DNA of 64,000 bases, taken from Polyangia bacterium (lineage in GTDB: Bacteria > Myxococcota_A > Polyangia > Fen-1088). The stretch lies in NCBI GenBank assembly GCA_036268875.1, contig DATATI010000082.1, positions 1-64,000 on the forward strand. Direction: 5' to 3'. How positions within the stretch are numbered: position 1 is the stretch's first letter; each line of letters starts with the position of its first letter. The notes below the pieces were generated by a model that ran no database searches, was not told the DNA's origin, and saw only the letters and a program-made list of their open reading frames with translations. The translations under genes were made by a program, and so were the position numbers. Of this stretch, positions 1 through 64,000 are shown piece after piece.

Positions 1-164
1 TCGTCAAGAAGCCGCAGGGTACCGCCTCCTGCATGCGCACTTTTCAGCCACCTCCGGGGACGCGCCCGAGCGCACCGTCACCGTCGACAACTCACGCCAC
101 CAGCCGCGTCTCACGCACCCACTCGAACGTCAGGAGAGCCGCATTTCTCCGGGTGAGGCGGTGG
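1..164. other. No gene seen
   Basis: No reading frame here has convincing protein features. The long plus-strand frame that crosses it is antisense to the lemA gene. It is probably the 3' flank of the lemA operon. Confidence 0.4.
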
Positions 165-764
165 TCAGAACTGAACCCGCGGCGCGGTCGCCGCCCCGGC
201 ATTGGCCGTGAAATACGCCTTTTCGGCGAACCGCCCGCCGAACAGTCCGGCGACGATGGCGGTCGGGAAGGTGTCGCGGGTGCTGTTGAACGCCTGGGCC
301 ACTTCGCCGAATCGCATTCGCTCGACAGTGATTCGATTCTCGGCTCCCTCCAGCTGCACCTGCAGATCTCTGAAATTGGCGGTCGCCTTCAGCTCTGGGT
401 ATTGCTCGGCGACCACCAGCAGCCGCGACAGCGACGACGACAACTGATCTTGCGCCTGCTGAAACTTCGCCAGCGCTGCTGGATCAGCCGGAGGCCCGCC
501 AGCCGGCAATTGTCCCACCCGGGCTCGCGCCTCGGTCACCGCGGTCAGCGTGTCCTTCTCGAACTTGGCGGCTCCCTTCACGGTCTCGACCAGGTTCGGC
601 ACCAGATCGGCGCGCCGCTGATAGACATTCTCCACTTGCGACCATTGCGCCTTGACGGCCTGATCAAGTCGGACCAGGTGATTGTAGGAACTCGCCCCAA
701 AGCCGACGATGACGACAATCAACGCCAGGATGACCACCAACACCGATTTGCCGCTACGAAACAT
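165..764 (-). CDS. lemA: LemA family protein
   Basis: This 199-residue protein has one N-terminal membrane anchor (about residues 7-27) followed by a long helical domain. It carries the family signature around residues 28-60: a YNHLVRLDQAVKAQWSQVEN-type stretch, then RRADLVPNLVETVKG. The family forms a four-helix bundle outside the inner membrane, and its molecular role is poorly defined. It follows the sigma-54 response regulator by only 7 bases, so the two are probably one operon, and the pairing suggests envelope stress. The length is normal for the family. Confidence 0.93.
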   Translation of the reverse strand: MFRSGKSVLVVILALIVVIVGFGASSYNHLVRLDQAVKAQWSQVENVYQRRADLVPNLVETVKGAAKFEKDTLTAVTEARARVGQLPAGGPPADPAALAKFQQAQDQLSSSLSRLLVVAEQYPELKATANFRDLQVQLEGAENRITVERMRFGEVAQAFNSTRDTFPTAIVAGLFGGRFAEKAYFTANAGAATAPRVQF

Positions 765-771
765 GGGGACC

Positions 772-2166
772 TCAGTTTTCCGTCTTGATGCCAGTGACCG
801 GGTCGACGTGCGAGTGCGGGGCGTTCTCGTACTCCTGCAACTTGTACTGAATCTTGCGGATGCTGATTTTTAGCACCTCGGCCGCCCGGCTGGTCGATCC
901 GCCGGTTGATTCCAGGGTCTTGGTGATGGCATAGCGTTCAATGTCGTCCAGCGACGATCCCGGGATCTGGATGGCCGACTTGTCCTTCTGCGACTGCAAG
1001 GCCGGCGGCAGATCCGCGCCGGTGATCTGATTGCCGGCGCACAGAACCGTGGCGCGCTGGATGATGTTTTCCATCTCCCGCACATTGCCCGGCCAGGGAT
1101 AACCAACCAGGCGCTGCAACGCCTCCGCGGTGAACCCGGTGATGGTCTTGCCGTTTTCGGCGGCATATTTGCTGAGAAAATGCGCCGCCAGCAGGGGCAG
1201 GTCCGACGGGCGATCACGCAGCGCCGGCATCACGATGTTGATGACGTTGAGGCGATAATACAAATCCTCGCGGAATCTTCCCTCCGCGACCATCTGGCGC
1301 AGATCCCGGTTGGTGGCCGCGACCACCCGAACGTCGACCTTGATGGTTTCGTTGCCGCCCACCCGCTCGAACTCATACTCTTGCAGGAACCGCAGCAGCT
1401 TGACCTGGATGCTCGGCGAGATCTCGCCGATCTCGTCGAGAAACAACGTACCGCCATTGGCCTGGAAAAATCGGCCGTCGCGCCGTCCGGCGGCACCGGT
1501 GAAGGATCCCCGCTCGTGACCGAACAGCTCACTTTCCAGCAATGATTCGGCCAGAGCGGCGCAGTGCAGTTTGACGAACGGCGCTTTGGCGCGCGGGCTG
1601 TGTTGATGGATGGCGGCGGCGATCAGCTCCTTGCCGGTGCCCGATTCACCGCTCAAAAGAACACTGGCGCGCGACGACGCCACCTGCGAAACGACCTTGA
1701 AGACCTCCTGCATCGGCGCGGCGTTGCCGATGATGTTGTCGAATCGGTACCGGTCGGCCAGGCGTGCGCGCAATTGGCCAGTTTCGATCCGCAGCTGCCG
1801 CCGCTCGAGCTCCCGCCTGACGACCAATGACAGCTCGGTGACGTTGATGGGCTTGATCAGATAGTCGTTGGCACCGGCGCGCATGGCGCCAACCGCGGTC
1901 TCGACTGCGCCGAAGGCGGTCATGACCACCACCACGATCTCGGGATCGTGTTCCTGAATCTTGCCCAGCAGGGCGATGCCATCCATTCCCGGCATCTTGA
2001 GATCGGTCAGCACCAGGTCGGGGGCGAACTCTGCCAGTTTGCCCAGCGCCTTGAAGGCGTCGCCGGCCGATTCGACTTGATAGCCATCGCCCCGCAGCAG
2101 TTCAAGCAATGCGGTTCGTGCGTTCGCCTCGTCGTCGACTACCAGAATGCGCGCCTTGTTTTCCAC
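772..2166 (-). CDS. NtrC-family sigma-54 response regulator
   Basis: This 464-residue two-component activator opens sigma-54 promoters. The receiver domain (residues 5-120) has acidic residues DD11-12, phospho-acceptor D55 and K105. The AAA+ domain (145-385) has Walker A GESGTGKE at 173-180 and a GSFTGA sigma-54 contact loop at 220-225, where the usual motif is GAFTGA. A Fis-type helix-turn-helix ends the protein. I chose the GTG at 2166 because AAAGGAG lies six bases upstream and the receiver begins immediately. A frame extension to 2313 would add 49 non-conserved residues. A sigma-54-like box at 2201-2216 suggests autoactivation. It is the best candidate master regulator for the -24/-12 promoters of the island. 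The cognate kinase is not adjacent; candidates lie at 18.1 and 19.6 kb. Confidence 0.93.
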
Positions 2167-2200
2167 CGTGAGCTCCTTTGCAGACCCGGACGAAGGCATG

Positions 2201-2216
2201 TGCAAATCATGCGCCC
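2201..2216 (-). promoter_or_regulatory. Sigma-54 promoter of the NtrC-type gene
   Basis: The minus strand reads GGGCGCATGATTTGCA, with GG and GC separated by ten bases as in -24/-12 elements and a perfect TTGCA. The expected start lies about 24 bases before the GTG, leaving room for the AAAGGAG ribosome site. This suggests autoregulation. Confidence 0.5.
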
Positions 2217-2325
2217 AAAGTCTGCCCGTGAAACCAGGGGATTGGCCCACATTCCGGAAGGACGAGCCGCAAGTTATTCGTGCCGCCCGGTGCTGCGCGC
2301 AGATACTGCGCAAGATCGCGGCAGA

Positions 2326-2817
2326 CTATTTTGGATCGGTCGTTTTGTGGTTCATGGCGGCATGACACGGGCACATCGACATCATCGACGCGTCTCTGGT
2401 CGATGCCGCACCATGATTGTGGTCGTGCGCGGGCGCCGCCGGGGTCGCCGCTGCTGGTTCGGGCAAGGTCATTGCCGGCGTTGACGTTGCGGCGTTACCG
2501 GCCACCGGCTCGATCGTTTGCTGGGTCGCGCTGGCGGCGGCCTTCTCAGCATCACGCTCCCGGCGGGCTTTCGCTTCGGCGAATCCGAACCGTCGTTCGA
2601 CGTTCGCGGGGTCGGACTCTGGGCTCACCGGTGGACCAACCACGGCCGGGGTGTTGCTTCCGCGTTCGCTGGCCGCCGCGGCGGCGTTCGGCAGCCGACG
2701 ATTGGGTTGCGGTCCGGTCGCGCACGAAGCGGACCAGATCAAAAGCGGCGCCGCCCAACGAAGCACCGTCGCGCGCTGCCAGGGACCGTTCATTCTCTTC
2801 ACAGATTGTCTCAGCAT
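2326..2817 (-). CDS. Probable lipoprotein, unknown function
   Basis: This 163-residue protein has a basic N terminus, a hydrophobic stretch and then SASC at residues 28-31, a weak lipobox because the -3 residue is Ser. The middle is Ala/Pro-rich and charged, and the C terminus has HDHNH and a CPCH motif that could bind metal. GAGGAGG seven bases before the ATG supports the start. It lies 17 bases after the preceding gene and is probably in its operon. No family was recognised. Confidence 0.6.
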   Translation of the reverse strand: MLRQSVKRMNGPWQRATVLRWAAPLLIWSASCATGPQPNRRLPNAAAAASERGSNTPAVVGPPVSPESDPANVERRFGFAEAKARRERDAEKAAASATQQTIEPVAGNAATSTPAMTLPEPAAATPAAPAHDHNHGAASTRDASMMSMCPCHAAMNHKTTDPK

Positions 2818-2834
2818 GGGATTCCTCCTCGGAG

Positions 2835-3194
2835 CTAGGCCGCAACGAACAGTCTGGCGATCAGAGCTTCGGCGGTGCGACGGAACGCTTCCGCGTCCAG
2901 AGTGGTTCGCCTGGCCTCATGCCTCACCTTTTCGACCCACGCCGAGGCGACCGCCGAGTCGCGACCGAGCACGGCGACCACATGGCCACGCACATCGTCG
3001 TCGAACAACGCCACGAATTTTTGCATCGCGAACTGTTGGCCGGAAAGCGTCAGCGTCGGCATCGATGAAACGATCTCGCGCGCGACGGTCAGTCGCAAGG
3101 CGACGGCGCCGCTCCTTGACGCGGCTTGCGCTGTTCGCCGGTCACCGGACTTATTCGCTGAATCGTGGCTCGGGGTGTGGGTCAGTCGGTGCAT
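2835..3194 (-). CDS. Hypothetical protein of the sigma-54 island
   Basis: The gene encodes 119 residues. The start at 3194 is supported by GGAGG six bases upstream; the frame runs on upstream to 3302 but that part is low complexity. The C-terminal 80 residues look folded and mostly helical (TLSGQQFAMQKFVALFDDDV, then AVASAWVEKVRHEARRTTLD). No family was recognised. A sigma-54-type box at 3227-3242 precedes it, so it probably belongs to the same regulon as its neighbours and leads a two-gene operon. Confidence 0.65.
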   Translation of the reverse strand: MHRLTHTPSHDSANKSGDRRTAQAASRSGAVALRLTVAREIVSSMPTLTLSGQQFAMQKFVALFDDDVRGHVVAVLGRDSAVASAWVEKVRHEARRTTLDAEAFRRTAEALIARLFVAA

Positions 3195-3226
3195 GGCGGA
3201 CCTCCGTTGGTTCGTTCTCGGAGCAT

Positions 3227-3242
3227 TGCAACGAATGTGCCC
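3227..3242 (-). promoter_or_regulatory. Sigma-54 promoter
   Basis: The minus strand reads GGGCACATTCGTTGCA, with GGCAC and TTGCA at exact -24/-12 spacing. The predicted transcript start is about 22 bases before the ATG at 3194 and leaves room for GGAGG. Confidence 0.6.
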
Positions 3243-3362
3243 GCCCGATCTCCCCATCCTTGGCGGCGGCGGCGGCGGCCAAGGCGCAGATTCTGCCGAC
3301 ACCGGCGGATCGGACGTATTCCCTGCGCCCCTCGATCGCGACCGGCCGCACGCACGGCAACC

Positions 3363-4970
3363 TTAGCCGCGTCGACGCTCGGACGCGGGAACGATCCCGG
3401 CGTGGCGGAGGGCGATCATGGCTTGGACCAGACAGGACCCGAAGTCTTCCGTGGTCTCGACGCTGACGTGAACAGCAGCCTCGGTCGCAAGCACGGGTTC
3501 GAAATCCGATCGCACCAATTCCAGTTCGCGCTCGCGCGCGTCGGACTCGCTGGCGCCTTGTTCGCGCCCGCGCAGGCGTTTCCGCAAGGCCGTCTCGTCG
3601 GAGCAGACGCTCTCGATCAGCACAAACGTCGCCGCCGGCGTCGATGCGATGGCCGCCGCGCGGGCCCGGGAATCACGGCGGGCAAACGTGGCGTCGAGGA
3701 TCACCCCGCGCCCGGAGTTGACGATCACCTCGGCGCTCCGAAACATCTCGCCGTAGGTCTCCCGGGTTCGATCGGGTTCATAAAGGCTGGTCGGGCCGCG
3801 TTCGGTGGGCGGCAGATCGGCAAGGGCCTTCCGCACCCGATCGGAACTGATCACCGGAGCCGCCAGCACTTCGCCCAGGGCACGAGCCAGCACGCTCTTT
3901 CCTGAACCCGGCAACCCGTTCATCACGATGATGAACGGCCGATCGAGCGGCTTTCCCTCCTCGGCCCGGGCCAAGGCAAACTGGGCCCGCGCTTCTTCAC
4001 GCTTGCCTTGCCTTTGCATCAGCGCGAGATCACCGTCGCTGGCGATCAGGGCCGCCACTTTGCCGCGAACCCAGGCGCGGTAGGAAAGGTAGAAATCCAG
4101 GGCGCCGTAGAGATCGAAGTCGTGGGCCGCCTCGGCGAAACGGGCGATGAAACCGGCGGCCAGATCGGGACGGTGCGCGGCCTCGAGCTCCATGGCCAGG
4201 AACGCCGCATCACCCGCCGGATCACCGCAACGAAATCGCTGGTTGAATTCGATGCAGTCGATAATCACCGGATGTTCGACCCCGGACTGGTCGGATTCGA
4301 AGAACACGTGCTCAAGGCGCAGATCGCCATGTCCATCGACGGCCAGGCGTTCGCGCTTCGAAAAAAGCGCCGCGCGGGAACGCAAGAACTGACGGGCCCG
4401 ATCGCGAACCTCGTCGAGGGTCTGCTGGTCCACGAGATCACCGACGAATTGTTGCGCATCGGCGAAGTTCTCCTCCAGGTTTGCGGACAGCGCCGACAAC
4501 GAGGCGGCCCCGGGCACGGACCGCGCGGTCCGAAAAAATGCCGCCAGGTGCACCGCCAGCGCGCGGAGGCGGCTCGCATCCAGGCGATCGGCGAGCAACA
4601 ACTGGTCGGCGTTGATCTCGTCCGGCAGGCGACGCATTCGCACCACCCAGTCGACCGCCGGACCGCTTTCGCTGGCGCCGATCAGATAGTGGTGTCCGTC
4701 GTGAAGAACGGGGAATACGCCGCGGTAAACGTCCGGGGCAAGCCGCCGGTTCAGCTGGACCTCCGCCTGGCAATCGAGACGGCGGGCCTGGGGCTCGCGG
4801 AAATCCAGAAAGCCAAGGTTCACGGGCCGCTTCAATTTCCACACCTCCCGGTCGGCGATGAAGACCCAGGATGAGTGGGTCACGCGCAGCTCGATGGATG
4901 AGGGGTGCGGCTCGGGATAGGCCTCCGGCCGCAAAAGATCGGAAACCAGCTCCGGCAGCCCACCAGCCAT
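3363..4970 (-). CDS. APH-like kinase / P-loop ATPase fusion
   Basis: This 535-residue protein joins an aminoglycoside-phosphotransferase-like kinase fold to a zeta-toxin-like P-loop domain. The N-terminal part (about 30-310) has a VDGHGDLRLEHVF catalytic loop and VIIDCIEFN, equivalent to HxDxxxxN and the metal-binding Asp. The C-terminal part (about 345-510) has Walker A GLPGSGKS and a DATF motif. Proteins with this architecture are annotated as bifunctional aminoglycoside phosphotransferase/ATP-binding protein; Rv2004c of the M. tuberculosis DosR regulon is of this type. The substrate is unknown and nothing here implies drug resistance. It starts 9 bases after the CBS gene ends, so the two are one operon. 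Confidence 0.88.
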   Translation of the reverse strand: MAGGLPELVSDLLRPEAYPEPHPSSIELRVTHSSWVFIADREVWKLKRPVNLGFLDFREPQARRLDCQAEVQLNRRLAPDVYRGVFPVLHDGHHYLIGASESGPAVDWVVRMRRLPDEINADQLLLADRLDASRLRALAVHLAAFFRTARSVPGAASLSALSANLEENFADAQQFVGDLVDQQTLDEVRDRARQFLRSRAALFSKRERLAVDGHGDLRLEHVFFESDQSGVEHPVIIDCIEFNQRFRCGDPAGDAAFLAMELEAAHRPDLAAGFIARFAEAAHDFDLYGALDFYLSYRAWVRGKVAALIASDGDLALMQRQGKREEARAQFALARAEEGKPLDRPFIIVMNGLPGSGKSVLARALGEVLAAPVISSDRVRKALADLPPTERGPTSLYEPDRTRETYGEMFRSAEVIVNSGRGVILDATFARRDSRARAAAIASTPAATFVLIESVCSDETALRKRLRGREQGASESDARERELELVRSDFEPVLATEAAVHVSVETTEDFGSCLVQAMIALRHAGIVPASERRRG

Positions 4971-4979
4971 GGATTTTCC

Positions 4980-5414
4980 TCAAGTGCCGTCTTGTCGTTC
5001 GAAATAGAGGCGAGCGAAGCGAACGAATTCGCTCTCGGTGACGATGCCAATGACCTTGCCGTCGTCAAGCACGGGCAAGCAACCAATCCGATGTTTCTCC
5101 ATCAACCCGGCGACGTCGGCGGCCGGCGCTTCCGGCCACGTCGACAGCACGTCCTTCTCCATCAGCAACTCGACCGGAATCCGGCGAGCGACGTCGCGCA
5201 AGGTCTCGTGGTCGGGATCCCCGTGGCTGACCCAGGCGCCCACGATCGTTCGGTGGGTGACAAGACCGACCAGCTGTTCATCGCCGTCGATCACTGGCAG
5301 GTGGCGAATGCTGCCTTTTTCCACCATCAGCGTCCGCGCCAGATCGAGCGAGTCGCCGACCTGCAGAACCTCGACCGGACTGGACATCACGTGGCGAACG
5401 AGTGTTTTGGCCAT
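4980..5414 (-). CDS. Tandem CBS-domain protein
   Basis: The 144-residue protein is almost entirely two CBS domains (about 8-60 and 80-135). Each domain has the typical H(L/I)PV or CLPV-D-G-(K/Q)-(L/V)-(V/I)-G-(L/I)-V-T end. Such stand-alone pairs usually bind adenine nucleotides and sense energy charge. The closest analogue by size is hypoxic-response protein Hrp1 of mycobacteria. The start at 5414 (MAKTLVRHVM) is preferred over an upstream Met because the domain begins there and a G-rich tract precedes it. It heads the operon with the APH fusion. Confidence 0.9.
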   Translation of the reverse strand: MAKTLVRHVMSSPVEVLQVGDSLDLARTLMVEKGSIRHLPVIDGDEQLVGLVTHRTIVGAWVSHGDPDHETLRDVARRIPVELLMEKDVLSTWPEAPAADVAGLMEKHRIGCLPVLDDGKVIGIVTESEFVRFARLYFERQDGT

Positions 5415-5426
5415 TCCCCCCGTCAG

Positions 5427-5442
5427 TGCACAATTGACGCCA
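5427..5442 (-). promoter_or_regulatory. Sigma-54-like box 28 bases before ATG
   Basis: The minus strand reads TGGCGTCAATTGTGCA. The GG/GC pair and spacing are exact, with three mismatches in between. The box starts exactly 28 bases upstream of the ATG at 5414, so the predicted transcript has only about two untranslated bases. Confidence 0.5.
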
Positions 5443-5508
5443 AGCGAGTCGAACCGGCGCACAGAAGTCGCCGCCTTGTTCGGCGAGCCGCCTCAGGGCA
5501 TAGTAGAA

Positions 5509-5907
5509 ATGGAGAAAATGGCCGCGCCCGAGGTTTCCAATAGCGACCGTGGCCGCCGGGTCTTGATCGTCGATGACAATGTCGCCCTGGCGGAAAACAT
5601 CGCCGAGATCTTGGCGCTGACCGGCTATATCGGCGAGATCGCGGCCAGCGCCGAAGAAGCCATTCCCCGCGCTTTGAGCGGCAACATCACCTTCATCATC
5701 ACCGACTTCCGATTGCCCGGGCTCAATGGCGTCCAGTTGATCCAACGCCTGCGCGGGCAGGGACGTGATTTCCACGCCGTCCTCATCAGCGCGTATTCGG
5801 ACGAAGGCACCCTCAGCGCCGCACGTGACGCCGGCGTCGACGATTTCATCCCCAAGCCCCTCGATTTTGCCCGGCTGACAGAGACGCTGGGCCGCCTGGC
5901 TTCCTAG
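5509..5907 (+). CDS. Stand-alone receiver domain protein
   Basis: This 132-residue protein is a single response-regulator receiver with no output domain. Acidic residues DD are near 22-23, the phospho-acceptor Asp is in the FIITDFRLPG segment, and the conserved Lys is in FIPKPLDF. It is probably a phosphorelay intermediate or acts by protein contact. ATGs at 5509 and 5518 are both possible. It stands alone, divergent from the CBS operon, and has no sigma-54 box that I could find. Confidence 0.88.
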   Translation: MEKMAAPEVSNSDRGRRVLIVDDNVALAENIAEILALTGYIGEIAASAEEAIPRALSGNITFIITDFRLPGLNGVQLIQRLRGQGRDFHAVLISAYSDEGTLSAARDAGVDDFIPKPLDFARLTETLGRLAS

Positions 5908-6016
5908 TCAGCCGATTTGGGTACGCCGATCGCTGGGTTTGCGTCATCGCTCCCGTCCGACGCAGCCTTTGCGCCGGCGAAGCGCCTTCGGCTGGCGGGC
6001 GTTGAATTGGCGGTGT

Positions 6017-6032
6017 TGGCGCGCCGGTTGCT
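6017..6032 (+). promoter_or_regulatory. Sigma-54 promoter 28 bases before ATG
   Basis: The sequence TGGCGCGCCGGTTGCT matches the -24/-12 consensus closely. It begins 28 bases before the ATG at 6045, predicting an almost leaderless transcript. Confidence 0.6.
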
Positions 6033-6044
6033 GTTGTCTGCCGT

Positions 6045-6743
6045 ATGCACCCACGACAGAGCCAGATTCCTTTCACCAGCCAGCAAGCGCTCGCTTGTTT
6101 GACCGCACTTTTCTTTTTCGGCTGCGGCACGCCGTCTCAGAACGTCCATCCCGACGATATGAGCGCCGAGCGCCATCGGCAGGAAGCGGCCAACGACGAG
6201 ATAGCCGCCAGCCGTTCCTCAGAGCGATACAACCCGTACGCCACCCGGCCAAGCCCCTTTCGCGAGCTGAATCCGACGGGCACCGGTGATCCGCTGGACT
6301 CTGTGTCTGTCTACAACCCCACGATTGGCAACGTCGCCGCCGCCGAGAGACAGCGCCAGCACGCGCGCCAGCATCGCGAGGCGGCGCAGTCCCTGGAGCG
6401 TTTCGAGGAAAAAGAGTGCAGGGGCATCGCGCCCGAGGTTCGGGCCAGCTGCCCGCTGCTCGGCCCGGCGGTTGAACTGCGCAATATCGACGGAGGGGTC
6501 CGGGTGCGTTTTCCTTCCGAGCTCGACATCGACAAGATCGTCGCGCTGATGCGCTGCCATTTCGCTTTTGCCCAGACCCGCGGCTTCGAAGGCGCCGCCG
6601 GCTGTCCGCTGTACATGCGCGGCATCGAGATTCGCCGGGCGCCCGAATGGCGTGCGGTGGACATCGTCAGCGCGGACCGGTTCGTGGTGCCCGAGATCCG
6701 CGCCCGGGCGCGCGAACAAGTGCTGCTCCTGGGTGGAAGATAG
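6045..6743 (+). CDS. Lipoprotein, unknown function
   Basis: The 232-residue protein has a signal peptide ending in a lipobox (LFFFGC, Cys27). A charged region with coiled-coil tendency follows (about 75-125, Arg/Gln/Glu/Ala-rich), then a compact C-terminal domain with four cysteines (ECRGIAPEVRASCPLLG, MRCHF, GCPLYMRG). No family was recognised. The start is fixed by the lipobox distance and by the sigma-54 box just upstream; no Shine-Dalgarno sequence is evident. Confidence 0.75.
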   Translation: MHPRQSQIPFTSQQALACLTALFFFGCGTPSQNVHPDDMSAERHRQEAANDEIAASRSSERYNPYATRPSPFRELNPTGTGDPLDSVSVYNPTIGNVAAAERQRQHARQHREAAQSLERFEEKECRGIAPEVRASCPLLGPAVELRNIDGGVRVRFPSELDIDKIVALMRCHFAFAQTRGFEGAAGCPLYMRGIEIRRAPEWRAVDIVSADRFVVPEIRARAREQVLLLGGR

Positions 6744-6863
6744 CCCCCACGTCGACGGCCCGATTCGCGCAAAAGCTGCTGGCCTGCGACTGCGCAACGA
6801 AAGCTTTTCGCGCCCCAGTGACCACATCGCGCAGAATCCCGCCACTTTCGCCCGGCTGTTCTT

Positions 6864-6879
6864 TGGAACACACGTTGCT
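6864..6879 (+). promoter_or_regulatory. Sigma-54-like box 28 bases before ATG
   Basis: The sequence TGGAACACACGTTGCT has exact GG/GC spacing and a perfect TTGCT. It begins 28 bases before the ATG at 6892. Confidence 0.5.
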
Positions 6880-6891
6880 GCTGATCGGAGC

Positions 6892-7443
6892 ATGAAGACA
6901 CCCATCGATCCGGCAAACAAAGGTCGCCGTTCCCAACGCGCCAAAGAGCCCGAACCGGCACGGATCGTCGGCTGGGTGGCGCCCGACCATCAACTGGATG
7001 CCGAGACGGCCCGGCGCGCGATCCACGCGCAGCACGAAAAGATCCGCCGCCTGCTGGGCCGCGCACAGTCAACCGCCGACGCCACTCTCGAGGGCAGTCC
7101 GCTGTCGCCGGACGCCGTCGCTTCGGTGATCGGGGACCTGCGGTCGACGATGGAGGTTCACCTGACGTTCGAGGAGCGGGTGTTGCTTCCGATCCTTGAA
7201 CGCGATCCGCCCCTCGGACCAGAACGCGCGTCAAGGCTGCGCGACGAACATCGCCAGCAGCGCGGCATCCTGGCGGCGATTCACCGCGAGGCGGCCGCCC
7301 AACCGCTGCTGCCCACGCTCGCCGCAAAGCTCGCGTATCTGGCGGCCTGGCTGCTCGACGACATGGCCGAGGAAGAACGCGAGTTGCTGACGCCGGACGT
7401 GCTTCGCGACGACGCCGTCTCGATCGACCAGAACACCGGCTGA
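6892..7443 (+). CDS. Hemerythrin-like HHE domain protein
   Basis: The gene encodes 183 residues. The predicted four-helix bundle carries histidines and acidic residues in hemerythrin-like spacing: AQHEK near the start, MEVHLTFEERVLLPILE in the middle, RDEHRQQRG, and an Asp/Glu-rich final helix. Such domains hold a di-iron centre that binds oxygen or NO. The ATG at 6892 is preceded by CGGAG and a sigma-54-like box; upstream codons of the same frame belong to the overlapping lipoprotein region. It is not in an operon with the next gene. Confidence 0.75.
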   Translation: MKTPIDPANKGRRSQRAKEPEPARIVGWVAPDHQLDAETARRAIHAQHEKIRRLLGRAQSTADATLEGSPLSPDAVASVIGDLRSTMEVHLTFEERVLLPILERDPPLGPERASRLRDEHRQQRGILAAIHREAAAQPLLPTLAAKLAYLAAWLLDDMAEEERELLTPDVLRDDAVSIDQNTG

Positions 7444-7779
7444 ATAGTCGAAGGCGGAGAACAGACGCCGGCAGCCCTACCAGCGCCAGCTCTAGCGCTA
7501 CCGATGGGCACGGATCCTCGCGAGCTGTTGACATCGGTAACACCAAAGTCGATGGCCAACGGTCCGTAAGGCATCCGCGCCGCCGCGCCCCACACAACAT
7601 CCGACTGACGAGAGAGTCGATGGCCTCTGCGACCACCTTGAAGTGCGACGCGACCCCAAGGACGACACTTGGGACTGACGATGTAACCAGCCACCGCGTG
7701 ATTTTGCCCCTCGTCGCCGCCGGCAACATCTATGGTTCCGAGCAGGATGGACGTCGACAACACCGACGCGCACCCAGCG
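7444..7779. other. Intergenic, no gene seen
   Basis: This is a convergent gap of 336 bases between the hemerythrin gene and a minus-strand lipoprotein. I saw no convincing frame, strong terminator or promoter. Confidence 0.4.
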
Positions 7780-8211
7780 TCAAGGCACACGCTGCCCACC
7801 GGCCCGCCAGGCGGCGTCCGCTTCGTCGGCCGACAGAACCTGGGCAGACGAAGACAAGAACGGAAAGCCCATCACGGTGAAGGTGGCCGGCTTGGCGAAG
7901 GTCAAGATGCCGGGAAGAATCTGCAGCGCCGCCGGTTGGCCACTGACCGTCCAGAGGTTGCCGTCGCTGCCGCCCGCCAGCGTCTGGTGAACGTCGCGCA
8001 GCAACCGCACCAGCACGCGCGTGCCGGGCGGGACGCTGTCGGCCGAGATGCGCAGCGATGCCCCCCAATACGAAACCTCCAGCGGAGCACCCGGCGCGGC
8101 GATCACCTCGCGCTCGATCAACACCACGCCCGGCAGAGGCTGTTCGGCAGGCGGAAACATCGGCGACGGATCGCAGCCGCTGACCGCTAACAAGCCGCTA
8201 ACAAGCCGCAC
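7780..8211 (-). CDS. Small lipoprotein, unknown function
   Basis: The frame encodes 143 residues and opens with a GTG. Its short hydrophobic N terminus is LVSGLLAVSGC, with Cys13 as a lipobox. The rest is beta-rich, with hydrophobic runs such as LPGVVLIEREVIAAPGAPLE. No family was recognised. The start is uncertain because no clear ribosome site is present; the bases before it hold a short direct repeat of GCTAACAAGCC (about 8186-8208). Confidence 0.5.
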   Translation of the reverse strand: MRLVSGLLAVSGCDPSPMFPPAEQPLPGVVLIEREVIAAPGAPLEVSYWGASLRISADSVPPGTRVLVRLLRDVHQTLAGGSDGNLWTVSGQPAALQILPGILTFAKPATFTVMGFPFLSSSAQVLSADEADAAWRAGGQRVP

Positions 8212-8276
8212 GCCGCGAAGAGGCGTGCAGCACCACGATGAAGCCTGACGGCGAGGGAAGAGGCGAACACGACCCG

Positions 8277-8939
8277 CTACGACCGATCCGCGACCAGGTC
8301 GAACGAGATCGTGACCTGATCTTTGATGGTCACGGTGCCGCTGACGAACGAAAACGGCGTGATGTTGAAATCGGTCTGCCGCAACCCGAAGCCGCCGATG
8401 GCGTGCATGCCGTCGTCCTGAAGCGACACCCGAGCGGGAATGGTGATCCGTTTACGCACTCCGTGTAACGAAAGATCACCGGTCAAGCGCACGTCGTAGG
8501 TTCCGTCGCCGCGGCGGGCGGACGTCACCGCCGACGTCTTGAAGGTGATCTCAGGATATTTGTCGGTCTCAAGCACGTCCTGGCGCAATGCCGATTCAAC
8601 GGCCTGACGCTCGCCGATGTTGTCCTCGGCGATCAGATGCAGGGACGCGGCGCGGACCAACATCTGAAGAGAGGCGCCCGCCGACAGGGCACCCAGCGTG
8701 AAAGTCGCGGTGCCGGAAAAGTCGCTCGCCTCGATCTTGTGGTCGTGCCCGAACATCGACGACAGGCCGCTGGTCTCGGTCTCGACGATGAAACGACTCT
8801 TCTTGGCGTCGATGCGGTACTTCAGCGGCGTGTTGGTCGTGGTCTTCTTCTGCGGGGTTGAATCGGCCGCCCGGCTGCGACCCGCGGCGCCGACAGCCAT
8901 AACCGTCACCATGATCAGGGCCAGTGTCTTGTGTGTCAT
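8277..8939 (-). CDS. YceI family periplasmic protein
   Basis: The 220-residue protein has a signal peptide (to about residue 25, cleavage near SRAAD) and a YceI lipocalin-like barrel. Typical features are YRIDAKKSRF, FGHDHKIEASDFSG, a SALRQDVLETDKYPEITFKT segment and a final VTISFDLVAD strand. YceI proteins bind isoprenoid-type lipids in the periplasm and are often stress-induced. I chose the ATG at 8939; another in-frame ATG at 8960 falls inside the sigma-54 box. The C-terminal half of the fusion at 12.7 kb is a second YceI domain. Confidence 0.9.
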   Translation of the reverse strand: MTHKTLALIMVTVMAVGAAGRSRAADSTPQKKTTTNTPLKYRIDAKKSRFIVETETSGLSSMFGHDHKIEASDFSGTATFTLGALSAGASLQMLVRAASLHLIAEDNIGERQAVESALRQDVLETDKYPEITFKTSAVTSARRGDGTYDVRLTGDLSLHGVRKRITIPARVSLQDDGMHAIGGFGLRQTDFNITPFSFVSGTVTIKDQVTISFDLVADRS

Positions 8940-8952
8940 GAACTGTCTGAAT

Positions 8953-8968
8953 TGCAGCATTGATGCCA
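8953..8968 (-). promoter_or_regulatory. Sigma-54-like box 29 bases before ATG
   Basis: The minus strand reads TGGCATCAATGCTGCA, with TGGCA and TGCA at exact spacing, starting 29 bases before the ATG at 8939. Confidence 0.5.
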
Positions 8969-9094
8969 CGGTCAATCCGTGGTGCCGCCGCTGATCCATC
9001 CGCAGCTTTTGCGTCGCCGTGGTGCTCGACGCAAATCCTGCGAGCTCCCTGCGCAAGCTCAGGCCAGGAACCAAGCATGGTCCACCGTCCTCAT

Positions 9095-9110
9095 TGGTCA
9101 CCGAGTTGCA
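9095..9110 (+). promoter_or_regulatory. Sigma-54-like box 29 bases before ATG
   Basis: The sequence TGGTCACCGAGTTGCA has a weak -24 half but a perfect TTGCA, with GG/GC spacing kept. It begins 29 bases before the phosphofructokinase ATG. Confidence 0.42.
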
Positions 9111-9123
9111 ATAGGACCTGGCC

Positions 9124-10224
9124 ATGCAGCCAAAGATTCGAAGCATAGGGATCCTCACGTCCGGCGGCGACGCTCCCGGGCTGAACGCGGTCATCCGCTC
9201 GGTGGTCAAGACCGCCATCATCCAGTACGGCTGGGATGTCTTCGGCATCGTCGACGGCTTCGAAGGCCTGGTGGGCGAGCCGCGGATCAAGCCTCTGACG
9301 CTGGATAGCGTCTCGGGGCTTCTGCCGCGCGGCGGTTCAGTGTTGGGTTGCACCAACCGCGGTCACTTCAAACTGGACCCTGCATCAGAACCTGGACCCA
9401 TCACGGCTTTTCAACAGGCCGCCGCGACGATTGCGCGACTGGAACTGGAAGCCGTCATCATGGTGGGCGGAGACGGCTCACACCGCATCGCCCGCGAATT
9501 GATCCGGCTGGGGGTCCCGCTGGTCGGCGTACCGAAGACCATCGACAACGATCTGGCCGGGACCGACAGCACGTTCGGTTTCGACACCGCGGTCAGCTTC
9601 GCCACCGAGGCCATCGATCGCCTGCACACCACCGCGGAGAGCCACGGCCGGGTGATGGTGGTCGAAGTGATGGGGCGCGACGCCGGGTGGATCGCGCTTT
9701 ATGGCGGCCTCGCCGGCGGCGCCGACGTCATCCTGATCCCGGAGATCCCTTACGTGATGGAAAAAGCGGCGGCCAAGATCGTCGCCCGCGTCGAGGCGGG
9801 CAAGCGATTTTCCATCGTGGTGACCGCCGAAGGTGCCCTTCCCTTCGGTTCTGTCAGCGGCGCCCCCGACGCCTTCGGTGGCCGAACCGGGGCAATCCGA
9901 CGAACCGTCAACGTCGCCCACGACGTGGCCGCCGAGCTGGAGGAGATGACCGGCCGCGAATCGCGCGCGGTCGTGCTGGGCCATCTTCAACGCGGCGGTT
10001 CCCCGACCGCCTCTGATCGCGTTCTGGCGACCAGCTATGGTGCCGCCGCAGTGAAGGCGGTGGCCGACGGGCAGATGGGCCACATGGTCGCCTGGTGCGC
10101 GGGACGGATCGAGCTGGTTCCGATCGGCGACGGCGTCTCCACGGCGCGCCTGGTTCCCGCAGACCATCCCTTGATCGCCACCGCCCGCGGCCTCGGCATC
10201 AGCTTCGCCGGCGTCTCCGACTGA
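9124..10224 (+). CDS. pfkA: 6-phosphofructokinase, mixed phosphoryl-donor signature
   Basis: This 366-residue enzyme phosphorylates fructose 6-phosphate in glycolysis. The N-terminal LTSGGDAPGLNAVIR binds the phosphoryl donor. GGDGS at 115-119 has the Gly typical of ATP-dependent enzymes, but PKTIDND at 137-143 has the Lys typical of pyrophosphate-dependent ones. MGRDAGWIA at 183-191 contacts the substrate. This Gly/Lys combination is known in the PPi-like clade; trypanosome PFK has it and uses ATP. The donor cannot be settled from sequence. The gene is monocistronic with a sigma-54-like box in front, consistent with control under energy stress. Confidence 0.93.
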   Translation: MQPKIRSIGILTSGGDAPGLNAVIRSVVKTAIIQYGWDVFGIVDGFEGLVGEPRIKPLTLDSVSGLLPRGGSVLGCTNRGHFKLDPASEPGPITAFQQAAATIARLELEAVIMVGGDGSHRIARELIRLGVPLVGVPKTIDNDLAGTDSTFGFDTAVSFATEAIDRLHTTAESHGRVMVVEVMGRDAGWIALYGGLAGGADVILIPEIPYVMEKAAAKIVARVEAGKRFSIVVTAEGALPFGSVSGAPDAFGGRTGAIRRTVNVAHDVAAELEEMTGRESRAVVLGHLQRGGSPTASDRVLATSYGAAAVKAVADGQMGHMVAWCAGRIELVPIGDGVSTARLVPADHPLIATARGLGISFAGVSD

Positions 10225-10228
10225 CGGC

Positions 10229-10623
10229 TCATTCGGAGGCCGCAGGAGAAGCACCTTCGCGACCGGCGTCCAGCTGCGCCTTGGCGCCGACTTCGCTGCG
10301 CTGAAACGTGTTGCGTCCAATGATGTTGCCGAATCCGGCCCCGTCCCTTGCTCGGCACCGGCCCGCCCGCGAACAATCAAGTGCGATTGCGCCGCGCCCA
10401 GCGGCAGCACGGTGAAGGACCAGCTGCCATCGGCCGGCGCAGCAGCCAGTGCTCCCATCTGGCGCGTGGCGAATCCCATCGCCCGCCCCGGTTCCCAGAC
10501 GGCCAGCGTGGCAAAGCCGGCGCCCTGCAGCTTGCGCGGCGGGTACAGCCACAGCTTGTCGCCCAGCCGCCAACTTGCAGCGCGGGATCCAGTCGCTGGA
10601 CGTTGGGGCGCGCCGACGTTCCC
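10229..10623 (-). pseudogene. Decayed SRPBCC-type fragment
   Basis: Immediately after the cytochrome gene stop, one minus-strand frame without its own start reads DKLWLYPPRKLQGAGFATLAV, then VWEPGRAMGF, then GSWSFTVLPLG, then SHLIVRGRAG. This resembles the second half of polyketide-cyclase/SRPBCC proteins (EPGR...L, then SW.F.L.P...RLIVR.R). Near 10365 the similarity appears to move to another frame (IIGRNTFQRSEVGAKAQLD). The N-terminal half is missing. I infer a truncated and frameshifted gene, though an assembly error is possible. Confidence 0.4.
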
Positions 10624-11148
10624 TTAGCGCAGCGGACGCTCGCCGGCGGGTCGAAACAGCGCGTGACAGGCCACGCAGTCCTCGGACAGGCGACCGTAGG
10701 CCTTCCCCAGATCGATCGCGCTCAACCCGTGCGCCCCGGTGGCCACGGCCCGCGCGTCGTCGCGCGCCCGATCTTGAAGCGCGAAGAACTCCGGCGGCAG
10801 CAAGGCGTTCAGCTCGGTGGCGTCGTTGCCAATCGGGCGCGCCAGGCTGGCGTCGTCGACGATCTCACCGGCCAGCGCTTCGGCGTCGACATAACGAAGG
10901 TTGACGACGGCGGACATCAGGTCGCTCATGTCCTTGGCGTGCGTGGCCATCCGCATGCGCAAAAGCGCGCGCGCCGCCTCCGGGATGAACACCGGCGGCG
11001 TACTGCGAACTGGCGGTTCAACGGCCCGGATCAGCTGTTTTTGCTGCGGCGGCCGATCCCGATCGGACGACGTCGCGCAGGATCCACACCCGCCGATCAC
11101 CAGAACCAGAAACCCGATCCGCATCGCGCCGGCGCTCATCGTCATCAT
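10624..11148 (-). CDS. Lipoprotein with one CxxCH heme site
   Basis: This 174-residue protein has a signal sequence with Cys near residues 20-23 (VIGGCGSC). A helical domain follows and ends in EDCVACHALFR, a single C-terminal CxxCH. That layout resembles cytochrome c-prime-like or helical c-type cytochromes, where the heme sits on the last helix. The ATG at 11148 has AGGAGG six bases upstream and overlaps the stop of the preceding membrane-fusion gene (ATGA), so the two are translationally coupled. It is a probable periplasmic electron carrier or gas sensor. Confidence 0.75.
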   Translation of the reverse strand: MMTMSAGAMRIGFLVLVIGGCGSCATSSDRDRPPQQKQLIRAVEPPVRSTPPVFIPEAARALLRMRMATHAKDMSDLMSAVVNLRYVDAEALAGEIVDDASLARPIGNDATELNALLPPEFFALQDRARDDARAVATGAHGLSAIDLGKAYGRLSEDCVACHALFRPAGERPLR

Positions 11149-12374
11149 GGCTGACCTCCTCGTTCCGAAACGATGACCGGAGCGCCTTCGTAAAGACCGT
11201 CGCCCCGCACCTCGATCAGATTTTCTTCCCGGACGCCGACGACCACCGGGATCCGTAGCGCCTCGCCGTTGCGCACGGTCCAAACCGCCGGCAAAGACGA
11301 ATCCGCGTTCGCCGCCCCGGCGGGGACGAAGACCAAGGCCGCGGCTGGAACCCGCAGGATGTGAGACACCGATCCAGTGTCGATCTCGGCGTCCACCGAC
11401 ATTCCGGCCATCAGGGAGCCGACATCCTTGTCGACGACCAATCCCACCGGGAACCCGCCCTGAGCAGCATCAAGCGACGAGAACAATGGTTCGTCCACCA
11501 CGGTGGCCTGGAAAACGCGGCCAGGAAATCCGTCCGCGGTCAGGCGCGCGCGCTGTCCCATCCGGATGCGGCCGACGTCGCTGTCGCCCACCCGCACCAC
11601 CGCGCGCAGCGGGCGGCGGGCATCGGAGATGGTGAAGAGTGCGTCTCCGACGGCGACGAAGCTGCCAGGCTCGACGGAGATGGCCGACACGACACCGGCG
11701 GCTTCCGCCTTCACGGTGGCCGCGCGCAGCTTCGCGTCCGCCAGCACCAGCGTGGCCTGGCGGGCGGCCACTTCGGCGGTGGCGGCCGCATGGCGAGCGT
11801 AGGCGATGACGGCGCTGGCTTGCTCCTCGGTCAACCGGCTGTCGTCCTCGGGAAAGTCTTCGCCGCGATCATCCAGTCCTTGTAAAGCGCGGGTCATCGT
11901 CATCTGCGTCTCGGTGGCGGCCGCTTCCGCGCGGGCCAGCCAAGCATCGGCGCGTCTCTTCTCGGTCGATAAAGAGTTGCGCTCCAGCGTCGCCAGGACC
12001 GTGCCGACGCCAACGACGTCACCGGCGCTGACCAGCACGCGATCGACCCGCCCCGCCGTGGCGGCACGAAGATGCCAGACCATCGCCGGCGCAAGGCGCG
12101 CTCGGGCTCGCACGACCGGTCGCAGATCGCCGCGCGTCGCCGGCGCGACGTCGAATCGCGACGCCGGGACGACGGGGCGGCGCGCGACCTCGGCGACGAT
12201 GATCCCCAGGCCCACAATTCCCAGCGCGGCCAGCGTGAACACCAGGCGGCCGGGGCCGTAGCGCTGAGGATGGGCAACCGCCGACGCCGCATCCGGCGGC
12301 ACCGGCCGATGAGGAACGACGATCAGCCGCCCGCGGCCGGCATCCGCAACTTGACGAGAGCCTGGTATCGACAT
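11145..12374 (-). CDS. HlyD/RND-type membrane-fusion protein
   Basis: The 409-residue protein has one N-terminal membrane span (about 45-65), then a barrel-sandwich (lipoyl-like) half starting VWHLRAATAGRVDRVLVSAGD. A long helical hairpin (about 130-210) follows, then the returning half AEAAGVVSAISVEPGSFVAVGD and a beta-barrel. It would link an inner-membrane pump to an outer-membrane channel, but no pump gene is adjacent. The ATG at 12374 is chosen over a TTG at 12383. It heads a two-gene operon with the CxxCH protein. Confidence 0.85.
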   Translation of the reverse strand: MSIPGSRQVADAGRGRLIVVPHRPVPPDAASAVAHPQRYGPGRLVFTLAALGIVGLGIIVAEVARRPVVPASRFDVAPATRGDLRPVVRARARLAPAMVWHLRAATAGRVDRVLVSAGDVVGVGTVLATLERNSLSTEKRRADAWLARAEAAATETQMTMTRALQGLDDRGEDFPEDDSRLTEEQASAVIAYARHAAATAEVAARQATLVLADAKLRAATVKAEAAGVVSAISVEPGSFVAVGDALFTISDARRPLRAVVRVGDSDVGRIRMGQRARLTADGFPGRVFQATVVDEPLFSSLDAAQGGFPVGLVVDKDVGSLMAGMSVDAEIDTGSVSHILRVPAAALVFVPAGAANADSSLPAVWTVRNGEALRIPVVVGVREENLIEVRGDGLYEGAPVIVSERGGQP

Positions 12375-12386
12375 GACCGGCAATTC

Positions 12387-12402
12387 AGCAAGAACGCGGC
12401 CA
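12387..12402 (-). promoter_or_regulatory. Sigma-54-like box 28 bases before ATG
   Basis: The minus strand reads TGGCCGCGTTCTTGCT, with TGGC and TTGCT at exact -24/-12 spacing, 28 bases before the ATG at 12374. Confidence 0.52.
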
Positions 12403-12688
12403 CCCCCAAATCACCGTTGCGCCCCACTGACGAATGCCTTGCCGACGCACAATCGACGCCGCCAGGCGATGCGACGAAATTCCTGCGCGTCTTCCAGGCC
12501 GCCGGAAGCACCTTCGCCCTCGGCCGCCTCCTCGGCGTCGCGCTCGAGTGACCGGGCAAAGCGGCTCGTCGCTTGCCCCTCCGCAAGAGGTGCGTGGGGA
12601 CGGGTGGTGCCGGCAATCTTTGCGGCTGGCGCTCACGGCTGGCGGGCGGTTCGGCACGGCTTTCTCAGCGGCCGACCTTTTTCGCCCT

Positions 12689-12704
12689 TGGCACTCGGAG
12701 TGCA
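12689..12704 (+). promoter_or_regulatory. Sigma-54 promoter 28 bases before ATG
   Basis: The sequence TGGCACTCGGAGTGCA has a perfect TGGCAC and TGCA. It begins 28 bases before the ATG at 12717. No ribosome site fits between box and start, as expected for a leaderless transcript. Confidence 0.6.
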
Positions 12705-12716
12705 CCTCTTTGTCAC

Positions 12717-13739
12717 ATGGCTCTACAAGAACGAGATGAGGTCGCCTCCTCGCCGGCCAAGGCTGGCAAGTCGATCGTCGATTTGCTCCGAGACGACCAC
12801 CAACGATTGGAGGGCTGGTTTCAGTCAATCGTCACTGACGCCGCCAGCGGCCATCAGGACAACCTGCGGCAATCCTGGTGCGCCTTTGAAGGCGAGCTCA
12901 GCGGCCACCTGGACGCCGAAGAACTTCACATCATTCCGCTCTTCACCAAGGACCATCCCCATGAAGCGCGGACCTTGCTCGACGAGCACTTGCAGATTCG
13001 AAGCAAACTCTTGGCGTTGGGAATCGATCTGGATCTGCACTGTCTGCACGCCGACCGAGTCGATACGTTCGTCGCCGAACTGCGCGCCCATGCGCACCGC
13101 GAAGATCAGTTACTGCACACCTGGGCGCACCAGCATCTCGGCGAAGCGTCCTCGCAGAAAATTCGCGACACCCTGACGGCCGCAAAGGACAAAGCGCGAA
13201 TCGCGTCGCACCAAAGTGAATGGCGCATCGACGGAGACCGCTCGCCTTTTCACTTCTCCCTTCGACACATCGTGGTTCATGAGATCGCCGGTCAATTTAT
13301 CCGCTGGGGAGGAACGCTGTGGCTGGACAACGGTGATTGGACCCGCTCCAAGATCACCGCCTGGATCGACCTTGGCAGCATCGAGACCGGTGATCAGGAA
13401 CGAAACGCTCACGTGAAGTCGCCTGAATTTTTCGACGTTGGCCACTTTTCCAAGGCGCGTTTTGTCAGCCGGGAGGTGCAAGTGTGCGATCCCCGGACCG
13501 CTGTGGTCCGCGGCCCGCTGCGCCTTCACGGTCGCAGCGGCGATGTTGACCTTTTGGTCGTCGCCGTCGAGGAGGCGGTTCCTTCCGACAAACATCGGGT
13601 CTTTGACGTGAACGGATCGATCAATCGGCAGCAATTCGGTCTCCGCTGGAATCAGGACCTCGACAGGGCTGGTATCGTCCTGGGAGACCAGGTGACGCTT
13701 CATGTGCGGGTTCAACTGAACCGGGTGAAACAGCCATGA
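12717..13739 (+). CDS. Hemerythrin-like / YceI fusion protein
   Basis: The gene encodes 340 residues. Residues 15-155 form a hemerythrin-like helical bundle (LLRDDHQRLEGWF, GELSGHLDAEELHIIPLF, LLDEHLQIR, LRAHAHREDQLLHTW). Residues about 175-340 are a YceI-like barrel (FHFSLRHIVVHEIAGQF, VKSPEFFDVGHFSKARF, LRLHGRSGDVDLLVVAV). There is no signal peptide, so unlike normal YceI it is predicted cytoplasmic. Both domain types occur separately a few kilobases upstream. The stop overlaps the ATG of the sigma-factor gene (ATGA), giving translational coupling. Confidence 0.82.
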   Translation: MALQERDEVASSPAKAGKSIVDLLRDDHQRLEGWFQSIVTDAASGHQDNLRQSWCAFEGELSGHLDAEELHIIPLFTKDHPHEARTLLDEHLQIRSKLLALGIDLDLHCLHADRVDTFVAELRAHAHREDQLLHTWAHQHLGEASSQKIRDTLTAAKDKARIASHQSEWRIDGDRSPFHFSLRHIVVHEIAGQFIRWGGTLWLDNGDWTRSKITAWIDLGSIETGDQERNAHVKSPEFFDVGHFSKARFVSREVQVCDPRTAVVRGPLRLHGRSGDVDLLVVAVEEAVPSDKHRVFDVNGSINRQQFGLRWNQDLDRAGIVLGDQVTLHVRVQLNRVKQP

Positions 13740-14473
13740 ACGACCCAACCTTGCAGAGCTACTGGCGGCAGATCGACGCCGTGCCCTTGCTCCCCGCTGA
13801 CGAACAGTTTCGGCTGGCCGGCGTTTACGCCCGAACCCGTGATCCGGCGATCGCCCAACGTCTGGTCGCCGCCAACCTCCGCCTGGTGGTCAAGATTGCG
13901 CATGAATATCGATCGGCGCGCGAGAACTTCGCCGATCTGATTCAGGAGGGAAACCTGGGCCTCATGCGCGCGGTCGAAAAATTTGATCCCCGGCGGGGCG
14001 TCAAGTTGACGAGCTACGCCGGCTGGTGGATTCGCGCTTATGTCATGCGTTTCCTGATGGAGCAGGGTCAGGCGGTGAAGATGGGAACCACCCGGTCCTC
14101 ACGGCGCGCCTTCTGCGCTGGGCAGCGCGGGCCCCAGGACATTTCGCTGAACCAACCGCTGACGTCTTCGGATGGCGGATCGAGCGATCGGTGTCGTCAA
14201 GACCTGCTCAGAGACGACGACGATCGGCGTCCCGATCGCCGGCTGGAAGACAGCGAGCTTGGCCACAAGTTCTCCCGGGTGTTTGGTCGTTTCGCCGCTC
14301 AGCTAGACGAGCGCAGCCACCATCTGGTGCAGGAGCGTTGGTTGACCGAGCGTCCACGCACCTTGCGTGAGCTTGGCAAAGAGCTCTCGCTGAGCGGCGA
14401 ACGCGTCCGACAAATGGAGCAGGTCCTGTTCGAGAGTCTCCGCGATCAGGTATTTGAAGAATTGGCCGCCTGA
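13736..14473 (+). CDS. RpoH-like alternative sigma factor
   Basis: This 245-residue sigma-70 family protein has region 2 at about 40-120 (NLRLVVKIAHEYRS, DLIQEGNLGLMRAVEKFDPRRGVKLTSYAGWWIRAY). Region 4 is at about 205-240 (TLRELGKELSLSGERVRQMEQ). The size and absence of region 1.1 fit the heat-shock sigma group. The linker (120-175) is unusually rich in Arg, Ser and Asp and departs from the family, so activity may be altered. It sits between the hemerythrin-YceI fusion and a universal stress protein gene, suggesting a sigma cascade in which sigma-54 drives an RpoH-like factor. Confidence 0.88.
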   Translation: MNDPTLQSYWRQIDAVPLLPADEQFRLAGVYARTRDPAIAQRLVAANLRLVVKIAHEYRSARENFADLIQEGNLGLMRAVEKFDPRRGVKLTSYAGWWIRAYVMRFLMEQGQAVKMGTTRSSRRAFCAGQRGPQDISLNQPLTSSDGGSSDRCRQDLLRDDDDRRPDRRLEDSELGHKFSRVFGRFAAQLDERSHHLVQERWLTERPRTLRELGKELSLSGERVRQMEQVLFESLRDQVFEELAA

Positions 14474-14485
14474 GGAATCAAACCA

Positions 14486-15841
14486 ATGACGATGACAATC
14501 TTGATCGCAACGGACTTTTCGCCCTGCTCACAAATGGCCGCCCGTTTGGCAGCGGCGCTGGCCCGACGGCTGGGCGCCCAGCTGCACCTCCTGCATGCGT
14601 TCGATCCGCCCCATCCCGAGCTGGCCGCGCTTCCTAGCGGCAGCGGATGGGAGCGCGAAATGCTGGCGGCGGCCGAGCAGCAGATGGCGGCCGACCTACA
14701 AAAACTCAAAAGCACCGGCGTCACCGTCTCTGGCAGCGTCGAGATGGGCTCGCCAGCCGGTGTGATCGTCGAAACCGCCCGCGCGGTCCACGCGGATCTG
14801 ATCGTCGTCGGCACCCATGGTCGCAAGGGTCTGGCGCACGCCTATCTCGGAAGCGTGGCCGAGCGGGTGGTTCGCACGTCGGTCTGTCCGGTGCTGGTCA
14901 CCCGTCAGGACATCGCCGGCGCCGATCGCTGGGACGCGCCGATGCCCCTGCGCTTGACCATCGTGTGCGACGGAGCGTCCGCTTCCAGAGCGGGCAGCTT
15001 CTGGGTGCGCACCGCCGGCCAGGCGATCGCCGGCTCGGTTTCGCTGGTGCGGGTTTATTGGCCGCCCGCCGAAGCGGCTCACTATGGACTGGAAGAGGCC
15101 TGGCAAGGAACCGAAGGCCACCCTGATCTGGTGCGCCTCCTCGAACGCGATCTGCGCCATGAGACCGAAGCTTTGTCCGGCGCTCGCTTGCCGCCCGTGC
15201 GCTTCCGGGTCGCCGATCGCGAGGTCGCGGCCTCCTTGGACAGCGACGCGCGCGCGCTGGGAACGGACGCGATGGTTTTCTCTGTCGCCAAACGCCCTTC
15301 CGGACAATTGGCCCACGTCAACCTGGCGTCGCTGTTGCGTTCAGCGTCGGTGCCGACATTTTGCCTCCCGCAGACCATCCAGCCGGCGGAACGTCGCATT
15401 CCCGCCGTGCGATCAGTCCTGCTGGCGTGCGATCTATCCGACGCTGCGCGGGCGGCAGTCCTTCCGGCCTATGGATTACTGACTGGCGGCGGCCGCGTCG
15501 AGCTTTGTTACGTTCATGAGCAAATGCCAGCGAGGCCCTCGTTGGGCGAACCGGTGGGGACGGCGTTGTCGCCGAACGAAAGAACGGCCATCGAGGGTCG
15601 CCTGCGCGCGCTGGTTCCCGCCGAGGCGGCTGAGCACGGAATCGCCACCCGCATATCGATCGCCGAAGCGCCGCAAGCAAGCCAAGCCCTCCTGGCCGCG
15701 GCGGACCGCCTGGACATCGACGTGATCGCCTTGGGCTCACACGGTCGAACCGGGCTGCGGCGCGCGCTGATGGGTTCCGTCGCCGAGGAGGTCTTTCGTC
15801 ACTCGCCCCGGCCGACGTTCATCGTTCACGCCCCGCGATAA
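14486..15841 (+). CDS. Multi-domain universal stress protein
   Basis: The gene encodes 451 residues. A complete Usp domain (1-145) has the ATP-binding GTHGRKGLAHAYLGSVAERVV signature (G2xG9GS type). A second domain (about 305-450) has GSHGRTGLRRALMGSVAEEV. The segment between (150-300) is Usp-like in fold pattern but lacks the nucleotide motif. Usp proteins bind ATP and accumulate in growth arrest. It lies 12 bases after the sigma-factor gene and is the last gene of that operon. Confidence 0.9.
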   Translation: MTMTILIATDFSPCSQMAARLAAALARRLGAQLHLLHAFDPPHPELAALPSGSGWEREMLAAAEQQMAADLQKLKSTGVTVSGSVEMGSPAGVIVETARAVHADLIVVGTHGRKGLAHAYLGSVAERVVRTSVCPVLVTRQDIAGADRWDAPMPLRLTIVCDGASASRAGSFWVRTAGQAIAGSVSLVRVYWPPAEAAHYGLEEAWQGTEGHPDLVRLLERDLRHETEALSGARLPPVRFRVADREVAASLDSDARALGTDAMVFSVAKRPSGQLAHVNLASLLRSASVPTFCLPQTIQPAERRIPAVRSVLLACDLSDAARAAVLPAYGLLTGGGRVELCYVHEQMPARPSLGEPVGTALSPNERTAIEGRLRALVPAEAAEHGIATRISIAEAPQASQALLAAADRLDIDVIALGSHGRTGLRRALMGSVAEEVFRHSPRPTFIVHAPR

Positions 15842-15911
15842 ATCAGGAGACGAAATGCTTGATGGGAACGATCGGCCTCGCCGGAGTGGCCGCGTCTCTC
15901 GTTGATGGCGG

Positions 15912-16289
15912 TCAGGCGGCTTTCCGCGTCTCCACGACAACGGGCGTGACGGACCGATCGGAGCCGACAATCGAAGGCGGAATGACGGTGACTCCGCTGA
16001 ATGGGCCGATCGCGCTGATCAAAATGACCATCCCGGTGGCGATGTGGGCGCCGGCGGTCAATTCAGAATCGGTCGCGAAGAACAACGTCAACGACGAGAA
16101 CGCCAACCAGTACCCGGCCGCCGCGATGACGAACCGCAATTTTTGAAAAAAGTAACTGGCGGGCAACAACGCCACAACGAGAAGGCCGACCACGATGGCG
16201 TTGGAGAACTGTACCGGGCCGTGGGTCCACAAAAGCACGGATGCCAATAACCAGGCGGCGGCCATTCCACTGAAAAGTTGTCCAATCAT
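15912..16289 (-). CDS. Four-helix integral membrane protein (SPW-repeat type)
   Basis: This 125-residue protein has four hydrophobic helices (about 5-22, 28-46, 52-72, 80-105). GAGGAGA upstream of the ATG supports the start. The length and helix layout resemble SPW-repeat membrane proteins, but the SPW triplet itself is not conserved here, so the family is tentative. It faces the Usp operon in a convergent arrangement and lies 69 bases downstream of another Usp gene, probably in the same transcript. Confidence 0.65.
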   Translation of the reverse strand: MIGQLFSGMAAAWLLASVLLWTHGPVQFSNAIVVGLLVVALLPASYFFQKLRFVIAAAGYWLAFSSLTLFFATDSELTAGAHIATGMVILISAIGPFSGVTVIPPSIVGSDRSVTPVVVETRKAA

Positions 16290-16358
16290 GACGATTTCTC
16301 CTCGACGCTCAGTTGGGGTTTGGTCTTGGTTTGTTAATGCAGTGGGAGCGTGATCCGC

Positions 16359-17705
16359 TCAGGGCTCCTGCGGGGCCGGCGCGATCAGCACCGGCCGGCG
16401 GCTGCGGCGCACCACGGCCTGACACACTGAACCCAAGATGGCGCGCGAGGCGGCTCCCCGTCCGCGCGAGCTCAGCACCAGCGCATCGACGGCCAGTCGT
16501 TCGGCAGCCTGAAGGATCGCCTCGGCGGCGTGCCCGCCGTCGACGATCGTGACGTGCGAGGTGATCCCCAGCTGGTCCGCATCGCTCGGCACCAGGGCGC
16601 GCAGTTGTTCTTCGATGCGCTGGCGATCGGCGTCGGTGAGCTTCTGGCGGTCGGGGTGGTCGTAGGCGTACGCCGGCGATGGCAGCGCGTGTTCGTGAAC
16701 ATGGCACAGCTCGACGACGCCTCCGTGCGCAGCCAGCTGGGCATACGCGAACGGCACGGCGCGGTTGCCGTCGGCCGACAGATCGGTCGCCGCCAGCACG
16801 GTGAAGATCGCCGGCGTCTCGACGGCCGCATCGGCGGATACCGGCGGCGGCGGAACAAACAGGATGGGGACATCGCTTGCGTGACGAGCCACGCGATCCG
16901 ACACCGGTGGGTGTGCCAGGCGATGCAGGCCGTGTCGACTCTCGGTGCCCATCACCACCAGATCGTGCTTCTGCTCGGCGGCGAACTGCAGGATGCGTCC
17001 GGCCGGATCACCCCAGGCGGGCACGACCGCCAAGGTGGTGGCACCAACCCCCGGCAGCACGCCCACGTCATGAGCCAGGCTGCGTGTCAGATCAGATGTG
17101 ACGTCGGGATCGGGCGCGAAGAGATCGCGCGGCCCCGTCAGTCCCAGCCGGCGGTATTCTTCGATCGGCCAGTAAAAGCGCACGATGGTGACGTCGCAGG
17201 CCAGGTGTTGCCGCAGCTTTTTGGTGAACGCCACGGCGGCGGCGCTGGCCTTTCGACCATCATGGGCCACGGTCACCCGCAACGGCAAAGACCCACTGTC
17301 CGCTGCGGTCCAGGCATGGACTGCCGGGGGCACGATCAGAACCGGACGATCAGCCGAACGAACCGTTCGCTCGGCGATGCTGCCCAGGATCAACCGTTCG
17401 ATCGCCGAGCGCCCGTGCGCGGCCATCACGATGAGGTCTGCTTTCATTGCGCGGGCGCGCGACAAGATCGTTGGATCGATCTCGCCGTCGATCACCTGCG
17501 ACGTGACATCGGCACTGGTTCCTCGCAGCTGGTCGCGCTGGGCGGCCAGCGCCGTGCCACACTCAGCGACAACAGTAGAGGGAGCCGGAGCCGGAACAAC
17601 GTGCAACAGCTCGACGGAGCCCGAGGTTCGGCGGGCCAGGTCGGCGGCGATGAAGCCGGCGGCCAGCGCACGAGACCCAAGATCGGTGGGACAAAGAATC
17701 TTCAT
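16359..17705 (-). CDS. Tandem universal stress protein
   Basis: The gene encodes 448 residues starting at MKILCPTDLG, with GGAGG seven bases upstream of the ATG at 17705. The N-terminal Usp domain has AAHGRSAIERLILGSIAERTVR and the C-terminal domain has SSRGRGAASRAILGSVCQAVVR. In the second, Gly-Ser is conserved but the histidine before Gly is replaced. A degenerate middle domain has GTESRHGLHRLAHPPVSDRV. It has the same three-part layout as the Usp at 14.5 kb and is probably a paralogue. A sigma-54-like box lies 41 bases upstream. Confidence 0.9.
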   Translation of the reverse strand: MKILCPTDLGSRALAAGFIAADLARRTSGSVELLHVVPAPAPSTVVAECGTALAAQRDQLRGTSADVTSQVIDGEIDPTILSRARAMKADLIVMAAHGRSAIERLILGSIAERTVRSADRPVLIVPPAVHAWTAADSGSLPLRVTVAHDGRKASAAAVAFTKKLRQHLACDVTIVRFYWPIEEYRRLGLTGPRDLFAPDPDVTSDLTRSLAHDVGVLPGVGATTLAVVPAWGDPAGRILQFAAEQKHDLVVMGTESRHGLHRLAHPPVSDRVARHASDVPILFVPPPPVSADAAVETPAIFTVLAATDLSADGNRAVPFAYAQLAAHGGVVELCHVHEHALPSPAYAYDHPDRQKLTDADRQRIEEQLRALVPSDADQLGITSHVTIVDGGHAAEAILQAAERLAVDALVLSSRGRGAASRAILGSVCQAVVRRSRRPVLIAPAPQEP

Positions 17706-17730
17706 GCAACGCCTCCGGCACAAACGACAG

Positions 17731-17746
17731 TGCAACGGGCGTTCCA
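17731..17746 (-). promoter_or_regulatory. Sigma-54 promoter of the Usp gene
   Basis: The minus strand reads TGGAACGCCCGTTGCA, a close -24/-12 match. It starts 41 bases before the ATG at 17705 and leaves a short leader containing GGAGG. Confidence 0.58.
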
Positions 17747-17871
17747 CTCTCGCTGTCGCCGGCCCGCCAGCGCCCTTGGACGTTATGCGCAAGGCTTGCG
17801 TGTGCTGCCGGTCCTGGCGTGAGACCTACGCGAGCCGGCAGGCTAGACCAGCGAAGCATCGCCTGGCGCGC

Positions 17872-17887
17872 TGGCACGTCGCCTGCA
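17872..17887 (+). promoter_or_regulatory. Sigma-54 promoter, strong match
   Basis: The sequence TGGCACGTCGCCTGCA differs from the -24/-12 consensus at only one or two positions. It points toward the histidine kinase gene, and an ATG stands 29 bases downstream at 17901. Confidence 0.62.
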
Positions 17888-17900
17888 AATCGAAATCAAC

Positions 17901-18105
17901 ATGGACGGCGCGGAGCAGATCTTGATCGTCTGACCCTCGATGGCCAAGCTGCAATTCCTGCGTTATGCGCACAAGAACGCGCCTGTGGTCGCCGCACGCA
18001 TCGTGCGGCTTGGAGACGGTCGATCATCCGAGTGACCGTCAGCTGGTGGCCCACATCCGTCAGTACTTCAACGATGAGTCGCCGCGACGGAACGCCTCGC
18101 TCTAG
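17901..18105 (+). pseudogene. Small frameshifted gene behind a sigma-54 box
   Basis: The ATG at 17901 opens a 10-codon frame (MDGAEQILIV, stop). Protein-like sequence continues in a second frame from 17939 (MAKLQFLRYAHKNAPVVAAR) and in a third from about 18010 (ETVDHPSDRQLVAHIRQY, ending at a stop near 18105). The position 29 bases after a strong -24/-12 box matches intact genes of the island. I infer one small gene split by frameshifts, or several tiny ORFs. No family was recognised. Confidence 0.3.
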
Positions 18106-18144
18106 CCTTCGAGGACGCCAGAAGATATTGCGCGTGAACGAACT

Positions 18145-19620
18145 GTGCGACAGTTTCTGGACCATGAGACGGTCCCAGCGATCGGCAAAGGCGTGCGTCC
18201 ATTGAGCCGATCAGTTCTGATTGTCGACGACGACGATGCCCTGTCGGAAAACGTGGCCGAGATCCTGACGGGCATCGACGTGCGCTCGTCGATCGCCAGC
18301 GATCGCAAATCTGCCCTGGCGCTGAGCCGACAGCACGACTTCGATGTCGCCCTGATCGACGTGCGACTGCCCGATGGTGACGGACTGTCGCTGCTGGAAC
18401 CGCTGCGCCAGCGCTCGCCTTTCATGCAGCTGGTGCTGGTCACCGGAAACGCCACGCTGGAAGGCGCCATCGCCGCGGTCCGGGGCGACGCGTTCGCCTA
18501 CGTGCTGAAGCCGGTGTCGCCGCCCGACCTGCTGGACACGGTTCGGCGGGCCCTGGATCAGGCCAGCCTTTTCCGCGAGAGCGAGCGGCTGCGCCAGGAA
18601 CTCGAGCGCTCGGAGGCCCAGCACCGCGAGGTGGTTGAATCGGTCCCGGCTTTTGTCTTGTCCCTGGATGGGCAAGGCCGCATCACCACCTGGAACCGCC
18701 AACTGGAACAGGTCACCGGCTATCTGCGCGACGAGATGCTGGGCCAAGACGGCACCGCCTTGATCGACGTCAGCGAGCGCCCGGTCGATCTGCCGCAGAA
18801 ATCAGGGGGCGCGCGCAAGGTGCGCTGGAACCGCGCCGAGGTGTCGGGGCCGAGCGGCGCGCCAATCGTTTATGCCATCGGCACCGACGTCACCGCCGAG
18901 CAAGAGATGCTTCGGCGGGTGTTGCGCGCCGAGCGGTTGGCGGCGGTGGGGACCCTGGCCGCTGGACTGGCGCACGAGGTGCGCAATCCCTTGAATTCGG
19001 CGTCGCTGCAGCTGACCGTGCTGGAACGCCGGCTGGATCGCGGTGAAGGCGTCGATTCGATCAAGCCGATCGCCCGGATCATCAAAAGCGAGATCGACCG
19101 GCTGGATCGCCTGGTGCGCGACTTCCTGGCCTTCGCCAGGCCAAGCCCGCTGGATCCACGGCCGGTTGACGTGCCCGCGCTGCTGAAAGCGACCGTCGAA
19201 TTGATCCGCCCAGAGCTGGACGCCGCCCGCGTCACCGCGACCGTCGAATTGATGGTCCCCGCCTCGTCTTCGCTGCCGCCAGCGGCGGGCGATCCGGAAC
19301 GCCTGCGCCAGGTACTGCTGAACCTCACCCGCAATGCCCTGGAGGCGATGCAGGAATCGGGCAGCCGCCTCACCCTGCGCGCCCGCCTGGCCGCCGGCAC
19401 CAGCCACGCCATCGAGATCGACGTCGAGGACGACGGCCCCGGCTTCGCGGAAAATCTCCCGATTTTTGACGCCTTCTTCACCACCAAGGACCAGGGCACG
19501 GGTCTCGGCCTTTCGCTGGTCCATCGCATCGTCACCGATCATGGCGGCAACATCCGCGTCGAATCGCGGCCCGGCCGCACCTGCTTTTCGATCACCCTCC
19601 CCGCCGTCAGCGGCGGATGA
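18145..19620 (+). CDS. Receiver-PAS-histidine kinase
   Basis: The gene encodes 491 residues from the GTG at 18145; a later start near 18200 just before SRSVLIVDDDD is equally plausible. The receiver (about 20-140) has DDDD at 28-31, Asp in VALIDVRLPDG and Lys in VLKPVSPP. A PAS domain (about 160-265) follows. HisKA has H in LAHEVRNPLNSASL, and HATPase has N box LLNLTRNALEAM, DDGPGF and GTGLGLSLVHRI. The receiver at the N terminus makes it a reverse hybrid kinase. It is convergent with the globin-coupled kinase, ten bases away, and could phosphorylate the NtrC-type regulator. Confidence 0.9.
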   Translation: MRQFLDHETVPAIGKGVRPLSRSVLIVDDDDALSENVAEILTGIDVRSSIASDRKSALALSRQHDFDVALIDVRLPDGDGLSLLEPLRQRSPFMQLVLVTGNATLEGAIAAVRGDAFAYVLKPVSPPDLLDTVRRALDQASLFRESERLRQELERSEAQHREVVESVPAFVLSLDGQGRITTWNRQLEQVTGYLRDEMLGQDGTALIDVSERPVDLPQKSGGARKVRWNRAEVSGPSGAPIVYAIGTDVTAEQEMLRRVLRAERLAAVGTLAAGLAHEVRNPLNSASLQLTVLERRLDRGEGVDSIKPIARIIKSEIDRLDRLVRDFLAFARPSPLDPRPVDVPALLKATVELIRPELDAARVTATVELMVPASSSLPPAAGDPERLRQVLLNLTRNALEAMQESGSRLTLRARLAAGTSHAIEIDVEDDGPGFAENLPIFDAFFTTKDQGTGLGLSLVHRIVTDHGGNIRVESRPGRTCFSITLPAVSGG

Positions 19621-19629
19621 GCGGCGCGT

Positions 19630-20826
19630 TCAGGCGCCCGGCGTGGCGGGTGCCGCCACATCCGGCACCGAGACCTTGAACACCGCGCCGCGCTCCGACG
19701 GTTCCAGTGAGATGGTTCCGTCGTGGGCGGCGGCGATACGCCGGCACAATGCCAAGCCAAGGCCGCTGCCCTTGGCTTTGGTGGTGAAGAGCGCCTCGAA
19801 GATCTGGTGCCGGACGTCGGCCGGAACACCGGGACCTTCGTCGCGCACCAGCAGCAGGGTTTCGCCGCTGCCCCGGCGCGCCTCGACGGTGATGTGGCCG
19901 CTGCCGTTCATGGCCTGGCTGGCGTTGATAAGGAGGTTGGTCAGCACGCGGGTCAGTTGATCGGCGTCGGCGTCGATGAAGATGTCCGGTGGGGCGTCGA
20001 CGCTCACCTCGACGGACGGCGGCAGGCTGGCCGCCGGGATCGCTTGCGCGATGAACGCGTGCGCCGCCACCGAACGCCTTTGCAGCGGTCGACTGCGCGC
20101 CAGCTCCAGCAGATCGGTGATGGTTCGGTTCGACCGATGCACCTCCTGGGTGATTTTCTCCAGGTGGCGCGCGATGGTGGGATCGGCGATCTTCAACTGC
20201 TCCAGCCGCTGCCGCATCAGAAAAGCCGACGATTCCACCACACCCAGCGGATTGCGCAGCTCGTGGCCGATCCCGGCGGCGAACTGCCCGATGGTGGCCA
20301 GCCGTTCGGCGGTTCGGTTCTTGGCCAGAAGATCTTCGCGGTACGTCTCCAGCATGATGGCCAGTTCGATGTCCAGGATTCGGTGCAGGGCGGTGATCAT
20401 CCGTCCCTGCTCGTCGGCGCTCAGGGCGGGCGCGTTCCGCAAGACGTCGACCGACCGCAAGCGAATGCGATCCATGGCGGTGAGCATGTACATCTGCGGC
20501 AGATCGATCCGGACATGGACCCGGCCGATGCGCGCCCGCCGTTCGAAATACGCTTCGTCGTGCGGACCTTGAAACAGCTCGTCGATCCACACCAGCAACG
20601 ATCGTTTCAGCCGTTGAATCTGCGCGGCGCCACCGGTGATGGCGGCGCGCGCCCCCGGGTGGGCTTCGATGGTGGCGTAGAAGTCGTCGATGATGTCGGC
20701 AAAGTGCGGCGCCACAACGTCGTGCGCCGCGCGCAGCGCCGCGCCGGCCTGATCGTCGAAGCCGACATAGACCTTGACGTTTTCGAGGAACGTCAAATTA
20801 TTCACGATGGGCAATCTACCACTCAT
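19630..20826 (-). CDS. Globin-coupled histidine kinase
   Basis: The gene encodes 398 residues. The N-terminal protoglobin/sensor-globin domain (about 10-165) has IGRVHVRIDLPQMYM, whose His is the likely proximal heme ligand, and a preceding DDFYATIEAHPGARA region. HisKA has FAAGIGHELRNPLGVV (catalytic His), and HATPase has LTNLLINASQAM, DEGPGVP and GSGLGLALCRR. It should sense oxygen or NO in the cytoplasm. The ATG at 20826 starts just before the globin fold; an upstream GTG is less likely. It follows the BadF-like gene by 41 bases, probably in the same operon. Confidence 0.9.
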   Translation of the reverse strand: MSGRLPIVNNLTFLENVKVYVGFDDQAGAALRAAHDVVAPHFADIIDDFYATIEAHPGARAAITGGAAQIQRLKRSLLVWIDELFQGPHDEAYFERRARIGRVHVRIDLPQMYMLTAMDRIRLRSVDVLRNAPALSADEQGRMITALHRILDIELAIMLETYREDLLAKNRTAERLATIGQFAAGIGHELRNPLGVVESSAFLMRQRLEQLKIADPTIARHLEKITQEVHRSNRTITDLLELARSRPLQRRSVAAHAFIAQAIPAASLPPSVEVSVDAPPDIFIDADADQLTRVLTNLLINASQAMNGSGHITVEARRGSGETLLLVRDEGPGVPADVRHQIFEALFTTKAKGSGLGLALCRRIAAAHDGTISLEPSERGAVFKVSVPDVAAPATPGA

Positions 20827-20867
20827 TGTGGAAGGGTCGGAAAGGGAGGAAAGCCACACGACGGCAC

Positions 20868-21605
20868 TCAGTTCAACCAGGGAGCAAACGTCGGTTCGGG
20901 CACCCAGGCGACGGTGACCTGACGCTTCGACAGCCGTCGGTAACGTCGAGCGGCGACCAGCGCCGCGCCGTACGCCCCGGCAAAGATGCCGTGCTCGGAC
21001 GCGAGCAGCCCCAGCGAAGGTCGAAGTTTTTGCATCTCATTTTCCAGCGCGGCCAGCCAACCGCGGTCGCACGTGCGGCCGCCGATCAACGCCAGCGGAC
21101 CGGTGGGCATGTCGGCGAGCAGCTCGACCGACGCCCGAGCCGCGGCCGGGACGTCGATCTCCGCGCGGCGAGCCAGCCGGCGCACGATAGACCCGACCTG
21201 GTCGATGATGCCGACGCGCAGCTGTCGCGCCCCCCAATCCAGATAACCGACGGCCTTGGGAAACAAGAACCGGGTGCCGACGCCCTGGCAGCTTTCTCCC
21301 CAAAAATGACCGACCCGAAACGCCACCCGATCACGCACCCCGGTCGACGCCACATAATCCACGTCGGTGTCGGACACGCCAGCGGTGGCCAGAACGCCGG
21401 CCCAGCTGGTGCGCAGAGCGTCGCGTAGATCGGACGCCTCCCGAGCGCGGCGAACCACGGTGATATTGGCGGCGATGACCTCGTCGCCGGTGGCCGAGTG
21501 AGCCAGCAACGCGGTCTTGATTGTTTTCGAGCCGACGTCCACGCCGCCCGTCAGGCACCTCACGCTGGACGCCGGCGCCAGGACATCCGTCCGCTTTCGT
21601 TTCAT
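20868..21605 (-). CDS. Diverged BadF/BcrD-type ASKHA ATPase
   Basis: The gene encodes 245 residues. The N-terminal GGVDVGSKTIKTALL is the phosphate-1 loop of the acyl-CoA dehydratase/benzoyl-CoA reductase activator family. A C-terminal LIGGRTCDRGWLAALE resembles the second nucleotide loop. Compared with active activators, the DIGGQDSK motif is replaced (LDWGARQLRVG) and only one of the two cluster cysteines (SCQGVGTR) is recognisable. The iron-sulfur activator role is therefore doubtful. It shares an operon with the globin-coupled kinase, which suggests a sensory or regulatory role. Confidence 0.68.
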   Translation of the reverse strand: MKRKRTDVLAPASSVRCLTGGVDVGSKTIKTALLAHSATGDEVIAANITVVRRAREASDLRDALRTSWAGVLATAGVSDTDVDYVASTGVRDRVAFRVGHFWGESCQGVGTRFLFPKAVGYLDWGARQLRVGIIDQVGSIVRRLARRAEIDVPAAARASVELLADMPTGPLALIGGRTCDRGWLAALENEMQKLRPSLGLLASEHGIFAGAYGAALVAARRYRRLSKRQVTVAWVPEPTFAPWLN

Positions 21606-21617
21606 GCGATCCGCTAA

Positions 21618-21633
21618 GGCAAGCCATGTTCCA
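21618..21633 (-). promoter_or_regulatory. Sigma-54-like box 28 bases before ATG
   Basis: The minus strand reads TGGAACATGGCTTGCC, with exact GG/GC spacing, 28 bases before the ATG at 21605. It would drive the BadF-like and globin-kinase genes. Confidence 0.45.
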
Positions 21634-21784
21634 ACCCACGGACCACTTTGCCGTTCAATTCGCGAACTTCGTGCGCCGTTCATCTATCCCGGCGAATGTT
21701 TTTCGCGTTTTCCCCCGCCCGATCGAGACGCCTTCCTGCGTTCGTGCGATCCCCACCCCGGGTTGGTCTTATAGAACGTGGGTG

Positions 21785-23068
21785 ATGTCTTCAGGTCCAC
21801 AAGAGCCCGAGCGGCTGTCGCGGGAGGACGCCGCCCGCTGGCACATGGCCACGCCCAAGAACCCCATGATCATCGGGGCGCTGCTGCTTTTCGAGCAGAG
21901 GCTCACGCTGGAGTCGCTCGACGAGCTCGTTGTCGGCAAGATCATTCCGCACCGGCGGTTCCGGCAGCATGTGGTCGAGTGCAAGCAGCTTTGGGGAAGG
22001 CCCTGGTGGCGCGATGACGCGGCCTTCACGCTCCGCGATCACGTGCAGAAGCTGAGTCCCTCGCACGTGGTGAATGTCGACGAGCTGATCAGGCTGGCCA
22101 ATGAACGGATGAATGCGCCGCTGCCCGCCGATCGATCCCCGTGGCGTCTGGAGCTCATTGATCTCGCGCCCACGGGATCCGCGCTTCTTTTGCGGATCCA
22201 CCACTGCATCGCCGACGGACGAGCGCTGGTAGCGCTGCTCAACGAACTGGCCGACGACCTGGGCAAGCCTGAGCCGGGAGCCGCGCGGCGCCCGCCATCA
22301 CCCAGTTTGGCTCGACGGAGGCGTTTCTTTGGGCGGGTCGCTGGTCTGCTCAGATTCCTGTCCCTGTCGAGAGATCCGGTCAGCCTGTTGCGCCGATCGC
22401 TCGGCGGCCACAAACGCATCGCCTGGTCGGCCGCGATCCCGCTGGATGCCGTGAAATCGATCGCCCACGCCGGAGGGCATCAGTTCGTGGATGTGCTGCT
22501 GGCCGCCGTCGCTGGCGCCCTGCACCGTTACCAGCGCGAGCACGGACAGTTGCCCCGATCCATGCGGGCGCTCCTGCCGGTGGCGCCGCCGGCATCATCG
22601 ACCCACGGGCTGGGGAATCACTTCGCTTCGGTATTCGTGCGCCTTCCCGTTACCTCGGCCGATCCCAAAACGCGCCTGGTGATCGTGGCGCGCGACATGG
22701 TGGCGTTGCGCAGCCGGAGCACGCTGCGGATGGCGCTGAGCCTGGTGCGTCTGGCGGGAGCGATCGCCCCCGCCATCGAGCACTGGGCGGTGCGCTGGTG
22801 GTCGCGACGGGCCAGCTTGGTCGTGAGCAGCTTGGCCGGGCCGACTGTCCCGCTGCACGTGGCGGGACGGGCGCTGCGAACCATCGTGGTGTGGGCGCCG
22901 GCGGCGGCCAGCATCGGCCTCAGCCTCACTTTCTTCGGTTACGCCGGGAATTTGCACCTGGGCGTGCTGGCGGACGAAGCGGTGATCGAGCGGCCGGAAG
23001 AGCTGGTGACGGCGTTTCAAGTGGCACTCGACGACCTTCGTCGTAGCGCTCTGCCCGACAACCATTAG
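21785..23068 (+). CDS. WS/DGAT-family wax ester/diacylglycerol acyltransferase
   Basis: This 427-residue enzyme makes storage lipids (triacylglycerol or wax esters) from acyl-CoA. Its N terminus is LSREDAARWHMATPKNPMIIG, and the condensation-like active-site motif HHCIADG (HHxxxDG) is near residue 138. The C-terminal half has LVVSSLAGPTVPLHVAG and the family end LSLTFFGYAGNLHLGV. The ATG at 21785 follows a GTG. It is the first gene of a six-gene plus-strand operon and is divergent from the globin-kinase operon. Confidence 0.9.
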   Translation: MSSGPQEPERLSREDAARWHMATPKNPMIIGALLLFEQRLTLESLDELVVGKIIPHRRFRQHVVECKQLWGRPWWRDDAAFTLRDHVQKLSPSHVVNVDELIRLANERMNAPLPADRSPWRLELIDLAPTGSALLLRIHHCIADGRALVALLNELADDLGKPEPGAARRPPSPSLARRRRFFGRVAGLLRFLSLSRDPVSLLRRSLGGHKRIAWSAAIPLDAVKSIAHAGGHQFVDVLLAAVAGALHRYQREHGQLPRSMRALLPVAPPASSTHGLGNHFASVFVRLPVTSADPKTRLVIVARDMVALRSRSTLRMALSLVRLAGAIAPAIEHWAVRWWSRRASLVVSSLAGPTVPLHVAGRALRTIVVWAPAAASIGLSLTFFGYAGNLHLGVLADEAVIERPEELVTAFQVALDDLRRSALPDNH

Positions 23069-23077
23069 AATTTAAGG

Positions 23078-23959
23078 ATGGTCAGGAAGATCGGCTTGCT
23101 GTCCGCCGTCGCCCACGGAGCGCGCTTCGTGCTGAACCGCACCGGCTTTCAAAGCCGGTCCGTGCCGACGGCGATCGGGACCTTGCACGCCTATGATTTC
23201 CAGGGCACCGGCCGCTTGCCGACCATCGTGCTGCTGCACGGACTCGGCTCGGCGGCGACGTCGTTCGGCCGATTGCTGACCCGGATGCGTCCGCACGCGC
23301 GGCGCCTGGTGGCGCTGGATCTGCCGGGACACGGGTTCAGTCAGGATCCGTCGCAGTGTCTGACGCCGCAAGCGCTGTTCGCCGCGGTGAGCGAAGCGTT
23401 GGATGTGCTGGTCGACGAACCGATGATCCTGGTGGGAGGCTCGCTGGGCGGGGCGCTGGCGCTTCGGTTCGCGATCGAGCGGCCCGAGCGTCTGCTGGCG
23501 CTGGCGCTGCTCTCACCCGCTGCGGCCAGAAACAGCCCCGACGAATGGGAGGACCTTCGGGACACCTTCAAGATTGAAACCGCCGCCGAAGCGCGACGGC
23601 TGCTGGCCCGTCTCTATCATCGCCCGCCGTGGTATCTGCCCGCGCTGGCAGCGAGCGTTCGCGATGTCTTGAAGGGCGCCGCCATCCGCGACGTGGTTGG
23701 CACCGCCACGCTTGACGATCTGCCGGCGACGGGCGATTTGCCGACGCTGGCGATGCCCATCTTGCTGCTGTGGGGCCAGTCCGAACGCTTGCTTCCCGCC
23801 AGCGCGCTGGCCTACTTTCGAATGCACCTGCCCCCGCACGCCGTCATCGAGGAGCCCGCGGGCTTCGGGCATTGTCCGCACTTTGACGATCCGGCGCGGC
23901 TGGCCGCGCGCCTGCTGGCGTTCGCGCGAACAATCACGGCGGGCGTCGCCGCCGCTTGA
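23078..23959 (+). CDS. Alpha/beta hydrolase
   Basis: This 293-residue protein has the canonical order. LLHGLGSAATSFG is the oxyanion region, LVGGSLGGALALRFA is the nucleophile elbow with Ser in GGSLGG, an Asp lies in the MPILLLWGQSERLLP strand region, and GHCPHFDDP holds the catalytic His. Substrate is unknown. Its position 9 bases after the acyltransferase gene suggests lipid ester metabolism. Confidence 0.88.
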   Translation: MVRKIGLLSAVAHGARFVLNRTGFQSRSVPTAIGTLHAYDFQGTGRLPTIVLLHGLGSAATSFGRLLTRMRPHARRLVALDLPGHGFSQDPSQCLTPQALFAAVSEALDVLVDEPMILVGGSLGGALALRFAIERPERLLALALLSPAAARNSPDEWEDLRDTFKIETAAEARRLLARLYHRPPWYLPALAASVRDVLKGAAIRDVVGTATLDDLPATGDLPTLAMPILLLWGQSERLLPASALAYFRMHLPPHAVIEEPAGFGHCPHFDDPARLAARLLAFARTITAGVAAA

Positions 23960-23975
23960 GCGCGACGCACCGGTG

Positions 23976-24752
23976 ATGTTCGCCTGGTTGAAGCGCCGGC
24001 GCCGGGACGCGGTCCGGCGCCAGCCGTTTCCCGTCGAATGGCGCCGGTTCATCGACAAGAACGTGCCTTTCGTCGCACGCTTGCCTCCTGACGATCGCCA
24101 GGAACTCGGCGGGCATATCCTGGTCTTTCTGGCCGAGAAACACTTCGAAGGGTGTGGCGGACTGGAGCTCACCGACGAGGTGCGGGTGACGATCGCCGCT
24201 CAGGCCTGCATCCTGCTGCTTCATCGCGACACGGACGACTATCCCAATCTGGTGTCCATTCTCGTCTATCCCACGACATACGTGGTGCGCGGAGGCCGGC
24301 GCACCGCCGACGGGTTGATCGCCGAGGGACCGGAGGCCCGGCTGGGGGAATCATGGGCGCGAGACGTGGTGGTGCTGGCCTGGGACAGCGTGCTTTCGGG
24401 CGCCGCCGACATCCACGACGGTCACAACGTCGTCCTGCACGAGTTCGCGCACCAGCTGGACCAGGAGAGCCGCGCTGACACCGGTGTCCCCGTTCTTCCC
24501 CGACGGTCAATGTATCTGGCCTGGGCGCGGGTGCTGGGCCACGACTTCGATCAACTGGTGCACGACGTTGCGCACCATCACCGCACCCTCATCGATCGCT
24601 ACGGCGCCACCAATCCCGCCGAATTCTTCGCCGTCGTGACCGAGACGTTCTTCGAAAAACCACGCCCGCTGCGCGCCAAGCACCCGGAGCTGTACGGTCT
24701 GCTCAAGGAATTCTACCGACAGGATCCCGCCGAGCTTGCGCCCAAGGCGTGA
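23976..24752 (+). CDS. mtfA: MtfA-like zinc peptidase
   Basis: The 258-residue protein has zinc motif HEFAHQLDQE (HExxH), with a downstream NPAEFFAVVTETFFEKP segment providing the third ligand. This matches MtfA/DUF980 peptidases, which in enterobacteria bind the repressor Mlc and link to glucose uptake. The family's N-terminal sequence around FVARLPPDDRQELGGHILVFLAEKHFEG is present. It lies 16 bases after the hydrolase, in the same operon. Confidence 0.87.
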   Translation: MFAWLKRRRRDAVRRQPFPVEWRRFIDKNVPFVARLPPDDRQELGGHILVFLAEKHFEGCGGLELTDEVRVTIAAQACILLLHRDTDDYPNLVSILVYPTTYVVRGGRRTADGLIAEGPEARLGESWARDVVVLAWDSVLSGAADIHDGHNVVLHEFAHQLDQESRADTGVPVLPRRSMYLAWARVLGHDFDQLVHDVAHHHRTLIDRYGATNPAEFFAVVTETFFEKPRPLRAKHPELYGLLKEFYRQDPAELAPKA

Positions 24753-24785
24753 GAACATTCCCCGCATGACATGCGAGGAGCGCCC

Positions 24786-25766
24786 GTGAAGCGAAGGCTG
24801 GTGCTTTTGTTGGTCGTCGTGGCCGCGGTGGGCATCTACGTTGGGTACCGCGTTCGACGCGCCGCCGCGCCGTTCGAGTGGAGCGGCACCGTCGAGGCGC
24901 ACATGATCGAAGTCGGTTCGCGGGTGGGCGGCCGGGTGCAGGAGGTCAGCGTGCGCGAGGGCGACGCGGTCAAGGCCGGGCAGACCCTGGTGACGTTGGA
25001 AAAGGGCGACCTCCCCGCGCAACGGACCATCGCGCTTGGGCAGCTGGAGCAAGCGCAAGGGGCGCTGGAAAAAGTCGCCAGCCGGACCCTTCCCACCGCC
25101 CGCCGCGCCGAGATCGCCGAGGCCCAGGCCCGGCTGCAGGTAGAGCAGGCGCAGCAAGAGAAGGCCAAGCTTGACGACGATCGAAGCCGCCAGCTCTACA
25201 AGCAAGGGGCGGTCACGCGCGTCGACGCGGACAATGCCACTTTGGCCCTGAAATCGGCGAACGCTCAGGCCTCGGCGTTGCGATCGCAGCTGGACACCCT
25301 GCTGCACGGAACCCCCGAGGACGTGCGCTCCGGCCGTGGTTTGGTGGATGCGGCGCAGGGACGGCTGCAGCAGATCGACGTCATGCTCGACGAGCTGGTC
25401 ATCCGCGCCCCGCGCGCGTCGCGCGTCGAATCGCTGGACCTGCGCCCGGGCGACATCCTGGCGCCCAACGCGCCGGCCGCCAAGCTGCTCGAACCAGCCG
25501 AGCTTTACGTTCGCATCTACGTCCCCGAAACCGAGATCGGCCACGTGCACCCGGGGCTGGAGGTCCCGATCACCGTCGATTCGTTTCCAGGCAAAGCATT
25601 TCGGGGCCGGGTCGAATCAGTGGCCAGCGAAGGCGAATTCACGCCGCGCAACCTTCAGACCGCCGACGAACGCGCTGACCAGGTGTTCGCCTGCCGGGTG
25701 CGCATCGAGGAAGGAGCGGACGTGTTGCGCGCCGGGATGGCGGCGACCGTGCGGGTGCCGCGATGA
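24786..25766 (+). CDS. HlyD-family membrane-fusion protein of an ABC exporter
   Basis: The gene encodes 326 residues with an N-terminal membrane anchor. The first barrel-sandwich half is [24 protein letters not shown] coiled-coil hairpin (about 75-190) follows, then the second half [16 protein letters not shown] and a beta-barrel. GTG at 24786 is chosen because AGGAG stands five bases upstream; an ATG at 24771 is possible. The stop overlaps the next start (ATGA). It resembles YhiI/YbhG-type adaptors that work with YhhJ/YbhR-like permeases. Confidence 0.88.
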
Positions 25767-26749
25767 GCGCCGCGGCCGCCGACGCCCCCCACGAGCTGGC
25801 GATCGCCGTCGAGGGCGTTGGCCGGCTCTTCGGTGATTTCGTCGCGCTCGACGGCGTCAGCCTCAAGGTCCCGACCGGCCAGATCTACGGTTTGCTGGGA
25901 CCGAACGGCTCCGGAAAGTCCACCTTGATCCGGATCCTGTGCGGCCTGCTGGCGCCGTCATCCGGTCATGCATCGGTGCTGGGATTGGACGTCACCACTC
26001 AGGGCGAGGCCATCCGGCGCAACATCGGTTACATGAGCCAGCGGTTCTCGCTGTACGAAGATCTCACCGTGCGCGAGAACCTCGATTTTTTCGCCGGCGT
26101 CTATCGCCTGACCGGCAAGCGGCTGCGCGAGCGGCGGGACGCGGCCGTCGCGCTGACCCACATCGGGCCATATCTGGATCGCCGCGCCGGGTTGTTGTCC
26201 GGTGGATGGAAGCAGCGGCTGGCCCTGGGCGCCGCCTTGATGCACGAGCCGCGCGTGGTGTTCCTAGACGAACCCACCGCCGGGATCGATCCGGTCGCCC
26301 GCCGTGAGCTTTGGGATCTGCTTTTCTCGCTGGCGGCGCAAGGGATCACCTTCCTGGTCACCACGCACTACATGGACGAGGCCGAGCGCTGCGGAGAGGT
26401 CGGGTATCTTTATCTGTCCAAGCTGCTGGTGACGGGCACGCCCGAATCGCTGAAGGCATTGCCGCTGGTCAACGCCCAGAACACCCGCCGCATCGAAATT
26501 GAAACACCGCAGGCGGCGCGCGCGCTGGCCTGGATCCGAGGCCAGTCGTGGTGCCTGGGCGCGACCATCTTCGGGCAATCGGTGCACACCGTGATTCCGC
26601 GCGAGAAGACCGACGCCGCGGTGCTGGACCAGCTCCGCGCGGCCGGCTTTCCCCGGGCGGAGATTCGCGAGATCCATCCCTCTCTCGAAGATGTGTTCGT
26701 CAAGCTCACCGAAGCCGCCGCGCACGCGCGCGGGGAACCGGAGGCCTAG
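25763..26749 (+). CDS. ABC transporter ATP-binding protein
   Basis: The gene encodes 328 residues with Walker [10 protein letters not shown] near 47-55, signature LSGGWKQRL, Walker [11 protein letters not shown] and switch His in [14 protein letters not shown]. The tail after residue 235 is the extra domain found in ABC-2 multidrug ATPases. It is translationally coupled to the adaptor gene and followed after two bases by the permease. Confidence 0.93.
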
Positions 26750-26751
26750 CC

Positions 26752-27858
26752 ATGTGGCGCTCGTTCCTCGCGGTGTTCCGCAAGGAGTTCCTTCACATCT
26801 TTCGCGACGCGGGGACGTTGCGGCTGGCGCTGATGCTGCCGGTCATGCAGCTGGTGCTGTTCGGCTTTATCGATCAGACCGTCCACGACCTGCCGACGTC
26901 GGTTGTCGACCAAGATCAGTCCATCGAAAGTCGGCTGTTCCAGGATCAACTGAGAGCCACCAGGACCTTCAAGATTCTCGACGTCACCACCGATCCGGAA
27001 CACGCGCGTCAGCAGATCCGTTCTGGACGAGCGCGCGTCGCGGTGGTCATTCCGCCGCGATTTCACGACCACCGCATCCGCGGAACGTCCGCCCAGGTGC
27101 TGGTGCTCATCGACGGCTCTGATTCAACCGCCAGCGCGCAAGCTCTGGCCAGCATCAATGGCCTCGTGGCCAGCGACAACCAGCCGCGCCTGGAGACCAT
27201 CCTGCCCGGCCACGGCGCCATCGCCGCCCAGCCCATCGTTCTTTTCAATCCCGAGGGCCGGACGGCCAACTACATCATTCCGGGACTGGTCGCCGTGTTG
27301 CTTCAACTGCTGGGCATCGTCCTGTCCGCGGGAGCCATCGTGCGGGAGCGCGAAAGAGGGACCTTTGAACAACTGCTGGTCACGCCCATCGATCCGCTGG
27401 GCCTGATGCTGGGCAAGCTTTGCCCTTACCTGGTCCTCAGCTTGGTCGAGATGACCCTGATTCTGATCGCGATGCGCTTCGGGTTCGGTGTGCCCATCCG
27501 GGGCAGCGTTTTCGTACTTTACGGCATCGCGCTTTTCTATCTGAGCGCCTTGCTGTCATTGGGGCTGCTGATCTCCACGCGCGCCCGAACCCAGATGGAG
27601 GCGCAACAGATGGGGCAGCTTTTGTTTTTGCCCGGCGTCTTTCTGTCGGGCTACATCTTCCCGTTCGAGGGAATGCCCGTCGTGTTGCGCGGCATCGGGC
27701 TGCTTTTCCCGGTGACGCACATGATCGCCGTCATGCGCGGCGTGGTTCTTCGTAACGCCAGCGTCGTCGATCTTTGGCCGCACATCGCTGCGTTGCTGGC
27801 CATGAGCATCGTCCTGGTCTGGCTAGGCGCCCGAAGCATCCGAAAAGTTGTCGCCTGA
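26752..27858 (+). CDS. ABC-2 type permease
   Basis: This 368-residue permease has one N-terminal span, a large periplasmic loop (about 45-170) and five C-terminal spans. Signature segments include IIPGLVAVLLQLLG, RERERGTFEQLLVTPI and the FLPGVFLSGYIFPFEGMP motif of YhhJ/YbhR-type exporters. It completes an adaptor-ATPase-permease exporter whose location beside lipid-synthesis genes suggests a lipid or hydrophobic substrate (inference). Confidence 0.92.
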   Translation: MWRSFLAVFRKEFLHIFRDAGTLRLALMLPVMQLVLFGFIDQTVHDLPTSVVDQDQSIESRLFQDQLRATRTFKILDVTTDPEHARQQIRSGRARVAVVIPPRFHDHRIRGTSAQVLVLIDGSDSTASAQALASINGLVASDNQPRLETILPGHGAIAAQPIVLFNPEGRTANYIIPGLVAVLLQLLGIVLSAGAIVRERERGTFEQLLVTPIDPLGLMLGKLCPYLVLSLVEMTLILIAMRFGFGVPIRGSVFVLYGIALFYLSALLSLGLLISTRARTQMEAQQMGQLLFLPGVFLSGYIFPFEGMPVVLRGIGLLFPVTHMIAVMRGVVLRNASVVDLWPHIAALLAMSIVLVWLGARSIRKVVA

Positions 27859-27888
27859 CCGGCCGTTCGCCGACCGGCTACCAGAGGC

Positions 27889-29100
27889 TCATACTTTTTC
27901 TGGATCGCGCTGCGGTGACGAGGTGGCGGCAATCGGATCGGAAGACGTCCGGCCAGTACTTATCTGGGCCCGGTCCCTCACCGATGCTCTGGCGACCAAG
28001 TCGGCTTTGAAGATCTGCTGGGTGGCTGGCAAATGCGGACTGGCCAGGCGCGCCTGCATCCGCCCGAGAGCTGCCTCGACAATCTCGTCAAGCGGCTGGT
28101 GCATGGAGGTGAGTGGCGGTGCGGCCAGCGCATCGAGCGAAAGGCCATCAATTCCGACCACCGAGATGTCGTCGGGCACGTGCACGCCGATTCCATGAAG
28201 ACCGGCGATGAGAGCGAAAGCAACGATGTCATTCATCGCCACGATTGCGGTGGGGCGGTTTCGACGGCCGATCAACTTGAGGGCAACCTGACGGCCAGAG
28301 GCAGACAGCGCCGTGTCGGCGTGCTTGTTGGCGGCCGCCAGCTCGAGCACGACCGCGTTGTCTTCTTGCCCAGCCTCTCTCATCGCGGACAGATATCCAT
28401 CGCGGCGATCGCTGCGCGTCAGGCAGTTCATCGGCCTGGTCATGATTGGCTGGGTGGCATAAGCGATCGCGGTGTGACCGTTTTCAATCAGATGCCGGGT
28501 CGCGGTCTGGGCGGCGTGGAAATTGTCGATACACACCGTGTCCATTGCCAGCCCAAGGTGAGAAGACGCGTGACGATCAAAACTGAGGAGGCACAGACCA
28601 CGCTCTATCCAGGCCTGGAGGTCTGCTTCTTCGGCGACCGATGACGCCAGCGCCACACAACGGACACCGTCCGCGATAAATTCTTCCACCAGGCCATGCT
28701 CCGTCGCCGGATCGCTGTTGGTGTTTCGCAGCAACAAGCTGAAGCCACGCTGGCGGGTCGCCTGGTCCAGGGCCCGGGCCAGGGAGGCGTAAAATGGATT
28801 GGCGATCGAAGGCACCAATAGTCCCACGACCGTTGGCCGGGTGCGACCAGATCGCAAAAGGCGGGCGGCGGTGTTGGGTCGATAGTTGAGCAAGCGAATT
28901 GATTCGGCGACGCGCTCAAAAGTCTCCGGACTGACCTTCTCGGAAAGGCCATTCGCCACGTTTGATACGGTGCTGCGCGAGACCCGCGCATGGTTTGCCA
29001 CCTGGCGGAGGGTCGCCGGCAGCTCACCGGAGCCAATCCCAGCATCACGACCACGCGCTGCCGATCCCGGCAATGACTTTGTCGTCCTCTTTTTCGCCAT
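27889..29100 (-). CDS. LacI-family transcriptional regulator
   Basis: The gene encodes 403 residues. A helix-turn-helix with hinge follows a basic N-terminal extension (about 30-85: TLRQVANHARVSRSTVSNVANG, then LNYRPNTAARLLRSG), and a periplasmic-binding-protein-like effector domain comes next. The extension of about 30 residues before the HTH and a disordered C-terminal tail are longer than usual. The ligand is not predictable, and no sugar operon is adjacent. A near-perfect palindrome at 29119-29132 is a candidate autoregulatory operator. Confidence 0.9.
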   Translation of the reverse strand: MAKKRTTKSLPGSAARGRDAGIGSGELPATLRQVANHARVSRSTVSNVANGLSEKVSPETFERVAESIRLLNYRPNTAARLLRSGRTRPTVVGLLVPSIANPFYASLARALDQATRQRGFSLLLRNTNSDPATEHGLVEEFIADGVRCVALASSVAEEADLQAWIERGLCLLSFDRHASSHLGLAMDTVCIDNFHAAQTATRHLIENGHTAIAYATQPIMTRPMNCLTRSDRRDGYLSAMREAGQEDNAVVLELAAANKHADTALSASGRQVALKLIGRRNRPTAIVAMNDIVAFALIAGLHGIGVHVPDDISVVGIDGLSLDALAAPPLTSMHQPLDEIVEAALGRMQARLASPHLPATQQIFKADLVARASVRDRAQISTGRTSSDPIAATSSPQRDPEKV

Positions 29101-29118
29101 GGGGTTGCTTGAAACCGC

Positions 29119-29132
29119 CTGGAAATTCCCAG
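29119..29132. promoter_or_regulatory. Candidate LacI-type operator
   Basis: CTGGAAATTCCCAG is a 14-base palindrome with one mismatched pair, 19 bases upstream of the LacI gene start. Even-length palindromes of this size are typical LacI-family operators. Confidence 0.35.
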
Positions 29133-29345
29133 AGTCAATTGAATCAACTACAGAAAATCGATTTGGTAATTGCGCCACCAGTAGAAACCATTCCTTCGAA
29201 TTCGGTCAAGGGCAAACCACCTAAGAACGCTCGTTTATCGTTCCGGCGCAAATGCTCCAGGTTGGACCAGTGATTTCCGGCCTCCCTGCAGTCTTTCCAA
29301 AAGTGGCGGCGTTGCGATCACAGTCGACCCCAATTTATCAACGGA

Positions 29346-29541
29346 GGGCTCGGCGAACTCATTGCCCCGGCTCACTCCTCCACCCGCGGCTATCGTTTTG
29401 CGCTTGCAAGCCGGGTCTCCGCGCTTTTTCGGAAAAGGCGTTCCAGCGCCAACTTGAATAGAGGCTTCAATGGGGGCGACGGAGATCGCCCTCCGGTTGA
29501 GAAGCCCGCCTAGCCGTGCAGCAGCGCGGGCCCCTTTTTTT
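29346..29541 (+). ncRNA. Candidate structured RNA with intrinsic terminator
   Basis: GGCTTC (29463-29468) pairs with GAAGCC (29501-29506) around an inner hairpin GGGGGCGA/TCGCCCTC (29472-29479 with 29486-29493). GCCCGC (29504-29509) pairs with GCGGGC (29526-29531), followed by seven T (29535-29541). The outer stem and the terminator stem share 29504-29506 and cannot form together. A weak sigma-70-like pair TTGCGA/TTTATC (29312/29334) suggests a start near 29346. It could be an sRNA or an attenuator. Confidence 0.35.
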
Positions 29542-29702
29542 GGCGCTGCTTCGCGGCGTATGGCCTCCACCGTTCGCTGTCGTTCAAGGCCCGTGCGCCT
29601 GTAATCGGCCGGGCAACGATCTGTAGACCGGCCGGCAACAGCTGACCGCCGCTTGCCTGCAGAATCGCCCGCGAACTCAATACTTCGGCGATAAAAAATT
29701 GT

Positions 29703-29718
29703 AGGCACAGTTACTGCT
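29703..29718 (+). promoter_or_regulatory. Sigma-54 promoter of the riboswitch transcript
   Basis: The sequence AGGCACAGTTACTGCT has GGCAC and TGCT at exact -24/-12 spacing. The predicted start near 29730 lies just upstream of the GEMM riboswitch. Confidence 0.52.
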
Positions 29719-29747
29719 TTAGTGTGCTTCGAATAACAAATAGGAGC

Positions 29748-29826
29748 TCTCGAAACCGCAAACCCCGGGCGACCGGGGGACGCAAAGCCCACGGAACTCT
29801 TCGAGTTGGCCGGGTTGCCGAAGGAG
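29748..29826 (+). promoter_or_regulatory. Cyclic di-GMP-I (GEMM) riboswitch
   Basis: The element has the class I core: GCAAACC (29758-29764), a hairpin CCCCGG-GCGA-CCGGGG with a GNRA tetraloop (29763-29778), the invariant GGGACGCAAAGCC (about 29776-29788), a second hairpin AACTC/GAGTT and the closing GGCCGGGTTGCCGAAGG. The ribosome site AAGGAG (29821-29826) abuts the 3' end, and the ATG follows at 29833, so control of translation through the terminal stem is likely. Confidence 0.88.
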
Positions 29827-29832
29827 ATCGCA

Positions 29833-31422
29833 ATGAAGACCGAATTGACTCAGCGGGTAGGATTGATCGGAACGGCGCTAGGGCTGGCCGCAATCCTCGG
29901 ATGCAGTCCGCCGGATGCGGACGCCACCGGTACTGAGGCGGCCGCGGACGCGCTCAGCACGACAAACGGCCTGGCGGACATCAACGGCCTCACGTCGTAC
30001 AACGGGCTGATGTCGTACAACGGCTTGTCGGCATACAACGGCCTGACTTCGTACAACGGCCTGCCGTCGACCTCGGGCCCGATGACCACCGCCGATGGCC
30101 GCCAGACCATCAGCTACCTCGTACGTTGCGCGCTGGCCTCGGGCGACACGCTGGTCAAGCAGGATCAGTTTGGCAACTCCTACACCTTCGCCGGTGGATT
30201 CGGCCTGGCGCCGCAATACAAGAATGGCGCCTGCGACACTGACTGCCAGGAGATGATCTCGTCGTGCATGCTGGCGCACATCAACACGTCAGGAACGCAC
30301 ATCCCGCTGTGGATTGTGGGCCCCATGGCGGCGGTCGGCTGGGGCCAGTCGGCGTGGTACCCGACGCGCGAGGGCACCTTCTTCGGCAACATCTTCCAGC
30401 CCGATTCTTCGGGCAAGGTGCGCGCGCACTACTGCACAGCCTCCACGGTACTGAACGACACCGTTCCCGGTCGTTTGGGCGTCAATCAGAACGGCGCTCC
30501 TTACACCAATCCGTACGCCGGTTCTGGTTACTGCGACAGCTCGTGCACCATGGGCGGCGCAAGCGGCAAGATCGACGGCGCGGCTTCTTGCCCCGCTGAC
30601 GGCCGGACCTGGACTCACCCGCTGACGGTGTGGCGCGGCCAGACCTTTCAGGCCGAGACCGGCACGCTGTCTGGTGCCGCCACCCCGGTCGCCTGCGCGA
30701 ACTGCTCTCAGGGTCGCCGCGTCGGATACATCAACAGCACCTCGGGCGTCGTCTTCAACAACGTCCGGGTGTCGACCTCGGGCTCGCAGAACATCGTCGT
30801 GTACTTCACCAACGGCGACACGAAGGCGCGCAACTTCAACATCTCCGTCAATGGCGGCGCCGCGCAACGCCTCTCGTTCCCGGTGGTCTCTGCCGGCAAC
30901 TGGACCGTCGTCAGCAATCAGACCATCGCGCTGAGCGGCTTCGTCACCGGCAGCACCAACAACGTCAAGTTCCTGGCCGACGGCAGCAACGCGGCGCCGG
31001 ATCTGGATTGGATTGAAGTCATGCCGAGCGGCGGATTCACCGTCGAGGCGGAAACGGGTTTGCTGACCGGCACCGCGCAGCTCACTGTTTGCCCGAGCTG
31101 CTCGTACGCCTGGCGCGTCGGCTACTTCGGCCCGAACTCCAGCATGACCCTCAAGAACATCAACACCAGCACCAGCGGCACGCACGCGGTCACCGTGTAC
31201 TACACCAGCGGCGACACGGTCAGCCGGTCAATCTCGGCCTCGGTCAACGGCGGCGCGACTCAGCTGTTCTCGGGCGTCTTCCCGCCCACCGGTAGCTGGG
31301 ACGGCGTCAAGTCGGCGACGTTCTCGCTGGGCGGCTTCACCGCCGGTTCGAACAACACCATCAAGTTCTCGACCGACGGCTCGCACTCGGCGCCCGACAT
31401 CGACTTCGTTCAGGTCAACTAG
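29833..31422 (+). CDS. Secreted lipoprotein with NGL repeats and two CBM6-like domains
   Basis: The gene encodes 529 residues with a lipobox ILGC (Cys24) and then six NGLxxY-type hexapeptide repeats at residues 45-80. A Cys-rich domain (85-280) follows, and two homologous jelly-roll domains (about 285-403 and 407-529) share AETG.L.G, RVGY, SVNGG and APD(L/I)D. These resemble carbohydrate-binding modules of the CBM6/CBM35 type. The Cys-rich domain is found in myxobacterial surface proteins but I cannot name it. C-di-GMP control implies a role in adhesion, matrix or motility-to-sessile switching (inference). The ATG at 29833 is fixed by AAGGAG; a frame-open ATG at 29806 lies inside the riboswitch. 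Confidence 0.85.
   Translation: MKTELTQRVGLIGTALGLAAILGCSPPDADATGTEAAADALSTTNGLADINGLTSYNGLMSYNGLSAYNGLTSYNGLPSTSGPMTTADGRQTISYLVRCALASGDTLVKQDQFGNSYTFAGGFGLAPQYKNGACDTDCQEMISSCMLAHINTSGTHIPLWIVGPMAAVGWGQSAWYPTREGTFFGNIFQPDSSGKVRAHYCTASTVLNDTVPGRLGVNQNGAPYTNPYAGSGYCDSSCTMGGASGKIDGAASCPADGRTWTHPLTVWRGQTFQAETGTLSGAATPVACANCSQGRRVGYINSTSGVVFNNVRVSTSGSQNIVVYFTNGDTKARNFNISVNGGAAQRLSFPVVSAGNWTVVSNQTIALSGFVTGSTNNVKFLADGSNAAPDLDWIEVMPSGGFTVEAETGLLTGTAQLTVCPSCSYAWRVGYFGPNSSMTLKNINTSTSGTHAVTVYYTSGDTVSRSISASVNGGATQLFSGVFPPTGSWDGVKSATFSLGGFTAGSNNTIKFSTDGSHSAPDIDFVQVN
29965..30072 (+). repeat. Six tandem NGL hexapeptide repeats
   Basis: The DNA encodes NGLADI, NGLTSY, NGLMSY, NGLSAY, NGLTSY and NGLPST in an exact 18-base period. 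It probably forms an exposed spacer or a sorting region between the lipid anchor and the folded domains. Confidence 0.85.
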
Positions 31423-31448
31423 CGCGAAGCAGCCAACGCTAGCCACTC

Positions 31449-31491
31449 GGGCTCTCCCGGCGACCATGGTCGCCCGGGAGAGCCCTTTTTT
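31449..31491 (+). terminator. Intrinsic terminator of the riboswitch gene
   Basis: A perfect 12-base stem GGGCTCTCCCGG/CCGGGAGAGCCC, extended by CGACC/GGTCG, is followed by six T. It starts 27 bases after the stop codon. Confidence 0.92.
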
Positions 31492-31648
31492 CGTTTTGTA
31501 GGTTCCCCCAGGCGGGGCCGAGGCGATCGGCCCAGGGCGTCTCGCGCGTGCCGGTTTGCCGGTTGTTGTGTCGCCCGTCCCAGTGCTTGGTCTTGACACT
31601 GGCCTCGATCCTCTTGCATCCGACCCTGCTCCAGTCCAAAAAGGAGCC

Positions 31649-31942
31649 GTGGAGACAAACGAGATCGGCTTCCGCACCGTCTTCGCCTCCGCCTATGTGG
31701 CCGCCCGCCACTCCGTGTACCTCGCTCTGGTGGCGTCCGATCCCATCGAGATCGCACGGGCTGTGCACCTGCACCACCGCCTCCAACTCCGCTACCGGAC
31801 GGAGCTGACCGAGGCCGCGCGATTCGTCCGCGACACCGACCTCCTGACGGCGGTGCAGGCCGAGATAGCGGCGGTCGAGAAAGAGGCGGACGATCTTCGC
31901 AGCGCGCTCAAGGGATCGGGCGACCTCGGGTCCTGGGCGTAG
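31649..31942 (+). CDS. Small hypothetical helical protein
   Basis: The 97-residue product begins at a GTG that follows AAAAGGAG closely. The frame extends to an ATG at 31556 but codons there look non-coding. The sequence is helical with Arg/Glu/Asp pairs (YRTELTEAARFVRDTDLL, AEIAAVEKEADDL) and may be a coiled coil. No family was recognised. Confidence 0.45.
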   Translation: METNEIGFRTVFASAYVAARHSVYLALVASDPIEIARAVHLHHRLQLRYRTELTEAARFVRDTDLLTAVQAEIAAVEKEADDLRSALKGSGDLGSWA

Positions 31943-32010
31943 CCGTCTCCTGACCGATCGGAGGATCACCCGATTGCCTCGCCCCTGGTGCGGCACTAAT
32001 AGCCCGGTTC

Positions 32011-32226
32011 ATGATTGGATCGATCGGGCTCGGGCAGGAAGCTTCGTACGGCGTCATTCACCATTCGAAGCGCATCCCGGTCGCCGTAACCGCTTGCGGT
32101 CTGACGGCGCGCGATCCGGAAACGGGCATGCGGAACATCTGCCCAAGCTCGCCGAGATGGGAGAATGTGAGCTGTCCGAAGTGTATCGCCGCGCTGGGGT
32201 TCCGTTTCCTGCGCGGTCGATTTTGA
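32011..32226 (+). CDS. Small putative zinc-binding protein
   Basis: The 71-residue product contains IHHSKRIPVAVTACG and WENVSCPKCIAALGF. A His followed by CG and then CPxC resembles small zinc-finger-like proteins of the form H...CG...C..C. No ribosome site is obvious. Composition fits its neighbours, but evidence of expression is lacking. Confidence 0.45.
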   Translation: MIGSIGLGQEASYGVIHHSKRIPVAVTACGLTARDPETGMRNICPSSPRWENVSCPKCIAALGFRFLRGRF

Positions 32227-32241
32227 TGACGGCAAGGGGAG

Positions 32242-33675
32242 TCAATCGCCCTCTCCCAAGGCGTGCCGCAACTGAACCCGGGCCTCCGCCACCGCCAGGC
32301 GAGCCTGGACCATTTGAAAGCGGGCATTCACGTCGCCCAGCAAGGCATCGTAAAGCTCGATGATGTTGCCGACGCCTGATTGATAGCGGCCTTCGGCCAG
32401 ACTGCGCTGACGAGCGGCTGCTTCCGTCAAGGTTTGGGTCAGACGCAGCTCGTCGCGCGCCGCCGAAAAGGCGCTGCGGGCGTCGGCGGCTTCCCGGCGG
32501 ATGGCCGCGCGCTGGGCTCGCTCCTGTGCCTCCACCACCAGCAGGTTGGCTTCTGCCTCGCGTATTTGTCCGTGCACAAGCCATGGGCTCATCCCGCCCG
32601 GAGCGAACCCCAGCGCCACTGTCACTGTCAAATTGCCGGTCAGTGAGGACCACGCCGACCCCCCCCACACTGGATCGATGTTCAACGTGAGCTGGGGGAA
32701 ATAGCCGGCGCGCGCCGCCGCCGTTTGCGCAGCCAATCCGTTTTGTTGCAGACGCAATTGCACCAACTCGGTCCGATGGGAAAAGGCATCGTCTTCCAGC
32801 GCGCCAAACCGGGCCCGCACCAGGTTGTCGTCCGCCGGTTGCCAGTCGAATGTCGCCGGGTCGGCGACCAGTCGCCAGTCGTGCGGGCGATCGTCACCCA
32901 GCGCCACCTGCAGCTGATCGCGCACCATCTGACGCGTGCTGCGCGCCCGCGAAAGCGCGATGGCGGCCGACGCTTCGGCTGATTCGGCGGTGGCCACGTC
33001 GATACCGGTGCGCAGCCCACTGTCGTGCAGCCCGCGGGTCTGCGCCAGATGCGCCTGATAGGTCTTGACGGCGTCCTCCGCCACGGCGACTTGCTGATCG
33101 GCGGCCAGCGCGCCGAAGAAGGCCAGCGCAACTTGCAAGGCCACGTCACGCTCGGCAGTCGTCACGCCCACGTCGGCCGCGGCCAGAAAATTGCGCGCCC
33201 CGCGATAGCCGTTGATCGAATGGCCCCAGTCCCATGCCGTCCACGAAAGGCCGATGTCGGCCATCCAGAAGTTCTGCAATGCCCACGACGTCGGCGCCGG
33301 CGCGATCACCGCGCAGTCGCCGACGCCGGGCGTCCGGCAGGTGATGGTGGTTGGCATCCCGGCGCTGTCGACGACCGTGTCGCTGCCTGTCGACGACAGC
33401 AGGGCGCGCGTTTGCGCCGGTGTCGCCACCAGATTGGGCGTCGTCGGCTGATAAGCCACGCCACCGGTCAGAAACGGCAACAGCCGCGCCAGCGCCTGCT
33501 GGCGACGGCCTTCAGCGGCCGCCGCTTGCGCGCGCTCGGAATCGACAGCCGGATGATGGGCGCGGGCCATGCGAATGGCGTCGTCCAAGGTCAAGGTGGG
33601 CTCGGCGCGGGCCACGCCTGCGATCGCCAGCAACACGACCGCGCCACCAACCGACGCTTGTGCCCCGGCGATCAA
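32242..33675 (-). CDS. TolC-family outer-membrane efflux channel
   Basis: This 477-residue protein has a signal peptide (to about residue 23, ARA-EPT) and two outer-membrane-efflux repeats rich in long helices (ALRDAxS-like N-terminal LTLDDAIRMARAHHPAV). The C-terminal copy has DAxxARFQMVQARLAVAEARVQL. I chose the TTG at 33675 because AGAGGTGA precedes it and the signal sequence starts there. The ATG at 33831 would overlap the adaptor gene by 150 bases. It is the last gene of the tripartite pump operon. Confidence 0.88.
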   Translation of the reverse strand: MIAGAQASVGGAVVLLAIAGVARAEPTLTLDDAIRMARAHHPAVDSERAQAAAAEGRRQQALARLLPFLTGGVAYQPTTPNLVATPAQTRALLSSTGSDTVVDSAGMPTTITCRTPGVGDCAVIAPAPTSWALQNFWMADIGLSWTAWDWGHSINGYRGARNFLAAADVGVTTAERDVALQVALAFFGALAADQQVAVAEDAVKTYQAHLAQTRGLHDSGLRTGIDVATAESAEASAAIALSRARSTRQMVRDQLQVALGDDRPHDWRLVADPATFDWQPADDNLVRARFGALEDDAFSHRTELVQLRLQQNGLAAQTAAARAGYFPQLTLNIDPVWGGSAWSSLTGNLTVTVALGFAPGGMSPWLVHGQIREAEANLLVVEAQERAQRAAIRREAADARSAFSAARDELRLTQTLTEAAARQRSLAEGRYQSGVGNIIELYDALLGDVNARFQMVQARLAVAEARVQLRHALGEGD

Positions 33676-33679
33676 GGCG

Positions 33680-35047
33680 TCACCTCTCGGTCGGGCGGCC
33701 GCCGTCGCTGTTCCCGCCACCGTCGAGGTTCTTGTTCCCGGCCGCGCGCCCGCCGGCGTCGGTCTGCTGGCCCGCTTCGCTGGCAGGATTTTCTTTTTTC
33801 TCGATCGGTTGCACCAACGCCCCATCCGCAATCTCGGACGGCAGGGCCAAGGCGACGCGGTCCCCGGGCTTTATCCCCTGGATGATCTGAATGGTCTTAC
33901 CGTCGTCCAATCCGGGACGCACTGGTTGAAAGTGTACGCGCGACTGGCGAATGACCGCCACCACCGGCTTTTCGTCGCGCCAGATCAGCGCCGACGACGA
34001 AATCAACGGCAGCGCCGGCACTTGCAAGCGCAAGGTCGCGTGAACGAACGTTCCCGGAAAAAACCGGTGTTCATTGTCCAGCCAGATCTCGCACAGCATG
34101 GTGCGGGTGCGCGGATCCAGTGCGTCGGCGCAGCGGCTGATCGACGCGTTGATGGTGAGATCCGGCTGCTGATCCACGGTGATGCGCACCGGATCGCCGA
34201 CGTGAACCAGCGGGGCGGCGTCTTGCTGGACAAACACCAGCACCCGCAACCGCCGCAGGTCGGCGAGGTCCACCAGCGGAACCGCAACTTGGGTCGAGCC
34301 CGCCGCCGCCGGCACCAGCGCCCCCGGATCAACATAGCGCGCGGTCACCACACCGGCGAAAGGCGCGCGCAGTGTCTTGTAATCCTGCATGGCGCGCATC
34401 TGCTGGAAGGTGGCCCGGGCGACGTCGTACTGGGCGCGGGCATTTTCAAAGTCCTGCGCCGACACAAAGTCCTTCTTCACCAGCTGGTGATAGCGTTCGA
34501 ACGTGTGGCGTTTGGCCAAAAGGTCGGCCGCGGCGGCTGCCACTTGCTGGTCCAGTTCGGGAGATTGAAGAACGCCCAGCAACTGACCCTTTTGCACCTG
34601 GTCACCCTTGTCGACCAGGATCGACTTCACGTAACCAGACGTGCGCGCATAGACCGTCGATTGATAAAATCCGCGCACGTCGGCGGCCAACGTCAGTTCG
34701 CGGCGGTCGGGCTGCAGCCGCGCCTCGCTGACAAAAACCCGCGGACCGCGATCGGCGTCTTGCTGGCGCCGGGCCGCTTCGGCGCGCAAGTGGTGGTGAT
34801 GCCGCCACCACAACAAGGCGGCCAGCAGCGCCGCCAGTGCAATGGCCGCCCCGAACGCCCAGGCCAGCCGTTTGGCCGTGTGGCGTCCGACGGCGGGCTT
34901 GCGCGTGGGGGAACGATGCTGCGCCTCGGAACCAGCGCGCGCCGAGCTTGCCGGTCGCGCGGCTCCATTTGGTGGCTTGCCCGGCGATCGCCGCGCCGGC
35001 TTTTCATGCGACGGCGGGTCTTCGTGGCGCTCGCCGTCGCCGTTCAC
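33680..35047 (-). CDS. RND periplasmic adaptor protein
   Basis: The gene encodes 455 residues. A basic, Pro/Arg-rich cytoplasmic extension of about 60 residues precedes the membrane anchor (62-80), longer than usual. The barrel-sandwich halves are VYARTSGYVKSILVDKGDQVQKGQLLG and LRAPFAGVVTARYVDPGALV, flanking a helical hairpin, with beta-barrel and membrane-proximal domains after. The C-terminal tail is Gly/Asn-rich. Its start overlaps the pump gene stop (ATGA). Confidence 0.93.
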   Translation of the reverse strand: MNGDGERHEDPPSHEKPARRSPGKPPNGAARPASSARAGSEAQHRSPTRKPAVGRHTAKRLAWAFGAAIALAALLAALLWWRHHHHLRAEAARRQQDADRGPRVFVSEARLQPDRRELTLAADVRGFYQSTVYARTSGYVKSILVDKGDQVQKGQLLGVLQSPELDQQVAAAAADLLAKRHTFERYHQLVKKDFVSAQDFENARAQYDVARATFQQMRAMQDYKTLRAPFAGVVTARYVDPGALVPAAAGSTQVAVPLVDLADLRRLRVLVFVQQDAAPLVHVGDPVRITVDQQPDLTINASISRCADALDPRTRTMLCEIWLDNEHRFFPGTFVHATLRLQVPALPLISSSALIWRDEKPVVAVIRQSRVHFQPVRPGLDDGKTIQIIQGIKPGDRVALALPSEIADGALVQPIEKKENPASEAGQQTDAGGRAAGNKNLDGGGNSDGGRPTER

Positions 35048-38000
35048 GGCGCCCCCGCCACGGCGCCTTGCGCCTCTTCTTTGAAACGCTGATCCAGTTG
35101 ATGGGCGGTGGGAGGCCGACGCCGCAAGATCACGTAGATCGTCGGCACCACGAACAGCGTCACCACAGTGGCCATGATCAGCCCACCGATCACCGCGCGG
35201 CCGAGCGGGGCGTTCTGCTCGCCGCCTTCTCCCAGCGCCAACGCCATCGGAAGCATGCCCAAGATCATGGCCAGCGCCGTCATCAGGACTGGCCGCAAAC
35301 GGGTCGCGGTCGCTTGCAACGCCGCCTCCGTCGCCGAAAGTTGATCGTTCTCTGCGCGCGCCTGGTTGGCAAAGCTGACCAGCAGAATCGAGTTCGACAC
35401 CGCGATGCCGATGGCCATGATCGCGCCCATGAAGGATTCGACGTTCAGGGTGGTGGCGGTGATCGCCAATATCCAGGCGATGCCGACAAAGGCGCCCACC
35501 ACCGCGACCATGATGATCAACGGATCCACCGCCGATTGAAAAAGCACCATCAGCAGGAGATAGACCAAGATCAAGGCGACGATCAGCCCGAGCCCGAACG
35601 AGGCAAAGGACGTCTTCATGCTCTCGGCCTGGCCGCGAATGGTGATGCGCCCATTGGCCGGCACCTTGGTATGGTCGACGATCGACTGGATATCGCTGGC
35701 CACCGCGCCCAGGTCGCGGCCTTCCACCGACGCCTGCACGTCGACGATCGGCTGCACCGTATAGTGATTGATCGACGCGCGATCTTCCGCCGGTGACAGC
35801 CGCGCGATGCCGCCCAGATAGGGAGCATTGGCCGAGCGTCGGAGGACATCGGCGGTGCCGACGGCCAGCGGGCCTGGCGTCGCTGAGGGGACGTTGTCGA
35901 CGGTGCTGGGCGAGCTGCCGCCGCCCTGGGGCGTCACCGAGGTGCCGAGCAGATCGTTGACGCTGGTCATGCTCAGCACCGGTGTCTGCACGGCGACGGT
36001 GTAATTGACGCCGTTTTGCGGGTTGACCCAGAAGTTCGGGCTGGTCAGCGACGAAGAGCTGAGCGACGTCAGCAAGCTGGCCGCGACGTCGCGAAAGCGA
36101 ATGTCGAGCTGCATCGCTTGCTGCCGGTCGACGTCCAGGCGCAAGGCGGGATGATTGAAGACCTGACCGATGCGCACGTCCTCCGTGCCGGGGACGCGCC
36201 GGATCTTCTCCAGCAGTCCGCGCGCCACGGCGAACGAGGCGTCGGGGTCTTTGCCTTCGATCTGAACGTCGATCATCGAGGCCAAGCCAAAGTTCAGCAC
36301 CTGGGTCACCACGTCAGCGGGCATGAAATAGGTCTGCACCCCAGGAAATTTCTCGGGCAGGACGCGGCGCAGCCGATCCTGGTAACCGCGCGACGGATGG
36401 TGCTTGGGCCGCAATTGAATCAGCAGCTCGGCGTCCTGCGTGCCGACGTTGTCGGTCGAGACGAAGGCCAGATTATAGAAAGTCGGCACGCCGATCATGG
36501 CGTTCACCACGTCCAGCTCGCCGGGCGGAATGATCTGACGGATGGTTTGTTCGATTCGGCCGACCAACAGATCGGTGTCTTCCAGGCGCGTACCGATCGG
36601 AGCGCGCACGTGCAGGCGCATCTGGCCGGCGTCGACGCTGGGGAAAAAATCGAAACCCACGATCTTGATCAGCGCCAGACCGACCACCGCAAAGACCAGC
36701 CCGCCGGCCAGAAACCAGCGGCGGTGATCGATGCAGATCGATAAAGCGGCGCCGTGCGCTTGCCGAAAGCGATCGAAGACCCCGTCGCGCCAGCGATTGA
36801 ACCGCTCGCCGCGACCGAGGGCCGGCTTTTTTTCGGAGTGCGCGCCCTCGCCCGGCTTGTTCCCGGCCTGGCCGTCGTCGGTGGCCGGCATCAAGCGCCG
36901 CGCCAGCGTCGGCACCAGCGTGCGCGACAGCAGGTAAGAAGCCAGCATCGAGAAGATCACGGCGATGGCCAAAGGCACGAAGAGATAGCGCGCCGGCCCC
37001 TCCAGCATCACCACCGGAAAGAAGACGATACAGATGGTCAGCGTCGCGGCCAGAGCCGGCACGGCCACTTGGTGCGCGCCATCCAGGATCGCCACGGTCA
37101 GCGCTTTGCCTTCCAGGCGATTGCGGTGGATGTTTTCGATCTCCACCGTGGCGTCGTCGACCAACATCCCGACCGCCAGCGCCAGTCCGCCCAGCGTCAT
37201 CAAATTCAGGGTTTGCCCGGTCACGAACAGGCCCACCACCCCGAACAGCAAGGCGATGGGAATCGACGTGCAGACAATGACCACCAGACGCCAGCTGCCG
37301 AGAAAGAAAAAGATCATCAAGGACACCAGCCCGGCGGCGATCGCTGCCTCTCGCAGGACACTGGAGATGGCGGCGCGGACAAAGACCGACTGGTCAAAGT
37401 CGATGCTCAGATCGGTGCCGGGGGGCGCGGCGGCCTTGATTGACGGCAAGAGCTTTCGAACGGCGTCCACCACGGTCAGGGTTGACGAGCCGACCTTGCG
37501 CAAGATCGACAGATAGGTGGCGCGCCGGCCGTTGACCCGCACGATGTTGGTTTGCACCGCGTAGCCGTCGTGGACATGGGCGACGTCGCCCAGCAGCACG
37601 GGCATGCCGTTCACCACTTTCAGCGGCATGGTGTTGAACTCCTCGACGACCGAGGGCGAAGAATTCATCAGCACGTCGTATTCGGTTCCGCCGATGCGCG
37701 CCTGGCCGGCCGGCAGAATCACGTTATTAGCCACCAGACCATCGACCACGTCCTCGGCCGAAACCCCGCGGGCCTGCATCTTCTGCGGTTCGAGATCGAC
37801 CACCACCTCGCGGCTGCGGCCGCCGAAGGGCGCGGGCGTTGACAGTCCTGGAATCGTGAACAGCCGCAAACGCAGGAAATTCAGGCCATAGTCAAACAGC
37901 TCCTGCTCGCTGAGGCTGTCGCTTTTCACCGTCAAATGCGCGACCTGCACATTCGAAGCGTTGAACTGCAGGATGTTCGGTGGCGTCATCCCAGGCGGCA

Positions 38001-38358
38001 ATATGCGGACGATGGTGTTGCAGACGGCGTTGATCTGGGCGATGGCCGCGCCAATGTCTGTTCCTTGCTCGAAGTAGACGCGTACCAGGCCCACGCTGGA
38101 CAGCGACTGCGATTCGATGCGTTCAATGCCATTGACGGTGGTCGATAGCGCGCGCTCGGTGATGAACACCACCCGCTTTTCCATCTCCGTCGCGGGCAAC
38201 CCGGGAAAATTCCAGATGACGATGACGACGGGGATGTCGATGTTGGGAAGAACGTCCCGCTTCAGCCGCCCGATCGACAGTCCGCCGAACAGAAACACGA
38301 CCAGCACGCTGACCAGCACCGTGTATGGCCGACGCAGCGCCAGCCGAACAATCCACAT
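35044..38358 (-). CDS. RND efflux pump permease (HAE1 type)
   Basis: The 1104-residue protein has the 12-span RND layout with two large periplasmic loops. MWIVRLALRRPYTVLVSVLVVFL forms span 1. The proton-relay acidic pair lies in GMLVDDATVEIENIHRN, and the C-terminal half repeats the pattern (GIAVSNSILLVSFAN). The absence of heavy-metal CzcA motifs suggests hydrophobic or amphiphilic substrates. It is followed by adaptor and channel genes and so forms a complete tripartite pump. A cytoplasmic insertion near residues 500-540 is charged. Confidence 0.94.
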   Translation of the reverse strand: MWIVRLALRRPYTVLVSVLVVFLFGGLSIGRLKRDVLPNIDIPVVIVIWNFPGLPATEMEKRVVFITERALSTTVNGIERIESQSLSSVGLVRVYFEQGTDIGAAIAQINAVCNTIVRILPPGMTPPNILQFNASNVQVAHLTVKSDSLSEQELFDYGLNFLRLRLFTIPGLSTPAPFGGRSREVVVDLEPQKMQARGVSAEDVVDGLVANNVILPAGQARIGGTEYDVLMNSSPSVVEEFNTMPLKVVNGMPVLLGDVAHVHDGYAVQTNIVRVNGRRATYLSILRKVGSSTLTVVDAVRKLLPSIKAAAPPGTDLSIDFDQSVFVRAAISSVLREAAIAAGLVSLMIFFFLGSWRLVVIVCTSIPIALLFGVVGLFVTGQTLNLMTLGGLALAVGMLVDDATVEIENIHRNRLEGKALTVAILDGAHQVAVPALAATLTICIVFFPVVMLEGPARYLFVPLAIAVIFSMLASYLLSRTLVPTLARRLMPATDDGQAGNKPGEGAHSEKKPALGRGERFNRWRDGVFDRFRQAHGAALSICIDHRRWFLAGGLVFAVVGLALIKIVGFDFFPSVDAGQMRLHVRAPIGTRLEDTDLLVGRIEQTIRQIIPPGELDVVNAMIGVPTFYNLAFVSTDNVGTQDAELLIQLRPKHHPSRGYQDRLRRVLPEKFPGVQTYFMPADVVTQVLNFGLASMIDVQIEGKDPDASFAVARGLLEKIRRVPGTEDVRIGQVFNHPALRLDVDRQQAMQLDIRFRDVAASLLTSLSSSSLTSPNFWVNPQNGVNYTVAVQTPVLSMTSVNDLLGTSVTPQGGGSSPSTVDNVPSATPGPLAVGTADVLRRSANAPYLGGIARLSPAEDRASINHYTVQPIVDVQASVEGRDLGAVASDIQSIVDHTKVPANGRITIRGQAESMKTSFASFGLGLIVALILVYLLLMVLFQSAVDPLIIMVAVVGAFVGIAWILAITATTLNVESFMGAIMAIGIAVSNSILLVSFANQARAENDQLSATEAALQATATRLRPVLMTALAMILGMLPMALALGEGGEQNAPLGRAVIGGLIMATVVTLFVVPTIYVILRRRPPTAHQLDQRFKEEAQGAVAGAP

Positions 38359-38581
38359 CGGACTATGAACGTGCGCACGCGCGGGGCTGGATCAACGGGC
38401 CGATCGCTCGAGTTCAGATGACGGCGGTCGGTGCCAAGGAACGCAGAACCATGAAACGCCCCGCCAGTTTTCGGTCTGGGTGCACGCCTGTTACGGTGAC
38501 AAGCCCACCCAGCGCGTCACCGATGTCTACGACACCCAGCGCAGTTTCGAGCAGCGGGGCGTTGGTCGGATCGGCCGATCA

Positions 38582-39001
38582 CTACCAGGGTTGTCCGGTG
38601 CCTGTCTCCACGTATGACTTCAGACTGCCGAGGAAGTGCTTCCAGCTCTGCGAGATCATTTCTGGCGGCGGATCCTTCCACCCATCATGTTCAAAGGAGA
38701 CCAAGACTGCGCCACCCGCGTCCTTGATTCGCCAGCTCAACGTCGTACCGACCCAACCCGGGCCGTCGTTGGCCACACAGGTCCAGCGAACGCTCTCGTT
38801 CGCCTTCATCTCGTCGATTCGGAAACGCATGTTCACCGGCTTGCCCTCTTTGACGAAGTGAAGGTTGGCCACGCCGCCGACCGCTTCAGGGACTTCTCCC
38901 GCCGCGTTCCACCAGCCACGGTAGCCGGCCTGGAGCGTGAGTGCCTCGTAGACCTTGCTCGCCGGAGCGGCAATTCGAATCTCGTCCTTGATTGCGATCA
39001 T
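38582..39001 (-). CDS. SRPBCC (AHSA1-like) protein
   Basis: This 139-residue START-like domain opens with IKDEIRIAAPASKVYEALT and has WWNAAGEV, RWTCVANDGPGWVGTTLSW and a final helix SWKHFLGSLKSYVETG. It should form a hydrophobic-ligand cup. GGGAGAG precedes the ATG, which overlaps the stop of the second SRPBCC gene (ATGA), giving a translationally coupled three-gene operon with ArsR. Confidence 0.9.
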   Translation of the reverse strand: MIAIKDEIRIAAPASKVYEALTLQAGYRGWWNAAGEVPEAVGGVANLHFVKEGKPVNMRFRIDEMKANESVRWTCVANDGPGWVGTTLSWRIKDAGGAVLVSFEHDGWKDPPPEMISQSWKHFLGSLKSYVETGTGQPW

Positions 39002-39474
39002 GTTGGCTCTCCCTTCATTGCGCGCGACTCTTGATTGATAAACCGGTCCAGATTTCTCAGACAGCCCGCCCAGCCCTCCTCGTGACTGCGGCGGATCTTC
39101 GGATCGGATGGCAGGACGTGCGTCAGCTCCAGCTCCGTTCGCGGCCCGAGGTCGACGAGCTTGATGGTCACGACGCTGTCGACCACCGCGAGGGGGGGAA
39201 AGCTCCAAGTGAAGACCAGTCTCGTCACGGGCACGATCTCGCGGTACTCGCCGAACTGCGCGTGTTCCTCCCCGCTCGCGTCGCGCATCGTCAATTCGTA
39301 GCGTCCCCCGACCCGGACGTCCGCCGAGACCTTGGTGGTCCAGCCCTCGTTCGCGAAGAACCACCGGGCCATCAGCTCGGGCCGCGTCCACGCCTCGAAT
39401 ACCTGCTTGCATGGCGCGTCCAAGACACGTCGGATCGAGATCCCCTCGCCTTCCCGCACGCCATCACTTCTCAT
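38998..39474 (-). CDS. SRPBCC (AHSA1-like) protein
   Basis: The 158-residue protein has the motifs IRRVLDAPCKQVFEAWTRPELMARWFF, GGRYELTMRDASGEE and LTHVLPSD...HEEGWAGCLRNLDRF, typical of activator-of-Hsp90-like proteins paired with ArsR regulators. The start overlaps the ArsR stop by 11 bases. The role is unknown; such pairs often respond to organic toxicants. Confidence 0.92.
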   Translation of the reverse strand: MRSDGVREGEGISIRRVLDAPCKQVFEAWTRPELMARWFFANEGWTTKVSADVRVGGRYELTMRDASGEEHAQFGEYREIVPVTRLVFTWSFPPLAVVDSVVTIKLVDLGPRTELELTHVLPSDPKIRRSHEEGWAGCLRNLDRFINQESRAMKGEPT

Positions 39475-39802
39475 TCTTGAGCTCCGAAAGAAGACGCTCG
39501 AGAGCATCGAGACGCCCGTTCCACAGGGTCGCCAGCTGGGTCAGCACCTTCGCGGCGTCCTTCAAGGGCTCCGGCCGGAGGCGACAGTGATGCATGCGTC
39601 CGCGCCGCGTTCGCTTCACCAGGCGCGCTTTCTCCAGAACACGCACGTGCTTTGAGACAGCCTCGAGCGACATGTCGAACGGTTCTGCCAGCTCGGTCAC
39701 GCTCTGCTCCGCGCGGGCGATCCGCCGCAAGATCGCCCGCCGCGCCGGATGGGCCAGGGCCCGAAAAACGCTGTCGAGGTGGTCGGCAACACGGTCAACC
39801 AT
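39464..39802 (-). CDS. ArsR-family repressor
   Basis: This 112-residue winged-helix protein starts at MVDRVADHLDSVFRALAHPARRAILRRI, with recognition helix SLEAVSKHVRVLEKARLV and wing RTRRGRMHHCRL. It lacks the metal-binding CxC of arsenic sensors, so it belongs to the SRPBCC-linked subgroup. Its start codon lies inside a perfect inverted repeat, suggesting autorepression. Confidence 0.93.
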   Translation of the reverse strand: MVDRVADHLDSVFRALAHPARRAILRRIARAEQSVTELAEPFDMSLEAVSKHVRVLEKARLVKRTRRGRMHHCRLRPEPLKDAAKVLTQLATLWNGRLDALERLLSELKNEK

Positions 39803-39811
39803 AAGGTTGAC
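39794..39811. promoter_or_regulatory. ArsR operator over the start codon
   Basis: GTCAACCATAAGGTTGAC is a perfect 7-base inverted repeat with a 4-base spacer spanning the repressor ATG (39802). Binding here would block its own expression. Confidence 0.6.
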
Positions 39812-39832
39812 TATCAGCACCCAGCGCCAACT

Positions 39833-39853
39833 GTCAACCAACTAGTTGAGGTT
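39833..39853. promoter_or_regulatory. Second ArsR half-site cluster
   Basis: A further GTCAACC is followed by the palindrome CAACTAGTTG (39839-39848) and GAGGTT. It shares the TCAACC/GGTT half-site with the operator 22 bases away, and probably overlaps the promoter. Confidence 0.5.
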
Positions 39854-39958
39854 CGAGTTCATTATCGATGTGGGTGTCATTGGCGATCGGTACTCGTAAA
39901 CCTCCAATCGCCTGAGGGCTTTCTTGGGATCGCTCGACAGTCCTGATACCGGGCTTTT

Positions 39959-40369
39959 TCACTGTTCGCGCGCCACCAACACTGGTGCCCGCTGCGCGCC
40001 GTTCTGTACGTGCCAGAGCAGTTCGAACCGGCGATCGGTCTTGGTTGCGAGACAGGCGACGTCGCCGGCGCCGACGTCGATCGTCATCACGCGATCGGCG
40101 CCGACCTCTCGGCTCTGTTGTGTGTGGCCACCGTCGACGGCGCCACAATCACTGTCGGTACCGGTGACCGCGGGAGCCGTGTAGATTTCGCCCCCGGCAA
40201 ATCCCGAGTAGGCGTGAATGGTGGTGGGACCGGCGACGATGGCCTTGCGGGCCACCCCGGCAACACTCACAGCCCCGCGGGTGGGCACTGCCAGGTGATC
40301 AGCGGTACCGGTGGCGGCGCAACCGAAAGCGAACGAAGCGACGAGCGACAGAATCGAAAGGGTCTTCAT
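39959..40369 (-). CDS. Lipoprotein, unknown function
   Basis: The 136-residue protein has a signal peptide with lipobox AFGC (Cys17). The mature part has Gly/Ala/Thr-rich strands (GVARKAIVAGPTTIHAY) and a Cys pair (SDCGAVDGG, VACLATK). AGGAGG precedes the ATG. No family was recognised. A sigma-54-like box lies 42 bases upstream. Confidence 0.75.
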   Translation of the reverse strand: MKTLSILSLVASFAFGCAATGTADHLAVPTRGAVSVAGVARKAIVAGPTTIHAYSGFAGGEIYTAPAVTGTDSDCGAVDGGHTQQSREVGADRVMTIDVGAGDVACLATKTDRRFELLWHVQNGAQRAPVLVAREQ

Positions 40370-40395
40370 TGCGTATCCTCCTGACCGCTCTCTAC

Positions 40396-40411
40396 AGCAA
40401 GTCGGGCGCCA
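40396..40411 (-). promoter_or_regulatory. Sigma-54 promoter of the lipoprotein
   Basis: The minus strand reads TGGCGCCCGACTTGCT, with TGGC and TTGCT at exact spacing. It leaves a leader of about 16 bases containing AGGAGG. Confidence 0.55.
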
Positions 40412-40688
40412 ATGGCCAAACCGACAGAAATACCCCGAGATTGTTCAGCTCCTGGCGACAACATCAACAGTTTGTCGGCACGATATTGGGTTCGGACACT
40501 GTCCGGACAAGATGAAGCCCGTGATGTGTGCCCGCTCCCATCCAACGGGCCGCGTTGAAATTGTCTTGACCGAAAACCGCGTCGTTTTTGCGCTCGCCAC
40601 TCTCACCTACACTGCTTACACGAAGGTTTTCGTCAGCAAGGGCCCTTGCAGTTCTGATCGATATTGAGATAAACATTCTGCCAACCAA
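40412..40688. promoter_or_regulatory. Divergent intergenic region with palindrome
   Basis: The gap between two divergent genes contains CGGACACTGTCCG (40493-40505) and the overlapping perfect palindrome TGTCCGGACA (40500-40509). No gene was seen in it. Confidence 0.4.
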
Positions 40689-42053
40689 ATGGGTGGCGGC
40701 CGGAATCGGGTTGATTCGAACGGAGAGGGGCATGACACGCTGCCGTCAGCGAGTACGGCGCGGGCTAATCAGCGCGGAATTGTGACGCGCGTGCGTTGGG
40801 TCTTTCCCGGAAGCGTGCTCAGCGTCATCTCGGGAACCCACGTCGTTGGTCGGGACGATTCTTGCGACTCCGTTCTCACGGGAAATGAGATCTCTCGGCG
40901 TCATGCTGAGTTTAGGTTGGATGGACCGATTGCAGCGGTGCGTGACCTCGACAGTCGAAACGGGGTGTTCGTCAACGGTCTGCCTTGCGATGACGCGCGG
41001 CTGTCCGGCGGAGACGTCATCCGCTGTGGCGAATGGATCGGCATCGTCGAGATGGGCAGTCACGATGGCCAAGGCTTCGGCGAGATCGCGCCCGGGTGGT
41101 TCGGGGGTTCGTCATTGCGCGCCGCCGTGGAGGCCGCCAGTCGGATAAGCAACGACTTGCCAGTCATTGTTCAAGGCGAGACGGGAACCGGCAAAGAAGG
41201 AATGGCGCGGGCCCTGCACGGCTGGAGCAAACGTCGGGGGCCGTTCGTGGCGGTCAACTGTGCGGCTTTGCCGGCAGAGCTGGCGGAGGCTGAATTGTTT
41301 GGTTACCGCAAAGGCGCCTTCACCGGTGCCGATACTGCGCGCCCTGGGCTTTTTCGGGCAGCCGACGGCGGCACCATTTTTCTGGACGAGATTCTCGATC
41401 TGCCCGCCCCGCTGCAACCAAAGCTGCTTCGAGTCTTGGAGGAACGTCGCGTTCGGGGTTTGGGCGAAACCCAGGAAATTCCCGTCGACATCCGCGTGCT
41501 CGCAGCCACGCAAGAACCCCTGGCCTCCGCCGTGAAAGAGCGCCGATTTCGTGCCGACCTGCATGCCCGTCTCGACGGGTTGACGGTGGTCCTCCCCCCG
41601 CTGCGGGAGCGAAAAGAGGACATCGTTTCACTCTTTCAAGAGTTTTTGCGCCAACATGCGAACGGTCCGACGCCGAAGCTTGAAGCCAAGCTGATCGAGG
41701 CCCTGTGCCTTTACGACTGGCCTCTCAACGTGCGTGAGCTGTTGCTTCTCACCCGTCGGCTTCTGGGTGTTCATGGGCGTGAGCCAACGCTGAAACGCTC
41801 GCATCTCCCGGAGCGAATCATCGCGACACGGGCAGACGTCGTTGAGAAACAGTCCTCGGCCGAAATCAGTCAAAGACCGCTCCGCCGCCGCACAGATGAC
41901 GACACCGAGTTCGAGGCCTTCATTAATGCCTTACGCGCGAACGGCGGCAGCGTCTCGCGCGCCGCCGAAGCAATGGGACTCAGCCGCGCGCGCGCCTATC
42001 GGCTGCTGGCCGCTCACCCCGATTTTTCCGTCGATAGCGTACGTCTCTCATAA
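40689..42053 (+). CDS. FHA-domain sigma-54 activator
   Basis: The gene encodes 454 residues. An FHA domain (about 38-120: THVVGRDDSCDSVLTGNEISRRHAEF, SRNGVFVNG) binds phosphothreonine. The AAA+ domain (about 140-365) has Walker A GETGTGKE (163-170), GAFTGA (209-214) and GGTIFLDE. A C-terminal Fis-type HTH has GGSVSRAAEAMGLSRARAYR. There is no receiver, so kinase signalling probably enters through FHA. The stop overlaps the Ser/Thr kinase ATG by one base, making that kinase the likely partner. The start is uncertain; a GTG near 40782 also fits. Confidence 0.92.
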   Translation: MGGGRNRVDSNGEGHDTLPSASTARANQRGIVTRVRWVFPGSVLSVISGTHVVGRDDSCDSVLTGNEISRRHAEFRLDGPIAAVRDLDSRNGVFVNGLPCDDARLSGGDVIRCGEWIGIVEMGSHDGQGFGEIAPGWFGGSSLRAAVEAASRISNDLPVIVQGETGTGKEGMARALHGWSKRRGPFVAVNCAALPAELAEAELFGYRKGAFTGADTARPGLFRAADGGTIFLDEILDLPAPLQPKLLRVLEERRVRGLGETQEIPVDIRVLAATQEPLASAVKERRFRADLHARLDGLTVVLPPLRERKEDIVSLFQEFLRQHANGPTPKLEAKLIEALCLYDWPLNVRELLLLTRRLLGVHGREPTLKRSHLPERIIATRADVVEKQSSAEISQRPLRRRTDDDTEFEAFINALRANGGSVSRAAEAMGLSRARAYRLLAAHPDFSVDSVRLS

Positions 42054-43495
42054 TGGCGGGTAAAGCCGACATCGAAGGAGAAGTCCTAGCCGACGAAATC
42101 CGCCAGCCATCGGACGCCAGGCCCGAGAATCGCCTCGGCACCACGGTGGACAAGTACACCATCGTGCGGCAGCTCGGCAAAGGCGGCATGGGCGCGGTCT
42201 ACGAAGCCCGCCACGCCAGGCTGGCGCGTCGATTCGCGATCAAGTTTTTGCTGCCCGAATTCGCCGCCAACCGGGAGGTCTTGCGCCGATTCGAAAACGA
42301 AGCCAAGGCGGCCGGCGGTCTGGAGCATCCGAATCTGGCGGCGGTAACGGACGTGGGGCAGGCGGCCGACGGGGCGCCGTACTTGGTGATGGAATTCCTG
42401 GAGGGCGAGGACTGCGCCAAGCTCCTCCGCCGAACCGGGCCGCTGCCGGTGCAACGGGCCATCGATATCGTACTGCAGGCGTGTCGCGGCCTGGCAGTCG
42501 CGCACAAGGTTGGAATCGTCCATCGCGATCTCAAGCCGGAGAACATCTTCATCGCCGCCGCGGGAGATGGTCGGGATCAGGTCAAGGTGTTGGACTTCGG
42601 CATTGCCAAGCTGCGCGTGACCGAGGCCAGCGTCGTGACCGGCACCGGCGCGACTTTCGGCACCGCTTTCTACATGTCGCCTGAACAAGCGCGTGGTGCG
42701 GGCGAGGTCGATCATCGGTCCGATGTGTGGTCGATGGGCGTCGTGCTTTACGAGCTTCTGTCGGGACAGAAACCTTTCACCGGTGAACAGTTCCTGCAGA
42801 TCATCTATCAAATTCTCAGCGTCGAGCCGCCGCCGCTGGCCAGCGTTCGGTCTGGTCTCCCGCCTGAACTGCTGACGCTGGTCGAGCGCGCCATGAGGAA
42901 GAATCCGACGGAGCGGGTTCCCTCGGTGGTGGCGTTGGCAGAGGCGCTGGCCCCGTTCGCAGCAGCGGCGAACGCCGGGGTTCCGCAAACGCATTCCGTC
43001 CCACTGGTATCCGAGACAGTTGCCTCTCCGCAGACAAGGCCGCCGATTGCTGCGGTCGAGACTCGGAGCGGGCGCGGGCGAGCCATCCTCATCGCCGGCA
43101 TCGCGGTGGCCTTTGCGGCGATCGTCGCCGTGGCGTTTGGGGTCGGTATGCGCAAATCGCCGCTGGCGGTGGCGCCACCTACGGCCGTTCATGCGATTGC
43201 GGCGCCCCCGGCCACGCCCGTTTCCATTCCGCCGCCGACACCATCCGCTGTGCCGGCGGCCGTCGCACCAACACCAGTCGCGCCACCACCTGCGTCGGAG
43301 CCCGCCGTTGCGAAAACCGTCTCTGGACTGTCCGGACAGTCCGAACACCGTTCGGACAAGCATCGTTCTCCCTCCGCCAAGCGAACCTCCACTCCCGTTC
43401 CGCCGCCGCCCGCGTCCAAACCAGCGTCACCGCAGGATCCAGCACGAGCGGGTCATCCGATCGAAATCGAAAAGAACGACCCATATGGGCGGTGA
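42053..43495 (+). CDS. Transmembrane Ser/Thr protein kinase
   Basis: This 480-residue PknB-type kinase has a catalytic domain (35-300) with LGKGGMGAVYEA, catalytic Lys64, HRDLKPEN (157-164), DFG (181-183) and a GTAFYMSPEQARG activation region. One transmembrane span (about 345-366) and a Pro/Ala-rich extracellular tail follow. It is coupled to the FHA activator upstream and overlaps the PEGA gene downstream by 11 bases. Confidence 0.95.
   Translation: MAGKADIEGEVLADEIRQPSDARPENRLGTTVDKYTIVRQLGKGGMGAVYEARHARLARRFAIKFLLPEFAANREVLRRFENEAKAAGGLEHPNLAAVTDVGQAADGAPYLVMEFLEGEDCAKLLRRTGPLPVQRAIDIVLQACRGLAVAHKVGIVHRDLKPENIFIAAAGDGRDQVKVLDFGIAKLRVTEASVVTGTGATFGTAFYMSPEQARGAGEVDHRSDVWSMGVVLYELLSGQKPFTGEQFLQIIYQILSVEPPPLASVRSGLPPELLTLVERAMRKNPTERVPSVVALAEALAPFAAAANAGVPQTHSVPLVSETVASPQTRPPIAAVETRSGRGRAILIAGIAVAFAAIVAVAFGVGMRKSPLAVAPPTAVHAIAAPPATPVSIPPPTPSAVPAAVAPTPVAPPPASEPAVAKTVSGLSGQSEHRSDKHRSPSAKRTSTPVPPPPASKPASPQDPARAGHPIEIEKNDPYGR
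43329..43355. repeat. Inverted-repeat cluster inside the kinase 3' end
   Basis: A perfect palindrome GGACTGTCCGGACAGTCC (about 43325-43342) is followed by CCGAACACCGTTCGG (43341-43355). It shares the core ACTGTCCGGACA with the element upstream of the FHA activator. It could be an operator for the downstream gene. Confidence 0.35.
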
Positions 43496-44585
43496 TTCGG
43501 TGGCACGGCTTCTGCTTCAGTCGCGGGTCGTGGCTGCTCTGTTGTTCTCTTCGCTGCTTCAGATTGCGTCGCCGGTTGTGGCGCAATCCGACAACAAAGC
43601 GGCGGCGCGCCAGCACTTTGAAAAAGGTGTGGCCGCGTTCGATGACCGTCGCTTTGCCGAGGCCGCCGAGGAGTTCGACGCTGCGTACCGCCTGTCTCCG
43701 GCATTCGTTGTTCTCTACAACATCGGTCAGGTGGATGTCGCCCTCGGCCGGTCGGTGGAGGCGGTCGACGCCTTCGAGAAGTACCTCAAGCAAGGCGCGT
43801 CGACGATCTCCGACACGCGTCGCCAGGAGGTCCTCGATGAGATCGAGAAGCAAAGCGCCCGCATCGGCACCATCGCCGTACGTACGCTGCCAGAGGGCGC
43901 GACCGTGCGGCTGGACGGTGTGCTCATTGGTAAGACGCCGTTGCCCGGTCCGTTGCGCGTCACCGCCGGCCGCCACACCGTCGAGGCCGTGCTCGCCGAG
44001 CACACGCTGGAGACGCGCGAGATCATCGTCGCCGGTCGCAGTCACGAATCGCTCGAGATCACGCTGGCCTCGATTGCCGCGGCTGTGGCGCCGGCGCAGA
44101 CGCCTGCGCCGAGTCCGCCGAGACCACCGCTGGGCGAGCACGCGGTCATCGAAGAGCACGTGTTCATGGAGAACCAGAACGCGGCGCCGCCCGCAGCCAC
44201 GAAGCCCGCGGTGGAGACTGTCGTGACTCCGACACCGCATTCGTCGGTGAACTGGCAGCGCATCATTGGCGTGGTCATCACAGTCGGCGGCGTGGCCACG
44301 GCTACCGTGGGCGGCGTGATGGCCTTTCAGGGCAACAACCAGGCGAACGACGCCAAGGACCGACTGGCCATCGAAAGCGGCGCCGCCTACGACGCTGACA
44401 AAGTGATCTTCGACGACGGCAAAAGCCGCAACCAGCGTGGCTGGATAACGGCGGCGGTAGGCGCAGGAATCGTCGTGGGCGGCGTTGTCGTCGTCGCCAC
44501 CGCTCCGGACAGATCGAGCTCCGTCGCACTCGCGCCCTCGGTGGGGGTGAGTGGCGGCGGTTTCACAATGAGCGGCGCCTGGTAG
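43485..44585 (+). CDS. TPR/PEGA-domain secreted protein
   Basis: The 366-residue protein has a signal peptide (to about residue 34, VVAQS), two or three TPR-like helices (40-110: ARQHFEKGVAAFDDRRFAEAAEEF) and a PEGA beta domain (about 125-195: IAVRTLPEGATVRLDGVLIGKTPLPGPLRV). A Pro-rich linker and two C-terminal hydrophobic helices follow (265-285, 320-340). PEGA domains bind or organise surface layers. Proteins like this commonly sit beside kinases in myxobacteria. It overlaps the kinase stop. Confidence 0.85.
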   Translation: MGGDSVARLLLQSRVVAALLFSSLLQIASPVVAQSDNKAAARQHFEKGVAAFDDRRFAEAAEEFDAAYRLSPAFVVLYNIGQVDVALGRSVEAVDAFEKYLKQGASTISDTRRQEVLDEIEKQSARIGTIAVRTLPEGATVRLDGVLIGKTPLPGPLRVTAGRHTVEAVLAEHTLETREIIVAGRSHESLEITLASIAAAVAPAQTPAPSPPRPPLGEHAVIEEHVFMENQNAAPPAATKPAVETVVTPTPHSSVNWQRIIGVVITVGGVATATVGGVMAFQGNNQANDAKDRLAIESGAAYDADKVIFDDGKSRNQRGWITAAVGAGIVVGGVVVVATAPDRSSSVALAPSVGVSGGGFTMSGAW

Positions 44586-44609
44586 GCGTCAAAAGGAACG
44601 GGAGAAGTC

Positions 44610-46889
44610 ATGTCGCGAAGTCTGGTTCGTTCGTTGCTGTCGGTGGTGGCGCTGTCGGCGCTGGTGGGTTGCACGGGGTCCGCGCCGGCCAAGCCGGACG
44701 GCGGCGGCGGCAAGGGCGGTGGCGGCATAGACGGCACCGACGGTGGTGCGACGGGCGGCGGGTCCGGCTCGACAGGCACGGGCGGTACGACAGATAGCCC
44801 GGACGGAGCGGCGGGCGTGGACGGATCGTCCGGCGGGACCCCGGGCACGGACGGCGCGGCGGCGGGCGCGGACGGATCTGCGGCGGGTTCGGACGGTGGC
44901 ATGGCCGGCACCGACGGTGGCGCGGCGGGTGCTGGCGACGGTGCGGCGGGCACGGGTGGCATGGCGGGCGGCTTCCAAATGCCGGCGACGGCTCTGATGT
45001 TCGATGTCTCGACGAACGTCGATCCCGTGGCCCCGGGTGGGCGCGTTCGTTACACGATCAAGATCGGCAACGTCTCCCCGCAAGCCGTCGACGGCGTCAG
45101 CGTGAGCCTGTTGCTCCCGACCGGCTTGCAGTTCAACTACGCGAACGACAGCGAACCGAACACGGGCTGCGGAGCCTTCACATGCGGCGCGAACAACCAG
45201 GCGACTTGGACGATCGGTACCTTGGCCGCGGGCCAGAGCGCCACGATCCTCGTCAACGCGACCGTTTTGCAGACCGTTGCTGACGGTTCGTCGATTGCCA
45301 CCTCTTTCAAGCTCGCGGCGACGAACTTCAACACCGTGAGCTTCAACAAGACCGTGCAGGTCCGCGCCCAGTCCTCTTCGCAACTCGCCACGGGCACGGC
45401 GACGTACCCGCTCACGCCCGGTCAGCGGTTCACGCTCGACCTCGACCTCGGCCAACTGGGCATGGTGCCCCTCGCGAACACGACCCTGGAAGCCACCCTC
45501 GCGCCAGGGTTGACTGTCGCATCCATCAGCGACGGCGGAACGCAGGCGACCGCAGGCGGTCCCATCGACTGGGCCATCGGGAGCGTGGGGGTGGGCGCTG
45601 CGCTTCACCGGCAGGTCGACGTCACGGTTGACCCGAACGTGCCCGCTGGGGCGCTGCTCAATGCGCGTGCGACGCTGGCGTACGACGGGGGCCTGGCGAT
45701 CGACGCCGCGGCTGAATACACGCTCGCCGTCGTCAGCGCAGCGCCTCCGCTGGCCATTTCGGTCACGGCGACGCCGAATCCGGCGGTGCCGGGCGCGCGA
45801 CTCCAGTATCGACTGACCATCACCAATCTCGGGACGAGGGCCATCGACGACATCGCCGTGTTCAACCCGGTGGCGCCCGGCTTGTCGTTCAACTATGCAA
45901 ATGACTCCCAGCCAAACACCGGTTGCGGGTCGACCACCTGCACGGGCGATCTCGAGTCCAACTGGGCGATCGGTACACTGGCAGCCGGCGCGAGCACGGC
46001 CGTCGACGTCAGTGCCACTGTCGTCGCCAGCATCGTGGGCAATGGCAACCTCGTTCGATCTTCGTTCGTCGTGAGCGCCACCGGAGTCGCACAGCTCGAG
46101 ACGGTCAAGACGGTTCAGATTTTCGACAGCCCGGCGGCGCAGCTCGCCCTCACAGCGACGGCCAACCCGATCACGAACGCCCAGGCCTTCACCTACAACC
46201 TCGACATCGGCCAGATCGGCGCCGCGCCGCTCGCTACGACGCAGCTTCGCGCTCACCTGCCTGCCGGCCTCACCGTCGGCACGATCAGCGACGGCGGCGC
46301 GAAGGACGCCGCCTCCGGCGACATCGTCTGGGCGATCGGCGGCGTGGCCGTGGGCGCGACCCTCCACCGAACCGTCGCCGTCACGGGTGATGGCTCGGCC
46401 GCCCCCGGGACAATCATCAAGGCGAGCGCTTCTCTCACCTACGACGGCGGCGCGGCCGTCGACAACCTCGTCGGCTATGACATCGCGGTGCTCGCGGCCG
46501 CGCAACCGATGACAATGACCGTAGCGGCCGGCACCGACCCGGCGATCCCCGGAATGCGCGACCTCTATTCAGCGACGATCACGAACACATCTGGGAGGGC
46601 CATCGACGGAGTGGGCCTGTTCCTGCGCGTGCCAGCCGGACTTCAGTTCAACTACGCGAACGACGCCGATCCCGACGCGGGCTGCGGCAATTTCACCTGT
46701 GTCCAGGGCAATGAGGCCGTCTGGACGATCGGGTCGATGGCCGCCGGCGCGGTTCAGATGGTCACGATCAACCAAGAGGTCCTCAACACGCTGCTCGCGG
46801 GCAGCCTCATTCCTTCGCCCTTCTGGCTCTCCTATACAGGGCAGACAGCGCCGATCTTCGTGGACCTGGTCGTCCCGACGCATCCCTAG
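44610..46889 (+). CDS. DUF11-type repeat lipoprotein
   Basis: The gene encodes 759 residues with a lipobox LVGC (Cys21), then a low-complexity Gly/Ala/Asp/Thr linker (30-125). At least five immunoglobulin-like conserved-repeat (DUF11) domains follow. Three share FNYAND(S/A).P(N/D).GCG..TC, and alternating copies share GLTV..ISDGG and VGA.LHR. It is probably a surface stalk or adhesin. GGGAGAA precedes the ATG. The alternating A-B-A-B-A arrangement points to duplication of a two-domain unit. Confidence 0.82.
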   Translation: MSRSLVRSLLSVVALSALVGCTGSAPAKPDGGGGKGGGGIDGTDGGATGGGSGSTGTGGTTDSPDGAAGVDGSSGGTPGTDGAAAGADGSAAGSDGGMAGTDGGAAGAGDGAAGTGGMAGGFQMPATALMFDVSTNVDPVAPGGRVRYTIKIGNVSPQAVDGVSVSLLLPTGLQFNYANDSEPNTGCGAFTCGANNQATWTIGTLAAGQSATILVNATVLQTVADGSSIATSFKLAATNFNTVSFNKTVQVRAQSSSQLATGTATYPLTPGQRFTLDLDLGQLGMVPLANTTLEATLAPGLTVASISDGGTQATAGGPIDWAIGSVGVGAALHRQVDVTVDPNVPAGALLNARATLAYDGGLAIDAAAEYTLAVVSAAPPLAISVTATPNPAVPGARLQYRLTITNLGTRAIDDIAVFNPVAPGLSFNYANDSQPNTGCGSTTCTGDLESNWAIGTLAAGASTAVDVSATVVASIVGNGNLVRSSFVVSATGVAQLETVKTVQIFDSPAAQLALTATANPITNAQAFTYNLDIGQIGAAPLATTQLRAHLPAGLTVGTISDGGAKDAASGDIVWAIGGVAVGATLHRTVAVTGDGSAAPGTIIKASASLTYDGGAAVDNLVGYDIAVLAAAQPMTMTVAAGTDPAIPGMRDLYSATITNTSGRAIDGVGLFLRVPAGLQFNYANDADPDAGCGNFTCVQGNEAVWTIGSMAAGAVQMVTINQEVLNTLLAGSLIPSPFWLSYTGQTAPIFVDLVVPTHP

Positions 46890-47071
46890 TCGGCGTCCCG
46901 TCGAGAAACAGCGCCCGCGCCGGCGGCCTGATTGGCCCAATGGGCGGACGCTGCGTACAAAGCACCTGTAGGCGTCGGAAAGACCGCGAAGAGACATGTG
47001 CCGATATCTGAGGAAAAAATTCAGGTTCGTAGAAATTCAATATCAACCAACCATCAAAAGGGAGTTTTGAG

Positions 47072-47668
47072 ATGCGCATTCGTTCAATGTCTCTGATTGT
47101 CGCTCTGTTTTCCTTGGCTATCGCCTCACCGGTTCTCGCCCAGCAGACGCCCGCCCCAACTTCATCCCCATACCCGGCTCCGGCTCCGGCCGGAACGGTT
47201 TCGCGGGCAGTCATCACCGCGCCTCAACAGTCGGGATTCACACTTTGGGGCATGCTTGATTGGGACGGGTACGGCGCCGGCGCTCGCTTTATGTTCCCGC
47301 TCGCCATTCCTTCTCTGTTGTCCCGGACCTCGCTCCGCGACAGCTGGGCGCTCGAAGCCGGCGTGGACTTCTTCCGCATCTCCGACACCTACTCCGGCTA
47401 CGGCGGTTTTCACTACGACGAGATCCTGCCCACGGTAGGCATGATGTGGATCGTCTGGCTGAGAGATGACTTTGCCGTCTATCCGAAAATCGATGGAGGC
47501 TACGCCATCGGCTTCGACAATTCATACGGCGGCTGCGGGGGAGCCTGCGATCTGGGCGGCATCCGCGTCGAGGGAGCGGCGGGCCTTCTGTACAAGTTGC
47601 CTGGCGTCACCCTCCGCGCCGAGGTTGGCAACTACGGTCTCAAGGGCGGGGTGGCTTGGTTGTTCTGA
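47072..47668 (+). CDS. Secreted or outer-membrane protein, unknown
   Basis: The 198-residue protein has a clean signal peptide (to residue 24, VLAQQ), a Pro-rich segment and then aromatic beta-strand-like sequence with Gly and alternating hydrophobics (FTLWGMLDWDGYGAGARFMF; ending GVAWLF, with a terminal Phe typical of outer-membrane barrels). AAAGGGAG precedes the ATG. It is a possible small beta-barrel. Confidence 0.7.
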   Translation: MRIRSMSLIVALFSLAIASPVLAQQTPAPTSSPYPAPAPAGTVSRAVITAPQQSGFTLWGMLDWDGYGAGARFMFPLAIPSLLSRTSLRDSWALEAGVDFFRISDTYSGYGGFHYDEILPTVGMMWIVWLRDDFAVYPKIDGGYAIGFDNSYGGCGGACDLGGIRVEGAAGLLYKLPGVTLRAEVGNYGLKGGVAWLF

Positions 47669-47788
47669 AAAGCGCGCATCCGGACACCAGCGAGCCTCGA
47701 CGTCCAGGAGGAAGGGAACACCATAGTCGTCGCCGTTGTCTTTCATTCCGCCGCTCAGCCTTGATTGCCTAGAGTCGAAAGGGTGTCG

Positions 47789-48901
47789 ATGAAATCTTCG
47801 AGATGTCGGTTGTATCTGGCCTTCGGAATTCTCGGTGTCGCTGTTGGCTGTGGTTCAGGCGGCGCCGCCGACAGTGACGCTGCAATCGACGCCTCCGGTT
47901 CCGGCGGTCGCTCTCCCGACAGTGGTGCAGCCAGCACCGGCGGTGCTGGTGGTGCCGGCCAAGGCGGCGGATCCGCTGATAGCGGTGTGGTTGGCGCGAC
48001 CGGTGGGTCAAGTGGAACCGGTGGTTCGGCGACACCGGACGCCGCAATGCCTGACGATGTCGGGAGAGGTGACGTCGCAGCCGATGTCGGAACCGGAGGT
48101 GGCGGTGGTCAAAGTGGAGGGGGCGGAACAGGCGGAAGCTCCGACGGTGGCAGCGGCGAGACCGCCGGTCCGGGGAAGCTGGGCGTCATCATCGTCAGCC
48201 AGACCCAACAGAACTTTCCGGCGCCAATTGGAAACGTGGTTGCGTCGGGCGCCGTCGCAACATTCGGCTTAAATACTGGAACAGACCCGTGTCAAACCAC
48301 CACCACGGGTGCTTGCGAACTTGTCGAGTGCCCGCCGACATCGGGGACCAATCCCCAGACGCCTCCCTCCCTGTTGAATGCCGGCAACGTCACGGTCACG
48401 GGTCTGGCGATGGACGTGCCTCTCACGTATCACGCGACGCCAGGCTCGTATATCAGCGCTGCTTACAGTGGCTATTTGTGGACCAGCTCGCATCCGGCAA
48501 CGGTGGTGGTGACCGGATCCGCTGATGTGCCAGCTTTCACCTTGAACGTCACGGCGCCCAATCCGATCTCGGTGACGTCACCCTCGGCTCAGAGTAATTC
48601 GACGTACACGATCTCACGTGGTTCTGCCCTGGCCGTCACCTGGACCGGCGGAGTCGAGGGTATGGTGACGGTGGGCGTCTCGAGCGGCACGACGGCCACC
48701 GGGCAAATCAGCATTTCCTGTTCAGTCGATGCTGCGACTGGTGCAGTGACTGTGCCGGCGCCCTTCATGGCGAAGCTCGGCGCCACGGGTGGCTTCTCTG
48801 CGGGCGTCACCAATGTCACGAACAAGACCATCGGGGACTGGTTGATGCACTTTCAAGCGGGGACCAGCAAGGACGAGGGTACCGCCACGTTCACCAACTG
48901 A
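47789..48901 (+). CDS. Lipoprotein with Gly-rich linker
   Basis: The gene encodes 370 residues with a lipobox (AVGC, Cys21), a Gly/Ser/Asp/Ala-rich spacer (22-128) and then a beta-rich domain (about 130-370) with repeated Thr/Val/Ser strands and two Cys (TTTGACELVECPP). The spacer type is characteristic of Polyangia surface proteins. Function unknown. Confidence 0.75.
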   Translation: MKSSRCRLYLAFGILGVAVGCGSGGAADSDAAIDASGSGGRSPDSGAASTGGAGGAGQGGGSADSGVVGATGGSSGTGGSATPDAAMPDDVGRGDVAADVGTGGGGGQSGGGGTGGSSDGGSGETAGPGKLGVIIVSQTQQNFPAPIGNVVASGAVATFGLNTGTDPCQTTTTGACELVECPPTSGTNPQTPPSLLNAGNVTVTGLAMDVPLTYHATPGSYISAAYSGYLWTSSHPATVVVTGSADVPAFTLNVTAPNPISVTSPSAQSNSTYTISRGSALAVTWTGGVEGMVTVGVSSGTTATGQISISCSVDAATGAVTVPAPFMAKLGATGGFSAGVTNVTNKTIGDWLMHFQAGTSKDEGTATFTN

Positions 48902-48988
48902 GGCGGCCCGTGTAGATGAAGCATCCGAGCTTTCTGAACAGGCTTTGTAACCTCAGTCAGAGCGACAACCAAACTGGAGAGTGCAAGA

Positions 48989-49558
48989 ATGTCTGAACGC
49001 ATTGTTCGTCGCCACCTGCTGGCGATATTATCGGTCGTTTCGTTCGCCGCACTGTCAGGTTGTCAGTGGCAGTTCGTTCGCGATTCTGGGCCGCCGTCGC
49101 TTCTGCGAGGTGCGGGTCCGATCGTGGTGTCTTTCGATTACTCCCGCTTGATTGTCTCTGGAAAGAACGAACATGATTTCGTCCAGGAACGACTGGCGAA
49201 GGATCCGGCCTATGAAAAAAGCTGGAGTGACCTGAAGGCTTCGTTCGAGACGAACGTCGTCGCCGGGGTGGGTTACGAATGGCCGCCCGGTGCTCAGCCC
49301 GGCCCGGCGGGGCCAGGCGCGCACCTCACCGTCTTTCCGACTGCCCTCACCATGGGCAAGTACATGTTCGTCGCCGCGACGGCGACCCGGGTCGACGCCG
49401 ACCTCAACTTCACGGTGAACGGGCAACCCGCCGATCAGATCAGGGGCAGCGGCGCCCAGGTCCCGACGATCACCACCCCCTCAGTGTACCAGCACATGCC
49501 GGCGGTTGCAGACGCCATCGGGCGCAGAGCGGGCCGTTACGTGCGGTCAAAGAACTGA
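48989..49558 (+). CDS. Lipoprotein, unknown function
   Basis: The 189-residue protein has lipobox LSGC (Cys25) and a mature domain with mixed alpha/beta pattern (IVVSFDYSRLIV, HLTVFPTALTMGKYMF, FTVNGQPADQIRGSG, then a helix AVADAIGRRAGRYV). CTGGAGAG precedes the ATG. No named family was recognised. Confidence 0.75.
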   Translation: MSERIVRRHLLAILSVVSFAALSGCQWQFVRDSGPPSLLRGAGPIVVSFDYSRLIVSGKNEHDFVQERLAKDPAYEKSWSDLKASFETNVVAGVGYEWPPGAQPGPAGPGAHLTVFPTALTMGKYMFVAATATRVDADLNFTVNGQPADQIRGSGAQVPTITTPSVYQHMPAVADAIGRRAGRYVRSKN

Positions 49559-49594
49559 ACCATTACCGTTTTGGGAAATGAAATGGAGACTCTC

Positions 49595-50197
49595 ATGAGA
49601 AACGCAAAAGAAAGACATCCGGCCCTTCGTTGGTACCTCATTTCCCTGCTGGGCATCACGCTCCTCTCGGGCGCCGCGTGCGGGGGAGGTGGTTCATCAC
49701 CGGGTGGGGGCGCGGCGACCGAGTCGGGTCCCTTGTGCATTTTGAATGTTGATGAGGGGGTGTTTACGTATTGTGCGGAGTATGTCGGATATACGGAGAG
49801 TCTCTGCGCGCAAGGTCAGGGGATGTTCAATGCCCAGTGCCCAGCCGGCTACGTGGGCAGCTGCGAGACGGTGGGCAATGTGAACCCACGCCGAACCTAC
49901 TTCTACGGGGCCGCCGTCACTCAGCAGATTGTCGCGTCTGTCTGTCCTGGCGGGAAATACGTGCCCGGCACTATTCCGACCGGCACCGGGGGAGCGACGG
50001 GACAGGGTGGCAGCGGCGCAGGCGGTAGTGGCACGGTCAGTGGCACGTGCGCCGACTTCTCGGCGTGCTGCGCAGCGACCACCAACTCAACGTTGAAGTC
50101 AGAGTGTCAGTCGGAGTACGACGTGCTCAAAGCGTCCGGCGACAGCATCTGCGCATATGCTGTGTCGACACTCCGCGCCGCCGGAGCCTGTAAGTAG
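49595..50197 (+). CDS. Cys-rich lipoprotein
   Basis: The gene encodes 200 residues. ATG at 49595 is chosen because GGAG lies six bases upstream; in-frame ATGs at 49571 and 49583 also exist. The lipobox is GAAC (about Cys29). The mature part has ten cysteines in two groups separated by a Gly/Thr linker (about 125-150), which suggests disulfide-bonded extracellular domains. No family was recognised. Confidence 0.7.
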   Translation: MRNAKERHPALRWYLISLLGITLLSGAACGGGGSSPGGGAATESGPLCILNVDEGVFTYCAEYVGYTESLCAQGQGMFNAQCPAGYVGSCETVGNVNPRRTYFYGAAVTQQIVASVCPGGKYVPGTIPTGTGGATGQGGSGAGGSGTVSGTCADFSACCAATTNSTLKSECQSEYDVLKASGDSICAYAVSTLRAAGACK

Positions 50198-50201
50198 AAG
50201 A

Positions 50202-50265
50202 TCGTCATTCGCCGATCCCGAGCGTCGCCAGCGTCGGCGCGGACCAGGTTCTCGCGGGCACCTTC
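50202..50265 (-). pseudogene. Remnant resembling an OmpA C-terminal end
   Basis: The minus strand encodes GARENLVRADAGDARDRRM, close to GYRENLVGTGADDASDALDRR near the end of the OmpA-like lipoprotein 0.75 kb away. Both also share DNA around GACCAGGTTCTCGCG. It is probably a decayed duplicate fragment. Confidence 0.3.
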
Positions 50266-50339
50266 AAAACCGGGCGCAAACTGCCTACTCGCTCCCGGCG
50301 GGCGGCTCGGGCACGAACAAATCGATCATGCTCGGCGGC

Positions 50340-50563
50340 GGACAGGAAGCACTCGCACCCGCGACCGGACTTCGTCGATGGTCACTATCGCCCCCGCTTC
50401 GATGGACTGGGCGTGATCAGCCGCGCTCTTCGGCCCACCGCATGATGGTCGCGTCGGTGGCGCGCGCATCGCCCACCGCCGACCAGTGGACCGCCTCGAT
50501 TCCCTTCGTGGCCAGGAACTGCACCCACCTGGGCGGCAGATTCATGTCCAAAAGGAGCTTCAT
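50340..50563 (-). pseudogene. DUF5615 (PIN-like) toxin with internal deletion
   Basis: The gene starts normally (MKLLLDMNLPPRWVQFL, ATG at 50563, overlapping the antitoxin stop by ATGA) but stops after 49 codons at EERG. The next frame immediately resumes with DHAQSIEAGAIVTIDEVRSR and VRVLPV, the normal DUF5615 C terminus. The central part, which carries further catalytic acidic residues, is missing. The toxin is probably inactive. Confidence 0.75.
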
Positions 50564-50796
50564 GAGGCCTTGAGCGGCACCTCGATTTCCTCGGACCGCC
50601 AGGCGGCCCAAGCGAGCGTGGCGTGGATATCCACCGTCTCCAGATATGGATAGTTGGGCAGGATCTCATCAGCAGACCGACCCGCCGCGAGCAGCCCGAG
50701 AATCGTGCCCACGGTGACGCGCATTCCCCGAATGCACGGCCGACCGCCCATGATCGACGAATCGTGGGTGATTCGAGTCAACAGGTCTGTGGTCAT
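50560..50796 (-). CDS. DUF433 antitoxin
   Basis: This 78-residue DUF433 protein contains RITHDSSIMGGRPCIRGMRVTV and ILGLLAAGRSADEILPNYPYLE, a helix-turn-helix-like fold that pairs with DUF5615 PIN-like toxins. It appears intact although its partner is broken. ATG at 50796 is preferred over the ATG one codon upstream. Confidence 0.9.
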   Translation of the reverse strand: MTTDLLTRITHDSSIMGGRPCIRGMRVTVGTILGLLAAGRSADEILPNYPYLETVDIHATLAWAAWRSEEIEVPLKAS

Positions 50797-50916
50797 CAAA
50801 TTAGTTTACCAGCTCGCCCGTCGCGAGTCTCGGCGAGGGCCGCCGAAGCCGCTTCCCTGAATGTTAGGGGACGACGCCAATCAATCCGCGCCACCGGGAA
50901 TGAGCGGAGGGCAGTC
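50797..50916. other. Short gap between antitoxin and OmpA genes
   Basis: It contains an AT-rich patch (around TAAACTAATTTG on the minus strand) that may be the antitoxin promoter. No gene was seen. Confidence 0.3.
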
Positions 50917-52077
50917 TCACTTTCCGCACCCCACGACTTTGAACTCAACCCGCCGGTCCAAGGCGTCGCTGGCGTCGTCGGCGCCGGTGCCGACCAGGTT
51001 CTCGCGATAGCCGACGCCGCTGACCTTCGACTTGTGCGACAGGCTGGGAACGTCGTGTTCCAGGCGGTCGCGGATGGCGACGGCGCGGGCCAGTGACAGG
51101 CGGTCGTTCAGTTGCTCCGAGCCGCTGTGGCTGGTGTGGCCGATGACGTTGAGGCAGGTGTCAGCCGACTGCACGGCGCGGGCGATCTGGCGCAGCCACA
51201 TGGGGTAAAGCGCGCTGACCTTGGGATCGGGCCAGAACTCGGTGCCGCCGGGCCTGAAGAGAAGCTTGACCGCCAGGTTGTTGGTCGCAAGTCCCAGAGC
51301 GGCGATGCGCGCGAAGGCTTCTTCGGCGTCTTTCATGTGTCCAAGACGCACGTTGGTCAGGTAGATGCCGTTGAACGTGCGCAGCTGCTGGCCGTCTTTG
51401 CGCTGGGCAGCCTGGTTGTACAAGTCCAGCGCGTCGGCCCAGCGCTCGGCGTTGTAGGCACCGAGCGCGTCGGCCAGCAGCGCGGAAGTGGGCACCTGCT
51501 CGATGTAAAGGGCGTCGGCCGGATTTCCTTTCGGCGTCTCCGCGGTTCGCAAATAGCCGTCCACCGAGCGATCCCGCACCAAGGACGGACTGTCGCCATA
51601 AAATCGAGTCGGGGCGACATCCAGCCCGGTTTGCACGAAAGGCGTCACTGCCTGCGCCACCACGATGCCGCTCTGGCGATCCGACAGCGCCACGTTCAAC
51701 CGGAAGCGATTCGGTTCTGGCAGCACCGTCAGCGTGCCGGTGATCAACCATCGTGCTTGCGAGGCGCCCTCGCCGTTGAACGCGACCTCTTTCAGGTTCT
51801 TGATGGTGGCCGCCAGGGACGTGGCCAGCTCGCGCTGCACACTTTCGCTGGCCCCGGTTTGCTGCCCAGTGCGGCCGTCCAGCAGGGGATCGATCACCAG
51901 GGTGCGCGAGGTGTCGAACGCGCCCAGTTGATGAACGATGTCGGTGACCACACGTTGCACGCCGTGGGCGAGATCGGGGTCGGGCGGCGGTCCCCCAAAC
52001 GGCGGCCAAATACAAGCGCCAGATAGAAAAAGGGCGCACGCAGCGACGGTCGCCCAACCAAATACCGATCTTGTCAT
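50917..52077 (-). CDS. OmpA-like lipoprotein
   Basis: The gene encodes 386 residues with a lipobox LSGAC (about Cys22). The domain at 35-200 resembles periplasmic assembly or penicillin-binding-activator-like proteins. A short TPR-like region (about 200-265) and a C-terminal OmpA peptidoglycan-binding domain follow (NVIGHTSHSGSEQLNDRLSLARAVAIRDRL, DRRVEFKVV). Its start overlaps the Ser/Thr kinase stop (ATGA), so kinase and wall-bound lipoprotein are made together. Confidence 0.85.
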   Translation of the reverse strand: MTRSVFGWATVAACALFLSGACIWPPFGGPPPDPDLAHGVQRVVTDIVHQLGAFDTSRTLVIDPLLDGRTGQQTGASESVQRELATSLAATIKNLKEVAFNGEGASQARWLITGTLTVLPEPNRFRLNVALSDRQSGIVVAQAVTPFVQTGLDVAPTRFYGDSPSLVRDRSVDGYLRTAETPKGNPADALYIEQVPTSALLADALGAYNAERWADALDLYNQAAQRKDGQQLRTFNGIYLTNVRLGHMKDAEEAFARIAALGLATNNLAVKLLFRPGGTEFWPDPKVSALYPMWLRQIARAVQSADTCLNVIGHTSHSGSEQLNDRLSLARAVAIRDRLEHDVPSLSHKSKVSGVGYRENLVGTGADDASDALDRRVEFKVVGCGK

Positions 52078-53573
52078 TTATTGCACTGCCGACTGTACGC
52101 GGCCCGTTCTGCGGGAGTCAAAGTCTCACCCAGACTCTCGCGCTCTAAAAGGTCCGCGCAGAGAGCGGACGGCGGCGCGCTGGGAGCATGGACGACCGGC
52201 GACGGCGTCCTGGGATCATCTGCCGGCGCCAACGTTTCTACCGCGGCGCCGCTGCCGTGCGCACGCTCGCGCTGTTTCGAAGACGGTCCAGGGTGCCGGG
52301 CCGGCGTCGATCGCGCTGCGGCTGCTGCCTTCTGTGGGGCGGCGGTAGGAGCTATTCCGGGAGCAGAAGCTTCGGCGGGCACAATTGCCTTCGGCGCCGC
52401 GGGCGCACTGGCACCCGGATTCAGCAGCGCCAGTTTGTTCCGACCAGCTAGCCAATAGGCGGTGCCTGACACTCCGATCGCCAAGATCGCCACCAAGATA
52501 ATCATTCGGGACAGACGACCGGGCGTTGGAGAGGTGTCAGGCGACGCCGCCAGAGGGGCCGCCCGGACGTGCGTTGGCGGCGACGGAAGCGTCTCCTGCA
52601 AGGCAACCGCCGGAACGGAACCTGACGGCGTTACGGCGATCGCGGCCGCAATGGGTGGCGATACACCCAGCATGTGCGCGATGCGCTCGACCGACTGGGA
52701 ACTGCCGGGTGGCCCGAACGGGCTGAGCGCAGCGGCCAGCGCCGCCACGTCCGGATACCGCAGCGCCGGCGATTTCTGCAAACAGCGCATCACGATGGCA
52801 TCCAGTGCCGGTGGAATCTCGGTCCGGTAGACACGCGGCGGCTGGGGATTCTGGTCAAGGATGGCCACATAGATCGCCGGCAACGATTCGGCGTTGAAGG
52901 CCCGTCGAGACGTCAACAGCTCGTAAAGAACAACGCCCAGCGACCAGATGTCCGAGCGCGCGTCAGCGGAACGCGTGGATCTGACCTGCTCGGGTGACAT
53001 GTATGGTGGCGAACCAAGCGTTGACGTCGTCTGGGTCAAGCCGGGATTGTCGGCGGATGCCGGGGTCTTTGAAATTCCGAAGTCGAGAACCTTGACGATG
53101 GACTTGCCGCCCGGTCGCTGGGCGAGAAACAGATTCGCCGGCTTGAGGTCGCGATGAATGATGCCCAGCGCGTGCGCCTCGGCGACCGCCTCGCACGTCT
53201 GCAACACGCAGTCGACTGCTTCTGCGATGGGCAGCGGTCCGCGGCGGGCCAGGGTCTGTTCCAGGTCCTCGCCTTCGAGATACTCCATCACCATGAACGG
53301 AATTCCGGATTCGAGCGAACCAACGTCCAGCACGCGCGACACGTGCTCGCCTTGAATCTTGGCGGCGGCCTGCGCCTCGCGCGTGAACCGCGTCACCACG
53401 TCCGGGTATTCCAATACGCTGGGAAGCAGCAATTTCAGGGCAATTCGTTGTTCAAGCTGGATGTGCGTGGCGGCAACGACGATCCCCATTCCCCCTTGTC
53501 CAAGGGTGCGACCGACGCGGTACTTGCCGGCGAGGATCTCGCCTTCTTTTACGGGGGCTGACTCTTTCGTCAT
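52074..53573 (-). CDS. Transmembrane Ser/Thr protein kinase
   Basis: The 499-residue protein has a kinase domain (18-285) with LGQGGMGIVVAA, Lys47, HRDLKPAN (140-147), DFG (164-166) and TLGSPPYMSPEQVRS. One membrane span (about 355-375) follows, then an extracytoplasmic Ala/Pro-rich tail with three Cys. ATG at 53573 is preferred; the open frame upstream is non-coding in character. The downstream partner is the OmpA-like lipoprotein. Confidence 0.94.
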   Translation of the reverse strand: MTKESAPVKEGEILAGKYRVGRTLGQGGMGIVVAATHIQLEQRIALKLLLPSVLEYPDVVTRFTREAQAAAKIQGEHVSRVLDVGSLESGIPFMVMEYLEGEDLEQTLARRGPLPIAEAVDCVLQTCEAVAEAHALGIIHRDLKPANLFLAQRPGGKSIVKVLDFGISKTPASADNPGLTQTTSTLGSPPYMSPEQVRSTRSADARSDIWSLGVVLYELLTSRRAFNAESLPAIYVAILDQNPQPPRVYRTEIPPALDAIVMRCLQKSPALRYPDVAALAAALSPFGPPGSSQSVERIAHMLGVSPPIAAAIAVTPSGSVPAVALQETLPSPPTHVRAAPLAASPDTSPTPGRLSRMIILVAILAIGVSGTAYWLAGRNKLALLNPGASAPAAPKAIVPAEASAPGIAPTAAPQKAAAAARSTPARHPGPSSKQRERAHGSGAAVETLAPADDPRTPSPVVHAPSAPPSALCADLLERESLGETLTPAERAAYSRQCNK

Positions 53574-53665
53574 TCGCCGACCCGGGGGCCGGGTCGGCGC
53601 GTACTGTAACTTCCCGGGCCGCTCCGGGAAAGCAGACCTCCGAATGACGCGAGATCCGGCGAATG

Positions 53666-54085
53666 TCAGTAGGAGGCACTCCAACTTAACGAGAACAGAC
53701 ACGACGAGAAGACGTTCCGGCAGCGGACCACAAAGTCGTAGTTACCCGCCGCCATCGAATCGTCCCCGCTGCTGATCGAAGCGACGTCAAACTGCACGCC
53801 ATAGCCTGTCGCGAACGAGCATCCATCGGCGTCGTCGATGATGGCGACGTCCATGTCGTCGGTGCCGTCCAGGTCCGTGACCGTGTAGTCCATGCTCGTT
53901 CCGTCGGGCACGGCATAGGGACCCTCGATAGGCGCGCAATCACCCGGCAGCACCTCTTCCGAAATATCGGACGCCAGGACGTGCGTGCCACCACCACCGG
54001 AACCGGCGCCGTGGCATCCACCGGCGGCGAAGATCAGGCCGCACAACAACGCTCTCTTCAATTCCATCGCTCTCGTCTTTTTCAT
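53666..54085 (-). CDS. Lipoprotein, unknown function
   Basis: The 139-residue protein has lipobox AGGC (about Cys24). The mature part is acidic (VTDLDGTDDMDVAIIDDADG) with a C-terminal beta pattern and Cys pairs (VRCRNVFSSCLF). The Asp-rich stretch could bind calcium. GGGAG precedes the ATG. It lies 23 bases downstream of the WXXGXW-type gene. Confidence 0.7.
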   Translation of the reverse strand: MKKTRAMELKRALLCGLIFAAGGCHGAGSGGGGTHVLASDISEEVLPGDCAPIEGPYAVPDGTSMDYTVTDLDGTDDMDVAIIDDADGCSFATGYGVQFDVASISSGDDSMAAGNYDFVVRCRNVFSSCLFSLSWSASY

Positions 54086-54108
54086 CTGTCGCTCCCTTGC
54101 TGGCGGGT

Positions 54109-55104
54109 TCATTTCTTCTTCTTGTTGCTGGCCGGCGCGGGCGGAGGAGACGCGGGCCGCGCGGGTGCGGCGTTCGGTCTCGCGCCGCCCATCACCGCGG
54201 CGGCCGGCCGTGCAGCCGCCACCGGCGGCGCACCAGGACCGCGCGCCGGCTGACCGGGTTGCGAGGCGCCTGCAGCCGGCGTTAGTCCCGGGTGTCCGGG
54301 TTCGGGTCGCCCGGCCGCCGCGCCGCCGGGACGCGCCTCAGCCCGATGGTCCTCCGCCCGCCGTTCCTCGGCGCGATGCTCTTCCGTGCGATGTTCTTCG
54401 TTGCGAATCTCATTGCCGCGTCGTTCCTCCGCGTGCCTTTCTTCTATTCGTCGCTCTTGGCCCCGCTCGGCACGGTGCTCTTCAATCCGTCGCTCCTCGG
54501 CGCGTCGCTCTTGCCCACGCCAGGCGCCGGCGCCCGGGTTGGAACGCCAGCCCTGGTTGTGTTCCGCGCGCCACGCCCCAGGCGCGTACGACGGCCTGGC
54601 CCTCCACGCCGCCGGCGGCTCATTGCGCCAGCCGTATCCGTACTCACGGCGGCCAGCGCCGTCGATCCAGTACCCGCGATAGTAAACGGCTCGACCGTCG
54701 ACGAAGATGAAACGCGGCGCCATGTACGTCACGCCCGGGCGTGAGGGAAGCCAATAGCCCGCCGTCCACGACCAGTCGTAACCGGTCCAATCCCAAAAAC
54801 CGTTGACCCACAGATAGCCCCACCCCGGTGCCGGCGGGCGAGATTCGGGGATCGGATCGGGCGGCGGCGACGTCGGGTAAAGCGACCCTTCCTCGACAGC
54901 GACGGCCGGTGGCGGCGGATCAGCCGCCGGCGGTGGCGGGGCGGCTTCCGCCACGACGGGCGCTGGCGCGGGTGCCGACGCCACCACGATGGGCGGTGGC
55001 ACGGAAGTGGTGACCGTGCCGTCGGGCAACACGCGCATGACGCAGCCCGGGGTCACGGCCGGAACAATCAATCCAAGCAGAAGCCACCACGTTTGATTTC
55101 TCAT
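54109..55104 (-). CDS. YXWGXW-type repeat lipoprotein
   Basis: The gene encodes 331 residues with a signal peptide ending in PGC (about Cys21) and a Pro/Ala-rich linker. Three Trp-rich repeats of the BcpO/WXXGXW kind follow (WGYLWVNGFWDWTGYDWSWTAG). A highly charged Arg/Glu/His-rich coiled segment (about 190-260) and an Ala/Pro tail ending in four Lys complete it. GGAG six bases before the ATG supports the start. It is probably a periplasmic structural protein, divergent from the tandem-kinase gene. Confidence 0.8.
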   Translation of the reverse strand: MRNQTWWLLLGLIVPAVTPGCVMRVLPDGTVTTSVPPPIVVASAPAPAPVVAEAAPPPPAADPPPPAVAVEEGSLYPTSPPPDPIPESRPPAPGWGYLWVNGFWDWTGYDWSWTAGYWLPSRPGVTYMAPRFIFVDGRAVYYRGYWIDGAGRREYGYGWRNEPPAAWRARPSYAPGAWRAEHNQGWRSNPGAGAWRGQERRAEERRIEEHRAERGQERRIEERHAEERRGNEIRNEEHRTEEHRAEERRAEDHRAEARPGGAAAGRPEPGHPGLTPAAGASQPGQPARGPGAPPVAAARPAAAVMGGARPNAAPARPASPPPAPASNKKKK

Positions 55105-55377
55105 CGAGAACTCCATTCGAGCGTTGTCATTTGTTCCCAAGCCTTTCGTCGCTGGCCTTCGTGTGGCGACGCCCAACGCAATTGGCGTGCCGCCCATTGC
55201 TGCCGCCGATTGGCGCGCAATCGTTGATAAGACCGGCAAATCTGCGCGTCGATCGGGGCTTGGGAATGTCTTTGGCGAGGCGCGAACGGTCCGCGAACAG
55301 TCGCTCACATAGGCGACTTCGATTTGCTTCTGCCACCCCGGATAAGGCATAAGCGTGCCCGAGGTGCGCAGAGAGCA

Positions 55378-58300
55378 ATGACGCGTTTGACTGCTGCGGG
55401 CGGCCGGCCGGTCGTCCAGCACGGGACGGTCATTGGCGGGAGGTATCGGGTCGAGGCTCCGCTTGGCGCGGGCGGAATGTCGTCGGTCTTCGCGGGACAT
55501 GACACCGTTCTGGATCGTCCCGTCGCGCTCAAGATCCTCAACCGCCCGGCTCACAGCGATGACCGCGCCACGCAGCGGTTACTGTGGGAGGCCAAGGTCA
55601 CGGCGCGCATCATCCACGCTGCCTGCGTGCGCGTTTTTGACGGCGGCGTCGATCCAGAGGTGGGCGCCTTCCTGGTGATGGAGCGCCTCGACGGTGAGGA
55701 CCTGCGGCGCTTCCTTCACCAGCACGGTCCTTTGCCGGTATCACTTGCCCTTGGGATGTTCGAGCAGATCGGCGCGATCGTGCACGCGGTTCACCAGGCG
55801 GGCGTCGTCCATCGCGATCTGAAGCCGGGGAACGTCTTCGTGCTCCGCGGCCATCCCTTCGGGGCCGTCCCTCGCATCAAGCTGCTCGACTTCGGGATCG
55901 CCAAGTCAGACGACAGTGGCGAGGCGCAACTGACCGAACCGGGTGAATTCCTCGGAACGCTGGCCTATGCGGCACCCGAGCGCTGGCTCTCCCCGACGGC
56001 GCCCGACGCGCGCACGGACATCTACGCCCTGGGCGCGCTGCTGTACGAGATGCTGAGTGGGAACCCACCGTTCCGCGCCGAGACGAAAGCCGCCTTGCGC
56101 CTCGCGGTTCTCAACGATCGGCCGCCGCCGCTTCTCGCCCCACGCAATGATCTCCCCGCTTGGCTGTCCGGCGCCATCGAACGGACACTTTGCAAGTCAC
56201 CGGCCGAGCGATTCGCGGACGTGCCGTCTCTGATGGGCGCACTCGGCCTCGACCTTGTGGCGGAGCCGACGCCGACGCTGCGCACCGAACAAGCTTTCCG
56301 CGGGACGGAACGCTTCCGCGTCGAACGCTGCCTTTCTCGCGGTGCGGACACCGAAGTCTATGCGGTGCTCGATCTCGAACGAAACCAGACGGTCGCCCTC
56401 AAGCGCCTGGCCAACCCACGCGGCGAGGCCTTCCTGCGCCTCAAGCGCGAGTTCAGGACCGTCGCCGACATCCGGCACCCGAACCTCGTGCGCCTCGGTG
56501 CACTGTGGAAGGAACGCGACGATCTCTTGATGACCATGGAGTTCGTCGATGGCGTGCCTTTGCTCGATCACGTCGCCGGCTCGGAAGAACGGCTGCGGTC
56601 GTGTCTCGGCCAGCTTGTCAGCGCGCTGCAGGCTTTGCACGCGCGGGGCCTCGTGCATCGGGACGTCAAGCTCGAGAACATCATCGTCGATCGATCGGGG
56701 CGTCTGGTTCTGCTCGACCATGGTCTGGCGATGCGCTGGCAAGAAACCGGCGCGCCCGTCACTGGAACGGCGGCGTACCTGGCTCCCGAGGTTCTCGAGG
56801 GCCGAAGTGGCCCCGCGGGCGATCTCTATGCGGTGGGCGTCATCCTCCGTGCCGCGCTCACGGGAAAACCGCCCCGAACTCTCGACGGCCCGCTCGACCT
56901 GGCGGGCGCCGAGATAGCCATCGCGGGCCCCGACGATCTGCGCGCGCTCTGCATGCACCTGCACGCGGCCGATCCGGCGGCCCGTCCGTCCGCCGCCGAA
57001 ATCCTCGACGCGCTTGCCGACCGCCCTGCTGGTGAGGCGACGCGTTCGTCTGCGGCGCTCGCCCCCGGTGAAACGTTCGTCGGCCGCGCCGAGGCGTTGG
57101 CCTTTCTCGACCGAGCGATCGCCGCTGCCGCCGACGGCACCCCGCACGCGGTGTGGATCGAAGGCGAAAGTGGCATCGGAAAATCCGCCTTGCTGGATCA
57201 CCTGCGGCGACAGCTCGCCCAGCGTCCAGACACGCTCGTGCTGACGGGACGCGCACGCCACGGCGACGCGGTGCCGTTTCCGGCGCTGGACGAGGTGATC
57301 GACGATCTCTGCGCGTACCTGATGCGCCTGCCGCCGGCAGTCGCCGAGGTGTTGATGCCCAAGCGCGCTGCCCACATCGCGCGCCTCTTCCCCGGCCTGG
57401 CCGCGCTGCCGGCAATCGCCCGCGATCTCCGGAACGTCGAGGCGAAAGAGGCGACCTCTCAGATGCGTCGGCTGGCCTTCGACGGATTGCGAGAGCTATT
57501 CAAACGCATCACCGACAGCCGCTCGGTCGTGGTGATCCTGGACGACCTGCAGTGGATCGATGCTGACAGCCGCGCGTTGTTGGCGCACCTGCTCGACGGC
57601 TCGGGCGGACCACCGCTGCTGGTGCTCGGAGGCGTACGCAGTACCACCGTCAGTCCCGAGCTGCGCAAGCTGGCCGCCACGTTGGGAACACGCGTCCAGC
57701 GAATCGCCCTGGGCGCGCTGTCGCACGAGGAATCGTGTGCCCTTTTGCACGCTCGCTGGCGAGGACAGCAGAAGCCGGACGATAAGGCCATGGCTCGCTT
57801 GGCCAACGAAGGACATGGGATCCCGTTCTTTCTCGAAGTGCTGGCGTCGTCGGCATCAGTCGATCATGCCGGGCAGGGATGCGGACTTGACCAGGTGCTG
57901 GCCAATCGTGTGGATGCCCTGCCCGCGAAGACGCGCCTGACGTTGGAGATGGTCTGTGTCGCCTCGCGCCCCCTTCCCGTCGAGACCGTGCTGGCGGCGG
58001 CCCAGCTCGGCGATGTCCACGAGCTCGATCCGCTGCTGGCGGAACCGTTCCTGCGATCGGTGCGCTCTGATCGGCGGTCGGTCCTGGAGCCTTACCACGA
58101 CAAGATCCGGGACGCCGTCCGCGCCGCGCTGCCCGAAGCGGCTGCCCTTGATCACCACCGCGCCCTGGCCGCCGCCCTCGAAAGTGGATCCCAGGACGAC
58201 CCGGAACACCTCATCGAACACCTGGCGGCCAGCGGCGAGGCCGTGCGGGCCACGAAAATCGCCCTCGCTGCGGCCGAACTGGCCAGCGATCAGCTGGCGT

Positions 58301-59901
58301 TCGATCGCGCGGCGGCTCTCTTCGCGGTGGCGCTGGAGCACGGGGTCTTCTCCAAAGGAGAGCGCCTGGCGCTGCAGCGTCGGCGCGCCCGCGCCCTGCA
58401 GCTGGCTTATCGACGTCGTGAATGTGGCGAGATTCTCCTGCGCGCCGCCGAGGATGCTCCCGACGACGAGGCGGCGGCCCGGCTGCACACCGAGGCAGGC
58501 GTTCATCTTCTCTACAGCGGCGATGTTCGACGCGGGCTGGAGGCCCTTCAACCGGCCCTGTCTCGCGCCGGATTACGGGTGCCGACCAGCCTCGAAGAGA
58601 CGATCGCTGCCACGACCAAGGCCATGGGTGCCATCGCCAGCGGCGGCCTCGCCGCCCGGCAACCGGAAGGAACGCCGTCACAAGAATCGCTTGATCGAGT
58701 GGAGCTGTGCTTGGTGCTGTCGCAGGGATTGGCCCACATCGATCTGCGGGTGCTGCCATTTGCTTGCGAAGGCCTGCTGGCGGCGCTGGAAGCCGGCGAC
58801 GCGTGCTGCCTGCAGCGAGCCGCCGCCCTCTTCGTCATCAACAGCGTCGAGTACCTTCCCAATCCACTGGTCGCGCCGGTGCTCGCGCTCTGTCGCCGAC
58901 TGACCGAAGCCGACCCAACCCCTTATGCGCGCGCGTCGCTGGACGCCGCAATCGCGGAGAACGCGCATTTCGAGGGTGACTTCCTCGAGGCGGAGGCGGC
59001 ATTCGAGCGCGCCGAACGAGCGCTGCTGGACAGCTGCCCGGAAGCGACGCGTGAACTGGCGACGGTGCGCGATCTGGCTGTTTTTGTGCAGTACGCGCAG
59101 AAGGGCGACTTTGCGACGCAACTTGATCGTACCCAACGCTGGCTTGCCGAGGCCGACGCCGCCCAGGACGTCTATCACGCCAGCATGCTTCGCGTGGCGC
59201 ATGCCATCGTCTGGATTGCTCACGATCAACCCGCGCGCGCCCGAGCCGAGCTTCGGCGCGCTCAAGAAGAGTGGCTCGGTGAGGCGGGCGTCTTGGAGGT
59301 CGGCGCGGCGCTGTACCACGACATCATCGACCGCTATGAAGAAAAGGATCTGGCGTCCGATCACGAAACCAGCGCGCGCTCGGCCCTGCTGCGAAGTCCT
59401 GCCGCCGACACACCATTCCTGGGTGGATATCTCCGACTGCAGCAGGCATGGAAAGAACTTCGCGCGCTGGCCGCCGGGACGTCCGACGCGCGCGCGGGCG
59501 CCGCGCTGGTCACCGAGATCGTTTCTGGCCTGCGCGCCAATGGGCTCACGATCTGGTCGGCGGTGGCCGACGTCCTGGAAGCAAACCTTGCGTTCTTGAA
59601 CGGCGACCGCGAACCCGCTGTACGCGGCCTGGATTCCGCCGAGACCAAGTTCAAGCGCGCCGGGATGGCCTGCCTGGCAGCCTGCGCGCGCCGGCGGCGC
59701 GGAGAATTTCTCGAGGGCGAGTTGGGCTCACGCTTGCGCGCGGAAGCCGACGCTGAGCTGCATCGCCTTGGTGTGGCGAACATCGAACGCTGGACGCGGG
59801 CTTACTGGTCAATGTTCGACGCAGAGGCCGCCCGCGCGCGAACCGCCAACGGCGCCCGTGACGAGCCGCCCCTCACGACGGCGGGACCTTCAGGCGCTTG
59901 A
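55378..59901 (+). CDS. Tandem kinase - AAA/STAND NTPase - helical repeat protein
   Basis: The gene encodes 1507 residues. Kinase 1 (20-290) is complete: LGAGGMSSVFAG, Lys52, HRDLKPGN (145-152), DFG (171-173). Kinase 2 (313-550) keeps Lys342 and HRDVKLEN (427-434) but has DHG at 447-449 in place of DFG and a glycine loop without GxGxxG, so it is probably a pseudokinase. An AAA/STAND-like NTPase (566-830) follows, with Walker A GESGIGKS (596-603) and Walker B VVVILDDLQW (717-726). The remaining 650 residues are TPR-like helices. PknK/AfsK-style kinases have one kinase domain in this layout. It converges on, and overlaps by 29 bases, a sigma-54 activator gene, its likely partner. Confidence 0.9.
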   Translation: MTRLTAAGGRPVVQHGTVIGGRYRVEAPLGAGGMSSVFAGHDTVLDRPVALKILNRPAHSDDRATQRLLWEAKVTARIIHAACVRVFDGGVDPEVGAFLVMERLDGEDLRRFLHQHGPLPVSLALGMFEQIGAIVHAVHQAGVVHRDLKPGNVFVLRGHPFGAVPRIKLLDFGIAKSDDSGEAQLTEPGEFLGTLAYAAPERWLSPTAPDARTDIYALGALLYEMLSGNPPFRAETKAALRLAVLNDRPPPLLAPRNDLPAWLSGAIERTLCKSPAERFADVPSLMGALGLDLVAEPTPTLRTEQAFRGTERFRVERCLSRGADTEVYAVLDLERNQTVALKRLANPRGEAFLRLKREFRTVADIRHPNLVRLGALWKERDDLLMTMEFVDGVPLLDHVAGSEERLRSCLGQLVSALQALHARGLVHRDVKLENIIVDRSGRLVLLDHGLAMRWQETGAPVTGTAAYLAPEVLEGRSGPAGDLYAVGVILRAALTGKPPRTLDGPLDLAGAEIAIAGPDDLRALCMHLHAADPAARPSAAEILDALADRPAGEATRSSAALAPGETFVGRAEALAFLDRAIAAAADGTPHAVWIEGESGIGKSALLDHLRRQLAQRPDTLVLTGRARHGDAVPFPALDEVIDDLCAYLMRLPPAVAEVLMPKRAAHIARLFPGLAALPAIARDLRNVEAKEATSQMRRLAFDGLRELFKRITDSRSVVVILDDLQWIDADSRALLAHLLDGSGGPPLLVLGGVRSTTVSPELRKLAATLGTRVQRIALGALSHEESCALLHARWRGQQKPDDKAMARLANEGHGIPFFLEVLASSASVDHAGQGCGLDQVLANRVDALPAKTRLTLEMVCVASRPLPVETVLAAAQLGDVHELDPLLAEPFLRSVRSDRRSVLEPYHDKIRDAVRAALPEAAALDHHRALAAALESGSQDDPEHLIEHLAASGEAVRATKIALAAAELASDQLAFDRAAALFAVALEHGVFSKGERLALQRRRARALQLAYRRRECGEILLRAAEDAPDDEAAARLHTEAGVHLLYSGDVRRGLEALQPALSRAGLRVPTSLEETIAATTKAMGAIASGGLAARQPEGTPSQESLDRVELCLVLSQGLAHIDLRVLPFACEGLLAALEAGDACCLQRAAALFVINSVEYLPNPLVAPVLALCRRLTEADPTPYARASLDAAIAENAHFEGDFLEAEAAFERAERALLDSCPEATRELATVRDLAVFVQYAQKGDFATQLDRTQRWLAEADAAQDVYHASMLRVAHAIVWIAHDQPARARAELRRAQEEWLGEAGVLEVGAALYHDIIDRYEEKDLASDHETSARSALLRSPAADTPFLGGYLRLQQAWKELRALAAGTSDARAGAALVTEIVSGLRANGLTIWSAVADVLEANLAFLNGDREPAVRGLDSAETKFKRAGMACLAACARRRRGEFLEGELGSRLRAEADAELHRLGVANIERWTRAYWSMFDAEAARARTANGARDEPPLTTAGPSGA

Positions 59902-61492
59902 GCTGCAGCTTGAGGGCGCGCGGCGAGACGCGCAGGCGCTGCGCCGCCACCAAGAAATCGCCCGCGCTGGCGGCCAGCGCCGATCTGATCTCGTCGGCCG
60001 GAAGTCGATCGGCGGCGGGCGCCAGCGTGCCGTTTTCCAGGCGCTTGTAAAGATAGCTCTTCGAAACGCCGAGGCGCCGCGCCGCCCGCTCACGGCGGAA
60101 GCCCTCGAATTGCAGAGCCGCCAGGATGTCCGCGTCGCTGATCTCCCGCGTGGAACGCTCGGGGGTTGCGGGCGCTGCCGCTTCAGCCCGGGTCACCCAG
60201 GTGCCTGGCCCGCCCAGGATGTCCTTCAGGTCGTCGCCAATCCGGGCCCGCGCGCGGCCCCGGTTCTCCACTGCGAATTTGAGGGCGACGTTCGCCAGTT
60301 CGCGAACGTTGCCCGGCCAGTCGTGCCGGGCCAGCGCGGCGACGTAGGCGGCCGGCACGAAAGGCTCAGCATCGGCAGACGCCGGCTCAAGGCGATGGCT
60401 TTCCTTCATCGTCGCCAGCCGCTCACGTAGAAAATGGTAGAAGAGCAGCCCGATATCGTCGCGCCTGGCCCTCAGCGGCGGAACGTGAATCTCGTAGGAA
60501 AAGCGGCGAAGAAGCGGCTCACGAAACTCCCGGCGCGCCACCGCCGATTCAAGGTCCGAGTCGGTGGCCGCCACCAGACGAACGTCCACCTGGCGGGTGC
60601 TCCCGCCCAGCGGCTGGATCACGCCTTCTTGCACGGCGCGCAGAAGGAGGGCCTGCACGTCGAAGGACACGTCCCCGATCTCGTCGAGAAACAACGTGCC
60701 GCCACTGGCCTCGGCGAAGTAACCCTTGCGCTCCTCGAAAGCGCCGGTGAACGCGCCACGCCGGTGCCCAAACAGCTCCGAGGCGGCCATCGATGACGGA
60801 ACGCCCGCGACATTGACCGCGACGTAGCTGGCATCCGCGCGCTTGCTGAGCTTGTGAATGGCGGCGGCCACAAGCTCTTTGCCCACGCCGGTCGCCCCCC
60901 GCAGAAGAACCGGGACATCGAGGTCGGCCACGCGGTGGATCTGCTGTCGCAGCCTGCGCATGACGGCACTCTCGCCGATGAGGCCGGGAATGGCCGGCGC
61001 CGGTTCGGAGTCGTCGTTCCAACCGATCCACAACGCCAGATCGCGGCCGCTCAGGACCACGACGCCCGCCTCCAACTCGGCCGCGCCGATGCGACGTTCG
61101 CCGTGCAATGGAATACCGTCTATCTCGACGACGGGCGAAGCGGCCGCGAATGAAAAGACCAAGCCGTCGCGCTCGCGCGTGATCAGCAGAGGGCTGCGCG
61201 TCACGCGCGTGCTCGCGAGCGGTCCCGTCAGCTCGCCGGTTGGCCGGCGAAACGTCGGAATCATCCGACCGATGGCCAGGGCCCGCCCAACCTCCGCCGG
61301 CTCGTCATCGAAAAGGACGGCAAAGTCCCCGACGCGCGACGCAAGCGGGTGGGCAAGCACCCGCGCTCCGATGAAACGATGGCCTTCTTCGTGGGTGCCG
61401 GTCGGAGTGGAAAGTGTGGCCTCGTTTTGCATTGGGGCGACCGAATATATCGTCTGCGCCCCGTCCTCCCAAGCGCCCGCCGTCCGGTCCAT
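59873..61492 (-). CDS. FHA-like sigma-54 activator with two Fis-type HTH units
   Basis: The gene encodes 539 residues. An FHA-like N-terminal region (about 65-160) is degenerate and lacks the GR..S..H pattern. The AAA+ domain (170-395) has Walker A GATGVGKE (199-206), a GAFTGA loop and [11 protein letters not shown]. Two helix-turn-helix units follow: ILAALQFEGFRRERAARRLG / VSKSYLYKRL, and EIRSALAASAGDFLVAAQRL / RVSPRALKLQLKRL. One HTH is usual. The start overlaps the caspase stop (TGATG), so it is the last gene of the hydrolase-caspase operon. Confidence 0.9.
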   Translation of the reverse strand: MDRTAGAWEDGAQTIYSVAPMQNEATLSTPTGTHEEGHRFIGARVLAHPLASRVGDFAVLFDDEPAEVGRALAIGRMIPTFRRPTGELTGPLASTRVTRSPLLITRERDGLVFSFAAASPVVEIDGIPLHGERRIGAAELEAGVVVLSGRDLALWIGWNDDSEPAPAIPGLIGESAVMRRLRQQIHRVADLDVPVLLRGATGVGKELVAAAIHKLSKRADASYVAVNVAGVPSSMAASELFGHRRGAFTGAFEERKGYFAEASGGTLFLDEIGDVSFDVQALLLRAVQEGVIQPLGGSTRQVDVRLVAATDSDLESAVARREFREPLLRRFSYEIHVPPLRARRDDIGLLFYHFLRERLATMKESHRLEPASADAEPFVPAAYVAALARHDWPGNVRELANVALKFAVENRGRARARIGDDLKDILGGPGTWVTRAEAAAPATPERSTREISDADILAALQFEGFRRERAARRLGVSKSYLYKRLENGTLAPAADRLPADEIRSALAASAGDFLVAAQRLRVSPRALKLQLKRLKVPPS

Positions 61493-62250
61493 CACGCCGC
61501 CTTCCGTCGTGGGGTTACCCGTCGAGAATGACGCGCGGATCGACGAGCGGGCGCAGTGTCGAGCAGATCGAAACCGGTCCACGAAAAGGTGGCAGCGACG
61601 GAACGTGGGTAGGGTCGTTGCAAGTTGATGGCACCGGTCAGCCGATCCAGCGAGGGCGCTTTGCCCGTTTGGGCGAGGGCCCGCCGAAACGCCGCGCTGA
61701 ACGAGCCGTCGAAGGTCTCGGACCAGGCGCCCGCCGCCGCCAGCACGAACACCTCGGCGCCGGACCCACTGACTCCGCGCAGGAACTCATCGGCGATCAC
61801 CCCACCCGCCGCGCAACAGTCGACGATCAGCCACAGCTTTCCAGGTCGGCGCTGGCGCCTCAGGGCAAGCTCGACCAGTTCCTGAGCCCGAAGTCCGGTG
61901 GCCGCCGCAGCATCTTTGGAGAAGCCTCGGCAACACAAATAGTGGTCGCCGTCGACGACGCAGCCGTGACCGCTGAAATAGATGGCCATGGCGTCCTCTG
62001 GTTCCAGAGTGCACCCCTCCAGCCACTCGGCGAAGGCGGCGCGCAGCTCGTTGACAGTGAGGTTGGACGCGAATGGAACCACGGTATAGGCGCGCGATTT
62101 GAAGAGGCGACTCATGCGATCAAGATCGGCAGGCACGTCATCGAGATCTCTCAGAACGCCCCCCGGGTTTCCCACCCCGATCGGCACGAAAAAGCGACGG
62201 CCCGACGCCTTCGGCCGCGGCGCAGTCAAACGTTGTGGCGTCCGGGCCAT
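61492..62250 (-). CDS. Caspase-like (peptidase C14) protein
   Basis: The 252-residue protein is a caspase/metacaspase fold. An RFFVPIGVGNPGG strand opens it, catalytic His95 lies in AIYFSGHGCVVDG and the nucleophile Cys146 in LWLIVDCCAAGG. AEVFVLAAAGAWSETFDGSF follows, as in the small subunit. There is no signal peptide, and the C-terminal 20 residues are basic. It starts six bases after the alpha/beta hydrolase stop. Bacterial caspases paired with NTPases and hydrolases occur in conflict systems where proteolysis causes dormancy or death. Confidence 0.88.
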   Translation of the reverse strand: MARTPQRLTAPRPKASGRRFFVPIGVGNPGGVLRDLDDVPADLDRMSRLFKSRAYTVVPFASNLTVNELRAAFAEWLEGCTLEPEDAMAIYFSGHGCVVDGDHYLCCRGFSKDAAAATGLRAQELVELALRRQRRPGKLWLIVDCCAAGGVIADEFLRGVSGSGAEVFVLAAAGAWSETFDGSFSAAFRRALAQTGKAPSLDRLTGAINLQRPYPRSVAATFSWTGFDLLDTAPARRSARHSRRVTPRRKAA

Positions 62251-62256
62251 CGGCCT

Positions 62257-63135
62257 TCACGAACCCCACGATCGCTCGAGCGCGCCGGCGATTTCATCGC
62301 GGAGCTCGGCGTGGACCAGGTACGAGGCCAACTTGTGCGTCTCGACGAAGTGGTGCGGATCGCCGTGGCGGACTTCGACGTCGACGATGTCAGAGTGAAA
62401 GATCGGGGCCAACCGCTTGATGGGCACCGACCAGACGTCAGCGGAAGCGAAGAAGTTGCTCCAGCGGCGCACACCCGGCCAGGGCGCGCTCGGATCGCCG
62501 CTGCGGTTGAGGAACTGGCCGAGGCGTTTGAGCATCGGCTCTCGAATGAGCTGCGGCGTGGCCATGGGCGAGCCAACGGTGATGAACGTGTCGACACGAT
62601 GAGGGTGAAGGCAGAGACCTTCGTACGCGATCGTCGAGCCGAGTGAATGGCCGATAACAATCCGGGTGTCGGACGCCAGCGCCGCCTTGAAGCGCGCTTG
62701 CACCTGAAAGAAGGCGCCCTCGGGAACCGTCGGATTCGGGTTCGTGACAGGACCGTTCTGCATGTAAAGCGCCGACTCGCGCACCATGCGATTGACCAGC
62801 AGAGCGATCGGACCGACCGGCTCGCCCCACTCATCCCAGAGTGCGAGCGCGTCCGCCGCGCGGACCGTGCCGCGCAGAAGCGCGTAGTACGCTGACAGGA
62901 GATCGTCTCGCAAAGCGATTCGCTTCGGCGCGCCCGTCTCCTCTCTTCTCCGTCGGAAGAGATCGGCCCAATAGACGACGGTGACATCCTCTTCCCTGGG
63001 CAAGCGGTGCGGGTTGGCTTTCCCCCACGCGGTCTGTCTCACGCCGGCAATCATCGAACGGCACCAGGTTTTGTGAAGGAGTCTGGGATCGCGTTCGAAC
63101 ATTCGCATACCGTGGACAATGAGTATTTTCGCCAT
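62257..63135 (-). CDS. Alpha/beta hydrolase, lipase-like
   Basis: The gene encodes 292 residues starting MAKILIVHGM, the first strand and oxyanion region. Nucleophile Ser165 lies in IVIGHSLGSTIAYEG. ITVGSPMATPQLI follows, with candidate Asp in HSDIVDVEVRHGDPHHF and His in the same stretch. A long charged insertion lies between residues 35 and 115. No secretion signal is seen, so it would act inside the cell, perhaps on lipids. AAAGGA stands before the ATG. It heads the three-gene operon. Confidence 0.85.
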   Translation of the reverse strand: MAKILIVHGMRMFERDPRLLHKTWCRSMIAGVRQTAWGKANPHRLPREEDVTVVYWADLFRRRREETGAPKRIALRDDLLSAYYALLRGTVRAADALALWDEWGEPVGPIALLVNRMVRESALYMQNGPVTNPNPTVPEGAFFQVQARFKAALASDTRIVIGHSLGSTIAYEGLCLHPHRVDTFITVGSPMATPQLIREPMLKRLGQFLNRSGDPSAPWPGVRRWSNFFASADVWSVPIKRLAPIFHSDIVDVEVRHGDPHHFVETHKLASYLVHAELRDEIAGALERSWGS

Positions 63136-63163
63136 GGGCACCGTTCCTTTAACCCCTTAGCAT

Positions 63164-63179
63164 TTCAAGTCGCGCGCCA
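63164..63179 (-). promoter_or_regulatory. Possible sigma-54 promoter of the caspase operon
   Basis: The minus strand reads TGGCGCGCGACTTGAA. The -24 half is good and TTG is present, but the key GC at -12 is GA. Its position, 44 bases before the ATG, fits. An operon encoding its own sigma-54 activator would make this plausible. Confidence 0.3.
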
Positions 63180-63197
63180 ACGCAAGGGCCGCCGAAC

Positions 63198-63739
63198 GTG
63201 GGAGATGGCAAACAGAAGGCGGCGTTCGGTGGCGTCCGGACACGTCTTGACAAGGTTCGAACGACCGACTGGACCCCAGATGAGCATCCCGCCGATGCGA
63301 AGGTGCTTCCCTCGCTCCTGCGGCTGCCAGACCGAGGTCGTCCCGTGGAGATGACATTTCGGTTGGCGCCAATTTGCGCCCCAGCCGGTGCGATCGACTC
63401 CCAAGGGCTGCAAATGATCCTCGCCGTGGATCAGGTGATCGGCGCGACCGATCCAACGGTGCGCTGGGCCTGTCGTTGTTCCCCGCCGACCACCAGTGCG
63501 GCGTCCTGTCCATGGTCAACGTCGATGTCGTCGAGAACAATGCGGTTCTAATCGCCGCGTCTCTGGCGGCGACGATGCCGATGGGCGCGACGCCGACACG
63601 CGTGACGCTGGAAGGCGCGGCGGCGCACCTATCGAACCGCGGCGACGCCAACCCCCGCATTACATCGGCCTGGCGACGGGCGGTCTGCCCAACTGCTCGC
63701 CTGGCGCGCCGGCGCCAACGAGAGACGGGACGTCATTAA
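63198..63739 (+). pseudogene. Possible decayed gene in two frames
   Basis: One frame (63198-63551) has protein-like sequence (VRTTDWTPDEHPADAKVLPS, VEMTFRLAPICAPAGAIDSQ, MILAVDQVIGATDPTVRWA). A second frame continues with GLSLFPADHQCGVLSMVNVD, VVENNAVLIAASLAATMPMG and TPTRVTLEGAAAHLSNRG. The switch near 63470 suggests a frameshift. No family was recognised. Confidence 0.25.
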
Positions 63740-63936
63740 TTCAAGTTAGGCTCTGCCGCCAGCCCGGCAAATCCGCCAGCGGCGGCAGTTCGCTCCAACA
63801 GATCGTCTGCTGTCGCAGCATCGCGAGTCAGCATTCGGGCGTAAGCCCCCAGGGCGCGTCGGTGAGCGAGCAGCGCGTGGGAAGGGTTGGAAATCACGCT
63901 CAGCGACCTTCGCTGGTCGCTGGTCGCTGCGCCCAT
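63736..63936 (-). pseudogene. ECF sigma-factor remnant
   Basis: The 66-codon frame encodes LLAHRRALGAYARMLTRDAA then TADDLLERT, close to region 2 of ECF sigma factors (RLRAFAR.LT.D...ADDLVQET). The match ends there and the frame stops shortly after at AEPNLN. The -10 recognition helix and region 4 are absent. Upstream (63937-63995) AGGAAGG and an ATG at 63987 open only an eight-codon frame. Confidence 0.5.
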
Positions 63937-64000
63937 CGGCGGCCACCAGCGCTCCGGCAGTCATGACTGATCCGTCTTGCGGTTCATGAGAAACCTTCCT

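Follow-up and report, generated by a model that had tools for sequence, protein, structure and literature searches.

A lipase-like hydrolase and caspase gene pair sharing an operon with a sigma-54 activator in a Polyangia bacterium

Three closely packed genes of a Polyangia bacterium raise the question of whether two potentially lethal enzymes and a transcriptional activator constitute one cell-death or conflict system. We addressed it by comparing the locus, found in a window of 64,000 nucleotides (the whole stretch of DNA analysed here), with its relatives in other genomes.

The initial annotation described a gap of 6 bases between the first two genes, an overlap of one base between the next two and, at the 3' end, an overlap with a convergent tandem-kinase/NTPase gene. 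This layout holds in place and strand (Table 1): the hydrolase and caspase genes are separated by 6 bases, the caspase stop codon shares one base with the activator ATG (TGATG), and the ends of the activator and kinase genes overlap by 29 bases. The three products were named as a lipase-like hydrolase, a caspase and a sigma-54 activator, and the Pfam families agree in each case; the matches of all four genes are far beyond chance. Window positions 63141–64000 (the contig runs to 64092) belong to approximately 950 bases without a convincing gene, located between the hydrolase and the next upstream coding region.

Table 1. Coordinates of the genes and the candidate promoter of the locus
Feature	Coordinates	Strand	Basis
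Alpha/beta-hydrolase, cytoplasmic, lipase/phospholipase-like, 292 aa	62257..63135 (ATG 63135, stop 62257)	-	Pfam Abhydrolase_1 1.2e-7
Bare caspase-family peptidase, 252 aa, His95 and Cys146	61492..62250	-	Pfam Peptidase_C14 7.4e-10
Sigma-54 activator, 539 aa, AAA+ domain, C-terminal HTH segments	59873..61492 (ATG 61492, stop 59873)	-	Sigma54_activat 3e-56, HTH_8
Tandem Ser/Thr kinase–AAA_16 NTPase–TPR-like protein	55324..59901	+	Pfam: two Pkinase and AAA_16
Sigma-54-like promoter TTGGCGCGCGACTTGAA	63164..63180	-	Home-made weight-matrix scan

The caspase and the hydrolase

The iterated caspase profile spans residues 10–242 of the window protein, which scores 39.3 bits against Pfam Peptidase_C14 (cut-off 21.4). 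No other protein of the genome matches this family, and the caspase is free of any NTPase, WD40 or VMAP fusion. The claim that its catalytic residues are intact is borne out by an alignment of 19 paired caspases, i.e., those encoded next to a homologous hydrolase. Both catalytic positions are kept, His95 and Cys146 aligning with the GHG histidine and the D-x-C cysteine of the other 18 proteins; the caspases of L016, L077, and L102 have SHG or AHG in place of GHG. When the caspase alone served as query, a genome-wide pattern scan yielded no match, whereas one with two hydrolases recovered three loci; a PDB sequence search with the caspase returned nothing useful.

Among the hydrolase homologues, Ser164 is invariant and Asp233 and His267 are nearly so, and these residues likely form the catalytic triad, with the latter two as partners of the serine. 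The nucleophile had been recognised correctly in the initial annotation and numbered Ser165; counted from the ATG it is residue 164. Pfam PGAP1 matches all 12 of the homologues compared. A profile of these 12 proteins found the DDHD domain of Nir2 in PDB (E 1.4e-4), followed by weaker matches to GPI inositol-deacylase and other lipid enzymes. Nir2 and Nir1 were also the best structural matches (Z 10.8) of an AlphaFold model built from a four-sequence input (mean pLDDT 62), with thioesterases and lipases at most one Z unit away and hence effectively tied. The Pfam DDHD family (DDHD/PA-PLA1 phospholipase) matches neither the window hydrolase nor its homologue set, so that the likeness to Nir2 is one of remote profile and fold. 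No gating insertion was identifiable in this low-confidence model. Together, the profile and the model point to a lipid or ester as the probable substrate.

The pair in other genomes

With an iterated caspase profile, a caspase gene was found adjacent to the hydrolase gene in 20 of 31 hydrolase-homologue loci, which belong to Myxococcota, Actinomycetota, Pseudomonadota, and Cyanobacteriota. At many paired loci the two genes overlap by 4 bases, an arrangement typical of translational coupling. Two more loci (L019 and L039) have a CHAT protease as the neighbour. Caspase matches are absent at L071, L073, L022, L023, and L041–L045 of this set, and the hydrolases of the last seven are apparently solitary. 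Homologues without a partner also occur elsewhere in this phylum, as well as in Spirochaetes and Caldithrix. Since some homologues stand alone, the hydrolase fold by itself does not imply killing.

Plasmids searched with the hydrolase encode homologues at 24–38% identity, and the annotated neighbours of most annotated ones are caspase, CHAT, NACHT/WD40 or “AAA family ATPase” genes. Most of the large partner proteins contain WD40 propellers, several of them together with NTPase domains. The resemblance to NTPase-regulated conflict systems noted initially is supported in that relatives of the pair are fused to STAND/WD40 or VMAP sensors. The distances of hydrolases and caspases are strongly correlated (Mantel r 0.92, falling to 0.89 when the closest pairs are left out; p 2e-4; n = 19 pairs). 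The relatedness of the organisms adds to this value, although the members come from several phyla and largely from plasmids. From these comparisons we regard it as firm that the hydrolase and the caspase form a real, co-evolving, phylum-spanning two-gene unit.

At L104, a hydrolase of the same family as that of the window (profile A2, 7.1e-42 and 1.2e-41) adjoins a caspase-VMAP-M2 protein; this neighbourhood (2793–6109) lies on a plasmid of Streptomyces sp. NBC_01460, which also contains a second locus, of hydrolase, caspase and WD40, near a type I-E CRISPR gene (L018). Other arrangements were observed as well. At L039 (3680–6432, genome G444), the gene after the hydrolase encodes a CHAT protein that weakly matches calcineurin-like proteins and whose N-terminus resembles, by eye, an EAD1 adaptor. 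A Streptomyces canus plasmid (L072) has a protease gene near a hydrolase gene twice: in one neighbourhood a CHAT gene and an annotated alpha/beta hydrolase gene are divergent, and in the other a hydrolase of the window family is convergent with a caspase-NTPase gene.

The activator, the kinase and their linkage to the pair

Of 318 genomes searched in the class, two contain high-scoring hydrolase homologues, namely, that of the window and G008, and a search of 193 relatives gave the same two genomes. The succession of hydrolase and caspase is kept in G008, where the activator is not beside the pair. Upstream of the pair in G008 (L009, 2180–3325) are divergently transcribed genes that look by eye like those of an ECF-type sigma factor and of a Ser/Thr kinase. 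The G008 orthologue of the activator (67%) is encoded on a different contig, C595, convergent with an orthologue of the kinase as in the window and behind two genes that look envelope-type by eye. The initial description of the activator as dedicated to the hydrolase and caspase is not supported by these observations. No overlap linking the two contigs was found; the G008 genome is fragmented and 70% complete, and the contigs may be neighbours.

Among the relatives searched, close orthologues of all four genes are confined to the same two genomes, and G003, of the same genus as G008, has none of them. Such co-occurrence in two genomes, one of them 70% complete, in a family with approximately 17 others, is a suggestive, though not a strong, sign of one system. 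The kinase-type regulator itself is common, because remoter relatives of its C-terminal part are present in 69 of the 193 genomes. Paralogues of the activator in other genomes of the class adjoin other genes.

The G008 activator aligns with the window protein from Met21 onward, so that translation may begin at a codon other than the coupled ATG. Pfam FHA has no match in the window activator or in 11 relatives; an FHA motif-like pattern is seen in the alignment of the N-terminal domain, and its proposed resemblance to a degenerate FHA domain is unproven. A structure prediction for this domain was set aside as too poor (pLDDT 37). Matches of the activator to RtcR lie for the most part in the AAA domain common to both, and those of the kinase in PADLOC (PD-T4-6 and others) were read as generic kinase similarity. 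PknK-like regulators combine a kinase, a P-loop NTPase and a TPR-like region in one protein; the convergent protein has the same parts with two kinase domains, and it is a possible upstream regulator of the activator.

RpoN is encoded in the genome. The sigma-54-like site is located 29 bases upstream of the hydrolase ATG and ranks tenth among approximately 128,000 window positions in a scan with a home-made weight matrix based on the consensus; its -12 element is GA rather than GC and hence imperfect. In the same scan, the region upstream of the G008 hydrolase yielded no site of this kind, and nothing convincing was found among sigma-70-type promoters, terminators or repeats upstream of the window hydrolase. 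Other strong sigma-54-like sites in the window are at 6016–6032 (+), which precedes an ATG reading frame at 6045 by 12 bases, and at 6863–6879 (+), 12688–12704 (+), 17871–17887 (+), and 40412–40396 (-).

A proposed mechanism, its rivals and known systems

The best explanation, to which we give about an even chance, is a caspase-gated lipase death module under transcriptional control. The locus would be a stripped-down caspase-lipase effector pair of the kind found in NTPase-centred bacterial conflict systems. Here we infer a lipid substrate, gating, lethality, kinase input and self-activation of the operon. The hydrolase would most likely attack membrane phospholipids, the caspase most likely gating it by cleavage of the hydrolase or of a partner, and triggering of the pair would kill the cell or arrest its growth. 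Control would be exerted in trans, because the window caspase is bare, unlike those of most relatives, which are fused to sensor-like domains. Probably, this control is transcriptional: the co-transcribed activator would act at the sigma-54-like promoter to turn the operon on, and the convergent tandem-kinase/NTPase may steer the activator by way of its degenerate FHA-like domain. The link of the activator to the pair and the killing function are not firm. Against this explanation stand the separate contigs of the two gene pairs and the missing sigma-54-like site in G008, the solitary hydrolase homologues, the lack of recognised defence neighbours and the model in which no gating insertion was identifiable. 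More tentatively, the phylum-spanning pair may be a caspase-activated phospholipase, in which a pro-lipase becomes a membrane-destroying enzyme and the fused sensor has been replaced in this lineage by a kinase-to-sigma-54 trigger. Bacterial caspases activate gasdermins and nucleases. If the proposal is true, a pair found in several phyla, on plasmids as well as on chromosomes, would add membrane-lipid hydrolysis to these effects, and the pairing reported in 2020 would gain a mechanism. With 292 and 252 residues and no large fused parts, the window pair is a convenient minimal system for studying caspase gating of a lipase.

A possible, if rather less probable, reading is that a mobile hydrolase-caspase module came by chance to lie upstream of a resident activator-kinase pair, so that the activator shares the transcript only and controls other genes. 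The arrangement in G008, where activator and kinase stay convergent and the pair is on another contig, is as this reading would have it, and so are the other neighbours of the activator paralogues and the sporadic occurrence of the pair, which is rare in the class at high score and often plasmid-borne elsewhere. However, both pairs are present in the same two genomes and both are missing from the genus-mate G003, the unlinked G008 contigs could be neighbours, and a sigma-54-like site precedes the window hydrolase.

Adoption of the module for programmed lysis in multicellular development, with kinase–sigma-54 signalling rather than phage as the switch, seems improbable, as the very patchy distribution in the class argues against a core developmental role. 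It would account for an activator in the operon and a caspase without a fused sensor, and it is kept alive by LypABC (PMC13236601), an immunity-like system outside a defence island that was co-opted for lysis under a transcriptional regulator. It also agrees with the surroundings: defence neighbours, the presence of which the initial annotation left to be checked, were not recognised near the locus (the four genes were assessed by Pfam and other neighbours listed as reading frames). We are equally doubtful that the genes encode a metabolic esterase of the ordinary kind and its regulatory peptidase rather than a killing system. The solitary homologues are what one would expect of this reading, but the paired representatives are associated with STAND/WD40, VMAP or CHAT proteins, in many cases on plasmids.

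The preferred reading, a lipase gated by a caspase, is proposed to follow the same logic as Canu, in which a nuclease encoded together with the caspase is made as a pro-nuclease and activated by a caspase complex (PMC12799240). In both cases, a caspase is encoded together with a second, potentially lethal enzyme. The locus was rejected as a member of Canu, since the effector there is an MBL-fold nuclease, and the caspase has an Ig-like fold, whereas the partner in the window is a lipase-like alpha/beta-hydrolase. Membership of the EACC1-caspase systems (NCBIfam NF047832) was likewise rejected: the window caspase domain matches at 56 bits against a cut-off of 140, and no EACC1 partner was recognised.

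Closer likenesses are found in two groups of systems. The caspase-STAND-WD40 loci with a hydrolase on Streptomyces, Embleya, and Rhodococcus plasmids share the hydrolase family and the caspase domain, often with the 4-base overlap; their caspases are fused to WD40 and, where detected, NTPase, whereas that of the window has nothing fused. In the VMAP (vWA-MoxR) ternary systems, too, a caspase and an alpha/beta-hydrolase are encoded side by side: every VMAP protein with a caspase domain is reported to have an alpha/beta-hydrolase gene as a neighbour (Kaur et al., 2020; PMC7159879), and the alpha/beta-hydrolases of such conflict systems have been described as acting on membrane lipids (Kaur et al., 2021). 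L104 links the caspase-VMAP-M2 architecture to the window's hydrolase family. The window differs in that its caspase is bare and is followed by a sigma-54 activator; the VMAP-C profile has no match in this genome, the control genomes being equally silent, and MoxR and vWA have no Pfam match among the four locus genes, with other neighbours listed as reading frames only.

The composition was initially thought to be wholly undescribed, which is too broad a claim, as the pairing has been known since Kaur et al. (2020). No study of the caspase-lipase pair as such was found in the literature searched. What is new here is the variant, in which a caspase without fused parts and a lipase-like hydrolase share their operon with a sigma-54 activator.
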